Shown here: piece after piece, positions 1-64,000 of the stretch
How the letters are laid out: the number at the start of each line of letters is the position of its first letter
How positions within the stretch are numbered: the first letter of the stretch is position 1
Origin: Thioalkalivibrio sp. ALJ24
GTDB lineage: Bacteria; Pseudomonadota; Gammaproteobacteria; Ectothiorhodospirales; Ectothiorhodospiraceae
Direction of reading: 5' to 3'
Length of the DNA: 64,000 nt
NCBI RefSeq assembly: GCF_000377785.1
Contig: NZ_KB898725.1
Location: forward strand, 307,775 to 371,774
Translations under genes and position numbers: made by a program
Notes under the pieces: model-generated
What the model was told of the DNA's origin: nothing
The model's input: only the letters and a program-made list of their open reading frames with translations
Databases searched by the model: none

Positions 1-292
1 CCGACCGGCGCCGGAAGTGGCAGCGAACGCCTGCCTCCTCCAGCAAGGCGGACAGATCGGCCGCGGCGGTGTCGTCCCCGGTCACCCCGACCAGATCGGG
101 ACACCCGCCCAGCGCGGCCAGATTCAGGGCGACGTTACCGGCCCCGCCCGGGCGCTGCTCGATGTCGCGCACGTGCACCACGGGCACCGGGGCCTCCGGC
201 GAGATACGGTCGGTCGCGCCGTGCCAGTAGCGATCCAGCATCAGATCGCCGGCGACCAGCACGCGGGCCCGGTCGAGGGGGGGCAGACTCAT
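1..292 (-). CDS. hldE: Bifunctional heptose-7-phosphate kinase/adenylyltransferase, N-terminal part (cut by window edge)
   Basis: The 97 visible codons match the start of the HldE (RfaE) kinase domain, a PfkB/ribokinase-type fold. [10 protein letters not shown] segment near residue 15 is followed by [11 protein letters not shown] and [12 protein letters not shown], all characteristic of HldE. In the family this cytoplasmic enzyme phosphorylates D-glycero-D-manno-heptose 7-phosphate and later adds AMP, making ADP-heptose for the lipopolysaccharide inner core. The gene runs off the left edge, so the adenylyltransferase half cannot be checked. It is the last visible gene of the minus-strand set glnE, ilvE, zinc-finger protein, hldE. 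Confidence 0.93.
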
Positions 293-340
293 GGTCGTGT
301 GCTCGCGCCCGAAAGGCGGCGGTGGCCCCCGGGCACGGGA

Positions 341-568
341 TCAGTCGTCGGCGTCTTCGAGGATGTAGATCGTGCCGCAGTAGGGGCACTGGTAGCGCCC
401 GTCCTCGGTCTCGTCGATCGGGATGAACACCCGCGGATGCGAGGCCCACAGAGCGGCCCGCGGCATCGGGCAGTGCAGCGGCAGGTCCGCTCGGGTTACC
501 CGCACTGTCGTCTCCGCGTTGGCGGTTTCGTACTGATCCTGATGATTGGCGGTATCGGGGTTCACCAT
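341..568 (-). CDS. Small CHCC-type zinc-finger protein
   Basis: A 75-residue protein with a cysteine/histidine-rich C-terminal half: C and H around LPLHCP, a histidine in ASHPRVFIP, and a CPYCG knuckle. This is the pattern of the zf-CHCC (COG4391) family, related to the small zinc-binding subunit of complex I. Start: the frame extends 13 codons further to a TTG directly abutting ilvE, but the ATG at 568 has a GGAG about 12 bases upstream and is preferred. Its place just after ilvE matches the glnE-ilvE-small zinc finger order seen in other gammaproteobacteria. The specific function is unknown. Confidence 0.8.
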   Translation of the reverse strand: MVNPDTANHQDQYETANAETTVRVTRADLPLHCPMPRAALWASHPRVFIPIDETEDGRYQCPYCGTIYILEDADD

Positions 569-607
569 GGTTCGGGTCTCGCTCCGGTTCGGGGTCGCGT
601 GGATCAA

Positions 608-1528
608 TCAGACGTAGGTCAGCCAGTCCTGATGACGGGAATCGCGCCCGTGGACCACGTCGAAATAGCGCGACTGCAGCAGTTCGGTGATGGGGCCGCG
701 GCTGCCGGTGCCGATCGGCCGGTCGTCCACCTCGCGGATCGGGGTAACCTCGGCGGCGGTCCCGGTAAAGAAGGCCTCGTCGGCGATGTAGACCTCGTCG
801 CGGGTGATGCGCTTCTCCACCACGCGGAAGCCCTCCTCGGCTGCCAGCTCGAGCACCGTGCGCCGCGTGATGCCGTCCAGGGCTGAGGTCAGGTCCGGGG
901 TATAGATCACCCCGTCGCGGATGATGAAGATGTTCTCGCCGCTTCCCTCGGCGACGTAGCCCTCGGTGTCCAGCAGCATGGCCTCGTCGTAGCCGCAGCG
1001 GGTTGCTTCCTGCAGGGCCATCATCGAGTTCATGTAGTTGCCGTTGGCCTTCGCCTTGCACATGGTCACGTTTACGTGGTGCCGGCTGAACGACGAGGTG
1101 CGGATGCGGATACCGTTCTCGATCCCTTCGTCACCGAGATAGCTGCCCCAGCTCCAGGCGGCCACCATCACGTGCACCTCGAGGTTGTCGGCCCGCAGAC
1201 CCATGCCCTCCGAACCGAAGAAGGCCATCGGACGCAGATAGGCGCTGTCGAGGTTGTTCTCGGTGATCGCCGCCTGCTGCGCACGGTTCAGGCGCTCGGC
1301 GGTGAACGGCAGGGTCATGCCCAGGATCCGCGCGGAGTTGAACAGCCGGCGGGTATGGTCCTCGAGGCGGAAGATGGCCGGCCCGTGATCGGTGGGATAG
1401 GCCCGCACGCCCTCGAACACCCCCATGCCGTAATGCAGGGTATGGGTCAGCACATGGGTCTTCGCATCCCGCCAGGGCACCATCTCGCCATCCAGCCAGA
1501 TCACCCCGTCCCGGTCGGCCATCGACAT
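608..1528 (-). CDS. ilvE: Branched-chain amino acid aminotransferase
   Basis: A 306-residue fold-type IV PLP enzyme. It interconverts leucine, isoleucine and valine with their 2-oxo acids using glutamate/2-oxoglutarate. Visible signatures are the N-terminal IWLDGEMVPW, HYGMGVFEG, the lysine region CKAKANGNYMNSMMALQEA, and the class IV block centred on EGSGENIFI. Length is normal for IlvE. It lies 35 bases downstream of glnE and just upstream of the zinc-finger gene. ilvD, the preceding step of the same pathway, lies 42 kb away at 43.4-45.3 kb, so the pathway is not clustered here. Confidence 0.95.
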   Translation of the reverse strand: MSMADRDGVIWLDGEMVPWRDAKTHVLTHTLHYGMGVFEGVRAYPTDHGPAIFRLEDHTRRLFNSARILGMTLPFTAERLNRAQQAAITENNLDSAYLRPMAFFGSEGMGLRADNLEVHVMVAAWSWGSYLGDEGIENGIRIRTSSFSRHHVNVTMCKAKANGNYMNSMMALQEATRCGYDEAMLLDTEGYVAEGSGENIFIIRDGVIYTPDLTSALDGITRRTVLELAAEEGFRVVEKRITRDEVYIADEAFFTGTAAEVTPIREVDDRPIGTGSRGPITELLQSRYFDVVHGRDSRHQDWLTYV

Positions 1529-1563
1529 CGCTTGTGTCCTCTGTTTCGTGTTGTTTCGTCGGG

Positions 1564-4524
1564 TCAGGCCCCGGAATCGACCTCGGATTCGACCCCGGAT
1601 TCATCAGGACCGGCGTCACCGAATACGCTCTCCCAGGCACGCATCACCCGCGCGCGCACCGCCTCCAGCTCCGCATCCGGCTGTTCCACGCGGGCGTCGC
1701 GCCCGGCCAGGGTCAAACGATGGATGCGGTTGCGCAGATCGCGATAGGCATCGGCCAGTTCGCTGCTGAAGCCGGCATCGATCACCCCGCTGGTGCCCAG
1801 GGCCTCCAGGGTGCGGATCTTGTCCGGGTACTCGCAGACCGACGGATGCTCGTGCGCGGCAACCAGAACCCAGTATTGAACCATGAATTCGATGTCGGTG
1901 ATACCGCCACGATCGCGCTTGAGATGGAACCCTTCGCCCGGTTTCGACGCGTGCTCGCCCAGCATGCGCCGGCGCATCTCCACCACCTCCTGGCGCAGCG
2001 CATCGGCATCGCGCGGGCGGGTCAGCACCTCGCGGCGCAGGGCGGCGAAGTCCTCGCCGAGCAGACGATCCCCGGCGACGAAACGCGCGCGCACCAGCGC
2101 CTGGTGCTCCCAGGTCCAGGCCGACTCGTCCTGATAGCGACGGAACGCCTCCAGCCCGGAAACCAGCAGCCCGGCCGTACCCGAGGGGCGCAGCCGCGTG
2201 TCTACTTCGTACAGCCGCCCCGAGGCGGTGAACGCCCCCAGCAGGTGCACCACCCGCTGGGCGACCCGGGCGAAGAACTCGCTGTTGTCGATCACCTTCG
2301 GCCCGGCGGTACGCGCACTGGCGCTGTCGTCGCTGTCGTGCAGGAACACCACGTCGAGATCCGAACCGTAGCCCAGCTCGAAGCCCCCCAGCTTGCCGTA
2401 GCCAATGACCGCGAAACGCGCCGGACGGCAGGCGCTGGCGTCCTCGCCACACTGCGGCGCGCCGAAACGCTCCACCATGTGTTCCCAGGCCAGATGCAGC
2501 ACCTGTTCCAGCAGCACCTCCGCCAGCCAGGTCAGATGGTCCGAGACCTTCATCAGGGGCAGGTAGCCGGTGATGTCGGCGGCCGCCACGCGCAGGGTCT
2601 GCACCTGTTTGAACTGCCGCAGGCGGTCCAGCATCTGCTCGTGGTCCTGCCCCGGGAAGCGCGCCAGCTCTTCCTCCAGTTCCGCCTGCAGCCCGTCGCG
2701 GTCGGGCGGGGCATACAGCGCGCGCGGATCCAGCAGCTCGTCCAGCAGCAGCGGGTGCTGGGTCAGCTGATCACCGATCCACGGGCTCGCCCCCACCAGG
2801 CGCACCAGCTGCGACAGCGCCAGCGGGTTTTCCACCAGCAGCGACAGATACACCGAGCGCCGCGCGATGGTGCGGATCAGCTGCAGCGCCCGCGGCAGGA
2901 CATCATCGGGGGCGTCCTGCTCGCCGATGGCCCCCAGCAGCAGCGGCATCAGGCGGTCGAGGCGCTGGCGCCCGGTGGTGCTCATCGCGCGGACCCCGGG
3001 ACTCTCGCGCAGATCATGGATGCCGGCGAAGGCCGAACCGGGATCGTTGAAGCCGAGTCCGGCCAGCGCCTCCCGGGCCTCCTCCTCGTTCAGGGTGCCC
3101 ACCCACAGGCGCTGGATCTGCTGCTCGCGATCGGCCTCCGGCGAGTCTTCCATGCTCTCTTCACCGGCACGCTGCGGGGCAACAAAGACCTGGTCGAAAT
3201 GGGCATGAACCCGATGCTGTTCGCGTACCAGCGCGGCCTCGAAACTGCCCTCGTCGTCGAACCCCATGGCCAGCGCCAGGCGCGCGCGGTCATCTCCCTC
3301 GCGCGGCAGGCGGTGGGTCTGCTGGTCGTTGAACATCTGCAGGCGGTTCTCCACCCGCCGCAGGAACCGATAGCCGCGCTCCAGCTGCTCCACCACGTAG
3401 CCGGGCAACAGCTCGCGCTCGCCCAGCACCCGCAGAACACCTATCAGGTCGCGCCGCTGCAGGGCCTGGTCGCGTCCGCCGCGGATCAACTGGAAGGCCT
3501 GGCCGATGAACTCGATCTCGCGGATGCCACCCTCGCCGTGCTTCACGTCCTCGAACCGGCCCTTGCGCGCGGATTCGTCGTTGATCATCTGCTTGAGCTG
3601 ACGCAGGTTGGCCAGCGAGCCGTAATCCAGGTAGCGGCGATAGATGAACGGGCGCAGCCGACGCATCAGGCGCGCCCCGGCCTCGCCGTCGCCGGCGATC
3701 ACCCGCGCCTTGATCAGCGCGTAGCGTTCCCACTCGCGGCCGTGGGCCTGGTAGTAGTCCTCCATCGCGTCGAAGTGCATCACCAGCGGACCGCTGTCGC
3801 CGAACGGCCGCAGGCGCATGTCCACGCGATAACAGAAGCCGTCCGCGGTCACCTCGGACAGCGCGGCGATCAACGCCCGGCCGAGGCGCTGGAAATAGGT
3901 CGGATTGTCCAGCGGCTTCGCGCCGTCGGTCTCGCCGTTCTCCTCGAAGGCAAAGATCAGATCGATGTCCGAGGAGAAATTGAGCTCGCCGCCGCCCAGT
4001 TTGCCCAGACCCAGCACCACCAGCGACTGCGGCGCGCCGTCCTCGGCGCTGCGCGGCTGGCCATGGCGCGCGCGGTACCGCGCATCCAGCCAGTCCAGCG
4101 CCGTCCCCACCAGTCCATCGGCCAGGCGCGTGAGGTCGTGCATCACCTCGTCGAGATCCGCCTCCCCGGCGAGGTCACGCCAGGCGATGCGCAGCAGCTC
4201 GCGATGACGGCTCTCGCGCAAGGCGCGCTTGAGGCCCGCCTCGTCTTCCGCGGCCGCCACCCGCTCCCACAGCGCGGCATGGAACGCCGCGTCGTCCAGG
4301 GCTGGCATGCGGCCCTCGGCATCCAGCGCCTCCAGCAGCCAGGCCGGGTGTCGGCGCGCGGTCTTGACCAGATAGTGGCTGAAGGCCAGCGGGCGATGCT
4401 CGGCCGGTGGCCCCTCGGGACAGGCGTCATCGGCGGCGGTCTTCAGCTCCTCCCAGACACGGAGGATCTCTTCTTCCAGCGCCGGGGGGAGCGGCGCGGG
4501 GTTGGCGGGCAGTGGCTTGTCCAT
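1564..4524 (-). CDS. glnE: Bifunctional glutamine synthetase adenylyltransferase/adenylyl-removing enzyme
   Basis: A 986-residue protein, slightly longer than the usual ~945. It adenylylates and deadenylylates glutamine synthetase under PII control. Two nucleotidyltransferase cores are visible: LGLGKLGGGELNFSSDIDLI near residue 175 and IGYGKLGGFELGYGSDLDVV near residue 705, each with the paired aspartates of the catalytic site. GEGGIREIEF and RGGITDIEFMVQY follow the two cores as expected. The ATG at 4524 opens the gene. The iron-transport operon starts divergently 168 bases away. Confidence 0.96.
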   Translation of the reverse strand: MDKPLPANPAPLPPALEEEILRVWEELKTAADDACPEGPPAEHRPLAFSHYLVKTARRHPAWLLEALDAEGRMPALDDAAFHAALWERVAAAEDEAGLKRALRESRHRELLRIAWRDLAGEADLDEVMHDLTRLADGLVGTALDWLDARYRARHGQPRSAEDGAPQSLVVLGLGKLGGGELNFSSDIDLIFAFEENGETDGAKPLDNPTYFQRLGRALIAALSEVTADGFCYRVDMRLRPFGDSGPLVMHFDAMEDYYQAHGREWERYALIKARVIAGDGEAGARLMRRLRPFIYRRYLDYGSLANLRQLKQMINDESARKGRFEDVKHGEGGIREIEFIGQAFQLIRGGRDQALQRRDLIGVLRVLGERELLPGYVVEQLERGYRFLRRVENRLQMFNDQQTHRLPREGDDRARLALAMGFDDEGSFEAALVREQHRVHAHFDQVFVAPQRAGEESMEDSPEADREQQIQRLWVGTLNEEEAREALAGLGFNDPGSAFAGIHDLRESPGVRAMSTTGRQRLDRLMPLLLGAIGEQDAPDDVLPRALQLIRTIARRSVYLSLLVENPLALSQLVRLVGASPWIGDQLTQHPLLLDELLDPRALYAPPDRDGLQAELEEELARFPGQDHEQMLDRLRQFKQVQTLRVAAADITGYLPLMKVSDHLTWLAEVLLEQVLHLAWEHMVERFGAPQCGEDASACRPARFAVIGYGKLGGFELGYGSDLDVVFLHDSDDSASARTAGPKVIDNSEFFARVAQRVVHLLGAFTASGRLYEVDTRLRPSGTAGLLVSGLEAFRRYQDESAWTWEHQALVRARFVAGDRLLGEDFAALRREVLTRPRDADALRQEVVEMRRRMLGEHASKPGEGFHLKRDRGGITDIEFMVQYWVLVAAHEHPSVCEYPDKIRTLEALGTSGVIDAGFSSELADAYRDLRNRIHRLTLAGRDARVEQPDAELEAVRARVMRAWESVFGDAGPDESGVESEVDSGA

Positions 4525-4606
4525 GGCCCAAGGGTAGGGAAACGCCGATCAATGTGCACTCTCGCCTCACGGGCACCCGCCGTACATGGATGGGTGTGGC
4601 GGAATC

Positions 4607-4635
4607 TTGACCACGGATGCTAATACAAATAAAAA
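4607..4635 (+). promoter_or_regulatory. Candidate sigma-70 promoter of the iron ABC operon
   Basis: TTGACC at 4607-4612 and TAAAAA at 4630-4635 are separated by 17 bases, a 5/6 and 4/6 match to the consensus. The proposed start point lies about 50 bases before the ATG at 4693. The -10 region is covered by the candidate Fur box, the usual arrangement for iron repression. Confidence 0.4.
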
Positions 4636-4643
4636 TCGTTCTC
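4625..4643 (+). promoter_or_regulatory. Candidate Fur box
   Basis: The 19 bases match the classic palindromic Fur consensus at 12 of 19 positions, with the right half (AATCGTTCTC) the better conserved. It lies in the only AT-rich stretch between glnE and the iron-binding protein gene and overlaps the proposed -10. Iron repression through Fur is inferred from this and from the function of the genes downstream. Confidence 0.5.
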
Positions 4644-4692
4644 GAATATCTTTCGCCATCCAGCCGAACGACCACCCCGAGGAGTCATTGCC

Positions 4693-5742
4693 ATGCGCGC
4701 CCTGCTGCCCCGCCCCCTGATCTGGACCCTGGCCGCCATGGCCGCGACCACCGCCTCCCTGCCGCTGACTGGCTGCAGCCCGGGCGCCGAAACCGAGGAG
4801 GTCAACCTCTATTCTGCGCGCCAGGAAAACCTGATCGCCCCTCTGCTGGAACAGTTCACCGACGAAACCGGGATCGAGGTCAATCTGGTCACCGGCAGCG
4901 CCGATGCACTGCTCCAGCGGCTGCGCCAGGAGGGCCGCAACTCGCCGGCGGACGTGTTCATCACCGTGGACGCCGGCCGCCTGCATCAGGCGCATGCCGC
5001 AGGCGTGCTCCAGGCGATCGAGAGCGAGACGCTGGAGGACAACATCCCCGAGCGCTACCGCGACCCGGACGGCGAGTGGTTCGGGCTGTCGATGCGCGCG
5101 CGCCCGATCATGTACCACCGCGATCGGGTCGACCCCGCCGAACTGTCGACCTACGAGGCCCTGACCGACGAGCAGTGGGAAGGACGCATCTGCATCCGCT
5201 CGTCCGACAACGTCTACAACCAGTCGCTGGTGGCATCGATGATCGCCAGCGAGGGCGCGGACGCGGCCCAGGCGTGGGTCGACGGCCTGGTACCCAATCT
5301 CGCACGCCGGCCGCAGGGCGGAGACCGCGACCAGATCCGCGCCCTCGCCGACGGGGTGTGCGATGTCGCCGTGGCCAATACCTATTACCTCGGCCTGATG
5401 CTTGAAGGTGACGGCCGCGACCGCGATGTAGCCGAACAGATCGGCGTGTTCTGGCCCAACCAGGACGACCGCGGCACGCACGTGAACGTGTCCGGCGCCG
5501 GGGTCACCGCCCACGCGCCCAACCGGGACAACGCCATCCGCCTGATCGAATACCTGAGCTCGGCCGAGGCTCAGGAGTGGTACGCCGAGGCCAACCAGGA
5601 ATATCCGATCCGCGACGACGTACCGACCAGCGAGATCCTCGCCGACCTCGGCGATTTCATCTCCGACGACATCGATCTCTACGTCCTCGGAAAGAACAAC
5701 GCCGAGGCCGTGCGCATCATGGACCGTGGCGGCTGGCGCTGA
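4693..5742 (+). CDS. fbpA: Periplasmic ferric iron-binding protein of ABC transporter
   Basis: A 349-residue solute-binding protein of the FbpA/FutA (bacterial transferrin) class. The N-terminus has a hydrophobic stretch ending in LTGC at about residue 27, so it is probably a lipoprotein rather than a free periplasmic protein. The mature part begins EVNLYSARQ, typical of the family. The tandem tyrosine pair that binds Fe(III) in FbpA is visible in AVANTYYLGLM near residue 230. It is first in an fbpABC-type operon behind a Fur-like site. A 14-bp hairpin after the stop may make this the most expressed gene. Confidence 0.92.
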   Translation: MRALLPRPLIWTLAAMAATTASLPLTGCSPGAETEEVNLYSARQENLIAPLLEQFTDETGIEVNLVTGSADALLQRLRQEGRNSPADVFITVDAGRLHQAHAAGVLQAIESETLEDNIPERYRDPDGEWFGLSMRARPIMYHRDRVDPAELSTYEALTDEQWEGRICIRSSDNVYNQSLVASMIASEGADAAQAWVDGLVPNLARRPQGGDRDQIRALADGVCDVAVANTYYLGLMLEGDGRDRDVAEQIGVFWPNQDDRGTHVNVSGAGVTAHAPNRDNAIRLIEYLSSAEAQEWYAEANQEYPIRDDVPTSEILADLGDFISDDIDLYVLGKNNAEAVRIMDRGGWR

Positions 5743-5767
5743 TCACGCCTGATCCGGGAACCGACTC

Positions 5768-5810
5768 AGCGCCCCGACCCGCCCTCCGGGGAGACACGGG
5801 TCGGGGCGCT
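5768..5810 (+). terminator. Strong hairpin between binding-protein and permease genes
   Basis: A perfect 14-bp inverted repeat: arms 5768-5781 and 5797-5810, 16-base loop. No T tract follows, so it is more likely an attenuator, processing site or 3' stabiliser than a complete intrinsic terminator. Such elements after a binding-protein gene commonly leave the permease and ATPase genes less expressed. Confidence 0.6.
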
Positions 5811-5908
5811 TGCAGCCGGGCGCCGTTCAAGCGGTGGCGGCCGGACTCCCCGAAGACTGCGGGGTCACCCATGGAATTCGAAACAAGAACGTTTACTATT
5901 TGCACTCC

Positions 5909-7711
5909 ATGACCGCCTCCGCCACCAGCCCCGGGGCCCACGCCCCCGCCTCCCGCCGCCTGCGGCTGCCCTTCAGCGCGTGGTCGATGGCGGCCGTGGT
6001 GACCGCGCTGGTGCTCGCGCTGCCGGTGCTGGTGATCTTCGGCCACGTATTCATCCCCGCCGGGGAGGTCTGGGAACACCTGCGCCAGACCGTGCTGGCC
6101 GATTACGTGACCAACTCCCTGGTACTGCTGGTGGGGGTCGGGATCGGCGTACTGCTTATCGGCGTCCCGGTCGCGTGGCTGGTCAGCATGTGCGAGTTCC
6201 CCGGACGCTCGGTGTTCCAGTGGGCCCTGATGCTGCCGCTGGCGATGCCCGCCTACATCATCGCCTACACCTACACCGGCATACTTGACTTCTCCGGCCC
6301 CGTCCAGGGGCTGATCCGCGAACTGACCGGCCTGGGCTACGGCGAATACTGGTTCCCGGAGATCCGCTCGCTGGGCGGCGCGATGGTGATGCTGCTGCTC
6401 GTGCTGTACCCCTATGTGTATCTGCTCAGCCGTGCGGCCTTCCTGGAACAGTCGGTCTGCGTGCTGGAAGTCTCGCGGACCCTGGGCGCGGGCCCGTGGG
6501 AGGGCTTTCGCCGGGTCGCGCTGCCGCTGGCCCGCCCGGCGATCATCGCCGGGCTGACCCTGGCGCTGATGGAGGTGCTCGCCGACTATGGCACGGTCGC
6601 GTATTTCGGCGTGAGCACCTTCACCACCGGGGTCTTCCGCACCTGGTACGGGCTGGGCGACCCGGCCGCGGCGGCCCAGCTGTCGGCGGTACTGCTGAGT
6701 TTCGTCTTCGTGCTGATTCTGCTGGAGCGCTGGTCGCGCGCGAAGGCCCGCTTCCACCACACCAGCCGCCGTTATTCCACCCTGCCACGCTACCGGCTGC
6801 GCGGCTGGAAGGCCGCCGGCGCGTTCTTCGCCTGCCTGCTGCCGATCCTGCTCGGCTTCCTGATCCCCACGCTGCAGCTGGGCATCTGGGCCGTGCAGAC
6901 CACCGACCAGTGGATGAATCCGCGCTTCGCCGGCCTGGTGTTCAACACCTTCTGGCTGGCGATCGCCGCGGCAATCATCGCGGTCGGCCTCGCGCTGGTG
7001 CTGGCCTACGCCCAGCGCATGGAAGGGGGCCGGGTCACACGGGTGGCGGTGCGCATCGCCGGCATGGGCTACGCGGTGCCGGGCACGGTGATCGCGATCG
7101 GCATCATGATCCCGTTCGCGGCCTTCGACAACGCACTGGACGCCTTCATGCGCGACACCTTCGGCGTCAGCACCGGGTTGCTGCTGTCGGGCACGGTGTT
7201 TGCGCTGCTGTTCGCCTACGCGGTGCGCTTCCTCGCGGTGTCCCTGCAGACGGTGGAGGCCGGGCTGGGCAAGATCCAGCCGAGCATGGACGACGCAGCG
7301 CGCTCGCTCGGCCTGCACCCGCTCAAGACCCTGTGGCAGGTGCACATGCCGATCATGCGCGGCACCCTGCTGACCGCCCTGCTGCTGGTGTTCGTCGACG
7401 TGCTCAAGGAACTGCCGGCCACCCTGATCCTGCGGCCGTTCGACTTCAACACCCTGGCGGTGCGCGCCTTCGAGCTGGCCGGCGACGAGCGCCTGCCGGA
7501 GTCCTCCAGCGCGGCGCTGGCGATCGTGCTGGTAGGCCTTGTTCCGGTTATCCTGCTGTCGATGACGATCGGGCGTTCACGCCCCGGCCAGGGCGCGGGC
7601 CAGGAGGACGCGACCGACGAGGACCCCGGACGGCGCCCGCGCTCCCGCCCGCTGGCGGTGCCTGCCGGCACGGCCGTGAATCCGTCCGCCGACGACCCAC
7701 AGGACCGCTGA
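5909..7711 (+). CDS. fbpB: Ferric iron ABC transporter permease, fused two-copy type
   Basis: About 600 residues with two homologous halves of roughly six membrane segments each, as in FbpB/SfuB/AfuB. Each half carries an ABC permease EAA loop: TLGAGPWEGFRRVALPLARP and SLGLHPLKTLWQVHMPIMRG. They contact the ATPase in the cytoplasm. The frame is open 33 codons further upstream, but that stretch lies over the intergenic hairpin region and lacks membrane character, so the ATG at 5909 was chosen. No clear ribosome-binding site precedes it. The stop overlaps the ATPase start (TGATG). Confidence 0.93.
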   Translation: MTASATSPGAHAPASRRLRLPFSAWSMAAVVTALVLALPVLVIFGHVFIPAGEVWEHLRQTVLADYVTNSLVLLVGVGIGVLLIGVPVAWLVSMCEFPGRSVFQWALMLPLAMPAYIIAYTYTGILDFSGPVQGLIRELTGLGYGEYWFPEIRSLGGAMVMLLLVLYPYVYLLSRAAFLEQSVCVLEVSRTLGAGPWEGFRRVALPLARPAIIAGLTLALMEVLADYGTVAYFGVSTFTTGVFRTWYGLGDPAAAAQLSAVLLSFVFVLILLERWSRAKARFHHTSRRYSTLPRYRLRGWKAAGAFFACLLPILLGFLIPTLQLGIWAVQTTDQWMNPRFAGLVFNTFWLAIAAAIIAVGLALVLAYAQRMEGGRVTRVAVRIAGMGYAVPGTVIAIGIMIPFAAFDNALDAFMRDTFGVSTGLLLSGTVFALLFAYAVRFLAVSLQTVEAGLGKIQPSMDDAARSLGLHPLKTLWQVHMPIMRGTLLTALLLVFVDVLKELPATLILRPFDFNTLAVRAFELAGDERLPESSSAALAIVLVGLVPVILLSMTIGRSRPGQGAGQEDATDEDPGRRPRSRPLAVPAGTAVNPSADDPQDR

Positions 7712-8796
7712 TGCAGGTACCGCACACACCGCTTCTGGACCTCGACCACGTGGACATCGGCTATGACGGCCGGGCCGTGGTTCACGATGCAACGCTGCAG
7801 CTGCCGGAGGGTCAGATCGGGTGCCTGCTGGGCCCCTCCGGCTGCGGCAAGACCACCCTGCTGCGGGCGATCGCAGGGTTCGAGCCCGTAATGCGCGGCC
7901 AGGTCCGCATGCACGGCGAAACCGTGAGCGAACCGGGCTACACGGTGCCGCCGGAACGCCGCGGCGTGGGCATGGTGTTCCAGGACTTCGCCCTGTTCCC
8001 GCATCTGAGCGTGGGCGACAACCTGCGTTTCGGCATCCGCCACTGGAGCCGCGCGGCACAGGATGAACGGGTCCGGCAGCTGCTGCGCCTGGTCGGTCTG
8101 ATCGGCTACGAGCCGGCCTACCCGCATGCCCTGTCGGGCGGGCAGCAGCAGCGCGTGGCGCTGGCCCGCGCCCTGGCGCCGCGCCCCGGCCTGCTGCTGC
8201 TGGACGAACCGTTTTCCAGCATGGACGTGGAGCTGCGCGGCGGACTGGCGCGCGAGGTACGCCAGATCCTGCGCGCGGAGAACACCACCGCGATCCTGGT
8301 GACCCACGACCAGAACGAGGCCTTCGCCTTCGCCGACCGCGTCGCGGTGATCCACGAAGGCCGCATCGCCCAGCTCGACAGCGCGTACAATCTCTATCAC
8401 CGCCCGGCCAACCGCTTCGTCGCCGATTTCATTGGCGAGGGCACCCTGATCCCCGGCATGGTCGAGCCGGGGCATCAGGTGGACACCGCGCTGGGCCACC
8501 TGCAGGGCCCCCTGTCGGAGGATCTGCCGCCGGGGACCGCGGTGGACGTGCTGGTGCGCCCGGACGACATCGCCATTGACAACGAACAGGGCGAGGTCCG
8601 CACCGAGGTCCTGGACAAGGCCTTCCGCGGCGCCGACTTCCTCTACACCCTGCGCCTGCCGGACGGGCTCAGCGTCCTGTGCATGGCCCCGTCGCACGAC
8701 AACTTCGTGATCGGCGAGCACGTCCGCCTGCGCCTGGACTTCTCGCATCTGGTGGTATTCTCTCGGGAGAGCGGCGTCGACTGCCCCGCGGGCTGA
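7711..8796 (+). CDS. fbpC: Ferric iron ABC transporter ATP-binding protein
   Basis: A 361-residue ABC ATPase. Walker A is GPSGCGKTT at residues 41-49, the signature LSGGQQQR lies near 141, Walker B LLLLDEP near 163, and the switch histidine is in VTHDQ. After about residue 240 a C-terminal TOBE-like regulatory domain follows, as in FbpC. It starts within the stop of the permease gene, so the two are translationally coupled. Together the three genes import Fe(III) across the inner membrane. Confidence 0.93.
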   Translation: MQVPHTPLLDLDHVDIGYDGRAVVHDATLQLPEGQIGCLLGPSGCGKTTLLRAIAGFEPVMRGQVRMHGETVSEPGYTVPPERRGVGMVFQDFALFPHLSVGDNLRFGIRHWSRAAQDERVRQLLRLVGLIGYEPAYPHALSGGQQQRVALARALAPRPGLLLLDEPFSSMDVELRGGLAREVRQILRAENTTAILVTHDQNEAFAFADRVAVIHEGRIAQLDSAYNLYHRPANRFVADFIGEGTLIPGMVEPGHQVDTALGHLQGPLSEDLPPGTAVDVLVRPDDIAIDNEQGEVRTEVLDKAFRGADFLYTLRLPDGLSVLCMAPSHDNFVIGEHVRLRLDFSHLVVFSRESGVDCPAG

Positions 8797-8822
8797 CACC
8801 CGCGCCGGGGAACCCGCGGGGC
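8783..8822 (+). terminator. Inverted repeat at the end of the iron operon
   Basis: Arms GCCCCGCGGG (8783-8792) and CCCGCGGGGC (8813-8822) are perfect 10-bp complements around a 20-base loop. The left arm lies inside the last codons of fbpC. No T run follows, so its role as a terminator is uncertain. Confidence 0.35.
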
Positions 8823-8888
8823 TCCCGTCTACTCCCAACTGGAGTCGGTCGAGCATCCGCGACCACCCAAGCACGCGAAGCGTCACCG

Positions 8889-10655
8889 ATGACCTCAGGC
8901 CCGTTCCTCATCCAGCCCCGCCGTCTGGTGCCCGTACTCCTCCTCGGGTACCTGGCCCTCGGGCTGGTCGCGCCCGCCAGCGGTAACGACGAACGCCCCC
9001 GGCTGGCGCTGGACGGCGGCACGTCGGAACAGCGCGACAATATCCGCGCCACCCTGAACATGGCGCGCCAGCGCTGCGATCTGCCCGAATTCCGCGTAAG
9101 CCGGGTGCTGCGCGACAGCGAACAGCGCGCCCGGGAGGCCCTGCGCGCCATCGGCCACTATCACCCCGACATGGAGCTGTCGCTGGACCGCGACGCCGAG
9201 CCCTGCTGGACCCTGAACCTGGACTTCGATCCCGGCCCGCCGACCACGGTGGAGTGGCTGGACCTGCAGGTAACCGGCGAGGGGCGCATGGACCCGGCAT
9301 TCGAAGCCATCCTGATGCAGACGCAGATCGCCACCGGCGACGTGCTGCGCCATGACCGCTACGACGCCCTGCGTTCGCGCTTCACCCGGGTGGCGGCCGA
9401 ACGTGGTTATTTCGACGCCGAGCTCACCCTGCGCCGCCTGGAGGTGGACACCGAACAGCGCACCGCTTCCATCCGCCTGCACATGGATACCGGCCCGCGC
9501 TACCGGCTGGGCGAGATCCGCATCGAGCAGGACATCCTGCGCGGGCGCCTTATGCAGCGACTGGTCCCCTTTGAACCGGGCGATCCGTACGCCTCCGCGC
9601 GGATCATCGAACTGCAGCGCAACCTGAACAACAGCGGCTATTTCGAGTCGGTGCGCGTACGCCCGCTGCGCGACGAGGCCGACGAGCGCCACGTACCGGT
9701 CGCGGTTGAACTGGAACCGCGCAACCGCCTGGCCTTCGAGGCCGGCATCGGCTATTCCACCGACATCGGCCCGCGCACGCGCTTCGGCATGGAAAACCGC
9801 TACGCCAACCGCCGCGGTCACCGCTATACCGGCGAGGTGGAGGCCTCGCCCGTGCGTTCCGGCGTGGCCTTCAACTACGAGATCCCGCTGCGCGATCCGC
9901 TGCGCGAACGCCTGAACCTGTTCACCTCCTGGCGCACCGAGGACACCAGCACCCAGCAGTTCGACCGCTTCCAGCTGGGCACCAGCCGCGTACTGCAGCG
10001 CGACTCCGGCTGGCAGACCACCGAGATGGTGCGCTACGAATACGAGGACTACACCGTCGGCGACGAAACCGACACCTCGCAGCTGTTGATTCCGTCGTAT
10101 CGCGTCAGCCGCACCGAAGCCGACGACCCGATGACCCCGCGCCGGGGCTACCGCCTGGAAGGCACGGTCCAGGGGGCCGCGGAGGACCTCCTCTCCACCA
10201 CCACCTTCGCCCAGGTGCGCGGCAACGCCCGCTACATCCGCGGTCTGGGGCCGGGACGCGCGCTGCTGCGGGCCGATGCCGGCTATACCGAGGTCGATTC
10301 GGTACGCGAGCTGCCCAGTTCCCTGCGCTTCTACGCCGGCGGCGACGGCTCCATCCGCGGCTACGGCTACCAGCGGCTGGGCCCGGAGAACGAGGACGGC
10401 GACGTGATCGGCGGGCGGCACCGCCTGGTGGGCAGCGCCGAATACGAGATCCCGGTGTTCGGGGACTGGAGCGCCGCGGTCTTCGTGGACGCCGGCAACG
10501 CCTTCGACGACTTCTCCGACTTCGACACGGTGTACGGCACCGGTGTCGGCGTACGCTGGCGCTCGCCGGTCGGTCCGATCCGTCTGGATATCGCCCACGG
10601 ACCGGACTCCGACGATGACTTCCGCATCCACTTCTCCATGGGGCCGGACCTGTGA
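8889..10655 (+). CDS. tamA: Translocation and assembly module outer-membrane protein TamA
   Basis: 588 residues, an Omp85-family protein. A signal peptide (positively charged start, hydrophobic stretch to about residue 32) is followed by roughly three POTRA domains and a C-terminal beta barrel from about residue 275. The barrel contains the diagnostic loop-6 motif as GSIRGYGYQRLGP. The protein ends in leucine rather than the usual terminal phenylalanine. With TamB it helps insert some outer-membrane proteins. The open frame extends upstream into fbpC, but the ATG at 8889 fits the signal peptide. It overlaps tamB by four bases. Confidence 0.93.
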   Translation: MTSGPFLIQPRRLVPVLLLGYLALGLVAPASGNDERPRLALDGGTSEQRDNIRATLNMARQRCDLPEFRVSRVLRDSEQRAREALRAIGHYHPDMELSLDRDAEPCWTLNLDFDPGPPTTVEWLDLQVTGEGRMDPAFEAILMQTQIATGDVLRHDRYDALRSRFTRVAAERGYFDAELTLRRLEVDTEQRTASIRLHMDTGPRYRLGEIRIEQDILRGRLMQRLVPFEPGDPYASARIIELQRNLNNSGYFESVRVRPLRDEADERHVPVAVELEPRNRLAFEAGIGYSTDIGPRTRFGMENRYANRRGHRYTGEVEASPVRSGVAFNYEIPLRDPLRERLNLFTSWRTEDTSTQQFDRFQLGTSRVLQRDSGWQTTEMVRYEYEDYTVGDETDTSQLLIPSYRVSRTEADDPMTPRRGYRLEGTVQGAAEDLLSTTTFAQVRGNARYIRGLGPGRALLRADAGYTEVDSVRELPSSLRFYAGGDGSIRGYGYQRLGPENEDGDVIGGRHRLVGSAEYEIPVFGDWSAAVFVDAGNAFDDFSDFDTVYGTGVGVRWRSPVGPIRLDIAHGPDSDDDFRIHFSMGPDL

Positions 10656-13600
10656 AGCGCTGGCTGCGCATCGGGGTCCGCGGCCTGGGGGCGCTGCTCG
10701 TCCTGCTTGTGGGGCTGGTGGCCGCCCTGGTCACCCTGCTGGCCACCGAATCCGGCACCCGCTGGCTGGCCGAACAGGGCGAACGCCACGCCCCGGTGGA
10801 TCTCGCCATCACGGAGGTGGAAGGCACGCTGTTCCGCGGCCTGTCCATGCGCGGACTGACCCTGGAGCTGCCCGAGGGCCCGAACATCGCGGTGGACGAG
10901 GCCCGCGTGGCCCTGGACATCGCCGGGCTGCTGGCCCTGGATGTGCGCGTGGCCGAGCTCGGGGCGCGCGGCCTGCGAGTGGATCTGCCGGATGCCCCGG
11001 AAGAGGTGCCCGAGCCCGAGGAAGAGGAAGATCCGCCGGCCTTCGAACTGCCCGAGCGCATCGCCATCCCGCTGCTGGGCGTCCATCTCGACCGCCTGTG
11101 GCTGGCCGATCTGCGCGTGACCCGGACCGGCGAGGATCTGTTCGCCCTCACGCACCTGGAGGCCCGCGCCAGCGCCCGCGATACGCAACTGCACCTGCAC
11201 CACCTGGACGTGGAGCTGCCGGACCCGGAGCTGCGGCTGAACCTGCACGCCCGACTGCAGGCCGACGGCGACTTCCCGGTGGAGGCCGGCGGACGCTGGC
11301 AACTGGGGCTGCCCGAGGCGGCCGGCGGCTGGCTGGAGCGTGAGGACGTCGCCGGCATGCTGGACCTGGAAGGTGATCTGCGGCGCAGCCTGCGCCTGAA
11401 CCACCGGGTGGAGGCCGGCCCGTCGATGGAGACCCGCGTCACGCTGCACGACCCGTTCGATGCCCCCGCGCTGGAGCTGGAACACGCCTGGGAGGCGTTC
11501 GCGCTGGCGCTGCAACCCGACACCCGGCTGGCGCTGGACGCCGGGCGGCTGCAGGCGGACGCGACCCCGGACGACTGGGATCTGGCGCTGACCGCCGGTG
11601 CACGGCTGGATCCGTGGCCCGCGCTGGACCTGCAGCTGGCGGCGCAGGGCGACCTGGAGTCCGCGCGCGTGGAGACCCTGGATCTGCGCTCCGCGGCGGG
11701 GAATCTCGCCGTCAGCGGCGAGGCGGGCTTCGCCGACGAGCTCACCTGGGACCTGGGACTGGATCTGGACGATCTCGATCTCGCGGCGCTGGAAACGGCA
11801 CTGGACGACATGCCTGAGCTGGATGCCGGAATCCGGCGCCTGAGCGCGACCAGCCGGGGACGCCTGCCACCGGGGGCGGAGAACCCGCTGGCCGCGCTGG
11901 AGGCCGCGGTGACCCTCACCGAACTGGAGGGCCATTTCGAAGACCAGCCGCTGACCGGCGAACTCGACCTGCAGCTGGCCGAAGGCCGGGCTCGCTTCGA
12001 ACAGGGCCAGTTCCGCCTGGGCGATGCCCGCCTGAGCCTGCAGGGGCACCTGGACGGGCTGCAGGCGGCGGCCGACGACCCCGAGACCCGCTGGCCGTTC
12101 GCCCTGGACCTCGACCTCGAGGGAGTGGATGTGGCGCAGTTCCGGCCCGATGCCGATGCCCGACTGGACCGTCTGCGGCTCGCCCTGACCGGCGCCCTGG
12201 CACCGGCCGAAGCCGATTTCGATGCCGGCCTGGCGCTGACCGCGCTGGAGGCGAGCGCACAGGGGGTCGGGGTGCGTGGCGACGGCCGCGTGGAGCTGGA
12301 CGCCCGGCGCGCGCGCATCCGTGAGCTTAACCTGCGCAGCGACCCCGGAGCGCACCTGGGCCTGAGCGGCGAGGTTGGCTACGGTGCCGGCCTGGACTGG
12401 GACCTCGATCTGCGCGCGCGCGAGCTCGATCCCGGCCTGGCCGCCCCCGATTTCCCCGGACGCCTCGCTCTGGACCTGCACACTGCGGGCCGGCTGGACC
12501 CGCAAGCCGGACCGACGGTGGAGGCCCGCATCCGTCGGCTCGACGGCGAGCTGCGCGAGCAGCCGGTCTCCGGGAGCGGCGAACTGCGCCTGGAAGACGA
12601 GATCCTCGACATCCGCGAGCTCGTGCTCGAGCTGGGCGACAACCGGGCCCGGATCGCGGGGCGCGTGGCCGACACCCTGGACCTGGACCTCGCGCTGCAG
12701 GCACCCGGGCTGGACGCACTGATGCCGGGACTGGGTGGCGAACTGGAGCTGGACGCACGCCTGCACGGCGACCGCGATGCCCCGCGGATCACCGCCCGCG
12801 GTCACGGCACGCAACTGCGCTTTGAGGACTTCGTCCTGGAGCGGCTGGAACTGGAGGCGGACACCGGGCTCGCGGAGACCGCCCCGGCCGAGATCGACCT
12901 GAGCCTGCACGGGGTCGCGAGCGCGGGGCAGACCCTGATCGAACACCTTGAGCTGAGCGCCGATGGCACCGCCGGCGAGCATCGGGCGCGGCTGGACCTG
13001 GAGGCGGCCGAATTCGGCCAGCTGGAGCTGGCCGTGGATGGCGGTCTGGACACCGAAGCGCTGCACTGGAGGGGTCGCATTCAGCAGCTCGCGCTCGACC
13101 AGCCGCTCGCCGGACGCTGGTCACTGGCGGGGCCGGTGGCGGTGGAAGGGGGGCCCGAGTCGGCGCGCCTGGAACGGCTGTGCCTGCAACGCGACGGTGG
13201 CGAGATCTGCGCCGAAGGTCGCCTGGACCCCTCCGGGGAGGCGAGTTTCGCCGCCCGCCTGGGGGCCATCGACCTGGCGTGGCTGGAACCGCTGCTGACC
13301 CCGGAACTGGCGCTGCAGGGCACCGTGGATGCGGAAGCCGACGGGCGTCTGGATGCCGAAGGCCGGGTGGATGCGGATCTCGCGGTCACCCCGAGCGATG
13401 GCGTCTTGCAGGTACGCGACGGCGACGACCTCCTGCAGGAGGTCCCGTGGCGGGACACCCGGCTGACGGCCCGGGTGCGCGACCGCGACGTGGATGCCGA
13501 GCTGCGCATGGACTTCCTCGACGACGGCATGGCCCGGGCCGACATCGCCCTGCGCGAGGAAGACGGGGTGACAGGCATTCAGGGCGACCTCGAGGCGCGG

Positions 13601-14839
13601 CTGGAGGATCTTGCCTGGCTCGCGGCCACCAGCCCCGAGATCGAGAACCTGCGCGGCGCGTTCGAGCTGGCGCTGGAGCTGGACGGGCCGCTCGAGGACC
13701 CGCTGGTGGAGGGCGGACTGCGCTTCATCGACGGCGGGGTCACGATCCCCGAGGCGGGCATCGACGTGGCGGTCCCGGAGCTGCGCGCCGATGTCCTGTC
13801 CGCGAGCGAGATGACGATCACCGGAGCCCTGGAATCCGGCGAGGGCCGGATCGATCTGGACGGCCGCGCGGATCTTGGCGAGGACGGCCCGCAGGTCCTG
13901 GTGCGGATCGACGGCGAAGACTTCCTCGCGGTCAACCGCGCCGATGCCGAGGCCCTGATCGAACCGGCCCTGCGCATCCGCTTCCGCCCGGACGAGGGCC
14001 TGGCGATCCGTGGCGGCATCGGCGTGCCGTGGGCGCGCCTGCGCCCGCCCGACCTGCCGCCCGGGGCAGTGCGGGTCTCGGGCGATCAGGTCATCGTCGG
14101 CGAGGAAGAGGAGCGTCCGGCGGCGCTCCCCATCGATATCCGCGTGCGCCTGCATCTGGGCGACGACGTGCGCTTCGACGGCTTCGGACTCAGTGCGCGG
14201 TTTGCCGGAGAAGTGGACGTGGAACAGGTCACCGGCCGCCCGACGCAGATGTTCGGAGAGATCCGCATCCCCGAGGGCGAATACACCTCCTACGGTCAGG
14301 ACCTGCAGATCGACCGCGGGATCCTGCTGTTCCAGGGTCCGCCGGAGGCCCCCGATCTCGACCTGCGCGCGGTGCGGCGCGTGCCGGACCACAACGTGAC
14401 CGTCGGCCTGGAGATCGGCGGCACCCCGGAGGCCCTGCGCAGCCGGATCTTCTCCGAGCCGCCGATGGACGAGACCGAGGCCCTGTCCTACCTGCTGACC
14501 GGCCGGCCGCTGTCCGGGGCATCGGAATCCGACGGCAACATGCTGGCCGCGGCAGCCGCTGGCTGGGGACTGGAACAGGGGGCGATGATCACCCAGCGCA
14601 TCGGCACCGAGCTGGGCCTGGACGAGGTGGAGCTGGACACCGATGCCGGCCTCGACCAGAGCGCGCTGACCCTGGGGCTCTACCTGTCGCCACGGCTGCT
14701 GCTGCGCTATACGGTCGGGCTGTTCGACAACACCTCGCGGGTGCTGCTGCGTTACGAGCTCACCCGCTCGCTTAGCGTGGAGACCTCCTCGGGCAGCGAG
14801 GGCCAGACGATCGACCTCATCTACCGCCACGAGCGTTGA
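10652..14839 (+). CDS. tamB: Translocation and assembly module inner-membrane protein TamB
   Basis: 1395 residues, longer than E. coli TamB (about 1260). It starts at a GTG overlapping the tamA stop (GTGA). A single N-terminal hydrophobic anchor (residues about 8-32) is followed by a very long, repetitive, acidic beta-rich region (AsmA-like/repeating beta-groove type). The C-terminal DUF490/TamB domain is recognisable by DETEALSYLLTGRPLS near residue 1275. The family spans the periplasm to reach TamA. Many segments repeat LDLALDL-like patterns, consistent with the hydrophobic groove fold. Confidence 0.93.
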   Translation: MKRWLRIGVRGLGALLVLLVGLVAALVTLLATESGTRWLAEQGERHAPVDLAITEVEGTLFRGLSMRGLTLELPEGPNIAVDEARVALDIAGLLALDVRVAELGARGLRVDLPDAPEEVPEPEEEEDPPAFELPERIAIPLLGVHLDRLWLADLRVTRTGEDLFALTHLEARASARDTQLHLHHLDVELPDPELRLNLHARLQADGDFPVEAGGRWQLGLPEAAGGWLEREDVAGMLDLEGDLRRSLRLNHRVEAGPSMETRVTLHDPFDAPALELEHAWEAFALALQPDTRLALDAGRLQADATPDDWDLALTAGARLDPWPALDLQLAAQGDLESARVETLDLRSAAGNLAVSGEAGFADELTWDLGLDLDDLDLAALETALDDMPELDAGIRRLSATSRGRLPPGAENPLAALEAAVTLTELEGHFEDQPLTGELDLQLAEGRARFEQGQFRLGDARLSLQGHLDGLQAAADDPETRWPFALDLDLEGVDVAQFRPDADARLDRLRLALTGALAPAEADFDAGLALTALEASAQGVGVRGDGRVELDARRARIRELNLRSDPGAHLGLSGEVGYGAGLDWDLDLRARELDPGLAAPDFPGRLALDLHTAGRLDPQAGPTVEARIRRLDGELREQPVSGSGELRLEDEILDIRELVLELGDNRARIAGRVADTLDLDLALQAPGLDALMPGLGGELELDARLHGDRDAPRITARGHGTQLRFEDFVLERLELEADTGLAETAPAEIDLSLHGVASAGQTLIEHLELSADGTAGEHRARLDLEAAEFGQLELAVDGGLDTEALHWRGRIQQLALDQPLAGRWSLAGPVAVEGGPESARLERLCLQRDGGEICAEGRLDPSGEASFAARLGAIDLAWLEPLLTPELALQGTVDAEADGRLDAEGRVDADLAVTPSDGVLQVRDGDDLLQEVPWRDTRLTARVRDRDVDAELRMDFLDDGMARADIALREEDGVTGIQGDLEARLEDLAWLAATSPEIENLRGAFELALELDGPLEDPLVEGGLRFIDGGVTIPEAGIDVAVPELRADVLSASEMTITGALESGEGRIDLDGRADLGEDGPQVLVRIDGEDFLAVNRADAEALIEPALRIRFRPDEGLAIRGGIGVPWARLRPPDLPPGAVRVSGDQVIVGEEEERPAALPIDIRVRLHLGDDVRFDGFGLSARFAGEVDVEQVTGRPTQMFGEIRIPEGEYTSYGQDLQIDRGILLFQGPPEAPDLDLRAVRRVPDHNVTVGLEIGGTPEALRSRIFSEPPMDETEALSYLLTGRPLSGASESDGNMLAAAAAGWGLEQGAMITQRIGTELGLDEVELDTDAGLDQSALTLGLYLSPRLLLRYTVGLFDNTSRVLLRYELTRSLSVETSSGSEGQTIDLIYRHER

Positions 14840-14891
14840 TAACGGCCAGCCCGGGGCTGCGGCGCACGCGCCTGTTGCGCCGGGAGATCCC

Positions 14892-17147
14892 GTGCGATAC
14901 TTGCGGGAGTTGTCCCGACGTGCCGGAGGGCCCGTGCAGGATTCCACCGACCCCCCTCTTTTTCACGAAGAGGATCCGTCCGCCACCGCCAGCGAAGAGC
15001 GGCCCTGGCGGGTGCTGATCATCGACGACGAACCCGAGGTGCACCGCGCAACCCGCTTCGCCCTGGGCGACGTCCGTTTCCAGGGCCGTCCACTCGAGTT
15101 CCTCAGCGCCTACTCCGCCGCCGAAGGGCGGCGCGTGCTCCAGCAGCAGGACGACATCGCGCTGGTGTTCCTCGACGTGGTGATGGAAGACGACCATGCC
15201 GGACTGGAACTGGTACGCAGCATCCGCGAGGAGATCGGCAACCGCGACGTGCGCATCGTGCTGCGCACCGGCTACCCGGGACTGGCACCCGAATACCAGG
15301 TCATCGCGGATTACGACATCAACGACTACCGGGTGAAGACCGAGCTCAGCGCGGAGCGGCTGTACGCAACCACGCTGGCGGCCCTGCGAGCCTATCGCGA
15401 CCTGATGATGGTGCACCGCAGCGAGGAAGGCCTGCGCTTCATCGTCGACACCGTGCCACTGCTGCTGCGCGACCGCGAACGGCGCCGCTTTGCCGAAAAC
15501 ATGCTGCAGCAGCTGGCCCGGGCGCTGGATGTCGCGCCGCACGGCGCGGTGATCGAGGGAACCGATCCCCCACGACTGCTGGCGGTCGCCGGCATCGACG
15601 CCGCTCCGGGCGAGGCGCTGGACAGCCAGGGGTCGGGCATGCCCGTGTCGGCAATTCGCCGCAGCCTCGAACGCGGCATGGGCGATGACGGCAACGGGGA
15701 TCTGTTCGTGCATATCGGCTCGGGCGAAGACGAGGCACCGGCGGTGATCTGGCTGCAGGTGGGGCGGCCACTGGAATCGGTCGAGCGCCAGCTGCTGCAG
15801 GTCTTCGGCATGAATCTGGGGGTGGCGCTGGACAACCTGTCACTGTACGAGCGCACCCGCCAGCTGGCCTTTTTCGACACCCTGACAGGGCTCGGCAACC
15901 GTGCGCTGTTTGCCCAGCAGCTGGATGCGCTGATCCAGCGCAGCGCGACGCCGGCGGAGCCGCGCCGGCTGCAGATCGCGATGGTCAACATCGTGCGCTT
16001 TCGCGAGTTCAACTCGGTGCTGGGCCGCAGCGCGGGGGACCGCCTGCTGGTGGCGCTGGGGCAGCGTCTGGTCGAGCAGTTCCCCGAAGCCCAGGCGGCC
16101 GCACGCATCAGCGGCGACACCTTCGTCGTCCTGCTGCCGGGGGACACCCCGCCGGAACGCCTGTTACAGGCCACCGCCGATCCATTCGACATCGTGGACA
16201 CCCCGCTGCGCCTGGAGATCAGTGCCGGGCTCACGCGCTACCCCGAGGACGGCACCGACGCCGAGACCCTGCTGCGCAACGCCGACGTCGCACTGGGCCT
16301 GGCGCGGCGCGACCATCCGGGCGAGATCGCGAGCTATTCGCGTGCCATCGACGAGGGGCTGGCGCGTCGTCTGGGTCTGCTGCAGGATCTGCGGGGCGCG
16401 GTGGAACGCGACGAACTGATGCCGTGGTTCCAGCCGCAGATCGACCTGGCCACCGGCGAGACCGTGGGCGCGGAGGTCCTGTTGCGCTGGCGTCGCCAGG
16501 GCGAACTGGTGTCACCTGCGGAGTTCATCCCGATCGCCGAATCCTCCGGCCTGATCCGGCCGATCGGGGAACGGGTGCTGGAGCGCGCGCTGGAATACCA
16601 GCGTGTGCTGGCACGCCGCCGCGACCGCCCGTGTCGGCTGAGCGTCAACCTGTCCGCCGTGCAGCTGGCGGACGAGGGATTGCCCGCCCGCCTGCGCCAG
16701 TTGCTGCGCCGCCACGAGCCGCTGGAGGCTCCGCTGGAAATGGAGATCACCGAGACCGTATTGATGGAAGACGTGGAATCCAGCATGACCAGCCTGGACG
16801 CCCTGCGCGAGCTGGGCCTGGAGCTGGCAATCGACGACTTCGGCACCGGCTACTCGTCCCTGGCCTATCTGCGGCGTGTGCGTCCCGACCGCCTGAAGAT
16901 CGATCGCGCCTTCATCACCCCGCTGGAGACCAGCGAGGACGCGCGCGGCATCACCCGAGCGATCATCGAGCTGGGGCATCATCTGGGCATGCGGGTGATC
17001 GCCGAAGGTGTGGAGACCGCGGCACAGCGCGACCTGCTGCTGAGCATGGGCTGCGACGAGGGACAGGGCTTTCTGTGGGCCCCGGCCCTGCCGGCCGACG
17101 AATTCAGCGCGTGGCAGGCCCGCCCCGCCGGGGGAAACGCAGGATGA
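14892..17147 (+). CDS. Response regulator with degenerate GGDEF and intact EAL domain
   Basis: 751 residues. A receiver domain (about 38-165) has the acidic pocket in IIDDEPE, a phospho-acceptor aspartate at 95 (FLDVV), and conserved T and K in LRTGY and YRVKTE. A DUF3369/GAF-like region follows, then GGDEF and EAL domains. The GGDEF motif reads SGDTF (near 405), so cyclase activity is unlikely. EAL reads EVL (near 526), but ITETVLMED, DDFGTGYS, KIDRAF and AEGVE are intact, so it is probably a c-di-GMP phosphodiesterase. Start GTG 14892 has GGGAG five bases upstream; GTG 14934 is an alternative. It overlaps the kinase gene tail to tail. Confidence 0.88.
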   Translation: MRYLRELSRRAGGPVQDSTDPPLFHEEDPSATASEERPWRVLIIDDEPEVHRATRFALGDVRFQGRPLEFLSAYSAAEGRRVLQQQDDIALVFLDVVMEDDHAGLELVRSIREEIGNRDVRIVLRTGYPGLAPEYQVIADYDINDYRVKTELSAERLYATTLAALRAYRDLMMVHRSEEGLRFIVDTVPLLLRDRERRRFAENMLQQLARALDVAPHGAVIEGTDPPRLLAVAGIDAAPGEALDSQGSGMPVSAIRRSLERGMGDDGNGDLFVHIGSGEDEAPAVIWLQVGRPLESVERQLLQVFGMNLGVALDNLSLYERTRQLAFFDTLTGLGNRALFAQQLDALIQRSATPAEPRRLQIAMVNIVRFREFNSVLGRSAGDRLLVALGQRLVEQFPEAQAAARISGDTFVVLLPGDTPPERLLQATADPFDIVDTPLRLEISAGLTRYPEDGTDAETLLRNADVALGLARRDHPGEIASYSRAIDEGLARRLGLLQDLRGAVERDELMPWFQPQIDLATGETVGAEVLLRWRRQGELVSPAEFIPIAESSGLIRPIGERVLERALEYQRVLARRRDRPCRLSVNLSAVQLADEGLPARLRQLLRRHEPLEAPLEMEITETVLMEDVESSMTSLDALRELGLELAIDDFGTGYSSLAYLRRVRPDRLKIDRAFITPLETSEDARGITRAIIELGHHLGMRVIAEGVETAAQRDLLLSMGCDEGQGFLWAPALPADEFSAWQARPAGGNAG

Positions 17148-19545
17148 AACGGGCGCCCTGACCCGGCTCGCTCTCCACTCGCACGCTGCCGCCCAGGCGC
17201 CCGGTCGCCTGGTTCCAGACGATGTGCAGCCCGAGCCCGCTCCCGCCCTGCGCGCGCCGGGTCGTGAAGAAGGGCTCGAACGCCCGTGCGCGCGTCGCGG
17301 CGTCCATGCCCCGCCCCTCATCCGCACACTCGAGCTCCACCCTGCCGTCCTCCAGCACCCGGCCACGCAGCCATACCCGACAGCCATCGGGACAGGCATG
17401 CTCCTCGACGTTGATCAGCAGGTTGGTCAGGATCTGCGACAGGGACCCCGGCCACGAATCGAGGGCTATACCTTCCGGGATTGCGTTCTCCACCTCGATA
17501 CCGGCGCGTGACAGACGCGGCGACAGCCCGTGCAGCACCTCGTCGACGAACCCGCGCAGCTCGAATTCGCGCCGTTCGTCGCGCTGGCGGTCCACCGCCA
17601 CCTGCTTGAAGTCGCGCACCAGGCCGGCCGCACGTTCGAGGTTCCAGGCCACGATGTCGTGGCCTTCACGCGCGCGCTCCAGCAGCCGCTCCAGATCGGA
17701 ACGGGTCATCTCGCCCGCGGCATAGCGCCGCTGCAACGAATCCAGGTCCGATTTCAGTTGTGAATCCGTGGTCATCGCCACGCCCAGCGGGGTGTTGATC
17801 TCGTGTGCCACGCCGGCCACCAGGGATCCCAGTGCCGCCATCTTCTCCGATTCGACCAGCTGCGCCTGGGTGGCCTCCAGGTCGGCGTAGGCCCGGCGCA
17901 GGCGGCGATTGAAATACAGCACGATGGCGAGGATCACCAGGGCGACCCCGGCGACCAGCGCGGCCAGCCGCAGGGCCCGCCCCCAGTCGACGTCCTCCTC
18001 GATGGTGATGGTGGTCCAGCGCTGCTGGATCGCGGCGGCCTCGGCCGGGGTCACGCTGTCCAGTCCCCGGTCGAGGATCTCGCGCAGGCGCTCCTCGCCG
18101 GGCTGCACCGCTAGGCGCAGACGCTCGTCCGTGCCCTCGACCGTGGAAGCGATTTCCAGCAGTCCGGCATAGCGCGCCCTTACCGGCCCCGCCACCACCA
18201 GCAGATTGTCCAGTGCGACCTCGGCCTCGCCATCGGCCACCGCCCGCAGCACCGCATCGGTGGCGGGCCGTTCGACGATCTCCGCATCCGGCTGCGCGCG
18301 CTGCAGGCCGGCCAGCATCCCCGAATCGGCCAGCACCGCGACCCGCCGACCGGCCAGGTCCGCCAGCGACCCGACCGACGGGCCATCCATCGTGGTCACC
18401 AGCGCCAGCGGGATCTCCAGATAGGGCCGGGTGAACTCCATGAACGCCTCGCGCTCCGGGGTCCGCTGCACGCTGGTCAACAGATCGACCTCGCCGTCCC
18501 GGAAAAGGCGCACCGCCTCGCTCCAGGACTCCACCGGGACATGTTCGAACACCAGGCCGGTGCGCTCCGCCACATGCTGAAGAAAGTCCGCACTGATGCC
18601 GCGGTGCTGGCCCTCGGGCCCGAGATCGTCGAACGGCGGCCAGTCCGGGGTGGCGGCATAGCGGATCGCGCCGTGCTCGCCCAGCCAGGCGCGCTCCTCG
18701 TCGGTCAACTCGACCAGCCGTCCGGTGCCCCAGGCGCTCACCGCGTCCGCCATCCACGGGCGCCGCAGCTCGGCGTGGGTGGGATCATCCATCGCCTCCA
18801 GTTCCCGATCGAGCGTATCGCGCAGCGCCGTATCCTCAGGCCCGGTCACGAAACGCAGGGAGCCGGTGGCGTAGGGCAACGGCCCGCGCACCCGCAGGTT
18901 GGCCAGACCGTGACGTTCCGCGACCCAGGCCATCACCAGCAGGCTGCCGGCCCAGGCCTCCGCCTCGCCGGTGGCCACGGCCCGCAGCGCGGCCTCGGCG
19001 TCCGCAAAACGCTGCAGATCGATCTGCGGATGGGCGTCGGGGATCAGCTGATCCAGGGCGTGACCGCGCTCGAGCGCCAGGCTGCGGCCCGCGAGATCCT
19101 CCAGACGGCGCAGGTCCTCGGTGTCCCGCCGAGTAACCAGAACCACGGGATTGTCGACATAGCTGTCGGTGTAGTTCAGCGCGTCGCCGCGGCCCTCGAC
19201 CCGTGCGAAGGATCCCGCGACGTCCGCCTCGCCGGCCTCCAGCGCCTCCAGTACCGCGTCCCAGTCCGGGACCACCACCGTCTCCAGCTCACGCCCCCGG
19301 CGCTCGGCGACCAGGCGGAGATAGTCCGCGGTGAGCCCGGACCACTCGCCACGGTGGTCGAGATATTCGAACGGCGGCCAGCCGGGTTCGGCCACGGCCA
19401 CCCGCCACGGCTCGTCCGCCGCTTGCGCGGGGACCACCGCCAGGAGCAATCCGGCCAGCAGCCACGCGAGCGCGAAAAAAGCCGCAACCGACCGGAAGCG
19501 GGTAGTACGGCGCGAATTCGGCCCCCGGCGGAATGCGCTTGGCAT
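17104..19545 (-). CDS. Sensor histidine kinase with two periplasmic solute-binding domains (BvgS-like architecture)
   Basis: 813 residues. A signal or anchor segment (about 17-42) is followed by two tandem SBP_bac_3 domains (about 45-265 and 275-500), one transmembrane helix (about 520-542), a coiled coil, and a histidine kinase. The H-box is GVAHEINTPLG, the N-box NLLINVEEHA, then DEGRGMD and GSGLGLHIV. There is no PAS, receiver or HPt domain, so it is simpler than BvgS. The substrate domains probably sense small amines or amino acids. The ATG at 19545 has GGGAGGG upstream and was preferred over a start at 19590. The receiver-EAL protein facing it is the obvious candidate partner. Confidence 0.9.
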   Translation of the reverse strand: MPSAFRRGPNSRRTTRFRSVAAFFALAWLLAGLLLAVVPAQAADEPWRVAVAEPGWPPFEYLDHRGEWSGLTADYLRLVAERRGRELETVVVPDWDAVLEALEAGEADVAGSFARVEGRGDALNYTDSYVDNPVVLVTRRDTEDLRRLEDLAGRSLALERGHALDQLIPDAHPQIDLQRFADAEAALRAVATGEAEAWAGSLLVMAWVAERHGLANLRVRGPLPYATGSLRFVTGPEDTALRDTLDRELEAMDDPTHAELRRPWMADAVSAWGTGRLVELTDEERAWLGEHGAIRYAATPDWPPFDDLGPEGQHRGISADFLQHVAERTGLVFEHVPVESWSEAVRLFRDGEVDLLTSVQRTPEREAFMEFTRPYLEIPLALVTTMDGPSVGSLADLAGRRVAVLADSGMLAGLQRAQPDAEIVERPATDAVLRAVADGEAEVALDNLLVVAGPVRARYAGLLEIASTVEGTDERLRLAVQPGEERLREILDRGLDSVTPAEAAAIQQRWTTITIEEDVDWGRALRLAALVAGVALVILAIVLYFNRRLRRAYADLEATQAQLVESEKMAALGSLVAGVAHEINTPLGVAMTTDSQLKSDLDSLQRRYAAGEMTRSDLERLLERAREGHDIVAWNLERAAGLVRDFKQVAVDRQRDERREFELRGFVDEVLHGLSPRLSRAGIEVENAIPEGIALDSWPGSLSQILTNLLINVEEHACPDGCRVWLRGRVLEDGRVELECADEGRGMDAATRARAFEPFFTTRRAQGGSGLGLHIVWNQATGRLGGSVRVESEPGQGARFILRFPRRGGPATR

Positions 19546-19613
19546 GACCCTCCCTGTCGCGGCTGCGGACGACGCGCGACCCGCGGTCATCCCGATGTTT
19601 CCGGAGCGTACAC

Positions 19614-19646
19614 AAAAAAACCCCCGACCGCGAAAGCGGCCGGGGG
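19614..19646 (-). terminator. Rho-independent terminator of the OmpA-like gene
   Basis: On the minus strand, an 11-bp GC-rich stem with one G-T pair around a TTTC loop is followed by seven T residues. It lies 30 bases after the stop of the OmpA-like gene. Confidence 0.85.
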
Positions 19647-19675
19647 CTCGGGACTCCGGTCCGGAGCGGGGTCGA

Positions 19676-20320
19676 TCAGTCGACCCGACGCTCCACGTCG
19701 GAGGTCACTTCCACGCGACGGTTGGCCTCGCGGCCTTCGCGGGTGTCGTTGTCCGCGGTGGGACGGTCTTCGCCGTGGCCCATGGACTCGATGTCGTCCT
19801 CGCTGATGCCTTCGGAGGCCAGGAACTCGGCCACGCTGTCGGCACGGCGCTCGGACAGGCCCTGGTTGTAGTCGGCCGGTCCGATGGTGCAGGTGTGGCC
19901 TTCGACCAGCACGGAGGTGTAGGAGGCCCCTTCGGCGGTCAGATCGGCGACCAGGTCACGCAGCGCATCGCGGCCTTCGGAACGCAGCTCGGCACTGTCG
20001 AACTCGAACAGCACTTCGGCGCTCAGGGTCGTGGTCTCAAACTCGGGCTCGGGTTCCGGCTCCGGCTCGGGTTCCGGTTCCGGCTCCGGCGCCTCGGCGG
20101 TCTCCTCGATGTAGCCGGCGCACTGCGAATGACGCACGAATTCCGGATCCCAGCTGCCGGTGCGCACGCACTCGCCAGAACCGTCGATGACCACGGCACC
20201 GGAGGAATCGGTGACGTTCGCCGCCGGGTTGGAGGGGGACGCAACGGCCTGACCGGCGGCGCCGAACATGAGCGAGGCCACCGAGGCAGCCAGCAGGTTC
20301 TTGACAAGCTTTTGATTCAT
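19676..20320 (-). CDS. OmpA-family peptidoglycan-binding protein with Pro-Glu linker
   Basis: 214 residues. A signal peptide (to about residue 27, AVA-SPS) is followed by a short domain with two cysteines (ECVRTG and QCAGYIEE), eight PE dipeptides (about 80-95), and an OmpA C-terminal domain. The last carries FEFDSAELR, the family's NxxLSxRRAxSV as YNQGLSERRADSV, and ANRRVEV. There is no beta-barrel domain, so it is probably a periplasmic or surface-anchored cell-wall-binding protein rather than a porin. It is a single-gene unit with its own terminator, downstream of and on the same strand as groEL. Confidence 0.88.
   Translation of the reverse strand: MNQKLVKNLLAASVASLMFGAAGQAVASPSNPAANVTDSSGAVVIDGSGECVRTGSWDPEFVRHSQCAGYIEETAEAPEPEPEPEPEPEPEPEFETTTLSAEVLFEFDSAELRSEGRDALRDLVADLTAEGASYTSVLVEGHTCTIGPADYNQGLSERRADSVAEFLASEGISEDDIESMGHGEDRPTADNDTREGREANRRVEVTSDVERRVD
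20042..20089 (-). repeat. Eight hexanucleotide units encoding (Pro-Glu)8
   Basis: Eight consecutive 6-base units (CTCGGG, TTCCGG and CTCCGG variants read on the plus strand) encode the Pro-Glu linker of the OmpA-like protein. Units differ at synonymous positions, and any unit gain or loss stays in frame. It would therefore vary linker length rather than switch the gene off. Confidence 0.9.
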
Positions 20321-20551
20321 TCTTTGCCTCCTTGGAGAAACAATGACGACAGGTTACGGAAATTCTGGCGGCGTTGCCCGGGCCACCGGATCCGGGCGGA
20401 AGGACGGCTCGGGGCCCGGACCCTCCACATCAGGTTGATAGTGGCACACCATCCACGCTTTTGCACGCCCGAAAGCAAGGATTTTGTATCCATGTCGCAA
20501 CGCTGTGCCTTCAATGACACATGCATGACACATCGTTGCGGGGTCTGCATC

Positions 20552-20576
20552 AAAAAGACCCCGCCGAAGCGGGGTC
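20552..20576 (-). terminator. Rho-independent terminator of groEL
   Basis: On the minus strand, a perfect 8-bp stem (arms 20576-20569 and 20564-20557) with a TTCG loop is followed by five T residues, 34 bases after the groEL stop. A third copy of the left arm lies at 20538-20545 and could pair with the middle arm instead. Confidence 0.85.
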
Positions 20577-20609
20577 CGTCAGACGGGCCGGGCAAGGGCC
20601 GGGTCGGCA

Positions 20610-22304
<1,695 letters not shown>

Positions 22305-22325
22305 CTACGTGACGCGAATGCGGGC

Positions 22326-22616
22326 TCAGCCCTCGATGACGGCCATGATGTCGTCTTCGCGCATCACCAGGACCTCTTCGCCGTCGACCTTGACCTCGGT
22401 GCCGGAGTACTTGCCGAACAGCACCTTGTCGCCGGCCTTGATGTCCAGCGCGCGCTTCTCGCCGTTCTCCAGGATCTTGCCGTTGCCCACGGCCACGACT
22501 TCACCGCGGATCGGCTTTTCGGCCGCCGAATCCGGGATCACGATGCCGCCGGGCGTGGTGCGTTCCTCTTCCATGCGCTTCACAATCACGCGATCGTGCA
22601 AAGGCCGCAGATTCAT
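22326..22616 (-). CDS. groES: Co-chaperonin GroES (10 kDa)
   Basis: 96 residues beginning [14 protein letters not shown]. The mobile-loop region [15 protein letters not shown] and the [10 protein letters not shown] end are typical. It is preceded by a strong AAAGGAG ribosome-binding site and by a promoter with a CIRCE element, so heat-shock control by HrcA is expected. It caps the GroEL ring encoded downstream. Confidence 0.98.
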
Positions 22617-22677
22617 GGTGGAAACTCCTTTCTAGATGTCGATAACAGGGGTCTGAGGGAACCGGGTGGGTGCCCTG

Positions 22678-22704
22678 TTAGCAGCCACCCGCAACGAGTG
22701 CTAA
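22678..22704 (-). promoter_or_regulatory. CIRCE operator of groES-groEL
   Basis: TTAGCAGCC-N9-GAGTGCTAA: the arm nearest the promoter is a perfect 9/9 match to the CIRCE consensus, and the other arm matches 7 of 9. CIRCE binds the HrcA repressor. It begins at the -10 element and covers the transcription start and early leader, an ideal repression site. Confidence 0.92.
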
Positions 22705-22731
22705 TCATAGGGGCGATCGAACGTGAGTCAA
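22704..22731 (-). promoter_or_regulatory. Sigma-70-type promoter of groES-groEL
   Basis: On the minus strand TTGACT (22731-22726) and TATGAT (22709-22704) are separated by 16 bases. The last base of the -10 is the first base of the CIRCE element. This indicates vegetative transcription under HrcA repression. No clear heat-shock sigma (RpoH) promoter was recognised. Confidence 0.8.
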
Positions 22732-22758
22732 GGGCACCGGGAGCCGCCCGGGACCAAC

Positions 22759-23259
22759 TCAGCGACGCGGGGGATCGTCGTCGGAGTCGTGGTCGAGGGC
22801 GTCGCGTCCGCCGGCGTGCTCGTCGTGCCGGCGGAACTCGCCTTCGATCGGCCCGTCACCGTCACCGCCGGCCCCGCGGAACGGACCGGCGTGCGCCCGC
22901 ACCATGCCGCGCCGCAGGATGCCGGACGCAAGCAACCGGCGCAGTGGCGGCACCAGCAGCACCGCCCCGGCGGCATCGGAGAAGAACCCCGGCACCAGCA
23001 GCAGTACCGCGGCGGCCATCAGCAGCCAGCCCTCCAGCAGTCCGCGCGCGGGCACCTCGCCCTGCGCCAGGCTCTGCTGCAGCCGCCGCCAGTGGTAGAA
23101 GCCCTGGACGCGGAACAGCAACAGCCCGCCCGCCGCGGTCGCCACCACCAGGGCCACGGTGGCCAGGGCACCCACGGCACCCCCGACCCAGGCGAACCCG
23201 AAGATCTCGAGCAGGATCAGGCCAAGAAAGACCAGCAGCGGAAAGAGCGGATTGCGCAT
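22759..23259 (-). CDS. fxsA: FxsA-family inner-membrane protein
   Basis: 166 residues. The start MRNPLFPLLVFLGLILLEIF resembles FxsA. Three to four hydrophobic segments fill residues 5-100, with FRVQGFYHWRRLQQSLAQGE and LLLVPGFFSDAAG, both typical of the family. The C-terminal 50 residues are hydrophilic and rich in Asp, His and Arg. In E. coli FxsA (SuzA) limits F-plasmid exclusion of phage T7; the general role is unknown. An ATG 33 bases upstream is a possible alternative start. It ends just before the groESL promoter, the same fxsA-groESL neighbourhood as E. coli. Confidence 0.85.
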   Translation of the reverse strand: MRNPLFPLLVFLGLILLEIFGFAWVGGAVGALATVALVVATAAGGLLLFRVQGFYHWRRLQQSLAQGEVPARGLLEGWLLMAAAVLLLVPGFFSDAAGAVLLVPPLRRLLASGILRRGMVRAHAGPFRGAGGDGDGPIEGEFRRHDEHAGGRDALDHDSDDDPPRR

Positions 23260-23374
23260 GATACCGGGAGGAAAGTACACGGAGATCGCCATTGGAGCAC
23301 GCCCTGCCCCCGGGTGTCGACGCGGCCCGCACGTTGCCTGGCGCGCCGCACGCGGGTCCCCCTTGCCGCGGCCA

Positions 23375-23405
23375 TGGAATTGAACCAGTCTCCCGCTCGT
23401 CCTAC
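23375..23405 (+). promoter_or_regulatory. Candidate ECF-sigma promoter of the periplasmic thioredoxin gene
   Basis: TGGAATT (23375-23381), 16 bases, CGTCCTAC (23398-23405). GGAAT plus CGTC is a common ECF promoter form. The same elements with the same spacing precede the ECF sigma gene at 52.8 kb, sharing all eight downstream bases. The predicted start lies about 25-30 bases before the ATG at 23437, leaving room for the AGGAGG ribosome site. Confidence 0.55.
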
Positions 23406-23436
23406 GCACAACAAGACGGTCAGCGCAGGAGGCCCC

Positions 23437-23991
23437 ATGACACGCAAGTCCCCCAACCATGGCATTTTTGCAGCCCTGATGCTGGCCCTCGCGTTCCTGC
23501 TGGCCGGTACGGCCGTGGCCCAGGAAGACCCGCGCGATCCGGAGGAGTACTTCTTCCAGCCAACCTTCGGGGATTTCCAGGAAGAGCTGGAGATGGCGCG
23601 CGAAGACGGCAAGAAGGGGATCCTGATCTTCTTCGAGATGGATGACTGCCCGTTCTGTCACCGGATGAAGAACCAGGTCCTGAACCAGCCCGAAGTCCAG
23701 GACTACTATCGCGAACACTTCGCGATCTTCAGCGTGGATATCGAGGGCGATATCGAGATCACCGATTTCGAGGGCGAACCCCGCCGCCAGGCAGACTTCG
23801 CCACGCGCGACTTCCGCGTACGCGCCACCCCGGTATTCCAGTTCTTCGATCTCGATGGCGAACCGATCCACCGCTTCACCGGCGCGACCCGCGACACCGA
23901 GGAGTTCCTGACCCTGGGCAAGTTCGTGGCCGAAGGCCACTTTGAGGAGACCAGCTTCAACCGCTTCCGCCGCGAACAGCGTGGCCGCTGA
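23437..23991 (+). CDS. Periplasmic thioredoxin-fold protein, CPFC active site
   Basis: 184 residues with a signal peptide (cleavage near AVA-QE, residue 28). The thioredoxin fold has a CPFC motif at residues 71-74 (EMDDCPFCHRMK) and the cis-proline region as RATPVFQFFD. This is the SoxW/Thioredoxin_7-like type, probably a thiol reductant kept reduced by DsbD in the periplasm. An AGGAGG site precedes the ATG at 23437, and a candidate ECF promoter sits upstream. It heads a tightly spaced run: TolC-like protein, fusion protein, cutA, dsbD, tlpA. Confidence 0.88.
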   Translation: MTRKSPNHGIFAALMLALAFLLAGTAVAQEDPRDPEEYFFQPTFGDFQEELEMAREDGKKGILIFFEMDDCPFCHRMKNQVLNQPEVQDYYREHFAIFSVDIEGDIEITDFEGEPRRQADFATRDFRVRATPVFQFFDLDGEPIHRFTGATRDTEEFLTLGKFVAEGHFEETSFNRFRREQRGR

Positions 23992-24007
23992 CATACCGGG
24001 GGCAGTC

Positions 24008-25375
24008 ATGGTCTTCTGCCGAACCGCTGCGCGTGCGCGGCGCACGGGCGCCGTGCTCGCCACCTGCATCGCCCTGACCCTCGGACCGACCGGCCCCGCG
24101 TCGGCCGAGGTCATCCCCGATATCGAACCCCTGCCGCAGCCCCTGCGCCTGCAACATGCGATGGAGGCGGTACATGCGATGCACCCCCGCGTGCGGCAGG
24201 TCCGCGCACAGCGCGAGGAAGCCGAGGCCGAACTCGACGCTACCCGGGCCGAGGGCGACCTGCGTATCGACGCCCGCCTCGAGGCACGCTGGATCGAACC
24301 CAACGACCGGGTCGTCGATGACCGCAACAACGACTCGCAGGCCACTCTGGTCGCGCGCAAGCTGCTGAGCGATTTCGGCCATTCGCGGGCCCGCGAGGAC
24401 GCCGGCGCGAGCGCGGTGGAAGCGGCCCGCCAGGAAGAATGGCTGGCCTTCGCCCGCCATCGGCTGGAGGTCCTGGAACGCTATTTCGATGTCGTCCTCG
24501 CGGACCTCGCCTTCGCCCGTGACACCGAGGCCATGGCGGCCGCCTTCGTGACCCTGGAACGACTGGAGGAACGCAACGAACTCGGTCAGGTATCGGACAT
24601 CGACCTGTTCGAGGCCGAGGCCGACTACCAGGAATATTTCACCCAGCGCCAGCGCTCCCTCTATCGCCAGCAGCGCTCGCGCGCGGAACTTGCCGAGGCC
24701 CTGAACCATCGCGGCCGGGCTCCGGCCGACGTGCTCGCGCCACCGCTGCCGCTGGACCTGCCCGAGGCCCCCGACCTGCGCTCGCTGCTGGCGGAGCTGG
24801 AGGCGGAGAGCCCGGCCCTGGCCGCACAACGCTATCGCGTCGAGGCCGCCAGCGGGGAAGTGCAGGCCGCGCGCAGCAAGCGCCGCCCGCGGCTCTACGC
24901 CGAGGCCGAGACCGGTTACTGGAACCGCGACTTCGGCGGCGACCGCAACCCGTTCGCCGCCGGACTGGTCCTGAAAGTGCCGCTGTACGAAGGACGCCGC
25001 AGCGATGCCCGGGTCGGGCGTGCGGTGGCGCAACGCCGCCAGGCGGAGGCCGACCGTGACCAGACCCTGATCGAGGCGCGCAACCGGGTGCGGGAGCTGG
25101 TCCACGAGATCCAGGCCCTGCAGGTCCAGCGCGACGAGGCCCTGTCGCGCATGGACTACCGCGACCTCTACATCAGTCGCGCCCGTTACCTCTACGAGAT
25201 GGAAGACGAGGCGGACCTCGGGGACTCGATGGTGCAGCAGAGCGCCGCTGCATATTTCAACGCTCGCACGGAATTCGAACTGGCGCTGGCCTACGAACGT
25301 CTCGCGCTGCTGACCGGCCGCGAGGACCTCAGTCCTTTCGCGGCCGAAGCCACTGCCTTTGGAGGGACCCCATGA
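24008..25375 (+). CDS. TolC-family outer-membrane efflux protein
   Basis: 455 residues with a signal peptide (to about residue 37, ASA-EV). Two homologous long alpha-helical halves rich in Ala, Glu and Arg are typical of TolC/OEP proteins: LEVLERYFDVVLADLAFARD in the first, RVRELVHEIQALQVQRDEAL in the second. The region DFGHSRAREDA resembles the family's repeat. It would form the outer-membrane duct of a tripartite exporter. The next gene, a membrane-fusion protein, overlaps it (ATGA). No inner-membrane transporter is adjacent, so its pump partner must be encoded elsewhere. Confidence 0.88.
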   Translation: MVFCRTAARARRTGAVLATCIALTLGPTGPASAEVIPDIEPLPQPLRLQHAMEAVHAMHPRVRQVRAQREEAEAELDATRAEGDLRIDARLEARWIEPNDRVVDDRNNDSQATLVARKLLSDFGHSRAREDAGASAVEAARQEEWLAFARHRLEVLERYFDVVLADLAFARDTEAMAAAFVTLERLEERNELGQVSDIDLFEAEADYQEYFTQRQRSLYRQQRSRAELAEALNHRGRAPADVLAPPLPLDLPEAPDLRSLLAELEAESPALAAQRYRVEAASGEVQAARSKRRPRLYAEAETGYWNRDFGGDRNPFAAGLVLKVPLYEGRRSDARVGRAVAQRRQAEADRDQTLIEARNRVRELVHEIQALQVQRDEALSRMDYRDLYISRARYLYEMEDEADLGDSMVQQSAAAYFNARTEFELALAYERLALLTGREDLSPFAAEATAFGGTP

Positions 25376-26178
25376 AGACCCCCGATCACCCCTTCCGGCG
25401 GAACCTCCGCGGGGCCCTGGGTGCGGGCCTGGCCGTGCTGCTGCTGGCGCCCGGTGCCGCCGCCGACACCATCGACGCCGAGCTCGCCTGGAGCGAACGC
25501 TACCGGGTTACGGCCCCGGTGCACGGTCAGGTGCGCGAGATCGAGATCCGTCCCGGTCAGCGGGTCGCAGCCGAAGACCCGCTGTTCCGGCTGGACGATC
25601 GCCGCGCGCGCGCCGAGGTGTCCGCGGCCCGTGCCGAGGTGGAACGGCGCGAGCTGGAGAAATCCGAAACCGCGCGCGAGCTGCGCAAGGCCGAGGACCT
25701 GTACGATCAGACCCTGATCGCCGAACGCGAACTCGAACTGGCTCGCATCGATCACACGGCGGCGGAGTCCCGTCTCACCGAGGCCCGCGCCCGCGCCAGC
25801 CAGGCGCGCGCCACGCTGGACGACACCCGCGTCAAGGCCCCGGGCGACGGACGCGTGCTGCGCCTGGAGGTCAGCCGGAACGAATACGTGAACCCCGGCC
25901 TGGTCGCGCCGGTGCTGACGGTCATCGGGCGTGACGACCCGATGCACGCCCGCGGGCGCGTCGATGCCGAGACCGCCGCCCGCCTGGAACCGGGCGACGC
26001 GGCCCGTGTCATCCTCGACGACGACACCCGGATCGACGGCCGCATCGCCCATGTGGACTGGGAACGCAGCGGCGGGGACGATGACAGCGGCTACCGGGTC
26101 GGGGTCGAATTCGCCCCGCCGGAGGATGCGCGTCTGCGCGCCGGCCAGCCGGCACGCATCGATCTCGAACTGGACTGA
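25372..26178 (+). CDS. Periplasmic membrane-fusion (HlyD-like adaptor) protein
   Basis: 268 residues, a short adaptor. A signal peptide (to about 32) is followed by half of the lipoyl/barrel-sandwich domain (TAPVHGQVREIEIRPGQRVA), a helical hairpin (about 70-145), the returning half (VKAPGDGRVLRLEVSRNEYV), and a beta-barrel domain. It links an inner-membrane pump to TolC. The start overlaps the TolC-like gene's stop by four bases. The missing pump gene and the neighbouring cutA and dsbD leave its substrate open; metal or thiol export is only a guess. Confidence 0.85.
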   Translation: MKTPDHPFRRNLRGALGAGLAVLLLAPGAAADTIDAELAWSERYRVTAPVHGQVREIEIRPGQRVAAEDPLFRLDDRRARAEVSAARAEVERRELEKSETARELRKAEDLYDQTLIAERELELARIDHTAAESRLTEARARASQARATLDDTRVKAPGDGRVLRLEVSRNEYVNPGLVAPVLTVIGRDDPMHARGRVDAETAARLEPGDAARVILDDDTRIDGRIAHVDWERSGGDDDSGYRVGVEFAPPEDARLRAGQPARIDLELD

Positions 26179-26187
26179 GGAGGACCG

Positions 26188-26523
26188 ATGAGCGCACGTG
26201 ATACCGCACCGGCCGCCTGGCTCGTAATCACCACGCTGGACGACGCCGGGGCCGCCGAACAGCTGGCCGGCCGACTGGTGGAAGCCGGCCACGCGGCCTG
26301 TGTACACATGCTGCCGCCCGGCCGCTCGGTCTATCAGTGGCAGGGCCGCATCGAGGTCGACCAGGAGGTCACCCTGCTGATCAAGACCTCGGACGAGGCC
26401 TGGCCCGAACTTCGAGCCGCCCTGCACGATCAACATCCGTACGACACCCCCGAAATCATCGCTCTGCCGATCGAGGACGGGCTGCCCGACTATCTGGACT
26501 GGATTCGCGAATGTACCCGATGA
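26188..26523 (+). CDS. cutA: Divalent-cation tolerance protein CutA
   Basis: 111 residues. CutA1 signatures are visible: the N-terminal beta strand WLVITTLDD, GHAACVHMLPPGRSVYQWQGRIE, LLIKTSDEAWPEL, and HPYDTPEIIALPIEDG. The family forms very stable PII-like trimers. The copper-tolerance role was proposed in E. coli, where cutA lies next to dsbD as here. The stop overlaps the dsbD start. Confidence 0.95.
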   Translation: MSARDTAPAAWLVITTLDDAGAAEQLAGRLVEAGHAACVHMLPPGRSVYQWQGRIEVDQEVTLLIKTSDEAWPELRAALHDQHPYDTPEIIALPIEDGLPDYLDWIRECTR

Positions 26524-28826
26524 ACCTGCGTTACTGGCTCGCCGCCCTGTTCACCGTACTGTTGCTGCTGCCCGGCGTGGCGGCGGCGCAGTTCGGCATG
26601 GACGACGACCTGCTCGACCCCGACGACGCCTTCGCCATCAGCGCCGAGGCGGTGGACGCGTCCACCATCCGCCTGACCTGGGACATTGCGGACGAGTACT
26701 ACATGTACCGCGAGCAGTTCGAGTTCGAACCCGAGAGCGAGGGCCTCGAACTGGGCGAACCCGACATCCCGGACGGCGAGGTCACCGAAGACGAATTCTT
26801 CGGTCGCGTGGAGACCTATCGCGGCGAGGTCAGCATCGAGATCCCGGTCGAGGCCGCCGCCTCCGAGGAGATCGAACTGACCGCCCGTTCCCAGGGCTGC
26901 GCGGACGCGGGGATCTGCTATCCGCCCCACTTCCAGACCGTCTCGATCACCCTGCCCGGTCTGCCGGATGATGCCGAAGCCGAGGCCGAAACCGCGCCGG
27001 CCGAGGAAGGCGCGCTGGACGAACTGGGCCAGATGTCCGGAGACCTCGCCGGGGACGAGGACCTGCTCGATCCCGAGGACGCGTTCGCCGCCTCCGCCGA
27101 GGCGATCAGCCAGAACGCCGTGGTGCTGCGCTTCGACATCGCGGACGAGTACTACCTGTACCGCGACCAGCTGGACGTCCGGATCGCCGAGGGTGAAGGG
27201 ATCGAGCTTGGCAACATCAGCCCGCCGGACGGCGAACTGCACGAGGATGAATTCTTTGGCGAGACCCGGATCTTCCGCGACCAAGTGGAGATCCTGGTGC
27301 CGGTACAGCGCGATGAGGACGACGTGTCCGACATCGTGCTGGCGGTGGACTACCAGGGATGCGCGGACGCCGGCATCTGCTATCCGCCGCTGACCCAGGA
27401 GGTTGCGGTCAGTTTTGACGCCGACCTGGCCGAGGAAGCCGACCCGGCGGCCCTCCCGGACGAGGGCGAGGCCGCCCCGGAGGACGAGGAAGCCGCGGCA
27501 CCGCCGGCCTCGGAACAGGACCGCATCGCGGCCCAGCTCGCCGACGGCCGGGTGTGGCTGGTAGCCCTGGCGTTCTTCGGCTTCGGCCTGCTGCTGACCT
27601 TCACGCCCTGCGTGTTTCCGATGATCCCGATCCTGTCCAACATCATTCTGGGTCAGAAGGAGATGAACACCCGCAAGGCGTTCTTCATCTCGCTGGTGTT
27701 CGTGCTCGCGATGGCGCTCACCTACACCATTGCCGGGGTCCTGGCGGGCATGGCCGGCGCCAACCTGCAGGCCGCGTTCCAGAACCCGTGGATCATCGGC
27801 ACCTTCGTCGCCATCTTCGTCGCGCTGGCGATGTCGATGTTCGGCTTCTACGACCTGCAGATGCCCGCCGGCGTGCAGAGCAAGCTGTCGAACATCAGCA
27901 ACCGGCAGGAAGGTGGCACCTACATGGGGGCCGGCATCATGGGCTTCCTCTCGGCCCTGATCGTCGGGCCCTGCGTGACCGCACCGCTGCTGGGGGCCCT
28001 GCTCTACATCAGCCAGACCGGCGATGCCGTGCTGGGCGGGATCGCGCTGTTCTCCCTGAGCATGGGCATGGGCGCCCCGCTGCTGGTGATCGGCACCTCC
28101 GCCGGGCGCCTGCTGCCCAAGGCCGGACCGTGGATGGATGCGATCAAGGCGGTGTTTGGCGTCGGCCTGCTGGCCATGGGCATCTGGCTGCTCGAACGGG
28201 TGATCCCGGGCGAAGTGGCGATGTTCCTGTGGGCCGCCCTGTTCATCGTGGTCGCGGTGTACATGGGCGCACTGCAGACGCTCCCCGAAGGCAAGTCCGG
28301 CTGGTACAGCCTGTGGAAGGGCCTCGGCCTGGTAATCCTGGTCTACGGCATCCTGCTGATGCTGGGGGCGGCCACCGGCGGCAAGGACATGACCCGGCCG
28401 CTGGCCACCCTCAGCCAGCCGGCGGCCACCACCGCGGATGGCGGCCCGACCGAGATGGAGTTCACCTACATCGACAGCCTGGAGGACCTCGAACGTGAGG
28501 TGGAGGAGGCTGCCTCGCGCGGCGAACCGGTGTTCCTCGACTTCTACGCTGACTGGTGCGTGGACTGCGTGCGCCTGGACCGCACCACCTTCCAGGACCC
28601 GCAGGTTATTCAGGCCACCGCCGATGTCCATCTGCTGAAGGCGGATGTCACCGACAACACCTCGGAGCACCGCGAACTGATGCAGCACTTCGAGCTGTTC
28701 GGTCCGCCGGCGATGGTGTTCTACGACCGTGACGGCGAACTGCTGCCGGAATACCGCCGGGTCGGGTACATGAACGCCAACGCCTTCCTGGAACATCTGG
28801 ACAACGCCCTGGGGGTAAGCCCATGA
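26520..28826 (+). CDS. dsbD: Thiol:disulfide interchange protein DsbD with duplicated N-terminal domain
   Basis: About 768 residues, well above the ~565 of E. coli DsbD. After a signal peptide come two tandem copies of the periplasmic alpha domain (about 20-150 and 170-310), each with CADAGICYPP carrying the redox cysteine pair (near 127 and 281). The membrane beta domain follows, with redox cysteines in FTPCVFP and GPCVTAP. A C-terminal thioredoxin-like gamma domain has CVDC (near 680). DsbD passes electrons from cytoplasmic thioredoxin to periplasmic partners. ATG 26520 overlaps the cutA stop; ATG 26511 in frame is an alternative. Confidence 0.95.
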   Translation: MNLRYWLAALFTVLLLLPGVAAAQFGMDDDLLDPDDAFAISAEAVDASTIRLTWDIADEYYMYREQFEFEPESEGLELGEPDIPDGEVTEDEFFGRVETYRGEVSIEIPVEAAASEEIELTARSQGCADAGICYPPHFQTVSITLPGLPDDAEAEAETAPAEEGALDELGQMSGDLAGDEDLLDPEDAFAASAEAISQNAVVLRFDIADEYYLYRDQLDVRIAEGEGIELGNISPPDGELHEDEFFGETRIFRDQVEILVPVQRDEDDVSDIVLAVDYQGCADAGICYPPLTQEVAVSFDADLAEEADPAALPDEGEAAPEDEEAAAPPASEQDRIAAQLADGRVWLVALAFFGFGLLLTFTPCVFPMIPILSNIILGQKEMNTRKAFFISLVFVLAMALTYTIAGVLAGMAGANLQAAFQNPWIIGTFVAIFVALAMSMFGFYDLQMPAGVQSKLSNISNRQEGGTYMGAGIMGFLSALIVGPCVTAPLLGALLYISQTGDAVLGGIALFSLSMGMGAPLLVIGTSAGRLLPKAGPWMDAIKAVFGVGLLAMGIWLLERVIPGEVAMFLWAALFIVVAVYMGALQTLPEGKSGWYSLWKGLGLVILVYGILLMLGAATGGKDMTRPLATLSQPAATTADGGPTEMEFTYIDSLEDLEREVEEAASRGEPVFLDFYADWCVDCVRLDRTTFQDPQVIQATADVHLLKADVTDNTSEHRELMQHFELFGPPAMVFYDRDGELLPEYRRVGYMNANAFLEHLDNALGVSP

Positions 28827-29395
28827 CCCGTACCCAAGTCGCGGCCGGCACGCTGGCCGCCCTGCTCGCCCTCGGGCTGACGGCCTGTGGCGACAACGGC
28901 ACCGCCGAGGACACCGCCACCGGTGGCGATCCAAAGGTCGATGCCGCCGATGTGGCCGGTCCGGACGACACCCCGACCGGGGATGCGCGGATCGATTTCA
29001 CGCTGCCGGATCTCGACGGGGCCGATCAGACCTTCAACCAGTGGGACGGGGACCTGGTGGTGCTCAACTTCTGGGCCACCTGGTGCCCGCCCTGCAAGAA
29101 GGAGATGCCGCTGTTCCAGGAGACCTGGGAGGAACACCGGGACGAGGATTTCAACATCGTCGCGGTGGCGGTGGATGAGCTGTCGGCCACCGAACAGTTC
29201 GTCGCCACCTACGGCATCGAATTCCCGATCCTGATCGGGCAGGACGAGGCCATGGAGGTCCAGGCCGAGTACGGCAACCGGATCGGAGCCCTGCCCTACA
29301 CCGTTGTCATCGACCGCGACGGCACGGTGCGCGAAACCCACCGCGGGGAGGTCACCGAGGACGACCTGGACGGCTGGCTGGAGGCCTACCTCTGA
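28823..29395 (+). CDS. TlpA-like thioredoxin lipoprotein
   Basis: 190 residues. A lipobox (LTAC, Cys 22) predicts a membrane-anchored lipoprotein. An acidic linker leads to a TlpA/ResA-type thioredoxin domain with CPPC at 88-91 (FWATWCPPCKKEMP). The cis-proline region is GALPYTVVIDRDG. It is likely a periplasmic thiol reductase and a client of DsbD, whose stop codon it overlaps (ATGA). Confidence 0.9.
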   Translation: MTRTQVAAGTLAALLALGLTACGDNGTAEDTATGGDPKVDAADVAGPDDTPTGDARIDFTLPDLDGADQTFNQWDGDLVVLNFWATWCPPCKKEMPLFQETWEEHRDEDFNIVAVAVDELSATEQFVATYGIEFPILIGQDEAMEVQAEYGNRIGALPYTVVIDRDGTVRETHRGEVTEDDLDGWLEAYL

Positions 29396-29533
29396 GCAGA
29401 CCGGCGGGTCGCCATGCCCCGCCACGGCGCTGGACACCCCGTCCGCCCTGCGGCAGAATCGCGAACATGGACACGCCGGCATGTTCCGGCGCGTTCGCTC
29501 CCATTCACGTCCGGATCGCCGCCGATTCCCCTC

Positions 29534-29977
29534 ATGGCCTCCATCCTCCTGCTCAATGGCCCCAATCTGAACCTGCTGGGACAGCGGGAGCCGGAGCGCT
29601 ACGGCCATACCACGCTGGCGGACATCGAGGCCGACCTGGAGAAACGGGCGCATGAGGCGGGAGTCCGCCTGGAGTGCTTTCAGAGCAATCACGAAGGCGC
29701 CCTGATCGACCGTATCCACGCGGCGCCCGCCGAGGACGTGCGTCGCATCCTGATCAACCCGGGCGGGCTGACCCACACCAGCGTCAGCCTGCGTGACGCC
29801 CTGCTGGGGGTCGCGATCCCGTTCTACGAGATCCACATCAGCAACGTACATGCCCGCGAGGCGTTCCGGCACACATCGCTGCTGGCCGACGTCGCCGCCG
29901 CCACCCTGGCCGGTTTCGGACCCCGGGGCTACCGGCTGGCGCTGGACGCGGCGATTGCAGCCATCAAGGAGTCATAG
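29534..29977 (+). CDS. aroQ: 3-dehydroquinate dehydratase, type II
   Basis: 147 residues. It catalyses the third shikimate-pathway step. The type II signature [11 protein letters not shown] with the following YGHTTL tyrosine, the SNHEG loop, [15 protein letters not shown], and [16 protein letters not shown] carry the known active-site Asn, Arg, Tyr and His residues. The frame is open 40 codons upstream, but ATG 29534 gives the normal family start. accB begins six bases after its stop, the common aroQ-accB-accC order. Confidence 0.97.
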
Positions 29978-29983
29978 GCACCC

Positions 29984-30442
29984 ATGGACATCCGCAAGGT
30001 CAAGAAACTGATCGACCTGCTCGAGGAGAGCGGGATCCACGAAATCGAGATCAACGAGGGCGAGGAATCGGTGCGTATCACGCGCTCGCCCGGTGGCGTC
30101 TTGCAGCCCCAGCCCGCGCCGATGCCGGCCGCCGCCCCGCCGCCGGCGCAACCCGCTCCGCCCGCCGCAGCCGAGGAGGTGCCCGCGGAGGAACCTGCGG
30201 AGCTCGAGGGGCATCGCGTGACCGCCCCCATGGTCGGCACCTTCTACCGCGCCCCCAGCCCCGGCGCCACGCCGTTCGTCGAGGTCGGGCAGCAGGTCGA
30301 GGTGGGCGACACCCTGTGCATCATCGAGGCGATGAAGATGCTCAACCCGCTGGAGGCGGACCAGGCCGGCACCGTCCGCCAGATCCTGGTGGAGAACGGC
30401 AACCCGGTGGAATACGGCCAGCCACTGTTCATCATCGCGTGA
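29984..30442 (+). CDS. accB: Biotin carboxyl carrier protein of acetyl-CoA carboxylase
   Basis: 152 residues. The conserved N-terminal helix [22 protein letters not shown] is followed by a proline/alanine-rich linker (about 40-75) and the biotinyl domain. The biotinylated lysine is Lys118 in EAMKML. It carries carboxylated biotin between AccC and the carboxyltransferase in fatty-acid synthesis. It forms an aroQ-accB-accC operon. Confidence 0.97.
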
Positions 30443-30474
30443 GCCTTCCGTCCTCGCCGAACACAGGTCCGAGC

Positions 30475-31818
30475 ATGTTTGAAAAGATCCTGATCGCCAA
30501 CCGCGGCGAAATCGCCCTGCGGGTGCTGCGCACCTGCCGCGAGATGGGCATCGCCACCGTGGCCGTGCACTCCGACGCCGACCGCGACCTCAAGCACGTG
30601 CGTCTGGCGGACGAGTCGGTCTGCATCGGCCCCGCCCCCTCGAACGAGAGCTATCTCAACATCCCGGCGCTGATCGCCGCGGCCGAGGTCACCGACGCCG
30701 GCGCCATCCACCCCGGCTACGGCTTCCTGTCGGAGAACGCCGACTTCGCCGAACGGGTCGAATCCAGCGGCTTCGCCTTCATCGGCCCGCGCGCCGAGAC
30801 CATCCGCCTGATGGGCGACAAGGTCTCGGCGAAGAAGGCCATGATCTCCGCCGGCGTCCCGTGCGTACCCGGCTCCGGCGGGGCGCTGGGCGAGGACCCG
30901 GATGCCAACCTGCAGCTGGCCCGCGAGATCGGCTACCCGGTCATCGTGAAGGCCGCCGCCGGCGGCGGTGGCCGCGGGATGCGCGTGGTGCATACCGAGG
31001 GCTCGCTGCTCAACGCGATCTCACTGACCCGCAACGAGGCCCGCCAGGGCTTCGGTGACGACACCCTGTACATGGAAAAATTCCTCGAGCGCCCGCGCCA
31101 CGTGGAGTTCCAGATCCTCGCGGACACCCACGGCAACGCAGTGTGTCTGGGCGAGCGCGACTGTTCCATGCAGCGGCGCCACCAGAAGGTGATCGAGGAG
31201 GCCCCGGCCCCGGAGATCACCGACACCCAGCGCCGCGACATGAGCGAACGCCTGATCCGCGCCTGCCAGGAGATCGGCTATCGCGGGGCCGGGACCTTCG
31301 AGTTCCTGTACGAGGATGGCCAGTTCTTCTTCATCGAGATGAACACCCGGCTGCAGGTCGAGCACACGGTGACCGAGCAGGTCACCGGCATCGATCTGGT
31401 GCGTGAGCAGATCCGCATCGCCGCCGGGGAGCCGCTGGGCATTACCCAGGACGACGTCACCATCCACGGCCATGCGATCGAATGCCGCATCAACGCCGAG
31501 GACCCCGCGACCTTCGTCCCCAGCCCCGGCACCATCCAGCAGTATCACGCCCCCGGCGGCCCCGGGATCCGCATGGACACGCATATCTACAACGGCTATG
31601 CGGTCCCGCCGCATTACGACTCCATGGTCGGCAAGCTGATCGCCCACGGCACCACGCGTGACATCGCCATCGCGCGCATGCGCGGCGCCCTCGGCGAAAT
31701 CATCGTCGACGGCATCCGCACCAACATCAGCCTGCACTCCGATCTGATGAACGACGCCAACTTCCAGCGGGGTGCCACCGACATCCACTACCTGGAAAAG
31801 AAGCTGAAGGCACACTGA
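30475..31818 (+). CDS. accC: Acetyl-CoA carboxylase biotin carboxylase subunit
   Basis: 447 residues, normal length. It is an ATP-grasp enzyme with start [19 protein letters not shown], the glycine-rich loop [12 protein letters not shown], the metal-binding region [16 protein letters not shown], and [13 protein letters not shown]-type sequence near the end. It carboxylates the biotin of AccB using bicarbonate and ATP. The ATG at 30475 lies 32 bases after accB. prmA follows seven bases downstream. Confidence 0.97.
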
Positions 31819-31825
31819 GGGCCGC

Positions 31826-32710
31826 ATGAGTCTTGCCGAACTGGAATGCCGGGCCGAACCCGGCGATGCCGAGGCCCTGGAGGAGCTGCTGTTCGAACTG
31901 GGCGCGGTCAGCGTGGAGCTGTTCGATGCCGCCGACGAACCCCTGTTCGAGCCGCCACCGGGCACCCACCCGCTGTGGTCGGACATCCGCCTGAAAGCCG
32001 TTTTCTCCGACCGCGTGGCCGCAGAGCTGGCCTCGGCCTCGATGCTCCAGCGCGACCCCGTCCCGTCCGAACTGCAGGTCACCGACATCACCGACCAGGA
32101 CTGGGTGCGCGCGGGCCTGGACGGGCTGGAGGCCATCCACTGCGGCGGCCCGCTGTGGATCGTACCGTCCTGGGAGGAACAGCCGGACGTGGAGGACGGG
32201 GTCTTCGTGCACCTCGACCCCGGCCTGGCCTTCGGCACCGGCAACCACCCGACCACCGCCATGTGCCTGACCGCGCTGGCCGAGGACCCGCCGCGTGACC
32301 TCGAGGTGCTGGACTACGGCTGCGGCTCCGGGATCCTCGCGATCGCCGCCCTCAAGCTGGGGGCGCGGCACGCGCTCGGCATCGACAACGACCCCCAGGC
32401 GGTCCAGGCCACCGAATCCAACGCGGCCGCCAACGGCATCGGCAGCGACCGTCTGCAGGCCGGACTCACCGATCACCCGCTGCCCGAGGGCGGCTCCGAT
32501 CTGGTGCTGGCCAACATCCTCACACGACCGCTGATCGAACTGGCTCCGGTGCTCACCGCGGCCACCCGTCCCGGCGGGCGCATCCTGATGGCGGGACTGC
32601 TGGATCGCCAGGCCGAAGAGGTCATGGAAGCCTATGCCCATGCGTTCGACATCGGTGTCCGCGACTCCCGCGATGGCTGGGCCCTGCTGGATGGTCGCCG
32701 CCGCGGGTAA
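31826..32710 (+). CDS. prmA: Ribosomal protein L11 methyltransferase
   Basis: 294 residues. The N-terminal substrate-recognition domain includes LEELLFELGAVSVEL. The SAM-dependent methyltransferase domain has motif I LDYGCGSGILAIAALKLGA near residue 170, GIDNDPQAV, and VLANILTRPLIEL. The upstream GTGNHPTT is specific to PrmA. It trimethylates several residues of L11. It sits in the usual accC-prmA position. Confidence 0.96.
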   Translation: MSLAELECRAEPGDAEALEELLFELGAVSVELFDAADEPLFEPPPGTHPLWSDIRLKAVFSDRVAAELASASMLQRDPVPSELQVTDITDQDWVRAGLDGLEAIHCGGPLWIVPSWEEQPDVEDGVFVHLDPGLAFGTGNHPTTAMCLTALAEDPPRDLEVLDYGCGSGILAIAALKLGARHALGIDNDPQAVQATESNAAANGIGSDRLQAGLTDHPLPEGGSDLVLANILTRPLIELAPVLTAATRPGGRILMAGLLDRQAEEVMEAYAHAFDIGVRDSRDGWALLDGRRRG

Positions 32711-32737
32711 ATACCGCGCCCGGCGGCGAGGCGCCTG

Positions 32738-33571
32738 ATGCTGGTTCGCTGCCCTCATTGCGACGTCGCCCATGCCGCGCCCCGCAGCAAGCCCGGGCTG
32801 GTACGCTGCGGCGCCTGCGGCCGCGTCTTCGAATTCTTTCCCGCCCTGGAGATCGCCCCGGCCGGAGAACGGGTCAGCGGGCCCGGGCTGACGCCGGTGG
32901 AGGCCGCCGCGCCGCCGCCCCGGCCCGCCGGGGGACCGGAGGAAACCCCGGCTCTCACTCCGCCGACGATCACTCCCGTAGCGCCCGCCCCGGAAGGCCG
33001 CGAACCGCCGGCCCGTGCCCCGACGGACGCCTCACCGGTCACCACGGCGCCCGCGGAACCGCCACCGCCAAAGCCCGCGCTCTCGGCTGCGCCCGCTCCG
33101 GCGGCCAGCGCCTCGCGCCCGCGCGGACGCGCACCGGCCCTGGTGCTGGCCACCGCACTGCTGGGCGGGCTGCTGTTCCAGGTGCTGGCCTTCCCGCCCC
33201 CGGCGGTCACCGCGGAACCCGCGCTGGAGACCCTGCGGGGCGACCTGTGCCGCAACCTGCACTGCCCGCAGCGGCCGCTGCGGGCACCGGAGTCGGTACG
33301 GGTCTCCACGCCCTCGCTGCACGGGACTGGCCGGGAGCGCTGGCTGATGCTGGACCTGTACAATCGCGAACCGCGCGCGCAGGCCTGGCCGCTGCTGGAC
33401 ATCAGCCTGTTCGACACGCGCGGACGTACCCATGCGAGCGACCGCATCCATCCGCACTCCTACGCGCCGGAGGATACCCCGCTGCTGCCCCCCCGCCGAT
33501 CCGCCACCATCGCCCTGCGCGTCCGCGCCGACCATCCTCGGCTGACGGGCGTCAGCATCCGTCCGCGCTGA
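32738..33571 (+). CDS. Zinc-ribbon and DUF3426 membrane protein
   Basis: 277 residues. The N-terminus is an MJ0042-type zinc ribbon: CPHC at 5-8 and CGAC at 24-27. A long Pro/Ala-rich linker (about 60-125) leads to a single transmembrane segment (about 130-155), and a DUF3426 domain fills the rest. The domain has a short disulfide-capable pair in LCRNLHCPQ. The same family occurs between prmA and dusB in many gammaproteobacteria. The function is unknown. Confidence 0.85.
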   Translation: MLVRCPHCDVAHAAPRSKPGLVRCGACGRVFEFFPALEIAPAGERVSGPGLTPVEAAAPPPRPAGGPEETPALTPPTITPVAPAPEGREPPARAPTDASPVTTAPAEPPPPKPALSAAPAPAASASRPRGRAPALVLATALLGGLLFQVLAFPPPAVTAEPALETLRGDLCRNLHCPQRPLRAPESVRVSTPSLHGTGRERWLMLDLYNREPRAQAWPLLDISLFDTRGRTHASDRIHPHSYAPEDTPLLPPRRSATIALRVRADHPRLTGVSIRPR

Positions 33572-33579
33572 GCCGCCCG

Positions 33580-34590
33580 ATGCAGCTGGGCCCCTGGGAA
33601 TTCGCCGATCCTCCGGTCTTCCTCGCCCCGATGGCGGGGGTCAGTGACCGCCCGTTCCGCTTGCTGGCGCGGCGTATGGGCGCCAGCGCGGCGGTGTCCG
33701 AGATGGTCACCTCGCAGCAGCAGCTGTGGGACAGTGCCAAGAGCCGGCATCGCCTGGATCACACGGCCGAACCGTCGCCACGCATCGTGCAGCTGCTGGG
33801 CAACGAGCCCGGGGCCCTGGCCGCCGCGGCGCGCGAGAACGTGAACCGAGGCGCCGACATCATCGACCTCAACCTCGGCTGCCCGGCCAAGAAGGTCTGC
33901 AGCCGCGCCGCCGGTTCGGCGCTGATGGGCGACACCGGGCTGGTCCGCGAGCTGCTGCAGGCCCTGACGGAAAACGCCGGCGTACCGGTCACCCTGAAGA
34001 TGCGCCTGGGCCTGGACGTCGGACGCATGAACGCGGAAACCATTGCCGGGATCGCATCGGATGCCGGAGTCGCGATGCTCACGGTCCATGGCCGTACGCG
34101 GGCGGCGGGCTATCGCGGCGCGGCCGATCACGATGCGATCGCCCGGGTGGTGGACGCCACCGATCTGCCGGTGCTGGCCAACGGGGATATCCTTGGCATC
34201 GACGACGCCCGACGGGTCCTGGAGCGGACCCGCGCCGCCGGCCTGATGATCGGGCGCGGAGCGCAGGGACGCCCGTGGCTGCCGGGGCGGCTCCGCGCCG
34301 CGCTGGCGGGTGAACCGGTTCCGGAAGAACCCGGCGCCGCGGAGATCGCCGCCCTGATGCGGGAACACGCGGCCGCCCTGCACCGGCAATATGGGCCGCG
34401 TCAGGGCGTACGTATCGCCCGCAAGCACCTCGGCTGGTATCTTGAGCAACTGGGGAGAGGCGAGGCAGCCACCCGCGCACTGCGGGCCGAGCTGTTCGCC
34501 GTGGAAGATGCCGCTGACCAGCTGCGGCGTCTCGACGCGTTGATTCCATCGGGCGATTCGCCCACCGATGATTCAGGCAGGGCTGCATGA
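33580..34590 (+). CDS. dusB: tRNA-dihydrouridine synthase B
   Basis: 336 residues, a flavin-dependent TIM-barrel enzyme that reduces uridine in the tRNA D-loop. The start has APMAGVSDRPFRLL. The Dus signature follows as NLGCPAKKVCSRAAGSALM with the catalytic cysteine, then HGRTR and VLANGDI for FMN binding. The ATG at 33580 fits the family start, and its stop overlaps fis (ATGA). The dusB-fis operon matches E. coli. Confidence 0.95.
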   Translation: MQLGPWEFADPPVFLAPMAGVSDRPFRLLARRMGASAAVSEMVTSQQQLWDSAKSRHRLDHTAEPSPRIVQLLGNEPGALAAAARENVNRGADIIDLNLGCPAKKVCSRAAGSALMGDTGLVRELLQALTENAGVPVTLKMRLGLDVGRMNAETIAGIASDAGVAMLTVHGRTRAAGYRGAADHDAIARVVDATDLPVLANGDILGIDDARRVLERTRAAGLMIGRGAQGRPWLPGRLRAALAGEPVPEEPGAAEIAALMREHAAALHRQYGPRQGVRIARKHLGWYLEQLGRGEAATRALRAELFAVEDAADQLRRLDALIPSGDSPTDDSGRAA

Positions 34591-34916
34591 GCACGCACGG
34601 ATATTCCACACGGCGGCGGGAAGACCGCGGGAACGGGGAGGCGACCTGGCCGGAGGCCGACCAGGCCGATGCCGCGGAGGGTTCGGACAGCGCACTGGCG
34701 CAGTCGGTACGCGAGGCCATGGAGGCCTACTTCGACACCCTGGACGGGCAGTCCGGCCATGACCTCTACGCCCTGGTGATGGAGGAGGTGGAGCGCCCGC
34801 TGCTGGCCTGCGTACTGGAGCGCTGCAGCAACAACCAGAGCCGCGCGGCGGCCGTGCTCGGCCTCAACCGCGCGACCCTGCGCAAGAAACTGCGCAGCCA
34901 CGGGCTGCTCGACTAG
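34587..34916 (+). CDS. fis: DNA-binding protein Fis
   Basis: 109 residues, with a hydrophilic N-terminus about ten residues longer than E. coli Fis. The helix-turn-helix is clear: CSNNQSRAAAVLGLNRATLRKKL near the end, and the dimer region DLYALVMEEVERPLL precedes it. It is a nucleoid-associated protein that bends DNA and activates stable RNA promoters. Translation is coupled to dusB. It converges with the gene on the other strand with only one base between the stops. Confidence 0.95.
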   Translation: MSTHGYSTRRREDRGNGEATWPEADQADAAEGSDSALAQSVREAMEAYFDTLDGQSGHDLYALVMEEVERPLLACVLERCSNNQSRAAAVLGLNRATLRKKLRSHGLLD

Positions 34917-34917
34917 T

Positions 34918-35697
34918 TCATCCCCAGGCGAGACGCTCGCGCAGGGTGGCGTGCAGTTCGGGGGTGCCGGCCGCCAGCACCGTGCTGGTGTCGAGGTCCA
35001 GCTCGGCGCCGGCCAGATCGGTGAATGTACCGCCCGCTTCGCGCACGATCACCGCCAGAGCCGCGATGTCGAGGATGTTCACGTCGGACTCGACGATGCA
35101 GTCGATGCTGCCGCGCGCCAGCAGGTGGTAGTGATAGAAGTCGCCGTAACCGCGCACGCGGTTGACCTCGGCCACGATCCCGCCCAGCGCGTTCCAGCAG
35201 TCGCCGCGCGCCGCCAGCGAGCGCAGGTTACCGGTGGACAGGGTCGCGCGATCGACCGCGGTGATGCCCTTCTCCACGCCGATGCGTTCCCCGTTGAGGA
35301 ACGCCCCCTGCCCCTTCTCGGCCCAGGCGCGCTCGCCGAACTGCGGCCCGCTGGACAGGCCCAGGATCAGCTCGCCCTTGTACATCAGCGCAATCTGGGT
35401 GGAGAAGAACGGGTAGCGGCGGACGAAGCTCTTGGTGCCGTCGATCGGATCGATCAGCCACACGTAGTCGGAGTCCATGTCCGACTGCCCGGTCTCCTCG
35501 CCGTAGAAACCGTGATCCGGGAAGCGCTCGCGGATGATCGAGCGAATGGCCTCTTCGCTCTCGACGTCGGCGCGGGTCACCGGGGTGTCGTCGGCCTTGG
35601 TCTCGACGTCCACGCCGTGCTCGTAGTAGTGACGAATCACCTTTTCGGCGGCGTCGGCCGCGGCCTGCGCGGCCTCCAGAAACGGGCTTGCCTGCAT
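34918..35697 (-). CDS. Inositol monophosphatase-family phosphatase (possibly histidinol-phosphatase)
   Basis: 259 residues. It shows the Mg-dependent phosphatase signatures GEETG, LIDPIDGTKSFVRRYPFF, and a C-terminal VNILDIAALAVIVREAGG, with the acidic metal ligands intact. The family includes SuhB, CysQ and HisN. The PIDGTKSF...PFFST pattern is closer to HisN-type histidinol-phosphate phosphatases than to SuhB, but this is a judgement from motifs only. It is a single minus-strand gene convergent with fis. Confidence 0.85.
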   Translation of the reverse strand: MQASPFLEAAQAAADAAEKVIRHYYEHGVDVETKADDTPVTRADVESEEAIRSIIRERFPDHGFYGEETGQSDMDSDYVWLIDPIDGTKSFVRRYPFFSTQIALMYKGELILGLSSGPQFGERAWAEKGQGAFLNGERIGVEKGITAVDRATLSTGNLRSLAARGDCWNALGGIVAEVNRVRGYGDFYHYHLLARGSIDCIVESDVNILDIAALAVIVREAGGTFTDLAGAELDLDTSTVLAAGTPELHATLRERLAWG

Positions 35698-35893
35698 CTT
35701 CTCGGTCCTCGGGGAAAAGCCGATATCCTAGGGAAACACTGGCCAGGATGCACGTCCGCGCTCGACTCGCTCGTGCGTGCAAGCGAGGTCTGGTGGCCAG
35801 TGACGGGAGGAAGGACCCGCCGGGATCACGGACGGTTGTGGCGCAGGCGGGCAGTCCGGATAATGCCGGCGATTCTTTCCAGGAGGGCCCGTC

Positions 35894-36211
35894 ATGGCCA
35901 GGAAACTGCCCGACGTCAGCAGCATCGAACGCCTCGAACTGTTTGGCGAGGACTACAACCCCACCGCCACCATCGAGAACCAGGAAGGCCAGCGGCTCTC
36001 GCTGCAGGTGTACTACCAGCTCGCGCTGGACTTCGGTGGCATCGGCCCCAAGGCGGCCAATTCCGGCCTGCTGATGTACGGCGACCACGCCGACGACGCG
36101 CGCGCCAACCCGGGCAAGCACCCCAACATCGACCGCCTGTTCGACATCCTCGACAAGGGCTATTACCTGTCGGTGAAGGCGGTCCCGCGGCGCCAGCAGA
36201 ACGCCGGCTGA
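35894..36211 (+). CDS. DUF2322-like small cytoplasmic protein
   Basis: 105 residues without signal or membrane segments. A start at ATG 35894 follows an AGGAGG site. The sequence has an ENQEG and LQVYYQLALDFGGIG half and a conserved-looking ARANPGKHPNIDRLFDIL. I associate this with the DUF2322 family from memory. No function is known. It ends one base before the convergent histidine phosphatase gene. Confidence 0.7.
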   Translation: MARKLPDVSSIERLELFGEDYNPTATIENQEGQRLSLQVYYQLALDFGGIGPKAANSGLLMYGDHADDARANPGKHPNIDRLFDILDKGYYLSVKAVPRRQQNAG

Positions 36212-36212
36212 A

Positions 36213-36812
36213 TCAGCCCGCCGCCGGGCGGTTGGTGAACGCCAGCCGCCAGCCCCTCCCCGGCTGACGGTGGATACGCGTGAGGCTGGCGTAGTCACAG
36301 TCGAGCTGGAACAAGTAGCCGTCGGGCACCGCCATCACGCCGCCGACCACCGCACGGATCACCCCGGCGTGCACCACCAGCAGCACATGCTCGTCGTCCC
36401 GGCCCGGGCCCTCCACGTATTCGTCCAGCGCCGCCGCCACCCGCCGGCGGAAGGTATCCAGCATCTCCGCCCCCTCCGGCCGGTTGTGCTCGGGGTCGGC
36501 GTAGAAGGCTCGGTATTCCTCCGGACGTTCTTCCTGCAGCTGGGCACGGGTGCGCCCCTCCCAGGCCCCGAAGCCGATCTCGCGCAGGTCGTGCGCCGTC
36601 GACAGCGCCACTCCACGCTCGTCCGCCAGGTATTCGGCAAACGCGCGGCATCGCGCCAGCGGCGAGGTCACGATCCGCTGCCACCCGGTCTCGGCGGCCG
36701 CGGCGCGTTCCATCTGGCGCCAGCCGGTCTCGCTCAGGGGGTCGTCGCAGCCGTGGCCGCGAAAACGCTGGCCGCCGGCGGGCTCTCCGTGTCGCATCAG
36801 GTCGACGATCAT
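36213..36812 (-). CDS. Histidine phosphatase superfamily protein
   Basis: 199 residues. The phosphoglycerate-mutase-type active site is LMRHGE (His8 region), followed by the arginine in SPLARCRAFAEYL, the catalytic EIGFGAWEG, and the second histidine in LLVVHAGVIRAV. The family includes CobC (alpha-ribazole phosphatase) and general phosphatases; the substrate cannot be told. The start overlaps the ampD stop (ATGA), so it is co-translated as the third gene of the thioredoxin-ampD-phosphatase set. Confidence 0.88.
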   Translation of the reverse strand: MIVDLMRHGEPAGGQRFRGHGCDDPLSETGWRQMERAAAAETGWQRIVTSPLARCRAFAEYLADERGVALSTAHDLREIGFGAWEGRTRAQLQEERPEEYRAFYADPEHNRPEGAEMLDTFRRRVAAALDEYVEGPGRDDEHVLLVVHAGVIRAVVGGVMAVPDGYLFQLDCDYASLTRIHRQPGRGWRLAFTNRPAAG

Positions 36813-37417
36813 GTACTTGCTCCAGGACGGGATTCACCGGGCGTCGATGGGTCGGGGTTTCGCAGCAGGGCGTGCAGCCGCTCCCAGTCGAAGTACGGAC
36901 CGGGGTCGGTCTTGCGCCCCGGGGCGATGTCGCTGTGGCCGGTCACGGCGTCCGCGGCAATCGCCGGGAAATGCTGCCGCAGCCAGTGGATCAACGCCGC
37001 CAGCCGGGTGTACTGCTCCGCGGCAAAGGGGGTGTGGTCGTCCCCCTCCAGCTCGATCCCGATGGAGAAATCGTTGCAGCGCTCGCGCCCGCGCCAGGTG
37101 GAAACGCCGGCATGCCAGGCGCGCCGGCTGAACGGGACGAACTGGGTGGCCCGGCCCGCGCGATCGATGAACACGTGCGCCGACACCCGCAGGTCGCGGA
37201 TTCCGGCGAAGAACGGATGCGCGGCCGCATCCAGGCGGTTGTGGAACAGGGCCTCGACGTGCGGTCCGCCGAACTCGCCCGGCGGCAGGCTGATCGCGTG
37301 CACCACGATCAGCTCCGGGTGCATCCCGGACGGACGCGCATCCTGATTCGGGCTCTCGCTGCGCCCGGCGGCCGGCCACCAGTCATACGCCGCGACGTCC
37401 TCGCCGGCCGCGCTCAC
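36809..37417 (-). CDS. ampD: 1,6-anhydro-N-acetylmuramyl-L-alanine amidase AmpD
   Basis: 202 residues. This zinc amidase removes the peptide from anhydro-muropeptides during cell-wall recycling. The family start SPNQDARPSG, VVHAISLPPGEFGG with a zinc histidine, HVFIDRAG, WHAGVSTWRG, and TGHSDIAPGRKTDPGP with the second histidine and ligand aspartate are all visible. The GTG at 37417 overlaps the stop of the upstream thioredoxin-like gene (GTGA). The recycling enzymes amgK and murU are also in the window. Confidence 0.94.
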   Translation of the reverse strand: MSAAGEDVAAYDWWPAAGRSESPNQDARPSGMHPELIVVHAISLPPGEFGGPHVEALFHNRLDAAAHPFFAGIRDLRVSAHVFIDRAGRATQFVPFSRRAWHAGVSTWRGRERCNDFSIGIELEGDDHTPFAAEQYTRLAALIHWLRQHFPAIAADAVTGHSDIAPGRKTDPGPYFDWERLHALLRNPDPSTPGESRPGAST

Positions 37418-37794
37418 GGAGCCTCCTCCGGCGGCTGACGCAGGCGTGCCTCCAGGGCCTCGCGCAACAGCGGCACGCGTGGCGGGGCCTGCAGCGGCCC
37501 GTGGTATTCGCCATCCACGAACACGAACAGCGCCGGCAGGTGGAAGACCTCGAACTCGCGCACCAGTGCGGTGTCGACCTCGGCATCCACGCGAAACAGC
37601 TCGGGCGCATCGCCCTCGGCGCGCCAGCGCCGCAGGGCGTCGCCCATCGCGTGGCAGGCGCTGCAGCCGGGCCGCGTGAACAGCACCACGGCCGCTCCGT
37701 CCACCTCCTGCAGGCGGTGGTGGAAGCCCCCGGCATCCAGGGCCGGCAGGTCCCCGGAAGCGGCCGGCTTGTCGGCATTCGACGATTGCGACAC
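37414..37794 (-). CDS. Thioredoxin-family protein, CSAC motif
   Basis: 126 residues with no signal peptide. The thioredoxin fold carries CSAC at 44-47 (TRPGCSACHAM), and the cis-proline is in FHLPALFVFVDGEYHG. It is probably cytoplasmic. The partner is unknown. It is first in the tightly overlapping set with ampD and the histidine phosphatase. The unusual active-site dipeptide (SA instead of GP) suggests a specialised rather than general thioredoxin. Confidence 0.85.
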   Translation of the reverse strand: MSQSSNADKPAASGDLPALDAGGFHHRLQEVDGAAVVLFTRPGCSACHAMGDALRRWRAEGDAPELFRVDAEVDTALVREFEVFHLPALFVFVDGEYHGPLQAPPRVPLLREALEARLRQPPEEAP

Positions 37795-37898
37795 GCTGCC
37801 TCCATGACGTGTCCGCGGGGCAACGGCCCTGCGGGGCTTTATGATCCATGACGCGTGGGGTAGTTTACGCGCCCGCGTCCCGAGGAAGCGACCCGCCG

Positions 37899-39959
37899 GT
37901 GTCCGAACAGCTCAATCCCCAGCAACATGCCGCCGTCTCCACCACCGACCGTCCGCTGCTGGTCCTCGCCGGCGCGGGTTCGGGCAAGACCCGCGTGATC
38001 ACCGAAAAGATCGCGCACCTGGTGGAAAAGCGCGGCCTGGCCGCGCGCCAGATCGTCGCGATCACCTTCACCAACAAGGCCGCGCGCGAGATGCGCGAGC
38101 GGGTGCAGGGGCGGCTGTCGAGAGACCAGAGCCGCGGGCTGGGCGTGTCCACCTTCCACACCTTTGGCCTGCAGTTCCTGCGCCGCGAACTGGCGGCCAC
38201 CGGCCTGCGTCCGGGCTTCTCCATCCTCGACCCCGGCGACTGCCGCCAGCTGCTGCGCGAGATCACCCACCGCGACGACACCGCGGCCGAGGTGGATGAC
38301 CTGATCGGCCATATCAGCCGCTGGAAGAACGACCTGCTGACCCCCGACGAGGCCCTGGCCGAGGCCAGCCAGGCCGGCGACGAAGCCCCCGGGGCCCTGC
38401 TCGCGGCCAATCTCTACCCGCGCTATGAACAGGCCCTGCGCGCCTACAACGCGGTGGATTTCGACGACCTGATCAAGCGCCCGGTGGACTGCCTGCGTGA
38501 CGACCCGGAGTTACGCAACCGCTGGCAGGACCGCATCCGCCACCTGCTGGTGGACGAATACCAGGACACCAACTCCGCGCAGTACCAGCTGGTGCGCCTG
38601 CTGGTCGGGGTCAGTGACGGGCTGACCGTGGTCGGCGACGACGACCAGTCGATCTACGCCTGGCGCGGCGCGCGCCCGGAGAACCTCGCACGCCTGCAGC
38701 AGGACTTTCCGCGTCTGGAAGTGGTCAAGCTGGAGCAGAACTACCGTTCCACCAACCGCATCCTGGCTACCGCCAACGCGCTGATCGCCAACAACCCGCA
38801 CGTGTTCGAGAAGCGCCTGTGGAGCGCGCTGGGCGAAGGCGAGAAGGTCGAGGTGATCGACTGCACCGACTCCGACGCCGAGGCCGCGCGGGTGGTCTCC
38901 GAGCTGATGCGCCGGCGCTTCCGCCTGAACGCCGGCTGGGGCGATTTCGCGATCCTGTACCGCAGCAACCACCAGTCGCGGGTGTTCGAGAAACTCCTGC
39001 GCGAACAGGGCATCCCCTACCGCCTGAGCGGCGGGCAGTCGTTCTTCGAGAAGGCCGAGATCAAGGATCTGGTCGCCTACCTGCGCCTGCTGGCGAACCC
39101 GGACGACAACACCGCCTTCCTGCGCGTGGTCAACGTTCCACGCCGCGAGATCGGACCGGCCACCCTGGAAAAGCTCGGCCAGTACGCCAACCAGCGCGGG
39201 GTCTCGCTGCTGCAGGCCGCACGCGGGGCGGGCCTGGCCGAATACATGGACGAACGTGCCCGGGCACGCCTGGAGCGCTTCGTCGACTGGGTCGACGGCT
39301 TCCGCGCACGCGCGGCCGAGGAGGCCCCGGATGCCCTGCTGCGCGCGCTGGTCGAGGACATCGACTACGAATCCTGGCTGCTGGACAACAGCGCCAACCC
39401 GCGCGCCGCCACCCGGCGCATGGAACAGGTGCGCGAATTCATCGACTGGGTCGCGCGCCTGGCCGGCTCGCGCGCGCCGGAGGCCGAATACGGCGACGAC
39501 ACGGCGGACGACGAGGGCGGCATGGAGCTGGCCGACATCGTGAACCGCATCAGCCTGATGGACATCCTCGACCGCAACCGCGATGCCCAGGACGACAGCG
39601 AGGCGGTGCAGCTGCTGACCCTGCACACCGCCAAGGGCCTGGAGTTCCCGCACGTGTGCCTGGTGGGCTTCGAGGAGGAGCTGCTGCCGCACCGCGTAAG
39701 CTTGGAGGACGACGCCATCGAGGAGGAGCGCCGCCTGGCCTACGTCGGGCTGACCCGCGCACAGCAGACCCTGCTGATCACCTACGCGCGCAGCCGCAAG
39801 CGCTACGGCGAGACCCTCGACTGCGAACCGTCGCGCTTTCTCGACGAGCTGCCCGAAGAACACCTCGACTGGCCCGACGCGAAGCCGCCGGACCCGGAGA
39901 CGCAGCAGCTCACGGCGCGCGCCCATCTCGCCGGGCTCAAGGCCATGCTGGAGAAGTAA
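37899..39959 (+). CDS. rep: ATP-dependent DNA helicase Rep
   Basis: About 686 residues, superfamily 1A. Walker A is AGAGSGKT (24-31), the DEXX-type motif is VDEYQDTN, motif III GDDDQSIYAWRGA, and motif VI LAYVGLTRAQQTL. Rep moves 3'-5' on single strands and clears proteins ahead of forks. The frame is open 17 codons further to an ATG at 37848, but the GTG at 37899, giving SEQLNPQQHAAV, matches the family start and has GAGGAAG upstream. Length and motifs fit Rep better than UvrD. Confidence 0.92.
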   Translation: MSEQLNPQQHAAVSTTDRPLLVLAGAGSGKTRVITEKIAHLVEKRGLAARQIVAITFTNKAAREMRERVQGRLSRDQSRGLGVSTFHTFGLQFLRRELAATGLRPGFSILDPGDCRQLLREITHRDDTAAEVDDLIGHISRWKNDLLTPDEALAEASQAGDEAPGALLAANLYPRYEQALRAYNAVDFDDLIKRPVDCLRDDPELRNRWQDRIRHLLVDEYQDTNSAQYQLVRLLVGVSDGLTVVGDDDQSIYAWRGARPENLARLQQDFPRLEVVKLEQNYRSTNRILATANALIANNPHVFEKRLWSALGEGEKVEVIDCTDSDAEAARVVSELMRRRFRLNAGWGDFAILYRSNHQSRVFEKLLREQGIPYRLSGGQSFFEKAEIKDLVAYLRLLANPDDNTAFLRVVNVPRREIGPATLEKLGQYANQRGVSLLQAARGAGLAEYMDERARARLERFVDWVDGFRARAAEEAPDALLRALVEDIDYESWLLDNSANPRAATRRMEQVREFIDWVARLAGSRAPEAEYGDDTADDEGGMELADIVNRISLMDILDRNRDAQDDSEAVQLLTLHTAKGLEFPHVCLVGFEEELLPHRVSLEDDAIEEERRLAYVGLTRAQQTLLITYARSRKRYGETLDCEPSRFLDELPEEHLDWPDAKPPDPETQQLTARAHLAGLKAMLEK

Positions 39960-39968
39960 CCGCTCGCG

Positions 39969-41696
39969 TCAGTCCTTCTTGCGCAGTTTCAGGCCCACCC
40001 GGGTGATATGGGCCCCGTCCATCTCGCGCACCACCAGGCGGGTGGGTCCGAGATCCACGAAGTCCCCCACCACCGGCTCGGTCTGCAGTTCGGCCCGCAG
40101 GAAGGCCTCCAGGGTCTCGCCCTGACGTTCCGGCGGCACCGGCGCGCCGTAGGCCATGCCTACCGCCCCCAGCAGGGCATCGCCGTTGAGGGCAAACTCC
40201 CCGAACACGCTGCGTTCGGTCAGGCGTTCCGGCACCTCGTCCTGCGGCACGAACAGGCGGTCCAGGTCCGGCAGGTCGGCGGGTGCGACCATGATGTACA
40301 AGTGGTCGCCGGCCTGCAGGTCCAGCAGCTCCAGGGTGTCCAGCAGCTGGCCCTCCCGCAGATGCGCGACCACCCGCGCCGACCCCGGCAGACGGAAGTT
40401 GGACCAGGCCTCGCGCACCACCGGCGTGGTCTCCGCCAGCCGGTAGCCCACCAGCTCCATCTCCTGCTGCCCGGGGATGTCCAGCTCGGTGCGCTGGACC
40501 CGGGTAGTGGTCGGCGGCAGTTCCAGCCCCAGCCAGCGCGCCGAGGACGCCACGGTCCAGCCCTGCACCATCAGCGAGATCAGCACCACGAAGAACACCA
40601 CGTGGAAGAAGTATTCCGCCAGCTCCAGCCCCGCCAGCAGCGGGAACAGCGCAAGGATGATGGGCACCGCCCCGCGCAGCCCGACCCAGGCGATGAACAG
40701 CTGCTCGCGCCACGGGAAGCGGAACGGGTACAGGCACAGCGCCACCGCCAGCGGCCGTGCCAGCAGGATCAGCACCAGCGCCACCAACCCCGCGTCCAGC
40801 GCCACCGGCGGCAGCTCCGAGGGCGTGACGATCATCCCCAGCATCAGGAACATGCCGATCTGCGCCAGCGCCGCGATGCCATCGTGGAACCGCTTGATGT
40901 TCTGCGAGGCCTCCAGCGGCCGGTTGCCCAGCAGCAGCCCGGCGAGATACACCGCGAGGAAGCCCGAGCCGCCCAGCATGCCGGTCAGGCCGAAGATCGC
41001 CAGCGCCCCGGCGAGCGCGAACAGCGGGTAGAAGCCTGCCGCCATCGGCACTCGGTTGATCAGCGCCAGCAGCGCGAGCCCGCCGCCGACCCCCAGCAGG
41101 GCCCCCAGCCCCATCTGCTGCACGAACTCGACCAGCACCACCACCCCGAAATCGGGCTGATCCATCAGGATCAGCCCGATCAGCACGATGGTGAGGAAGA
41201 TCGCCATCGGGTCGTTGGACCCCGACTCGATCTCCAGGGTGGCCCCCACGCGGCTCTTCAGCTCCAGTCCGCGCGAGCGCAGCAGGGAAAACACCGCCGC
41301 CGCGTCGGTGGAGCCGACGATCGCCCCCAGCAGCAGCCCCTCCAGCCACGTAAGCCCCAGCCACCACACCGCAAACAGCCCGGTCAGGCCGGAGGTGATC
41401 AGCACACCCACGGTGGCCAGGCCCACCGCCGGCTTCAGCCCGATACGGAAATTGCGTGCCGGCGTGCGCATCCCGCCGTCGAACAGGATGATGGCCAGGG
41501 CCGCGGAGCCGATCAGATGCGCCAGGGTGATATTCTCGAATGCCACGCCGCCGGGGCCCTCCGGGCCCAGCAGCATGCCGATGCCGAGGAACACCAGCAG
41601 CAGCGGCACGCCCAGCCGCGAGGTGACCACGCTGGACAGGATGCTGCCGAGCAGGACCACGGCGACGAGAAAGATGATCTGACTGGAGAAATCCAT
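39969..41696 (-). CDS. K+/H+ or Na+/H+ antiporter of the NhaP2 (CvrA) type
   Basis: 575 residues, CPA1 family. About 12 membrane segments fill residues 1-390, with the ion-site regions LDGGMRTPARNFR-like, GAIVGSTDAAAVFSLL, IESGSNDPMAIFLT and WVGLRGAVPIILA. A cytoplasmic TrkA-C-like domain and a CorC/HlyC-type C-terminal domain follow, as in NhaP2. It would export potassium or sodium in exchange for protons, useful in a saline or alkaline habitat. ATG 41696 matches the family start. It lies within the palindrome CATG that also starts the divergent lpxR gene. Confidence 0.92.
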   Translation of the reverse strand: MDFSSQIIFLVAVVLLGSILSSVVTSRLGVPLLLVFLGIGMLLGPEGPGGVAFENITLAHLIGSAALAIILFDGGMRTPARNFRIGLKPAVGLATVGVLITSGLTGLFAVWWLGLTWLEGLLLGAIVGSTDAAAVFSLLRSRGLELKSRVGATLEIESGSNDPMAIFLTIVLIGLILMDQPDFGVVVLVEFVQQMGLGALLGVGGGLALLALINRVPMAAGFYPLFALAGALAIFGLTGMLGGSGFLAVYLAGLLLGNRPLEASQNIKRFHDGIAALAQIGMFLMLGMIVTPSELPPVALDAGLVALVLILLARPLAVALCLYPFRFPWREQLFIAWVGLRGAVPIILALFPLLAGLELAEYFFHVVFFVVLISLMVQGWTVASSARWLGLELPPTTTRVQRTELDIPGQQEMELVGYRLAETTPVVREAWSNFRLPGSARVVAHLREGQLLDTLELLDLQAGDHLYIMVAPADLPDLDRLFVPQDEVPERLTERSVFGEFALNGDALLGAVGMAYGAPVPPERQGETLEAFLRAELQTEPVVGDFVDLGPTRLVVREMDGAHITRVGLKLRKKD

Positions 41697-42732
41697 GGCG
41701 CCATCATACCGGAGCGTTCCCCGCATCCGGCCCGCGATCTCCGTAATCGCCGTCACCGCCCTGCTGGCGGGGTCGCTGGCAAGCTCGCCCGCGGCGGCCG
41801 AACGCGGCGGCGTGGATGCCCTGCATTTCGAGTTCGAGAACGACCTGTTCGCCGGCGAGGACCGCTACTACACCAATGGCGTGCGCGCCGGCTGGACCCG
41901 GCGCGGCGAACGGGTCCCGCCCTGGCTCCAGGACGTGGCGGACTTCTTCCCGCTGTTCGTCGACCGCGAGGAGCGCGGCCGCCTGAAGACCTCGGTACAC
42001 CTGGCGCAGAACATGTACACCCCGGAAGACATCGAACGCGAGCAGCCGGACCCGGACGACCGCCCCTATGCCGGCTGGCTGTATCTGAACTTCAGCCTGG
42101 CCGAGGACCACGGCGACCGGCTCGACCGGCTGCAGGTCACGCTGGGGACAGTAGGCCCGGCGTCCCTGGCCGACCGCACCCAGGAGACGGTCCATGACCT
42201 GACGGGCGCCCCCGATCCACGCGGATGGGACGCGCAGATCGGCAACGAGCTCACGCTGATGCTGGGCTACGAACGCCAGCTGCGCGGCCGGGCAGGCCAC
42301 CTGGGCGGAGGCTGGGACTGGGACCTGACCCCGCACTGGGGCGCCTCCATCGGCAGCCCCTTCACCTTCGCCAATGCCGGCGCGATCCTGCGCACGGGCC
42401 GCAACCTGCCCCGCGATTTCGGCCCGCCAAGGATCAACCCGGCACTGTCCGGATCGCACACCTTCGAGGCGGTCGACACCGCCGGCGGCTACCTGTTCGC
42501 CGGGGTGGACACCCGCCTGATGGCCTATGATCTGTTCCTCGACGGTCCGCTGTTCCGCGACGGCCCCTCGGTGGACAAGCACCCGGCGGTGGGCGAATTC
42601 ACCGCGGGCGTGGTGTTCCACTGGCACGGGGTGCGCCTGGGCTATACCCATGTCTGGCGCTCGCGCGAATTCAGCGGCCAGGATACCGGCGCCGCGGAGT
42701 TCGGCTCGCTGCACGCCACCTGGCAGTTCTGA
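41695..42732 (+). CDS. lpxR: Lipid A 3'-O-deacylase family outer-membrane protein
   Basis: 345 residues, LpxR/DUF2219 family. A signal peptide to about residue 35 (AAA-ER) is followed by a 12-strand-type barrel sequence ending in aromatic WQF. Residues matching the LpxR active site are visible: Asn-Asp in FENDLF, Thr in YYTNGVR, and His in QETVHDLTG. The enzyme removes the 3'-acyloxyacyl chain of lipid A. GGAG seven bases before the ATG supports the start. It overlaps the divergent antiporter start by two bases. Confidence 0.9.
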   Translation: MAPSYRSVPRIRPAISVIAVTALLAGSLASSPAAAERGGVDALHFEFENDLFAGEDRYYTNGVRAGWTRRGERVPPWLQDVADFFPLFVDREERGRLKTSVHLAQNMYTPEDIEREQPDPDDRPYAGWLYLNFSLAEDHGDRLDRLQVTLGTVGPASLADRTQETVHDLTGAPDPRGWDAQIGNELTLMLGYERQLRGRAGHLGGGWDWDLTPHWGASIGSPFTFANAGAILRTGRNLPRDFGPPRINPALSGSHTFEAVDTAGGYLFAGVDTRLMAYDLFLDGPLFRDGPSVDKHPAVGEFTAGVVFHWHGVRLGYTHVWRSREFSGQDTGAAEFGSLHATWQF

Positions 42733-42788
42733 ACCGACCCGCCCCGGCGTTGTTACGATCGAGGCGTCGCCCCTTCCGGAGAACCCGC

Positions 42789-43391
42789 GTGCGCAAGATT
42801 TCCCGAACCTTTCTGACCGGCCTGGCCGCGATCCTGCCGGCGATGGTCACGCTGGCCCTGCTGTGGTGGCTGGGGAGCACCGCGGAACAGGTGCTGGGCG
42901 GCCTGCTGCAGGCCATCCTGCCGGAGCTGCTGTACGTGCCGGGCATGGGGATCGCGGCCGGCGTCGGCCTGGTATTCGCGGTGGGGGTGCTGCTGCAGGC
43001 CTACGTGGTGCGCTGGCTGTTCAACTGGCTGGAAGGCCTGATGCAGCGCATCCCGGTGGTCAAGACCATCCACGGCACGGTGCGCGATGTCACCAACCTG
43101 GTCTCCGGCGACATCCACCAGCAGTTCGGCCAGGCGGTGCTGGTCACGCTGCCGGGTCTGGAAGCGCGCGTCATCGGCTTCGTCACGCGCGAGGACTTCG
43201 AAGGCCTGCCGGACGCACTGGGCGGGGCAGAGACCCTCGCGGTGTACATGCCGATGAGCTACCAGATCGGCGGTTACACCCTGATGCTGCCGCGCGACCG
43301 GGTGGAACCGCTGGAGCTGTCGCTGGAGGACGCGATGCGCTACGCCCTGACCGCCGGGGTCTCCGCGCGCAAGGACGAGCCCGGGGTGTAA
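42789..43391 (+). CDS. DUF502-family membrane protein
   Basis: 200 residues starting at GTG 42789, which has GGAGA eight bases upstream. Two strong hydrophobic segments (about 8-30 and 55-78) are followed by a soluble C-terminal half containing RIPVVKTIHGTVRDVTNL and VYMPMSYQIGGYTLMLPRD, both DUF502 hallmarks. The family is widespread, and its members are presumed inner-membrane proteins of unknown function. Confidence 0.88.
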   Translation: MRKISRTFLTGLAAILPAMVTLALLWWLGSTAEQVLGGLLQAILPELLYVPGMGIAAGVGLVFAVGVLLQAYVVRWLFNWLEGLMQRIPVVKTIHGTVRDVTNLVSGDIHQQFGQAVLVTLPGLEARVIGFVTREDFEGLPDALGGAETLAVYMPMSYQIGGYTLMLPRDRVEPLELSLEDAMRYALTAGVSARKDEPGV

Positions 43392-43430
43392 ACGGGGACG
43401 TGAACCGGCGCTGCAGCGCAGTGGCCGGCG

Positions 43431-45287
43431 TCAGCCGTCCTCCAGCGGGGAGATGTCGCGCACCGCGCCGAACGCGGCCGAGGTGGTCATCAGGGCATAG
43501 GCACGCAGGGCCCGGGTCACCGGCCGATTGCGCGACTCGGGCTTCCAGGCCTTCGCCCCGCGGGCCTCCATCGCCTCGCGCCGCGCCGCCAGGGTGGCGT
43601 CGTCCACGTCGATGCGGATCTCGCGCGCGGGGATGTCGATCACGATGGTGTCGCCCTCCTCGATCAGGCCAATCGCCCCGCCCTGCGCCGCCTCCGGCGA
43701 GACATGGCCGATGGACAGCCCGGAGGTCCCACCGGAGAACCGCCCGTCGGTGATCAGCGCGCAGTCCTTGCCCAGCCCCTTCGACTTCAGATACGAGGTG
43801 GGATAGAGCATCTCCTGCATGCCGGGACCGCCCTTCGGACCCTCGTAGCGGATGATCACCACGTCCCCCGCCCGGATGCGGTCAGCGAGGATGGCCTCGA
43901 CCGCGGCGTCCTGGCTCTCGAACACCCGCGCCGGGCCGGAGAAGGTCAGGATGCTCTCGTCGACGCCGGCGGTCTTCACGATGCAGCCGTCCGGCGCCAT
44001 GTTGCCGTAGAGCACGGCCAGGCCGCCGTCCTGCGAGTAGGCATGCTCGATATCGCGGATGCAGCCGTTGGCGCGGTCGAGGTCGAGGCTGTCCCAGGCG
44101 CGATCCTGGCTGAACGCGGTCTGGGTGGGCACCCCGCCCGGCGCGGCGCTGTACAGGCGCTCGGATTCGGCCGCATGGCGCATCACGTCCCACTGCTCCA
44201 GGGCGGCGCCCAGGGTCGGGGCATGCACGGTGGGGATGTCGCGGTGGATCAGCCCGCCACGGTCCAGTTCGGCAAGGATGCCGACCACACCGCCGGCGCG
44301 GTGCACGTCCTCCATGTGGTACTGCTGGGTCGCCGGGGCCACCTTGCACAGGTTGGGCACATGGCGCGACAGGCGGTCGATGTCGGCCATGGTGAAATCG
44401 ACCTCGCCCTCGCGCGCGGCCGCCAGCAGGTGCAGCACGGTGTTGGTGGAGCCGCCCATCGCGATGTCCAGGCTCATCGCGTTCTCGAACGCCTCGAAGG
44501 TGGCGATGGAACGCGGCAGGGCCGAGGCGTCGTCCTGCTCGTAGTAGCGCTTCGCCAGGTCGACCACGCGCCGCCCGGCCTCCTCGAACAGGGCCTGACG
44601 CGCGGCATGCGTGGCCAGCAGCGAACCGTTGCCCGGCAGCGACAGCCCCAGGGCCTCGGTCAGACAGTTCATCGAGTTGGCGGTGAACATGCCGGAGCAG
44701 GAACCACAGGTGGGGCAGGCGGAACGCTCGACGGCCTCCACCTCCTCGTCGCTGGCGCTGGAATCGGCCGCCTTGACCATCGCATCCACCAGGTCGAGGT
44801 GGATCACGTTGTCCTGCCCGGGCGCCTGCACCTTGCCGGCCTCCATCGGCCCGCCGGAGACGAACACCACCGGGATGTTCAGGCGCATCGCCGCCAGCAG
44901 CATTCCCGGGGTGATCTTGTCGCAGTTGGAGATGCACACCAGCGCGTCGGCGCAGTGGGCGTTGACCATGTACTCCACCGAGTCGGCGATGATCTCGCGC
45001 GAGGGCAGCGAATAGAGCATCCCGCCGTGGCCCATCGCGATGCCGTCGTCCACCGCGATGGTGTTGAATTCCTTGGCCACGCCACCGGCCTGTTCGATCT
45101 CGCGCGCGACCAGCTGGCCCATGTCCTTCAGATGCACGTGTCCCGGCACGAACTGGGTGAAGGAGTTGGCGACGGCGACGATCGGCTTGTCGAAGTCGCC
45201 GTCCTTCATGCCGGTGGCGCGCCACAGGGCGCGGGCCCCGGCCATGTTGCGGCCGTGGGTGGTTGTGCGGGAACGATAGGCAGGCAT
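43431..45287 (-). CDS. ilvD: Dihydroxy-acid dehydratase
   Basis: 618 residues. It dehydrates dihydroxy acids to 2-oxo acids in valine, leucine and isoleucine synthesis. The iron-sulfur cluster cysteines are seen in [12 protein letters not shown] and [29 protein letters not shown] near the C-terminus is also typical. The start [22 protein letters not shown] is the family start. The open frame continues upstream far past this ATG, but over the divergent metal-binding gene. This is the long (E. coli-like) form. Confidence 0.97.
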
Positions 45288-45371
45288 GATGGGCAGGTCT
45301 CGCGAACGTTCGTGGAAATGCGGGATCGTACATAATGCGAGCATCAATACCCAGTAGGTGAGGAAACGCCC

Positions 45372-45647
45372 ATGAAATTCGAGGTCGAGAACATCAAGTG
45401 CGGCGGCTGCGCCAGCTCCATCCGCAAGGGCCTGATGCAGGTCGACGGCGTGGAATCCGCCGAGGTGGATGTCGAGAACGGGGCGGTGGAGGTCGCCGCG
45501 CCGGAGTCCGCCGCCGACGCGATCCGCGAGAAGCTGGCCCATATGGGCTACCCGGAGGCCGGATCGGTCTCCGGACTGCGCTCCGCCGGCGCCAAGGCGA
45601 AGTCCTTCGCCAGCTGCGCGGTTGGCCGCATGAACGGTGACAGCTGA
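45372..45647 (+). CDS. Heavy-metal-associated domain protein (CopZ-like)
   Basis: 91 residues. A ferredoxin-like HMA domain has the metal motif as KCGGCASS (Cys 10 and 13), with [16 protein letters not shown] completing the fold. A C-terminal extension of about 25 residues adds one more cysteine (SFASCAVG). It is probably a cytoplasmic copper chaperone or buffer. No copper ATPase gene is adjacent. It is divergent from ilvD, and the DUF192 gene follows after 15 bases. Confidence 0.88.
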
Positions 45648-45662
45648 CCGCAGGCACCCGGC

Positions 45663-46196
45663 ATGAACCATGCCGCAGTGCATGCCCGGGGCCGGCCGGC
45701 CCCGGCTGTGCGCCGCCTGATCCCGGCACGGTGGCAGACCGGACTGGTCGTCCTGGTCGCCGCGCTGTTGCTGGCCGCGCCCGCCGCGGCCACGCCGCCC
45801 GAGCACGACGGACTGCCGGAGACGACCCTGGAGGTCGGCGACCGGGAACTGACGGTGGAACTGGCCGCGGATGACGCCAGCCGCAGCCAGGGCCTGATGT
45901 TCCGCGAGGCGCTCGCGGACGATCGCGGCATGCTGTTCATCTGGGATACGCCGGACCGCCGGGCGATGTGGATGCGCAATACGTTGATCCCGCTGGATGT
46001 GGCCTTCATCGACGGCGACGGCGAGATCACCAACATCGAGACCATGGCGCCCGAGACCACCCGCCTGCACTGGTCCGTGGCACCGATCGAGTATGCACTG
46101 GAGGTCAACGCGGAATGGTTCGCGCAGCACGGGATCGAGGCAGGTGACCGCATCCCCGGCCTGGATGCCGCGCGCGAGACCGCGCGCGGCCAATGA
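45663..46196 (+). CDS. DUF192 exported protein
   Basis: 177 residues. After a basic N-terminus, a hydrophobic segment (about 27-42, ending AAATPP) predicts secretion or anchoring. A DUF192 domain follows: [48 protein letters not shown]. The domain is widespread and its function is not established. It may be transcribed with the metal-binding gene upstream. Confidence 0.88.
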
Positions 46197-46342
46197 GCAC
46201 CGCGCCGGGGCACTTGCCTGCCGTCGCGCACCGCCTCCAGAATTGATTCAGGCCACCGGGAACGCGCCTGCATTCGGCCACCCACCGTATCGCCCGGCCC
46301 CGCCGCTCAACCCTTAGCCCACCTGCATCGCGAGGGATCCGC

Positions 46343-47701
46343 GTGAACCCCCCAGACCATCCATCCCGCCCGCGCCCCGCACGTCGCGCCCCGGCGCCCG
46401 GAGAACTCGCGTGGTTCCGCGACGCGGTGCCATACATCGCCGCGCACCGCGGACGCACGATGATCATCGCGCTGGCCGGCGAGGCCGCGCAGGCGGCGGA
46501 GTTTCCTGCCCTGATGCGGGACATCGCCAAGCTGCATGCACTGGGTGTGCGCGTGGTGCTGGTATACGGCGCGCGCCCGCAGATCGAGGCGCGCCTGGCC
46601 GAACGCGGCCTGCAGCCGCAGTACGCCGGGGGCCTGCGGGTCACCGATGCCGCGGCGCTGGATGCCGTACTGGACGCGGTCGGCCGACTGCGGCTGCAGA
46701 TCGAGGGCCTGCTGTCCCGCAGCCTGGGCCAGCCGGGCACCGGCAATGCACGCCTGCGGGTGGCCGGCGGCAACTTCGTCACCGCGCGCCCGCTGGGTGT
46801 CCGCGACGGGGTCGATTTCCATTACACCGGCGAGGTGCGCGGGGTGGACACCGCCGCACTCACCGCGCTGCTGGATCAGGAGCAGGTCGCGCTGGTCTCG
46901 CCGCTGGGTTACTCGCCCACCGGCGAGGTCTTCAACCTGTCGGGAGAGGAGGTCGCGACCCGCGTGGCGATCGCCCTGGACGCGGACAAGCTGATCTTCC
47001 TGACGGAAGCCGGCGTGCTGCGCGGGCCGCAGGACGACGTCCTCGACCAGCTGACCGTGCCCGCAGCAGAGCGCATCCTGGAACAGCGCGACGATCTGCC
47101 GCAGGAGCTCGCCAGCCACCTGCGCAGCGCGGTGGATGCCTGCCATGCGCGGGACCTGCGCGTACACCTGGTCGACCGCCGCGATGACGGCGGACTGCTG
47201 ACGGAACTGTTCACCCGCCAGGGCATCGGCACCCTGGTCTCGCGCGAGCCGCTGGAGCGCCTGCGCCCGGCAACCCTGGACGATGTCGGCGGCATCCACG
47301 CGCTGCTGGAGCCACTGGAGGCCGAGGGCGTGCTGGTGCATCGCGCCCGCGAGCACCTGGAACTGGAGATCGACCGTTTCCGGGTACTGGAGGTCGACGG
47401 GCTGATCATCGGCACCGCGGCGCTGTACCCGTTCGGCAACCACGACGCGGAGATCGCGTGCCTGGCATTGCACGCCGAATACCGCGGCCACGGGCGGGGC
47501 GACCGCCTGCTGACCGCGATGGAGGCGCTGGCGCACGAACAGGGGATCCGCCGGGTATTCGTGCTTACCACCCGCACGGCACAATGGTTCCAGGAACGCG
47601 GTTACGTCCCGGGCAGCGTCGACGACCTCCCGCCGGAACGCCGCCAGCGCTACAATCAGGCGCGCAACTCGCGGGTCTTCACGCGCGAGCTGGAGGGGTA
47701 G
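46343..47701 (+). CDS. argA: Amino-acid N-acetyltransferase (N-acetylglutamate synthase)
   Basis: 452 residues, the classic two-domain ArgA. It has an amino-acid-kinase-like N-terminal domain (about 25-290, with VLVYGARPQIEARLAERG) and a C-terminal GNAT domain (about 300-440, with CLALHAEYRGHGRGDRLL for acetyl-CoA binding). It makes N-acetylglutamate, the first step of arginine synthesis, and is normally inhibited by arginine. It is a single-gene unit that converges with dksA. Confidence 0.94.
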   Translation: MNPPDHPSRPRPARRAPAPGELAWFRDAVPYIAAHRGRTMIIALAGEAAQAAEFPALMRDIAKLHALGVRVVLVYGARPQIEARLAERGLQPQYAGGLRVTDAAALDAVLDAVGRLRLQIEGLLSRSLGQPGTGNARLRVAGGNFVTARPLGVRDGVDFHYTGEVRGVDTAALTALLDQEQVALVSPLGYSPTGEVFNLSGEEVATRVAIALDADKLIFLTEAGVLRGPQDDVLDQLTVPAAERILEQRDDLPQELASHLRSAVDACHARDLRVHLVDRRDDGGLLTELFTRQGIGTLVSREPLERLRPATLDDVGGIHALLEPLEAEGVLVHRAREHLELEIDRFRVLEVDGLIIGTAALYPFGNHDAEIACLALHAEYRGHGRGDRLLTAMEALAHEQGIRRVFVLTTRTAQWFQERGYVPGSVDDLPPERRQRYNQARNSRVFTRELEG

Positions 47702-47717
47702 CCAGGCCGCCCCGGGA

Positions 47718-48119
47718 TCAGCGTCCGCGGGCCTCGTCGCGCTCGTGCGCCTCCTGGGCGGCCACGCTGAGGGTGGCGATGGGGCGGATCTCGAGGCGTT
47801 CGAGGCCGATCGGCTCGCCGGTCTCCTCGCAGTAGCCGTACTCGCCACGCTCGATGCGGGCCAGCGCCTCGTCGATCTTGTTCAGCAGCTTGCGATAGCG
47901 GTCGCGGGTGCGCAGCTCGACCCCGGCATCGGCCTCGTGGGTGGCGCGGTCGGCGGGGTCCGGCTCCTGCCAGGTCTCGCTGCGCAGGTGTTCCAGGGTC
48001 TCTTCCGACTCGGCGATCAGATCGGCCCGCCATGCCTCCAGCTTGCGCCGGAAATAGTCCAGCTGACGCGGATTCATGTAGGGTTCGTCCGCGGAGGGAC
48101 GATAGTCGGGATCCAACAC
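47718..48119 (-). CDS. dksA: DksA-family RNA polymerase-binding transcription factor, cysteine-poor
   Basis: 133 residues. Coiled-coil DksA features are clear: YMNPRQLDYFRRKLEAWRAD, a tip with DPADRATHEAD, and the TraR/DksA finger region GYCEETGEPIGLERLEIRPIATLSVAAQ. Only one of the four zinc cysteines of E. coli DksA remains (C, T, S, A), so it probably folds without zinc. It modulates transcription with ppGpp. The start GTG 48119 follows a strong GGAGGT and keeps the DEPYMN segment found in E. coli DksA; an ATG at 48077 would lose it. Confidence 0.9.
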   Translation of the reverse strand: MLDPDYRPSADEPYMNPRQLDYFRRKLEAWRADLIAESEETLEHLRSETWQEPDPADRATHEADAGVELRTRDRYRKLLNKIDEALARIERGEYGYCEETGEPIGLERLEIRPIATLSVAAQEAHERDEARGR

Positions 48120-48239
48120 GATGCACCTCCGGCTCGCGGCGCGGTCCGCCACATCGGCGCAACCCGCCACAAGGGGTAAACCTGCAATAGAACACATGTG
48201 CCGGGTACAGTACAGACCGTCACTTCACCGGGAGCGAAC

Positions 48240-49034
48240 ATGCACGAACCGCTACGCCTGATCCAGGTCACCGACAGCCATCTGGGCCAAGAACCCGGGC
48301 CGGTGCGGGCCGGCTACCCGGACAGCGATCTCGCGCTGCGCCACGTCCTCGAGACCGCCCGGGCGCGTGAAGGCCTGCCCGACCGGTTGCTGCTGACCGG
48401 CGATCTGGCCGAGAACCCGTCGCCGGAGACCTACACGCGCCTGAAGGCACTGCTGGATGACACCGGACCCTGGCCCACCAGCGCGCTGGCCGGCAACCAC
48501 GACGACGCACGTGAACTGGCGGTGACCCTGGAGTCGGCCGGTCATGCGGTCCATCGCAGCGAACGCCTGGGCAGCTGGCAGCTGATCGCCCTGGACTCCA
48601 CGCAGCCCGGAGAACCGGCCGGTCACCTGTCCGACGCCGAACTGCAGCGCCTCGAGGGGGCTCTCACCGCCCATCCGGAACGCCCGGCGCTGATCGCCCT
48701 GCATCATCCGGTGGTACCGGTGGGCAGCCCGTGGATGGACAGCATGGGACTGACCAATGCCGACGCCCTGTTCGCCGTGCTGGACCACCACCCGCAGGTG
48801 CGGGCCTGCGTGTTCGGACATGCGCACCAGGTGGTCGACACCTTTCATGGCGATGTCCGCCTGCTCGGCTGCCCCGCCACCTGCGTGCAGTTCCGCCCCG
48901 GTGCCGCGGAGTACCAGCTGGACGAGGATCCGGATACCGGACGCCCCGGCTACCGCGTGCTGGAACTCTACCCCGACAGCCGGCTGGAGACCCGGGTGGA
49001 GCGTCTGCCGGCCCCGGCCGCCCCGATGGCCTGA
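48240..49034 (+). CDS. cpdA: 3',5'-cyclic-AMP phosphodiesterase
   Basis: 264 residues, a calcineurin-type metallophosphoesterase. Metal motifs in order are VTDSHL (D, H), LLTGDLAEN (GD), LAGNHDD (GNHD), ALHHPVVPVGSPWMD, and FGHAHQ (GHxH). VPVGSPWMDSMGLTNAD is typical of CpdA. It hydrolyses cAMP. GGGAG precedes the ATG. It starts a three-gene run with amgK and murU. Confidence 0.9.
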   Translation: MHEPLRLIQVTDSHLGQEPGPVRAGYPDSDLALRHVLETARAREGLPDRLLLTGDLAENPSPETYTRLKALLDDTGPWPTSALAGNHDDARELAVTLESAGHAVHRSERLGSWQLIALDSTQPGEPAGHLSDAELQRLEGALTAHPERPALIALHHPVVPVGSPWMDSMGLTNADALFAVLDHHPQVRACVFGHAHQVVDTFHGDVRLLGCPATCVQFRPGAAEYQLDEDPDTGRPGYRVLELYPDSRLETRVERLPAPAAPMA

Positions 49035-49040
49035 CCTCGC

Positions 49041-50081
49041 ATGGGCGCGCCCGACATGACCGCCGCAACGGAAGATGCCCGTGCCGCGGCCCTGCGGGAC
49101 TGGCTGAAGGGGCGCCCCGGGCGTTTCGAGGGCCTCGAGCTCCTGCGCGCGGATGCCAGCTTCCGGCGCTACTTCCGCGCGCGGCGCGACGGCGAGCCGG
49201 TGGTGATCATGGACGCCCCGCCGGAGCGAGAACCGGTGGATGCCTTCCTGCGCATCGCCCGCCTGCTGCAGGCCCTGGGCCAGCGCCCGCCGCGCATCCA
49301 TGACGAAGACCCGCAGGCGGGATTCGTGGTCCTCGAGGATCTCGGTGACCGCACCTTCACGCGGGCCCTGGCCGACGGCGAGGACGAGAGCGCCCTGTAC
49401 CAGCGGGCGATCGACCGTCTGGTCGAACTGCACCGGGCCTGGCCCGGGCATCCCGCGCAGGAGACCCCGCCGCTGCCCGCCTACGATACCGCCCGCCTGC
49501 TGGACGAGGCGCGACTGTTCATCGACTGGCATGTCCCCGACATCACCCGCGAACCACCGGGCGACGCAGCACGCAGCGCCTGGGAAACCGCCTGGACACG
49601 GACCCTCGAGGCCCTGCCTCCCCTGACGCCCGTGCTGGTGCTGCGCGATTTCCACGTGGACAACCTGATGATCCCGCCCGAGGGCACCGGCTGCGCGCTG
49701 CTGGATTTCCAGGACGCGGTGCTGGGCAGCCCGGCGTATGACGTGGTGTCCCTGCTGGAGGATGCGCGGCGGGACGTATCCCCCGCGGTGGTGCAGGAAG
49801 CCCTCGCCCGCTATCTCCGGGGCACCACCTGGTCGCAGGAGGCCTTTCGCGCGCACTACCGCGTGCTGGGGGCGCAGCGTGCGACCAAGATCCTGGGCAT
49901 CTTCACCCGGCTCCACCGGCGCGACGGCAAACCCGACTACCGGCGCCACGAACCGCGACTGCACCGCCTGCTGCGCCGCGGGCTGGCCCACCCCGAACTC
50001 TCGCCGGTCGCCGACTGGATGCGCCAGCACCTGCCACAGAACCCCGCGACCCCCGCCACTCCGGCCGGCAACCCGCCGTGA
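49041..50081 (+). CDS. amgK: N-acetylmuramate/N-acetylglucosamine kinase
   Basis: 346 residues, aminoglycoside phosphotransferase-like kinase fold. It has [20 protein letters not shown] (nucleotide loop), the catalytic [11 protein letters not shown], and the metal motif [10 protein letters not shown] followed by [17 protein letters not shown]. In Pseudomonas and relatives AmgK phosphorylates MurNAc at C1 for recycling. The assignment rests on these motifs plus the immediately adjacent murU, the known partner. Confidence 0.9.
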
Positions 50082-50785
50082 TGCGGGCCATGATCCTCGC
50101 CGCCGGGCGCGGGGAGCGCATGCGCCCGCTCACCGACGAGCGCCCCAAGCCACTGCTGGAGGCCGGGGGCCGTCCGCTGATCGAGTGGACGCTGCAGCGC
50201 CTGGCGGCGGCCGGCGTAGAGGATGTGGTCATCAATACCGCCCACCTGGGCGCGCAGATCCCGGCGCGCCTGGGCGATGGCGCGGCCTTCGGACTGCGGG
50301 TCCGCTATTCGCCCGAACCCCCGGGGGCCCTGGAGACCGCCGGCGGCATCCGCCAGGCCCTGCCACTGCTGGGGGAGTCGCCCTTTCTGGTGGTCAACGG
50401 TGACGTCTGGTGCGACCATCCACTCGCCCCCCCGGCCCGGCTGCCGGGGTCGATCGACGACCCCTGGGCGCCGCTGGCGCACCTGGTGCTGGTGGACAAC
50501 CCGCCGCAGCACCCAGAAGGCGATTTCGCCCTGACAGCGGACGGCCGCATCTCCGCGGAAGCCGACGGGCCGCGCCTGACCTTCAGCGGAATCGGCTGGT
50601 ACCACCCCGACCTGTTCGCCTCGCTCGAGCCGGGCCCCCGACCGCTGGGGCCGGTACTGCGCGAAGCCATCGCAAGGGGCCGTGTCTGCGGTGAGCACTA
50701 CCGCGGGGAATGGCGCGACATCGGGACGCCCGAGCGCCTGGCCGCGCTGGACGCGGAGCTGCGCCGGGCTCAGGGCTTGATGTAG
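50081..50785 (+). CDS. murU: N-acetylmuramate alpha-1-phosphate uridylyltransferase
   Basis: 234 residues, a nucleotidyltransferase. The start [20 protein letters not shown] then RPKPLL is the nucleotide-binding signature, with LVVNGDVW as the metal site and [12 protein letters not shown] near the end. MurU turns MurNAc-1-phosphate into UDP-MurNAc, bypassing de novo synthesis. Its start overlaps the amgK stop (TGATG; a GTG three bases earlier is possible). The 3' end overlaps the convergent DsrE-like gene by 16 bases. Confidence 0.9.
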
Positions 50786-51261
50786 CTGAACCCCTTGCGC
50801 TGCAGCCGGTAAAGCTCGGTGATGCCACTGCTCACCACCTCGTCGCGCAGGACGTCGTGCAGATCGGATCGCTCCAGCCCGCGGGCCTCCAGCGAGCGTC
50901 GACTGACCAGGAATTCGACCCCCTGCAGCCGCAGGGTATCCAGCTCCACCGCGGTCGCCGTTCCGATCGAGCCGGCCTCCAGCAGGCGCACACCATCCCC
51001 GTGCAGGACCACGCGGGCATCCAGCGCCTCCGGACCATCGCTGACCACGTGTTCCTTCAGATAGCGCAGCACCAGACTGAATTCGCCCGGATCCGCGGAA
51101 TCCACGTGATAGACCAGCCGCAGGATGTCGCCCGATTCAACCGAGTGCTCGTCGGCAAACGCCGGCGCCCCCGCGAGGAGGCTCGCCAGCAGGATCAGCG
51201 GGAGAAAGCCGGGCAAAAGTGAAGGAAACCCGCAGCGCGGGCGCGCCTGTGCCCCCCTCAC
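50770..51261 (-). CDS. Secreted DsrE-like protein lacking the conserved cysteine
   Basis: 163 residues from a GTG start. A signal peptide ends near AFA-DE (about residue 36), so the protein is periplasmic. The rest resembles the DsrE/DsrF-like COG1416 fold: [39 protein letters not shown], and the ending [20 protein letters not shown]. Where the family and the neighbouring anti-sigma factor have F-x-A-C-x-x-T-L, this protein has a serine. It is the third gene of the sigma/anti-sigma unit, 18 bases after the anti-sigma stop. Its role is unknown; a ligand-binding or regulatory paralogue is plausible. Confidence 0.8.
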
Positions 51262-51279
51262 GTGGCATACCCGGGCCGA

Positions 51280-52185
51280 TCAGACCTTGACGTAGATCCA
51301 GCCCTCCGCCTGACGGCGGGCGGCTTCGGCCACGCCCGAGTCGACGCGTTCGGCGTGCGGGAGGATCGGGATCTCGGACTGCCCCTCTTCCCGCGCCAGC
51401 CGGGCGAGGGTCTCGTTGCAGGCCGTGAACTGCAGCCCTTCATGCTCGCGGCTCAGAGCCGCCACGCGTTCCGGGAACGGGGCACGGTCGGCACGCAGCA
51501 TGTCGATGGCCTTGTTGTGCACCACCACCTGCACATCCAGGGCGCGCTGGTCGCGGGCCGCCTCGTCGAACATCGCCTCGATGTCGTCCAGCAGTTCTTT
51601 CATGGCACGCTGATCGACGTCAGTCACGTGGAGCAGGAGACGGTCACTCTCCTCGGCCGCATGCGCCGCATGGGGCGCGCCCCCGCCCTCCGTGACCGGC
51701 GCCCCGGTCACTTCGTGCATCCCCGATGCGGGATCACCCCCGGGCGCTCCGGTCGCCAGCGTGGACTCAGCCCGGTTGTCGGAGCCCGGGCCCTGGACCA
51801 GCAGGCCGGCATCCCGGGTCACCTCGTAGCCCGCCACCGATCCCAGCACCAGCGCCACCACGCCGGCCGCCACCGACGAAAACCAGCCCTTGCGCCCCGC
51901 ACCCCCGGGGCGCGTGCGGGCGAGGAATCCGGGCGCGCCCGAGGCCTCCTCATCATCCGAATCACTGCCGCGGCAGCCACCTGCGGGCTCGGGCAGATCC
52001 TCGTACGCCATCGCGACCAGCTCCTTGAGCTGATGCATGTCGCAAACCTCACGGCTCAGGTGCTCGCTGGAGGCGATCGCCTGCAGCGTATGCAGCCGGT
52101 CCTCCGGGGAGAACTCGCCGTCCACGAAGGCGTTGAGAATCTCCTCGCTGGGACGGTCCTGCGCCTTGAGTCGGTCGTCAGCCAT
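51280..52185 (-). CDS. Membrane anti-sigma factor with C-terminal DsrE-like domain
   Basis: 301 residues. Residues 1-75 look like an anti-sigma N-terminal domain (PSEEILNAFVDGEFSPEDR, then a helical part with CDMH), without the complete HxxxCxxC zinc motif. An acidic linker is followed by one transmembrane helix (about 100-120), a low-complexity Gly/Ala/His spacer, and a DsrE-like domain (about 180-301). The domain ends VDSGVAEAARRQAEGWIYVKV and has the conserved cysteine at 256 (FTACNETL). Orientation predicts the DsrE domain in the periplasm. The start lies inside the sigma gene's 3' end (8-base overlap), the usual coupling for such pairs. Confidence 0.82.
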   Translation of the reverse strand: MADDRLKAQDRPSEEILNAFVDGEFSPEDRLHTLQAIASSEHLSREVCDMHQLKELVAMAYEDLPEPAGGCRGSDSDDEEASGAPGFLARTRPGGAGRKGWFSSVAAGVVALVLGSVAGYEVTRDAGLLVQGPGSDNRAESTLATGAPGGDPASGMHEVTGAPVTEGGGAPHAAHAAEESDRLLLHVTDVDQRAMKELLDDIEAMFDEAARDQRALDVQVVVHNKAIDMLRADRAPFPERVAALSREHEGLQFTACNETLARLAREEGQSEIPILPHAERVDSGVAEAARRQAEGWIYVKV

Positions 52186-52768
52186 TCTGGCTCCTCACTA
52201 CCCTGAGTTGCGGCCCGGCCTCGCCCCCTTCCGCGGCGTCCTCGGGTGCCGTTTCGGTCTGCGGTGCGGGCTGCTGTTCCAGCAATTGTTTCTTCAGCTG
52301 TGCCCGGGCCCGGCTGAGCCGGCTCATCACCGTACCGATCGGGACGTCCAGCACCTCGGACACCTCGGCATAGGCAAAGCCTTCGAGGTCCACCAGGGCC
52401 ACCACCTGTCGGTGGTCGGCGCTCAGTGCGGACATCGCACGATGCACCTCGGAGACCCGGCGGTTACGTTCGGTCTGCTGCTCCGGGCAGTCCTCGCAGG
52501 CCAGCTCCATGTTGTCGACGTCGACCGTGTCCTTTTGCCGCCGTCCCCAGTCGCGGTAGCAGTTGGTCATGATGCGGAACACCCACGACTTGAGCGCGTT
52601 CTCGTCCTGCAACGACTTCAGCCGGGTGAGGGCCTTCATCATGGCCTCCTGAACCAGATCGTCGGCCAGCGCGGCGTCGTGACACCATGCGTAGGCCATG
52701 CGGTACATCTGCGGTCGCAGGTCGCAGACCTGCTGGCGCAGCCGCCTCTGAGCGAACCACGTCGCCAT
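52178..52768 (-). CDS. ECF-type RNA polymerase sigma factor
   Basis: 196 residues. Region 2 (about 20-85) has YRMAYAWCHDAALADDLVQEAMMKAL and SWVFRIMTNCYRDWGRR. Region 4 (about 115-170) has ALSADHRQVVALVDLEGFAYAEVSEVL and the helix-turn-helix PIGTVMSRLSRARAQLKKQL. The linker carries CEDC, an unusual cysteine pair. ATG 52768 has GGAG nine bases upstream; ten more codons upstream are open but lack such a site. It is co-transcribed with its anti-sigma factor and is probably autoregulated through the GGAAT/CGTC site upstream. Confidence 0.93.
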   Translation of the reverse strand: MATWFAQRRLRQQVCDLRPQMYRMAYAWCHDAALADDLVQEAMMKALTRLKSLQDENALKSWVFRIMTNCYRDWGRRQKDTVDVDNMELACEDCPEQQTERNRRVSEVHRAMSALSADHRQVVALVDLEGFAYAEVSEVLDVPIGTVMSRLSRARAQLKKQLLEQQPAPQTETAPEDAAEGGEAGPQLRVVRSQNG

Positions 52769-52827
52769 TGTTCTATCTCCTCGCATCCCGCAGGCCATCT
52801 GTGTGGCCTTGCTTGTTCTTGTACCCT

Positions 52828-52858
52828 GTAGGACGCTGAGTCCCCGGGTGCTATTCCC
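52828..52858 (-). promoter_or_regulatory. Candidate autoregulatory ECF promoter
   Basis: On the minus strand GGGAATA (52858-52852), 16 bases, CGTCCTAC (52835-52828). The spacing and the downstream octamer are identical to the site before the thioredoxin gene at 23.4 kb. It lies about 60 bases before the sigma factor ATG, as expected for self-activation. Confidence 0.55.
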
Positions 52859-52914
52859 GGCCAGCAGCCGGCCGCCGCGTGGCGCGGCACATTACCCAAG
52901 GTCAAGGATACGCA

Positions 52915-53370
52915 ATGCCCTTCGATCCGCAACAGCTCGAGGCGTCGTTCGCCTTCGACCCGGAGACCACCGCGGACCTGCGGGAGCGCTGGATGCACCT
53001 GATACACGACGCCGTCTGGGCCGACCTCAAGACCGGCACCATCGGCGCCATCCCGCGGTTGCGCAAGCGCCTGCTGGAACTGGGCGAGAACCTGCGCTCG
53101 CTACTGTCCGACCGCGCCTGGATCCCGCATGAGCGCGAACGGGTAAAAGGGGCGATGGCCGCCAGCCTGAACCTGCGCGACAGCCTCAACCAGACCGACC
53201 GCGCGGCGAAGCTGCTCAACGGGGGCGAGGACTTCGAACGCTTCGAGGCCGACTATCTGGCCTTCCGCAAGGCGCTGCTGGCATTCATCGAACTGCACGA
53301 ACAGCGCTGGGGCGATCTCCTGGAATCCCTCTACGACGACCCCGCCGGCGCGGACGACCACGAGGACTGA
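52915..53370 (+). CDS. Uncharacterised helical protein
   Basis: 151 residues, hydrophilic and probably all-helical, with no signal peptide or membrane segment. The ATG at 52915 has AAGGA about eight bases upstream. Features include a repeated PRLRKRLLELGENLRSLL pattern and a highly acidic C-terminus (DDPAGADDHED). I do not recognise the family. It is divergent from the ECF sigma gene across 146 bases and is followed after three bases by the GCS2-family gene, so it probably belongs to that operon. Confidence 0.75.
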   Translation: MPFDPQQLEASFAFDPETTADLRERWMHLIHDAVWADLKTGTIGAIPRLRKRLLELGENLRSLLSDRAWIPHERERVKGAMAASLNLRDSLNQTDRAAKLLNGGEDFERFEADYLAFRKALLAFIELHEQRWGDLLESLYDDPAGADDHED

Positions 53371-53373
53371 GGC

Positions 53374-54810
53374 ATGGGCGAGGAGATCGGGTCGGAGTGC
53401 TTCACCGCGGAAGACCACGAACGTTTTCGCGGGGCACTGGCCACCGAGACCGATCTCCTGCTCGCCTGGCTTGACCGCCACCGGGACACTCCGCGCGGCC
53501 CCACCACCCTGGGGTTCGAGATCGAGGCCTGGCTGTGCGATGCCGAAGGCCGCGCGCTGCCCGAGAACGACGCTTTTCTGGAGGCGATGGACAGCCCGCT
53601 GGTCTCGCGTGAACTGGCCCGCTTCAACGTGGAACTGAACACCTCGGTATTTGCCGCAGGACCGGGCAGCTTCACGGCCATCCTGCAGGAACTGCGCGAC
53701 ACCGTGAAAAGGGCCGGTCGGGCCGCCGCGCGCTTCAACGGCCAGGTGCTGATGGCCGGCAGCCTCGCCACCCTGCCGCCGGAGGAACTCGGACTGCACC
53801 ACATGTCGCCCCAGGCGCGGTTTCGTGCCCTCAACGAGGCGGTGCTGCAGAGCCGTGCCCGGCGGCCGCTGCACGTGGATATCCGCGGGCGCGAGCATCT
53901 GCTGCACGATCACGACGACGTGATGCTGGAGTCGCTGGCCACTTCGTTCCAGATCCACATCGGCTGCGCCCCGGGCGAAGCCCACCGCAGCCTGAATGCC
54001 GCGATGGTCGCCAGCGCGCCGGTGCTGGCGGCGGCCGGCAACACGCCTTATCTGTTCGGCCACGAGCTGTGGGAAGAGAGCCGCATCCCGCTGTTCGAGC
54101 AGGCGGTGGAGGCCGGGGGCTTTGCCGATTCGGCGCGCGGACCGATGCGCCGGGTGACCTTCGGCAGCGGCTACTTGCACAATTCCGTCGGCGAACTGTT
54201 CCGCGAGAACCGCGACCATTTCCCGGTCATGCTGCCGGTCGATCTGCAGCGCCCGCCGGAAGATCTGGCCCACCTGTCCCTGCACAACGGCACCATCTGG
54301 CGCTGGAACCGGCCGATCGTCGGCACCGATGACACCGGCGAGCACCACCTGCGCCTGGAGTTTCGCTGCCTGCCCGCCGGGCCGACCCTGATCGACATGC
54401 TGGCGAACGCGGCCTTCGCTCTGGGGCTGATCGAATGGCTGCGCGACCGGCCCGGGGACGGGACCGCCGACACCCCCTTCGCGGAGGCCCGTGACAATTT
54501 CTATCACGCCGCCAGGGACGGCCTGCACGCCCGGCTGCGCTGGGGCCACGGCGACCCGCTGCCGGCCCCGCGCCTGATCCGGCAGCAGCTGCTGCCCCGA
54601 GCAGCCGAGGGCCTGGAAAACCTCGAGGTCGATCCACACGAACGCGATGCCCTGCTGGGCATCATCGCCGCGCGGGTCGACAGCGGCCAGACCGGCAGCG
54701 TCTGGCAGAAGCGCTGGGTGGCCCGCCACGGACGCGACTGGGCGGGGCTCGTGCGCGCCTATCGCGGCTGGCAGAATGCCGGCGCCCCGGTCCACGACTG
54801 GGGCCTGTAA
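53374..54810 (+). CDS. GCS2-family carboxylate-amine ligase (glutamate-cysteine ligase-like)
   Basis: 478 residues. The GCS2/YbdK fold is indicated by TTLGFEIEAWL near the start (metal- and substrate-binding glutamates), RFNVELNTS, a region with SFQIHIGCAPGEA, and HLRLEFRCLPAGPTLIDMLANAAF near residue 340. The family joins glutamate or related acids to an amine through an acyl-phosphate. The true substrate is unknown; it need not be cysteine. It lies between an unknown gene and a deacylase-like zinc enzyme, so a modified amino-acid or peptide product is possible. Confidence 0.85.
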   Translation: MGEEIGSECFTAEDHERFRGALATETDLLLAWLDRHRDTPRGPTTLGFEIEAWLCDAEGRALPENDAFLEAMDSPLVSRELARFNVELNTSVFAAGPGSFTAILQELRDTVKRAGRAAARFNGQVLMAGSLATLPPEELGLHHMSPQARFRALNEAVLQSRARRPLHVDIRGREHLLHDHDDVMLESLATSFQIHIGCAPGEAHRSLNAAMVASAPVLAAAGNTPYLFGHELWEESRIPLFEQAVEAGGFADSARGPMRRVTFGSGYLHNSVGELFRENRDHFPVMLPVDLQRPPEDLAHLSLHNGTIWRWNRPIVGTDDTGEHHLRLEFRCLPAGPTLIDMLANAAFALGLIEWLRDRPGDGTADTPFAEARDNFYHAARDGLHARLRWGHGDPLPAPRLIRQQLLPRAAEGLENLEVDPHERDALLGIIAARVDSGQTGSVWQKRWVARHGRDWAGLVRAYRGWQNAGAPVHDWGL

Positions 54811-54830
54811 CCCACCGGAATCCAGAAGAC

Positions 54831-55874
54831 ATGCAGCCCGAAAATACCGCGATCCACGAATACTCCGAACTGCCCGACGGCTTCCTCGACGCCACTCCCG
54901 AGACCCTGTGCGAGGTGGTACCCGAGCCAGCACTGATTCACCTGCGCGGGCGCCGCGAGCCGGCGGTGGCCGTGGTGCTGCTGCTGCACGGCAACGAACC
55001 GGTGGGACTGCACGCCATCCAGCAGCTGCTGCGCCACTACACCCACCGCGAGCTGCCCCGCTCGCTGACCCTGGTGATCGGCAATCCGCAGGCCGCCGCC
55101 GTGAAGCAGCGTCATCTCGATCAGCAGCCGGACTTCAACCGGATCTGGCCGGGCACGGAACAGCCCGGCTCCACGGAAGCGGCCCGGTTCGAACGGCTGG
55201 TTGAGCGGCTGCGTCAGCGCGGGCTGTTCGCGGCCATCGACCTGCACAACAACACCGGACGCAACCCGCATTACGCCTGCATCAACCGCCTGGACCCGAG
55301 CTTCATGCAGCTGGCAGCCCTGTTCGGACGCACGGTGGTCTATTTCACCCGCCCGCGCGGGGTAGCCTCGATGGCCCTGGCCGAGCTGGCCCCTTCGGTC
55401 ACCCTGGAATGCGGCCACCCGGAAGACCACGCCGGGGTACAGCATGCCTTCGAGATGGTGGATGCGGTGCTGCACCTGAGCGCGTTCCCCGACCACCCGC
55501 CGGCACCGAATGCGATCGACATCTACCACACCGTGGCGCGCGTACGCCTGCGCCCGGGGATGCGGGCGAGCACGGGGACGGATGCGGATGTGCGGCTGGA
55601 GCCCGATCTGGACCGGCTCAACTTCCAGATGCTGCCGGCCGGCTCCTGCCTGGTGCGGCGCCGCCCGGAGGTCGAGGACCCGCTGGTGGTCCACGCGGAA
55701 GACGGTGGCGAGGTTACCGGGACCTACCTGGAGACCCGCGGCGAGGAGATCCGGCTGCGGCGGGACGCGATGCCCTCGATGCTGACCCTGGACACCCGGG
55801 TCATCACTCAGGACTGCCTGTGCTACCTGATGGAACCCATGGACACGGCCAGTCTGGTCCGGGGCGCCGGCTGA
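54831..55874 (+). CDS. Succinylglutamate desuccinylase/aspartoacylase-family zinc hydrolase
   Basis: 347 residues, M14-like metallohydrolase. Zinc ligands are His53 and Glu56 in LLLHGNEPVGL and a later histidine in AIDLHNNTGRNPHYACI. A catalytic glutamate is likely in LECGHPEDHAG. The C-terminal third is a beta-rich domain typical of AspA/AstE. The family cleaves N-acyl amino acids. It follows the GCS2-like ligase by 20 bases, suggesting linked synthesis and hydrolysis of an amide-bonded metabolite. No ast operon genes are nearby. Confidence 0.87.
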   Translation: MQPENTAIHEYSELPDGFLDATPETLCEVVPEPALIHLRGRREPAVAVVLLLHGNEPVGLHAIQQLLRHYTHRELPRSLTLVIGNPQAAAVKQRHLDQQPDFNRIWPGTEQPGSTEAARFERLVERLRQRGLFAAIDLHNNTGRNPHYACINRLDPSFMQLAALFGRTVVYFTRPRGVASMALAELAPSVTLECGHPEDHAGVQHAFEMVDAVLHLSAFPDHPPAPNAIDIYHTVARVRLRPGMRASTGTDADVRLEPDLDRLNFQMLPAGSCLVRRRPEVEDPLVVHAEDGGEVTGTYLETRGEEIRLRRDAMPSMLTLDTRVITQDCLCYLMEPMDTASLVRGAG

Positions 55875-55904
55875 AGCGCGGCCGCAATGCGCCGCGCGTG
55901 CACG

Positions 55905-56114
55905 TCAGGCATCACGTTCGATGCGCTCGACGATCTGCGCGGGGCGATCGCCCTTGCGGTAGATCGGCAGATCGGCCGTGATCTCGGCGTAGGCATGTTC
56001 GCGGGCTTCTTCGGTTTCGTACCAGCGAAAGGCCTCCCAGTCCGGACCCAGCAGATGCGGCATGCGGAAGGTCGCGTCCTCGGGCATGCGAATACGTATA
56101 CCGTAACGTTTCAT
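55905..56114 (-). CDS. Small uncharacterised protein
   Basis: 69 residues, no signal or membrane segment. It begins MKRYGIRIRMPEDATFRMPH and contains LLGPDWEAFRWYETEEAREHAYAEI, with a compact alternating charged/aromatic pattern. The coding character is good and no other reading of this stretch is better. It lies tail to tail with the zinc hydrolase gene. The family is not recognised. Confidence 0.65.
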   Translation of the reverse strand: MKRYGIRIRMPEDATFRMPHLLGPDWEAFRWYETEEAREHAYAEITADLPIYRKGDRPAQIVERIERDA

Positions 56115-56215
56115 GAATCGGGGCCTGAGACAGAGAATGGGGCAGAAAGTGTATCCCCAGCCCGAAACCGCGGCAATACGCGGCCGCCGGCGATACCGGC
56201 CGGCGGCCCGAAGAC

Positions 56216-56695
56216 TCAGTCGGCATGCACCGGATGGGCATCCACGGGATCTTCGAATGCGATGAACAGCACACAGTCCTCCTCGGAAACACAGTGCGTA
56301 GTATGCGCCAGCCGGGGCGGCCCGTAGGCATACGTGCCGGGGGCGAGCTTCACGGGCTCCTGGCCGTCGTAATCCACCTGCATCTCGCCGCTCACCAGAA
56401 CCATGCGCTCCGCGCTGGTGTGCCAGTGGTGGTCCGCCGTGCTGTTACCGGGCAAACGGAAGAACACGTCGGCGTTGGGCTCGGCAGGATCCCCCTGGAG
56501 GACTGCGATTCGGCAGTCGTCGGGCATGAATGCCGGGCATTCGCCCCATTCAAGATCAGGCGAGTCGGGGTTCCAGATAAAGGCCTCCCCCTTCCCGGCC
56601 GCGGTCGCCGAACCGGCCAGCGACAAACCCAGCAAGGCCATGGCCAGGCCGGGAACCCCCCAGCCGTGACTGGCCCGGATGCTCATTCGCCTCAT
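56216..56695 (-). CDS. Exported cupin-domain protein
   Basis: 159 residues. A signal peptide (to about 33, ATA-AG) is followed by a single cupin barrel. The metal motif is DHHWHTSAERMVLVSGEMQVDYDG and the second half is GTYAYGPPRLAHTTHC. There are several cysteines (GECPAFMPDDC, HCVSEEDC), suggesting disulfides in the periplasm. GGAGG six bases before ATG 56695 supports this start. The reaction is unknown. It lies downstream of the broken AraC regulator on the same strand, which may have controlled it. Confidence 0.82.
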   Translation of the reverse strand: MRRMSIRASHGWGVPGLAMALLGLSLAGSATAAGKGEAFIWNPDSPDLEWGECPAFMPDDCRIAVLQGDPAEPNADVFFRLPGNSTADHHWHTSAERMVLVSGEMQVDYDGQEPVKLAPGTYAYGPPRLAHTTHCVSEEDCVLFIAFEDPVDAHPVHAD

Positions 56696-56850
56696 GACAC
56701 ACCTCCGTTGATCCCTTCGGGTCACTTCGAGCTCACCGGCACACCGGCCGCCCTGGTACCGAAGTCTGGTCCACGGAGGTCCGGATGACTTCCCTGTTCT
56801 TGCGCCGCATTCCCGCATCTTGCGTCTTCGCGCGGTGCGGACAGGCAGGC

Positions 56851-57731
56851 TCAGCGCCGGGACTGGCGACGATATTCCCTTGGGGTCAGGCCGGTGGCCT
56901 CACGCAAGTGCCGCACAAGCTGCTGCGGGGTGTAGCCCACGGCGAGAGCAATCTCGCCGACCGGATCATCACCGTGCTCCAGTCGCTCACGGGCACGCTC
57001 CACCCTCAGGCGCGTCAAATGCCGGTGGGGCGGTTCCCCGTGTGACTGGCGAAACGCGCGAGCGAAGTGCCACGGCGAGAGCCCTGTGAGCGCGGCCAGA
57101 TCCCCCAGCGTCACGCGCTCATCGAGATGAGCCTGGAGATAGTCGATCACCCGCGCCGAGTGATGCGGGGCCAGCCCGCCGCGCGGGAACGGGGCGGGAC
57201 CCCGGGCTGCCGCCAGACGGGCCAGACGGACCACGATCGCGGAGAGAATGCTGTCGCTGAACAGGCGTGCCGGCGGATCGGCGCGCCCCAGCTCTCCCCA
57301 CAGTGCCTCCAGACCATGTGCGATCAGCGGATCCTGCTGCAAATCGGCGTGCAACGCACCAAACTCCAGAGGTTCATCGACGTCCAGCTCCAGACAGGCA
57401 CGCGCCAGCTCGGCAGGAATTCCCAGCGAACGCAGATGTGCGGTGCCCGCCATGCGCCCACGTGCGGCACCCCGGGGGCGATCAGCGCGAATTCTCCCGG
57501 ACAGACGTTGCGGGCCACGCGACCCGCCCCCAGATCGGCTGTCACATGAAACGGCCGCGACCGGACCTGGCTGATGATCAGATCGCCGGTGGGCGGCATC
57601 CGGAGATCACCCGGACGTTGGGTATTGTCCACCATGGCAGCTGCTACGCCTTGCGGTGTGCGGGCCTCGTCGAGCAACTGGGCCCCAGTCGGCCGGGTCA
57701 GAAATTCGCTCATCCAGGCCCGGTCCTCCAT
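56851..57731 (-). pseudogene. AraC-family regulator interrupted by a frameshift
   Basis: The N-terminal cupin-like half starts at ATG 57731 (GGAGG upstream, [14 protein letters not shown]) and reads well to VPHVGA near 57456. The C-terminal half, including both helix-turn-helices (LGDLAALTGLSPWHFARAFRQ and GEIALAVGYTPQQLVRHLREA), continues in another frame from the internal ATG at 57453. The span of 881 bases is one short of a whole number of codons, consistent with loss of one base around 57454-57455. It may be a real pseudogene or a sequencing error. The C-terminal 200 codons could still be translated separately. Confidence 0.75.
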
Positions 57732-58135
57732 GGCCCACCTCCGTACAGCTGCTCCCCTTTGTGCCGGGGCACAGATCCGAGGATAGTCCGACCGCGCGGA
57801 TTTTCCGCAGACCGACATCCGGTCCGCACCGAAGCGGCCCGCGGTTCCCCGCACTGCGTATGGCCAAGAGTCCATGCGCTCCGAATACCTTATTGAAACA
57901 CTCAGGAATTCCATTAGCGTATTGCAACACGGGTGACGAAGGTGCGGATCGCGCACCGAACACGTCCGGGAATCCATGGACCACGTCCCTGGATCCGGTA
58001 GAGGCGACGTACCCGAGAGAGCCTGCAGCATTTGTGTCCGGCTCTCCCGCAAGGGCGAGCGTTTCTGTCGGGGTTCCCGCTCATGGCGGCTTCCGGGCCG
58101 CGGAATCCCACCAACCCGAAGAACGGAGACCAAGC
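57732..58135 (+). other. Intergenic region before the suf operon
   Basis: These 404 bases lie between the divergent AraC-like gene and sufB. No convincing gene was found. The only AT-richer part (about 57885-57930) holds TTGAAA at 57893 but no good -10 at the right spacing, so the suf promoter remains unassigned. No clear Fur or IscR site was recognised. Confidence 0.5.
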
Positions 58136-59584
58136 ATGTCGACACAGCCGAAAGACATCGAGCAACTCGTCAAGCGCGACTACAAGTGGGGCTTTTCGAC
58201 CGACATTGATCAGGACATCCTGCCGCCCGGGCTCGACGAGGATGTGATCCGCGCGATTTCGCGCAAGAAACGCGAGCCTCAGTTCATGCTGGACTGGCGA
58301 CTTGCCGCCTACCGCGACTGGCTGGAGATGCGCGAGCCCAATTGGGCCCACGTGCATTATCCGAAGATCGACTTTCAGGCCATCTCCTACTTCGCGGCCC
58401 CCAAATCGAAAGACGACGCCCCCCAGAGCCTGGACGAGGTCGACCCCAAGCTGCTCGAGACCTACGAGAAGCTTGGCATCCCGTTGCATGAACGGGCGCG
58501 TCTGGCCGGGGTCGCCGTGGATGCCGTGTTCGACAGCGTCTCGGTCACGACCACCTTCAAGGAGAAGCTGGCGGAGGCCGGGGTCATCTTCTGTTCCTTC
58601 TCGGAGGCCCTGCAGAACCACCCGGAACTGATCGAACAGTATCTCGGCACCGTGGTGCCACGTAACGACAACTACTTCGCCGCGCTGAACTCCGCCGTGT
58701 TCTCGGACGGCTCGTTTGTCTACGTCCCCAGGGGCGTGCGCTGCCCGATGGAGCTGTCCACCTACTTCCGCATCAATGCGATGGACACCGGACAGTTCGA
58801 ACGGACCCTGATCATCGCCGAGGAAGGTTCCCACGTCAGCTACCTGGAGGGATGCACCGCGCCACAACGCGACGAGAACCAGCTGCATGCCGCCGTGGTG
58901 GAACTGGTCGCCGAGAAGGACGCCGAGATCAAGTATTCGACCGTTCAGAACTGGTACCCGGGCGACGAGGAGGGCAAAGGCGGAATCTACAACTTCGTCA
59001 CCAAGCGCGGGGAATGCCGGGGCGACAACAGCAAAATCGCCTGGACGCAGGTCGAAGCCGGGTCCGCGATCACCTGGAAGTATCCGAGCTGCGTCCTCAC
59101 CGGAGACAACTCGGTTGGCGAATTCTATTCCGTCGCCGTCGGCAACAATTTCCAGCAGATCGACAGCGGGACCAAGATGATCCATGTGGGTCGCAACACC
59201 CGCAGCACCATCATCTCCAAGGGCATTTCAGCCGGTCGCGCGAACAACGCCTATCGCGGTCTGGTTCGCATGACTCCGGGGGCAGAGAACGCGCGGAACT
59301 ACACCCAGTGCGACTCCCTCCTCCTCGGCTCCACCTGCGGCGCTCACACCTACCCCTACATCGAGTCCAGGAACCCGAGCGGCCAGATCGAGCACGAGGC
59401 GACCACGTCCACCGTGAGCGACGACCAGATCTTCTACCTGAAACAGAGGGGCCTGTCCGAGGAGGATGCGGTGAACATGATCGTCAACGGCTTCTGCAAG
59501 GAGGTCTTTGGCGAGCTGCCCATGGAGTTCGCCACCGAAGCCGAGGCACTGCTCGCCGTGTCCTTGGAGGGCGCGGTCGGCTGA
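58136..59584 (+). CDS. sufB: Fe-S cluster assembly scaffold protein SufB
   Basis: 482 residues. The C-terminal beta-helix core has [23 protein letters not shown] with the scaffold cysteine, and the end [23 protein letters not shown] is diagnostic. SufB, SufC and SufD form the scaffold on which clusters are built in the cytoplasm. ATG 58136 has GGAGA upstream; the open frame continues further up but without coding character. First gene of the operon. Confidence 0.97.
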
Positions 59585-59644
59585 GCCTCCGCGCGAGATC
59601 GACAGCGGTCTGCGAGCCATACACGAACCGGGAGGACCCAAGAC

Positions 59645-60067
59645 ATGAACGAGCAGGAACTGATGACGGCCTTCGAGATGCTTCCGGACTGGGACGACCG
59701 GTTCAAGATGATCGAGGACCTTGGCAGCAAGATGCCCGGCTTGCCGGAAGAGGCGAGAAACGAGACCAATCGCATCAAGGACTGCAACACCCAGGCGTGG
59801 CTGATCGCCCACCTGGACGACCATGACCCGCCCCGGCTCGTGTTTCAGGCCGACGCCGAAACGTCCATGGTGCGAGGTCTGATGGCACTGATGCTGTTGC
59901 CGTTTCGTGACAAGACGCCGGAAGACGTTCTGCAGACCGACCCCTACGAGATGTTCGGTCAGATCGGCATCGACGAAGCCCTCAGCCCTACGCGCCGGGC
60001 AGGCATGGAGGCCCTGATGTTTCGCATCCGGGAACTTGCGCTCGAACACATGGAGGCCAGGGCCTGA
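59645..60067 (+). CDS. sufE: Sulfur-acceptor protein SufE
   Basis: 140 residues. The acceptor cysteine is Cys47 in IKDCNTQAW, equivalent to the CQSQVW region of E. coli SufE. Surrounding signatures are LPDWDDRFKMIEDLGSKMPGL and SPTRRAGMEALMFRIREL. It accepts persulfide sulfur from a cysteine desulfurase and passes it to SufB. Its position between sufB and sufC is unusual, and no sufS is present in the operon. Confidence 0.95.
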   Translation: MNEQELMTAFEMLPDWDDRFKMIEDLGSKMPGLPEEARNETNRIKDCNTQAWLIAHLDDHDPPRLVFQADAETSMVRGLMALMLLPFRDKTPEDVLQTDPYEMFGQIGIDEALSPTRRAGMEALMFRIRELALEHMEARA

Positions 60068-60114
60068 TGCCTCCTTCCATTTCACAACCGGAAACCCGAC
60101 CGGGAGAACACCAA

Positions 60115-60860
<746 letters not shown>

Positions 60861-60864
<4 letters not shown>

Positions 60865-62198
60865 GTGCGATCAGCCGCGACACCCACTACGGCCAGCAGG
60901 CGGAACAACTCGACGAAACGCTCCCGGGCCACCTTCCGCAGTGGCTGCTCGAACGGCGCCGCGCGGCGGCCCGCCGTTTCGTCGAAACGGGGTTCCCCGA
61001 CCCGCGCGACGAAGAATGGAAATACACCAACGTCCGTCCGCTGACCACCAAGGCGTTTGCCGCAGCGGAACGGCGCGATGCGCTCGACGCCGCAACCATC
61101 GCCGGGCATGCCCCCGCCGGGCTCGAACCAATCCGGCTGGTATTCGAGGACGGCCACCTGCGACCGGACCTGTCACAGCTGGATCCTCTCCCCGAGGGCG
61201 TGCAGATCCACGGGCTCAACGACGCGCTCCGGGAACACCCGGACTTTCTGCAACCGCACGTCGATGCGGTCTCCCATGAGAGGTTCTCGCCGTTCCCGAC
61301 GCTGAACACGGCCTTCATGACCGACGGCGTGCTGATCCATCTGGCGCGGGGGGTCACACTCGAGCGCCCGCTGCAGCTTCTGCTGTACGGCAATGACGAC
61401 AGCGAAGCGCTATGGTGCCATCCGCGCATCCTGATCGTCGCCGAGGAGCAGGCGGCTGCCACGGTGCTGGAACACTACGTGGATGCGGAGGGCGCGCGCG
61501 GCTTCACCAACGTGGTGACCGAGATCGTCGCCCAAGCCGGGGCACGGCTGCAGCACTACCTGCTGCAGGAACACAGCGACACCGCCTATCACGTCGGTAA
61601 CGTCTTTGTGCGGCAACACCGCGACAGCGTTGTAACCTCGCACAACGTAAACATGGGCGGGCGGCTGGTGCGCCATGACCTGAATGTCGACCTGATCGAA
61701 CCGGGCGCCGAGATCCACCTCAACGGTCTGTTCCTGGTCGGCGGAAGGCAGCATGCCGACACGCACACCCGCGTGCATCACTCGGTACCGCATACCCGGA
61801 GCCACGAAGAGTACCGTGGTATCGCCCAGGGCCATGGGCGGGGCGTTTTCAAGGGCCGGGTGCTCATCGAGGAGGGCGCTCAGAAGACAGACGCCGAACA
61901 GCACAGCGCCAACCTGCTGCTGTCGGACAAAGCCGAAATCGATGCCAAGCCGGAACTCGAAATCTACGCCGACGACGTCAAGGCAGCCCACGGCGCGACC
62001 GTCGGCCAGCTGGATGCGGAGGCCCTGTACTACCTGACCAGCCGCGGCATCCCCCGCGAGACGGCCCGCGCCATGCTGGTTCACGCCTTTGCCGAGCAGG
62101 TCCTCGAGCGCATGTCGCTCGAACCGGTCCGCGAGGCCATGCGGGACCGGCTGTCCCGGCGACTGCCGGGGACGATCGAAGGCTCGATCGGCTACTGA
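60861..62198 (+). CDS. sufD: Fe-S cluster assembly protein SufD
   Basis: 445 residues. SufD features are RKDEEWKYTN-like DPRDEEWKYTNVRPL, the beta-helix core, HADTHTRVHHSVPHTRSHEEYRGI, and the end LYYLTSRGIPRETARAMLVHAFAEQVLERM. It pairs with SufB on SufC. Translation is coupled to sufC. Confidence 0.97.
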
Positions 62199-62222
62199 AG
62201 TCCCTGCAGGGAGGAACCTTAG

Positions 62223-62768
62223 ATGCAGTCACAGGAAATCGTCACCCTGGAACGCGACACGCTCGCGGTCGCCGTGCCGGCAGGCCACCAGGTCATGATT
62301 GGCGAAGGCAGCAAGCTGGCACTGGTGCAGGCCCTGGGCGGCTCATTCACCGTCACCGCCCAGGGGCGCATGTTCCGCATCAGCGGCCGGGATGCCGATG
62401 CGCTGGGCAAGACACCGCTGCCGCCGCCGCAACTGCCCGACAATGCGACCGACGCCGACGTCGAAAACCTGGTCTGGGAACAGATCCGCAGCTGCTATGA
62501 CCCGGAAATCCCGATCAACATCGTCGAACTCGGGCTGATCTATCAATGCGAGGTCGAGAAACTGGATGACGGGATGCGCCGGGTATGGATCGAGATGACC
62601 CTGACTGCGCCGGGCTGCGGGATGGGCGACACGCTCGCCACTGACGTCCGGAACCGGGTGCTGGAGGTCCCGACGGTCACCGAGGCCTCGGTCGAGATGG
62701 TCTTTGACCCTCCATGGGACCCCTCACGCATGACCGAGGCCGCCCGTCTCGAAACGGGGATGTTCTGA
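62223..62768 (+). CDS. sufT: Fe-S maturation protein SufT (MIP18-type)
   Basis: 181 residues. The C-terminal DUF59/MIP18 domain is clear: WEQIRSCYDPEIPINIVELGLIY and MTLTAPGCGMGDTL with the conserved cysteine. The N-terminal part GGSFTVTAQGRMFRI is specific to the longer SufT form. It acts in cluster delivery to targets. Its stop overlaps the next start (TGATG). Confidence 0.93.
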   Translation: MQSQEIVTLERDTLAVAVPAGHQVMIGEGSKLALVQALGGSFTVTAQGRMFRISGRDADALGKTPLPPPQLPDNATDADVENLVWEQIRSCYDPEIPINIVELGLIYQCEVEKLDDGMRRVWIEMTLTAPGCGMGDTLATDVRNRVLEVPTVTEASVEMVFDPPWDPSRMTEAARLETGMF

Positions 62769-63088
62769 TGAGTGACTGGGTGGATGTCGCCCCGGCGACC
62801 GCGATCGAGCCGGGGCAGTACCGCATCGTTGACGTCGACGACGTGCCCATCGCGGTATTCAACGTGGAGGGGGCCTTCTATGCCATCGAGGATCTGTGCT
62901 CCCACGAGGAATACCCGATCGCCGATGGCAAGCTCGACGGCGACCGGCTGACCTGCCCGCACCATGGTGCGGAGTTCTGTCTGCGTGATGGCCGGGCCCT
63001 GAGCGCCCCGGCCGTGGAATCCCTGACCTGTTTTCCCGTGCGCGTACAGGACGGCACGGTCCAGGTCCGTGACGACCGCTGGGATTGA
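62768..63088 (+). CDS. Rieske-type [2Fe-2S] ferredoxin
   Basis: 106 residues. Rieske ligands are Cys44-x-His46 (EDLCSHEEYPI) and Cys63-x-x-His66 (LTCPHHGAEFC). No signal peptide is present, so it is a cytoplasmic NirD/biphenyl-ferredoxin-like protein. Rieske proteins of this type are found in other suf operons, possibly donating electrons. It overlaps sufT. Confidence 0.93.
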   Translation: MSDWVDVAPATAIEPGQYRIVDVDDVPIAVFNVEGAFYAIEDLCSHEEYPIADGKLDGDRLTCPHHGAEFCLRDGRALSAPAVESLTCFPVRVQDGTVQVRDDRWD

Positions 63089-63163
63089 GCAGCAAGCTGC
63101 CTGCCCCCGCATGCGTGACGCCCATCAGTGGCCGATACAATCCATCGAACAGGAGCGACAGCC

Positions 63164-63547
63164 ATGTCTTCAGCTCTCGAAACAACCCTGGACACTGCCA
63201 CGGACGTGCCACCCGGCGACCACCTGCGCGCAACCGACCGCGCGGTCCAACACATCCTCGGCCAGATGCAAACGGACCCGGAGGCCATCGGATTCCGGAT
63301 CGAGGTCAAACGGACCGGCTGCTCCGGCTGGATGTATGTGGTTGACCTGGTGCACGAGGCCCGCAGCGATGACCTGGTCTTTCGGGTCGATGACCAGCTC
63401 AATATTCACGTCGATCCCCAGAGCTTCGAATTCGTGCGCGGAATGGAGATCGATTTCAAGGCCGAGGGTCTCACCCGTCAAATCATCTTCAACAACCCGA
63501 ACGTGACCGCCGCGTGCGGCTGTGGCGAAAGCTTCTCCGTCGACTGA
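63164..63547 (+). CDS. sufA: A-type Fe-S carrier protein SufA
   Basis: 127 residues. The HesB/IscA fold has all three cluster cysteines: Cys53 (KRTGCSGWMY), Cys118 and Cys120 (AACGCGESF). AGGAG upstream supports ATG 63164. It receives clusters from SufBCD and transfers them to apoproteins. It is the last gene of the suf run; IscA or ErpA cannot be fully excluded but context favours SufA. Confidence 0.93.
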   Translation: MSSALETTLDTATDVPPGDHLRATDRAVQHILGQMQTDPEAIGFRIEVKRTGCSGWMYVVDLVHEARSDDLVFRVDDQLNIHVDPQSFEFVRGMEIDFKAEGLTRQIIFNNPNVTAACGCGESFSVD

Positions 63548-63732
63548 CGAAGACCGGCAGGCGCGGCACTGCACCCGCGATGCCGGCGGCGTCAGCCTGC
63601 CCGTCCAGTGAACCGCTCATTGGCGGAATCGTCGTCGGCTTCATTGAGCCGACGGCAATCTGGCACCTGATGCCATCCGGTGAGAGCGGCGATCTCCGGC
63701 GGGTCGCTGGCGCTCGTTCGAACCGGGGGTAT

Positions 63733-64000
63733 TCAACGCGCCTGTGGTGATTCCATCGTCGGGACACCCGACGGTGCGGCATTCGAGAGTTGCAGGAGTG
63801 CATCGCCGAGGCCGGCGATTCGGTCGTGCTGCCAGAGCCGGGTACGCCACGTTTCAGGGATCCCGGACTCTCCGTAAAAGACCCCGCCGAGCTGCCCGAA
63901 GATCGCAGCCGTGGTGTCGGCATCATCACCCAGATTGGCGGCCAGTAGCGCCCCTTCCCGAAAATCGTCACTGCGATCGAAGGCCCACAACGCCGCCTCC
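63733..64000 (-). CDS. ADP-ribosylglycohydrolase-family protein, C-terminal part (cut by window edge)
   Basis: The 88 visible codons contain the family's C-terminal signature: [32 protein letters not shown] with the DDAD metal ligands, followed by [17 protein letters not shown]. The gene starts beyond the right edge. Members remove ADP-ribose from proteins (DraG, MavL types) or are of unknown target. It converges with sufA, with 185 bases between that hold no recognised element. Confidence 0.85.

Follow-up and report, generated by a model that had tools for sequence, protein, structure and literature searches.

Thioalkalivibrio is a genus of sulfur oxidisers, and the genome of Thioalkalivibrio sp. 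ALJ24 raises the question of whether such bacteria could perceive sulfur outside the cytoplasm through a membrane-bound anti-sigma factor. Within a stretch of 64,000 nucleotides from this genome (the window, to whose numbering all positions refer), a three-gene set on the minus strand (50770-52768) encodes an ECF sigma factor, an anti-sigma factor ending in a DsrE domain, and a secreted DsrE paralogue. This arrangement is confirmed in the window, and the gene coordinates given in an earlier reading of the bare sequence (the sequence-only reading) were correct. The available text of PMC11582611 calls the sensing of external sulfur by the regulators of sulfur oxidisers poorly understood, and the sox regulators described in the accessible parts of the literature found are cytoplasmic ArsR repressors of an alphaproteobacterium. 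According to the available text of PMC10451225, soxR is less often linked to truncated Sox systems, and gammaproteobacterial families are listed in which the truncated type prevails.

An ECF26-like sigma factor and its DsrE-tailed anti-sigma factor

The sigma factor (196 aa; 52178..52768, minus strand) matches Pfam Sigma70_r2 (PF04542, 50.4 bits) and Sigma70_r4_2 (PF08281, 54.7 bits), both above cut-off, and is of the ECF type by domain content, as it contains sigma-70 regions 2 and 4 only. The general NCBIfam model sigma70-ECF also matches it above cut-off, and none of the 25 NCBIfam families listed gave an equivalog above cut-off. Its identity to RpoE6 of the ECF26 group is 36%, versus 37% to another sigma factor of the Sinorhizobium meliloti megaplasmid whose group is not established, so that sequence similarity does not separate the two. 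The group consensus is -35 GGAATA and -10 GT, and the printed rpoE4 promoter reads GGAATA-N16-CGTC (available text of PMC3511301 and PMC6180224); promoters of this consensus stand before the sigma gene in all 25 Thioalkalivibrio loci and before 19 of 22 sigma genes in 20 loci from elsewhere in the class Gammaproteobacteria (the class loci, which are the best-scoring 20 of 59 genomes outside the genus with the fusion). The anti-sigma layout of ECF26 (an N-terminal domain, then a membrane part and a C-terminal part in the periplasm) is likewise predicted, with a different C-terminal domain. Redox sensing through cysteines of the sigma factor was considered and set aside: several are kept within the genus, and some are absent from sigma starts of the class (e.g., L264). 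Among plasmids, 1186 records match the sigma factor, none of them at 60% identity or more.

The anti-sigma gene (301 aa; 51280..52185, minus strand; identified by profile, alignment, and model) shares 8 bases with the sigma gene. Its product begins with a presumed sigma-binding helical domain (about residues 8-62; 52000..52164, minus strand), for which AlphaFold2 predicts four helices at low confidence; of the 52 columns that never vary in the genus alignment, 29 fall within it. Pfam does not recognise this domain in the window protein, and neither Pfam nor NCBIfam gives it a name; of 25 sequences, 8 give weak matches to zf-HC2 (best E 0.0022) and only one to RseA_N (E 0.026). A sigma gene adjoins the anti-sigma gene in 22 of 22 cases at the class loci, and likewise at the genus loci, which favours binding of the sigma factor by this domain. 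The single hydrophobic helix (51814..51888, minus strand; hydropathy peak at residues 100-118, model helix at 105-124) is more positively charged on its N side in 24 of 25 sequences, and the DsrE domain is therefore predicted to lie outside. The sequence-only reading had proposed one membrane helix and a periplasmic C-terminal domain, and when a cytoplasmic placement was checked the topology prediction came out on its side.

The C-terminal domain (residues 180-301; 51283..51648, minus strand) scores 17.1 bits against Pfam DsrE (E 0.0062), short of the curated cut-off of 22.7. A profile built from 11 sequences of the domain, however, finds MTH1491 (1l1s) at E 4.7e-14, and the AlphaFold2 model of residues 181-301, with pLDDT block means of 86-96, superposes on the same structure with a Z score of 18.0 (1.3 A over 109 residues). 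Further fold matches are 2pd2_A (Z 16.6) and, at a greater distance, YchN (1jx7_A, Z 12.9), TusBCD (2d1p_A, Z 11.9), and DsrEFH (2hy5_A, Z 11.8). The assignment to DsrE-like proteins, a family numbered COG1416 in the sequence-only reading, thus held in both structure and profile. So did the conserved cysteine at position 256 (codon 51418..51420, minus strand), which is present in 47 of 47 aligned fusions, namely all 25 Thioalkalivibrio loci including the window and all 22 anti-sigma proteins of the 20 class loci; the genus alignment excludes locus L056, which lies on a cut-off contig, and genome-derived loci that duplicate named ones. Cys256 aligns with one cysteine each of MTH1491 and ST0148 (2pd2), and four of the seven columns invariant across genus and class fall in the DsrE domain (Cys256, Gly295, Trp296, and Tyr298). 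We infer that Cys256 may sense sulfur as a persulfide. Free-standing DsrE proteins also carry the equivalent cysteine, which is not exclusive to the sensor, and its conservation may therefore reflect the fold or carrier chemistry.

Promoter motif and predicted regulon

In the window, the motif GGAATA-N16-CGTC occupies 52832..52857 on the minus strand, where it is predicted to act as the autoregulatory -35/-10 promoter of ECF type, as suggested by its conservation. It is present in this exact form upstream of the sigma gene in 25 of 25 Thioalkalivibrio loci and, with a spacer of 15 or 16, at the class sigma genes counted above; in the 64-kb window the site at the sigma gene is the sole match, with a chance expectation of 0.12 for the pattern with N15-17. 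The motif used to search for a regulon was derived from sigma genes only. When the own genome was scanned with N16 or N17, 13 sites were found, compared with none for a control pattern read backwards. The seven N16 sites lie before the sigma gene, soxA, soxB, soxY, a gene for a secreted rhodanese, one for a secreted DsrE that has the cysteine, and one unrelated gene; downstream of this seventh site and of the six N17 sites, no sulfur-related gene was recognised by eye. The products SoxA (197.8 bits, cut-off 110), SoxB (703.7, cut-off 550), and SoxY (145.5, cut-off 125) all score above cut-off, and the rhodanese and DsrE also exceed their Pfam cut-offs.

Of 59 sites fetched from other Thioalkalivibrio genomes, 44 precede a homologue of one of these six targets (SoxA 15, SoxY 14, sigma 7, rhodanese 7, SoxB 1, and DsrE 0), whereas none of 20 sites does so in a sister genus that lacks the system (Fisher 1.2e-9, treating sites from related genomes as independent). 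Thioalkalivibrio sites were classified in G000 (the own genome), G012-G022, G025, G026, G029, and G030, with the sigma gene's own site left out of the fetched set for G012, G020, G021, G022, G025, G026, G029, and G030; the control sites come from G001, G002, and part of G003, and two of the 20 (L238 and L252) lack a nearby open frame of 60 aa. Among the classified Thioalkalivibrio genomes, soxB has the strict motif before it in two only, the own genome and G012, and no sulfite dehydrogenase was recognised among the genes behind classified sites. Site numbers alone prove little, and it is the identity of the genes behind the sites that carries the argument: genomes of the sister genus, which lack the system, contain 0 to 8 sites versus 0 to 3 for the reversed control, and whole-genome scans of four class genomes gave 47 sites versus 24 reversed (9 versus 9 in G171), most of the sites examined there preceding genes without a recognised sulfur link. 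In class genomes outside Thioalkalivibrio, sites also stand before genes whose products were judged by eye to be thioredoxin-like (L272) and DsbD-like (L274).

Across the class, 15 of 55 genomes with the fusion have the motif in roughly the 1 kb that precedes soxB, compared with 0 of 54 others (Fisher 1.2e-5), and none has it there on the opposite strand. This comparison drew on 55 of the 60 genomes with the fusion and 54 of the 90 without it, with a short upstream stretch for G336 and with one control genome, G335, carrying a partial fusion match (model positions 47-252). As only 15 of the 55 have the motif, soxB in the remainder would lie inside an operon or outside the control of this sigma factor.

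Distribution and the secreted paralogue

The pair is no local oddity, an explanation ruled out by its spread across the class. Among the matches listed, which reach down to an E value of about 4e-9, a full-length fusion of the anti-sigma type with DsrE (model start at most 17 and end at least 248, read by hand), was found in 61 of 369 genomes of the class sample, under 38 family labels. The sequence-only reading had recommended a survey for co-occurrence with sulfur oxidation genes; once run, it showed soxB in 60 of the 61 fusion genomes versus 90 of 308 genomes without the fusion (Fisher 2.6e-26, kinship ignored), the one exception, G101, giving no SoxB match at E 1e-90. An occurrence beyond the Gammaproteobacteria was also considered and rejected, as a phylum sample of 398 genomes yielded three full-length matches, namely the own genome and two others from the class. 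Seven examined matches from outside the class (L397-L403) comprise the DsrE part without the N-terminal domain and have no sigma match in their stretch, an N-terminal-only match outside the class occurs in G707, and the nine plasmid records that match the anti-sigma factor do so in the DsrE part only (query residues 182-300).

The third gene (163 aa, GTG start; 50770..51261, minus strand) starts 18 bases past the anti-sigma gene and encodes a protein with a signal-like N terminus, a Pfam DsrE score of 36.3 bits (cut-off 22.7), and a model of mean pLDDT 83.9. In this paralogue the cysteine was said to be replaced by serine, and Ser120 (codon 50902..50904, minus strand) is indeed seen in the window copy. 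It was further proposed that a serine paralogue acts as a built-in competitor or co-sensor, which the wider comparison does not support as worded: 37 of 40 aligned copies keep Cys, and at four loci (L049, L052, L053, and L054) the sigma/anti-sigma pair is kept without an adjoining secreted DsrE. Cys is present in 18 of 20 Thioalkalivibrio copies, with Ser only in the window and in T. halophilus (L032), and in 19 of 20 class copies, with L130 showing Glu in the alignment. On these alignments, Ser120 is a local loss of the cysteine, not a general feature, and the serine as key to the mechanism was dropped on the same count of 37 in 40. The own genome contains another secreted DsrE, with Cys, behind GGAATA-N16-CGTC (L145). 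A separate DsrE gene lies within the stretch at 17 of 20 class loci examined, and of eight checked DsrE genes located away from the operon, seven have the motif upstream.

Proposed mechanism, alternative readings, and known systems

The gene set, the domain identity, the topology prediction, the conserved cysteine, the promoter motif, the predicted regulon, and the co-occurrence with soxB were all computed, and on this basis we consider it probable that the operon encodes a sulfur sensor in the membrane whose release of an ECF26-like sigma factor turns on thiosulfate oxidation in the periplasm. When the signal is absent, the N-terminal domain of the anti-sigma factor would tether the sigma factor to the inner membrane. 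Once the periplasm contains thiosulfate or intermediates of its oxidation, sulfane sulfur would be loaded on Cys256, either directly or from a carrier (e.g., secreted DsrE proteins or SoxYZ), and the change would cross the membrane through a shift in conformation or through cleavage of the long linker and helix. The freed sigma factor would then transcribe its own operon and, via scattered GGAATA-N16-CGTC promoters, soxA, soxB, soxY, and genes for secreted rhodaneses and further secreted DsrE proteins. Presumptive in this scheme are the binding of the sigma factor by the N-terminal domain, the use of the promoters, the identity of the signal, the chemistry of Cys256, the mode of release, and the role of the secreted DsrE. 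The sequence-only reading had suggested a membrane switch of this kind; it has gained strong indirect support through its tie to sulfur (the motif before soxA, soxB, soxY, rhodanese, and dsrE genes, and soxB in 60 of 61 fusion genomes), and the part it gave to the serine paralogue is unsupported as worded. A fuller version, in which Cys256 is a direct periplasmic sulfane-sulfur sensor whose persulfide state is relayed to make the sigma factor the Sox master regulator in a broad range of Gammaproteobacteria and secreted DsrE proteins act as co-sensors that deliver sulfur, is offered tentatively, and we lean slightly against it as a whole.

The sigma factor could also govern the Sox regulon while the DsrE domain docks a partner (e.g., sulfurated SoxYZ or a secreted DsrE) and senses the flux of Sox substrates without binding sulfur. 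The separate DsrE genes at 17 of 20 class loci and the motif before seven of eight off-operon ones are as expected of a ligand protein, and SoxY belongs to the predicted regulon; docking alone, however, does not require an invariant Cys256, and the four loci without an adjoining secreted DsrE also speak against it, so this reading is possible and in our view rather unlikely. Less plausible still is a periplasmic sensor of thiol or redox stress, in which oxidants, sulfite, or metals would act on Cys256 and a detoxification response, resembling the ECF26 sulfite response of Sinorhizobium, would include the Sox genes. Such a role would agree with a motif equal to the published ECF26 type, with the response of S. 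meliloti RpoE1 and RpoE4 to sulfite-generating compounds, and with the sites before the thioredoxin-like and DsbD-like genes, but the recurring Thioalkalivibrio targets are sulfur-oxidation genes, and no sulfite dehydrogenase was recognised behind the classified sites.

Since the genus consists of sulfur oxidisers, any housekeeping-like sigma factor could look sulfur-linked, and the protein might serve sulfur lithotrophs as a sigma factor that is constitutive or tied to growth rate, partnered by a structural or vestigial DsrE tail, the link to sox being one of shared lifestyle only. Where life depends on sulfur, sox genes may need little regulation, as the available text of PMC10451225 suggests for dedicated sulfur oxidisers whose Sox system is truncated. 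We consider this very improbable, because a motif derived from sigma genes picks out sox genes where the system is present and none among the 20 sister-genus sites, and is absent upstream of soxB in all 54 soxB genomes without the fusion, and because the DsrE domain holds four of the seven invariant columns.

The preferred reading, a sulfur sensor in the membrane, would explain how such bacteria sense their sulfur food without importing it first. It is a specific and widespread candidate whose promoter can be read, whose targets are predicted, and in which one residue can be singled out for mutation; the question of external sulfur sensing therefore becomes directly testable. A literature search, judged mostly on titles, starts of abstracts, and term counts and covering subscription journals thinly, returned no description of a sigma/anti-sigma pair with a DsrE sensor, and we know of no earlier one.

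Membrane anti-sigma factors of the RseA/RsiW type have one helix, a cytoplasmic N-terminal sigma-binding part, and a periplasmic C-terminal sensor; the window protein is predicted to share this layout and differs in its sensor domain, with only the single weak RseA_N match among 25 sequences. In the class I anti-sigma survey (PMC7406223), a term search of the available text found neither DsrE nor a sensor domain. A close regulatory parallel is the ECF26/EcfR system of S. meliloti (RpoE1, RpoE4, and RpoE6), in which the sigma gene is also followed by an anti-sigma factor with an N-terminal domain, a transmembrane part, and a periplasmic C-terminal domain, and in which the rpoE4 promoter is identical in pattern to that of the window sigma. 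RpoE1 and RpoE4 answer sulfite derived from thiosulfate and taurine (available text of PMC3511301 and PMC6180224), and their known targets belong to sulfite oxidation (sorT), unlike the soxA, soxB, soxY, and dsrE genes predicted here. The C-terminal domains of the S. meliloti anti-sigma factors are described as RsiW-like in the same available text, and EcfR6, encoded behind the same RpoE6 on an S. kummerowiae plasmid (L418), shows no DsrE or anti-sigma profile match beyond a 13-residue likeness at E 0.062; an apparent "DsrE" in the available text of PMC3511301 proved to be DsRed.

SoxR and sHdrR of Hyphomicrobium denitrificans, ArsR-type sulfane-sulfur repressors that come with the SoxT1B importer (available text of PMC10451225, PMC11582611, and PMC12423496), likewise place sulfur-oxidation genes under the control of sulfane sulfur, SoxR through cysteines, but they are cytoplasmic DNA-binding proteins with SoxT1B as the signal transduction unit of SoxR, whereas here the sensor is predicted outside and would act via a sigma factor. 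DsrEFH and TusBCD, heterohexamers that relay persulfides to DsrC/TusE, resemble the domain only distantly in fold (Z 11.8-11.9), as does YchN. MTH1491 and ST0148 share the fold, a cysteine where the model's third strand ends, and the terminal SGV...R.Q.EGW.Y pattern; COG1416 proteins, however, are small and free-standing, whereas in this operon the domain forms the periplasmic end of an anti-sigma factor.

The operon and the proposed sensor domain of its anti-sigma factor

The operon consists of three consecutive genes on the minus strand, encoding an ECF sigma factor (196 aa, 52178-52768), an anti-sigma factor (301 aa, 51280-52185) whose gene overlaps the sigma gene by 8 bases, and a secreted DsrE protein (163 aa, 50770-51261) located 18 bases past the anti-sigma gene. 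Sigma regions 2 and 4 as well as the DsrE domain of the third gene exceed their Pfam cut-offs, bearing out the gene set proposed by the sequence-only reading. The DsrE domain of the anti-sigma factor scores 17.1 bits, under the Pfam cut-off of 22.7. A profile built from 11 Thioalkalivibrio domains matches two proteins of known structure, MTH1491 (E 4.7e-14) and ST0148 (E 1.3e-8), and in the profile alignment Cys256, the conserved cysteine of the domain, aligns with one cysteine of each, the GW.Y end being common to all. In the AlphaFold2 model, residues 181-301 have pLDDT block means of 86-96, and the remainder of the protein is of low confidence. Structure alignment places MTH1491 at the top (Z 18.0, 1.3 A over 109 residues), followed with falling Z by ST0148, YchN, and the TusBCD and DsrEFH chains. 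The C-terminal domain is DsrE-like as claimed, and it is near certain that both the gene set and the identity of this domain are real. Hydropathy shows a single clear membrane helix in all 25 genus and class sequences analysed, and in 24 of them the N-terminal flank of the helix is the more positively charged; the DsrE domain is therefore predicted to be periplasmic, in agreement with its earlier placement.

A search with the anti-sigma factor gave 25 named loci, all labelled Thioalkalivibrio, with T. halophilus nearest (69-71% identity); the window is most likely part of a Thioalkalivibrio chromosome. Cys256 is invariant in 25/25 Thioalkalivibrio loci (the window's own counted) and in 22/22 anti-sigma proteins of 20 gammaproteobacterial loci outside the genus, which are the best-scoring 20 of 59 such genomes carrying the anti-sigma-DsrE fusion. 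The secreted DsrE adjoins the pair in 20 of the 25 genus loci; none lies beside it in L049, L052, L053, and L054, and in L040 the contig ends shortly afterwards. The serine previously noted in place of the cysteine of the secreted protein is present in the window copy but is not a general feature, as the cysteine is retained in 18/20 Thioalkalivibrio and 19/20 class copies; the serine is therefore a loss common to the window and T. halophilus. A further secreted DsrE of the same genome (L145) keeps the cysteine and carries the operon's promoter motif.

Some loci deviate from this layout. Two class stretches (L120 6563-10946, L121 7084-11533) contain two sigma/anti-sigma-DsrE pairs side by side and two secreted DsrE genes, each sigma gene having its own GGAATA-N16-CGTC. 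A second, distant anti-sigma-DsrE protein occurs in some family genomes (L425 3287-4713, L426 2551-3851, L428 2939-4245, and L427 1-864, which starts inside the gene); the cysteine is kept, its sigma gene is present in 3/4 stretches, and secreted DsrE genes flank the locus on both sides in L426. Several Thioalkalivibrio genomes also encode, at separate loci, the N-terminal domain of the anti-sigma factor as a short protein on its own (L420 2069-2389, L421 2215-2535, L422 2134-2406, L423 2240-2479, L424 1926-2372). These open frames of 80-149 aa have a Trp-rich end and lack a DsrE part, and the stretches retrieved around them gave no sigma match; they might act as decoys or as soluble versions of the anti-sigma factor.

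Promoter motif and predicted regulon in Thioalkalivibrio

In aligned upstream DNA, GGAATA-N16-CGTC stands unbroken before the sigma gene in 25/25 loci. The motif was derived from sigma genes alone. With N16 or N17 it occurs at 13 sites in the window's own genome, where its reversed form has 0. Of the seven sites with N16, six lie before the genes for sigma, SoxA, SoxB, SoxY, a secreted rhodanese, and a secreted DsrE, and the seventh precedes a CheW-like gene; behind the six N17 sites no sulfur-related gene was recognised by eye. SoxA, SoxB, and SoxY exceed NCBIfam cut-offs, and the rhodanese and DsrE those of Pfam.

From a family scan, 59 sites of Thioalkalivibrio genomes were fetched, of which 44 precede a homologue of one of these six genes (SoxA 15, SoxY 14, sigma 7, rhodanese 7, SoxB 1, DsrE 0). 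A further nine lie before other rhodaneses (L181, L188, L234), SoxH-related metallohydrolases (L185, L189, L192, L194), or the cbb3 oxidase subunit CcoN (L183, L191). L181, L183, L185, L188, and L189 were run through profile libraries, the other four being judged by likeness to them; among the five, Rhodanese, Lactamase_B, and COX1 exceed Pfam cut-offs, and the cut-offs of the NCBIfam models for SoxH-related proteins and for CcoN, here an incomplete protein, are not reached. The remaining six sites precede none of these gene kinds, three of them lying before GGDEF proteins. The motif before CcoN in two genomes hints at a link to respiration, and its position in front of a GGDEF signalling protein, identified by eye, in two others (L199 and L210) at one to cyclic-di-GMP.

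The anti-sigma factor was found in 0/10 genomes of the sister genus, and 0/20 sites fetched there precede any of the six genes (44/59 vs 0/20, Fisher 1.2e-9, a statistic that ignores relatedness). Sister-genus genomes contain 0 to 8 motif sites vs 0 to 3 reversed, so that site counts alone do not separate the two genera; the case for the regulon rests on the genes behind the sites. A Sox regulon of the sigma factor in Thioalkalivibrio is very likely.

Distribution in the class and phylum

In a profile search (listing read by hand), the full-length fusion was found in 61/369 gammaproteobacterial genomes with 38 family labels, and SoxB at E 1e-90 or better in 150/369. The sequence-only reading had proposed surveying co-occurrence with sulfur oxidation genes, which is evident here: SoxB is present in 60/61 fusion genomes vs 90/308 others (Fisher 2.6e-26, ignoring phylogeny), G101 being the single exception at that threshold.

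With a spacer of 15 or 16, the motif precedes 19/22 sigma genes of the 20 class loci and 7/8 dsrE genes apart from the operon. The strict motif lies upstream of soxB in 15/55 fusion genomes vs 0/54 others; on the opposite strand it was found in none of these genomes, and with two deliberately wrong spacings the count was 0 or 1 per group. Control of soxB by the sigma factor is thus indicated in part of the class only, for the smaller part of the soxB genes examined. Whole-genome scans of four class members yielded 47 sites vs 24 reversed (9 vs 9 in one of them), and of 30 loci inspected there the majority showed no sulfur gene; the regulon outside the genus is therefore unreadable from sites alone. 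In distant class members (L272, L274) the genes behind the motif were recognised by eye as thioredoxin-like and DsbD-like, and their products could be SoxW-type and thiol-transfer partners.

Among 398 genomes sampled from the phylum, the full-length fusion occurs in three, all Gammaproteobacteria and including the window's own. Phylum members outside the class (L397-L403) encode DsrE proteins that closely resemble the DsrE domain of the anti-sigma factor, several beginning with a signal-like stretch (by eye), with neither the N-terminal domain nor a sigma match in the stretch.

Proposed switch and comparison with known systems

DsrE relatives such as DsrE and TusD bear sulfur on a cysteine, which is why sulfuration of Cys256 is proposed. 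That the DsrE domain of the anti-sigma factor senses sulfur species is reasonably likely; a persulfide on Cys256 as the trigger is a more tentative suggestion. Anatomy and regulon point to an anti-sigma factor that would read some aspect of thiosulfate metabolism in the periplasm. The signal would free the sigma factor, either by proteolytic cleavage in the long variable linker or by a conformational change, to transcribe the periplasmic oxidation machinery, its own operon, and more DsrE. Most likely, the switch drives periplasmic thiosulfate oxidation genes. The secreted DsrE, under the same predicted promoter control as the operon, probably carries or buffers sulfur and in this way supplies the sensor or damps it; the lack of an adjacent copy in some lineages suggests that these can do without it.

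The operon motif is identical to the ECF26 consensus printed in PMC6180224 (-35 GGAATA, -10 GT; GGAATA-N16-CGTC for the S. meliloti rpoE4 promoter). According to PMC3511301, RpoE1 and RpoE4, which control sorT, respond to sulfite formed from thiosulfate or taurine. For comparison, RpoE6 was taken from S. meliloti pSymA (L416), where its promoter as published served to locate it, and EcfR6 from the corresponding region of an S. kummerowiae plasmid (L418); unlike the Thioalkalivibrio anti-sigma factor, this EcfR6 copy has no DsrE domain match. The sulfane-sulfur regulators of sox described in PMC10451225, PMC11582611, and PMC12423496 are cytoplasmic ArsR repressors. No apparent description of a sigma/anti-sigma pair with a DsrE sensor was found in the open-licence literature, and what appears new here is the pairing of ECF26-like signalling with a proposed DsrE sensor, directed at the Sox pathway as predicted target.
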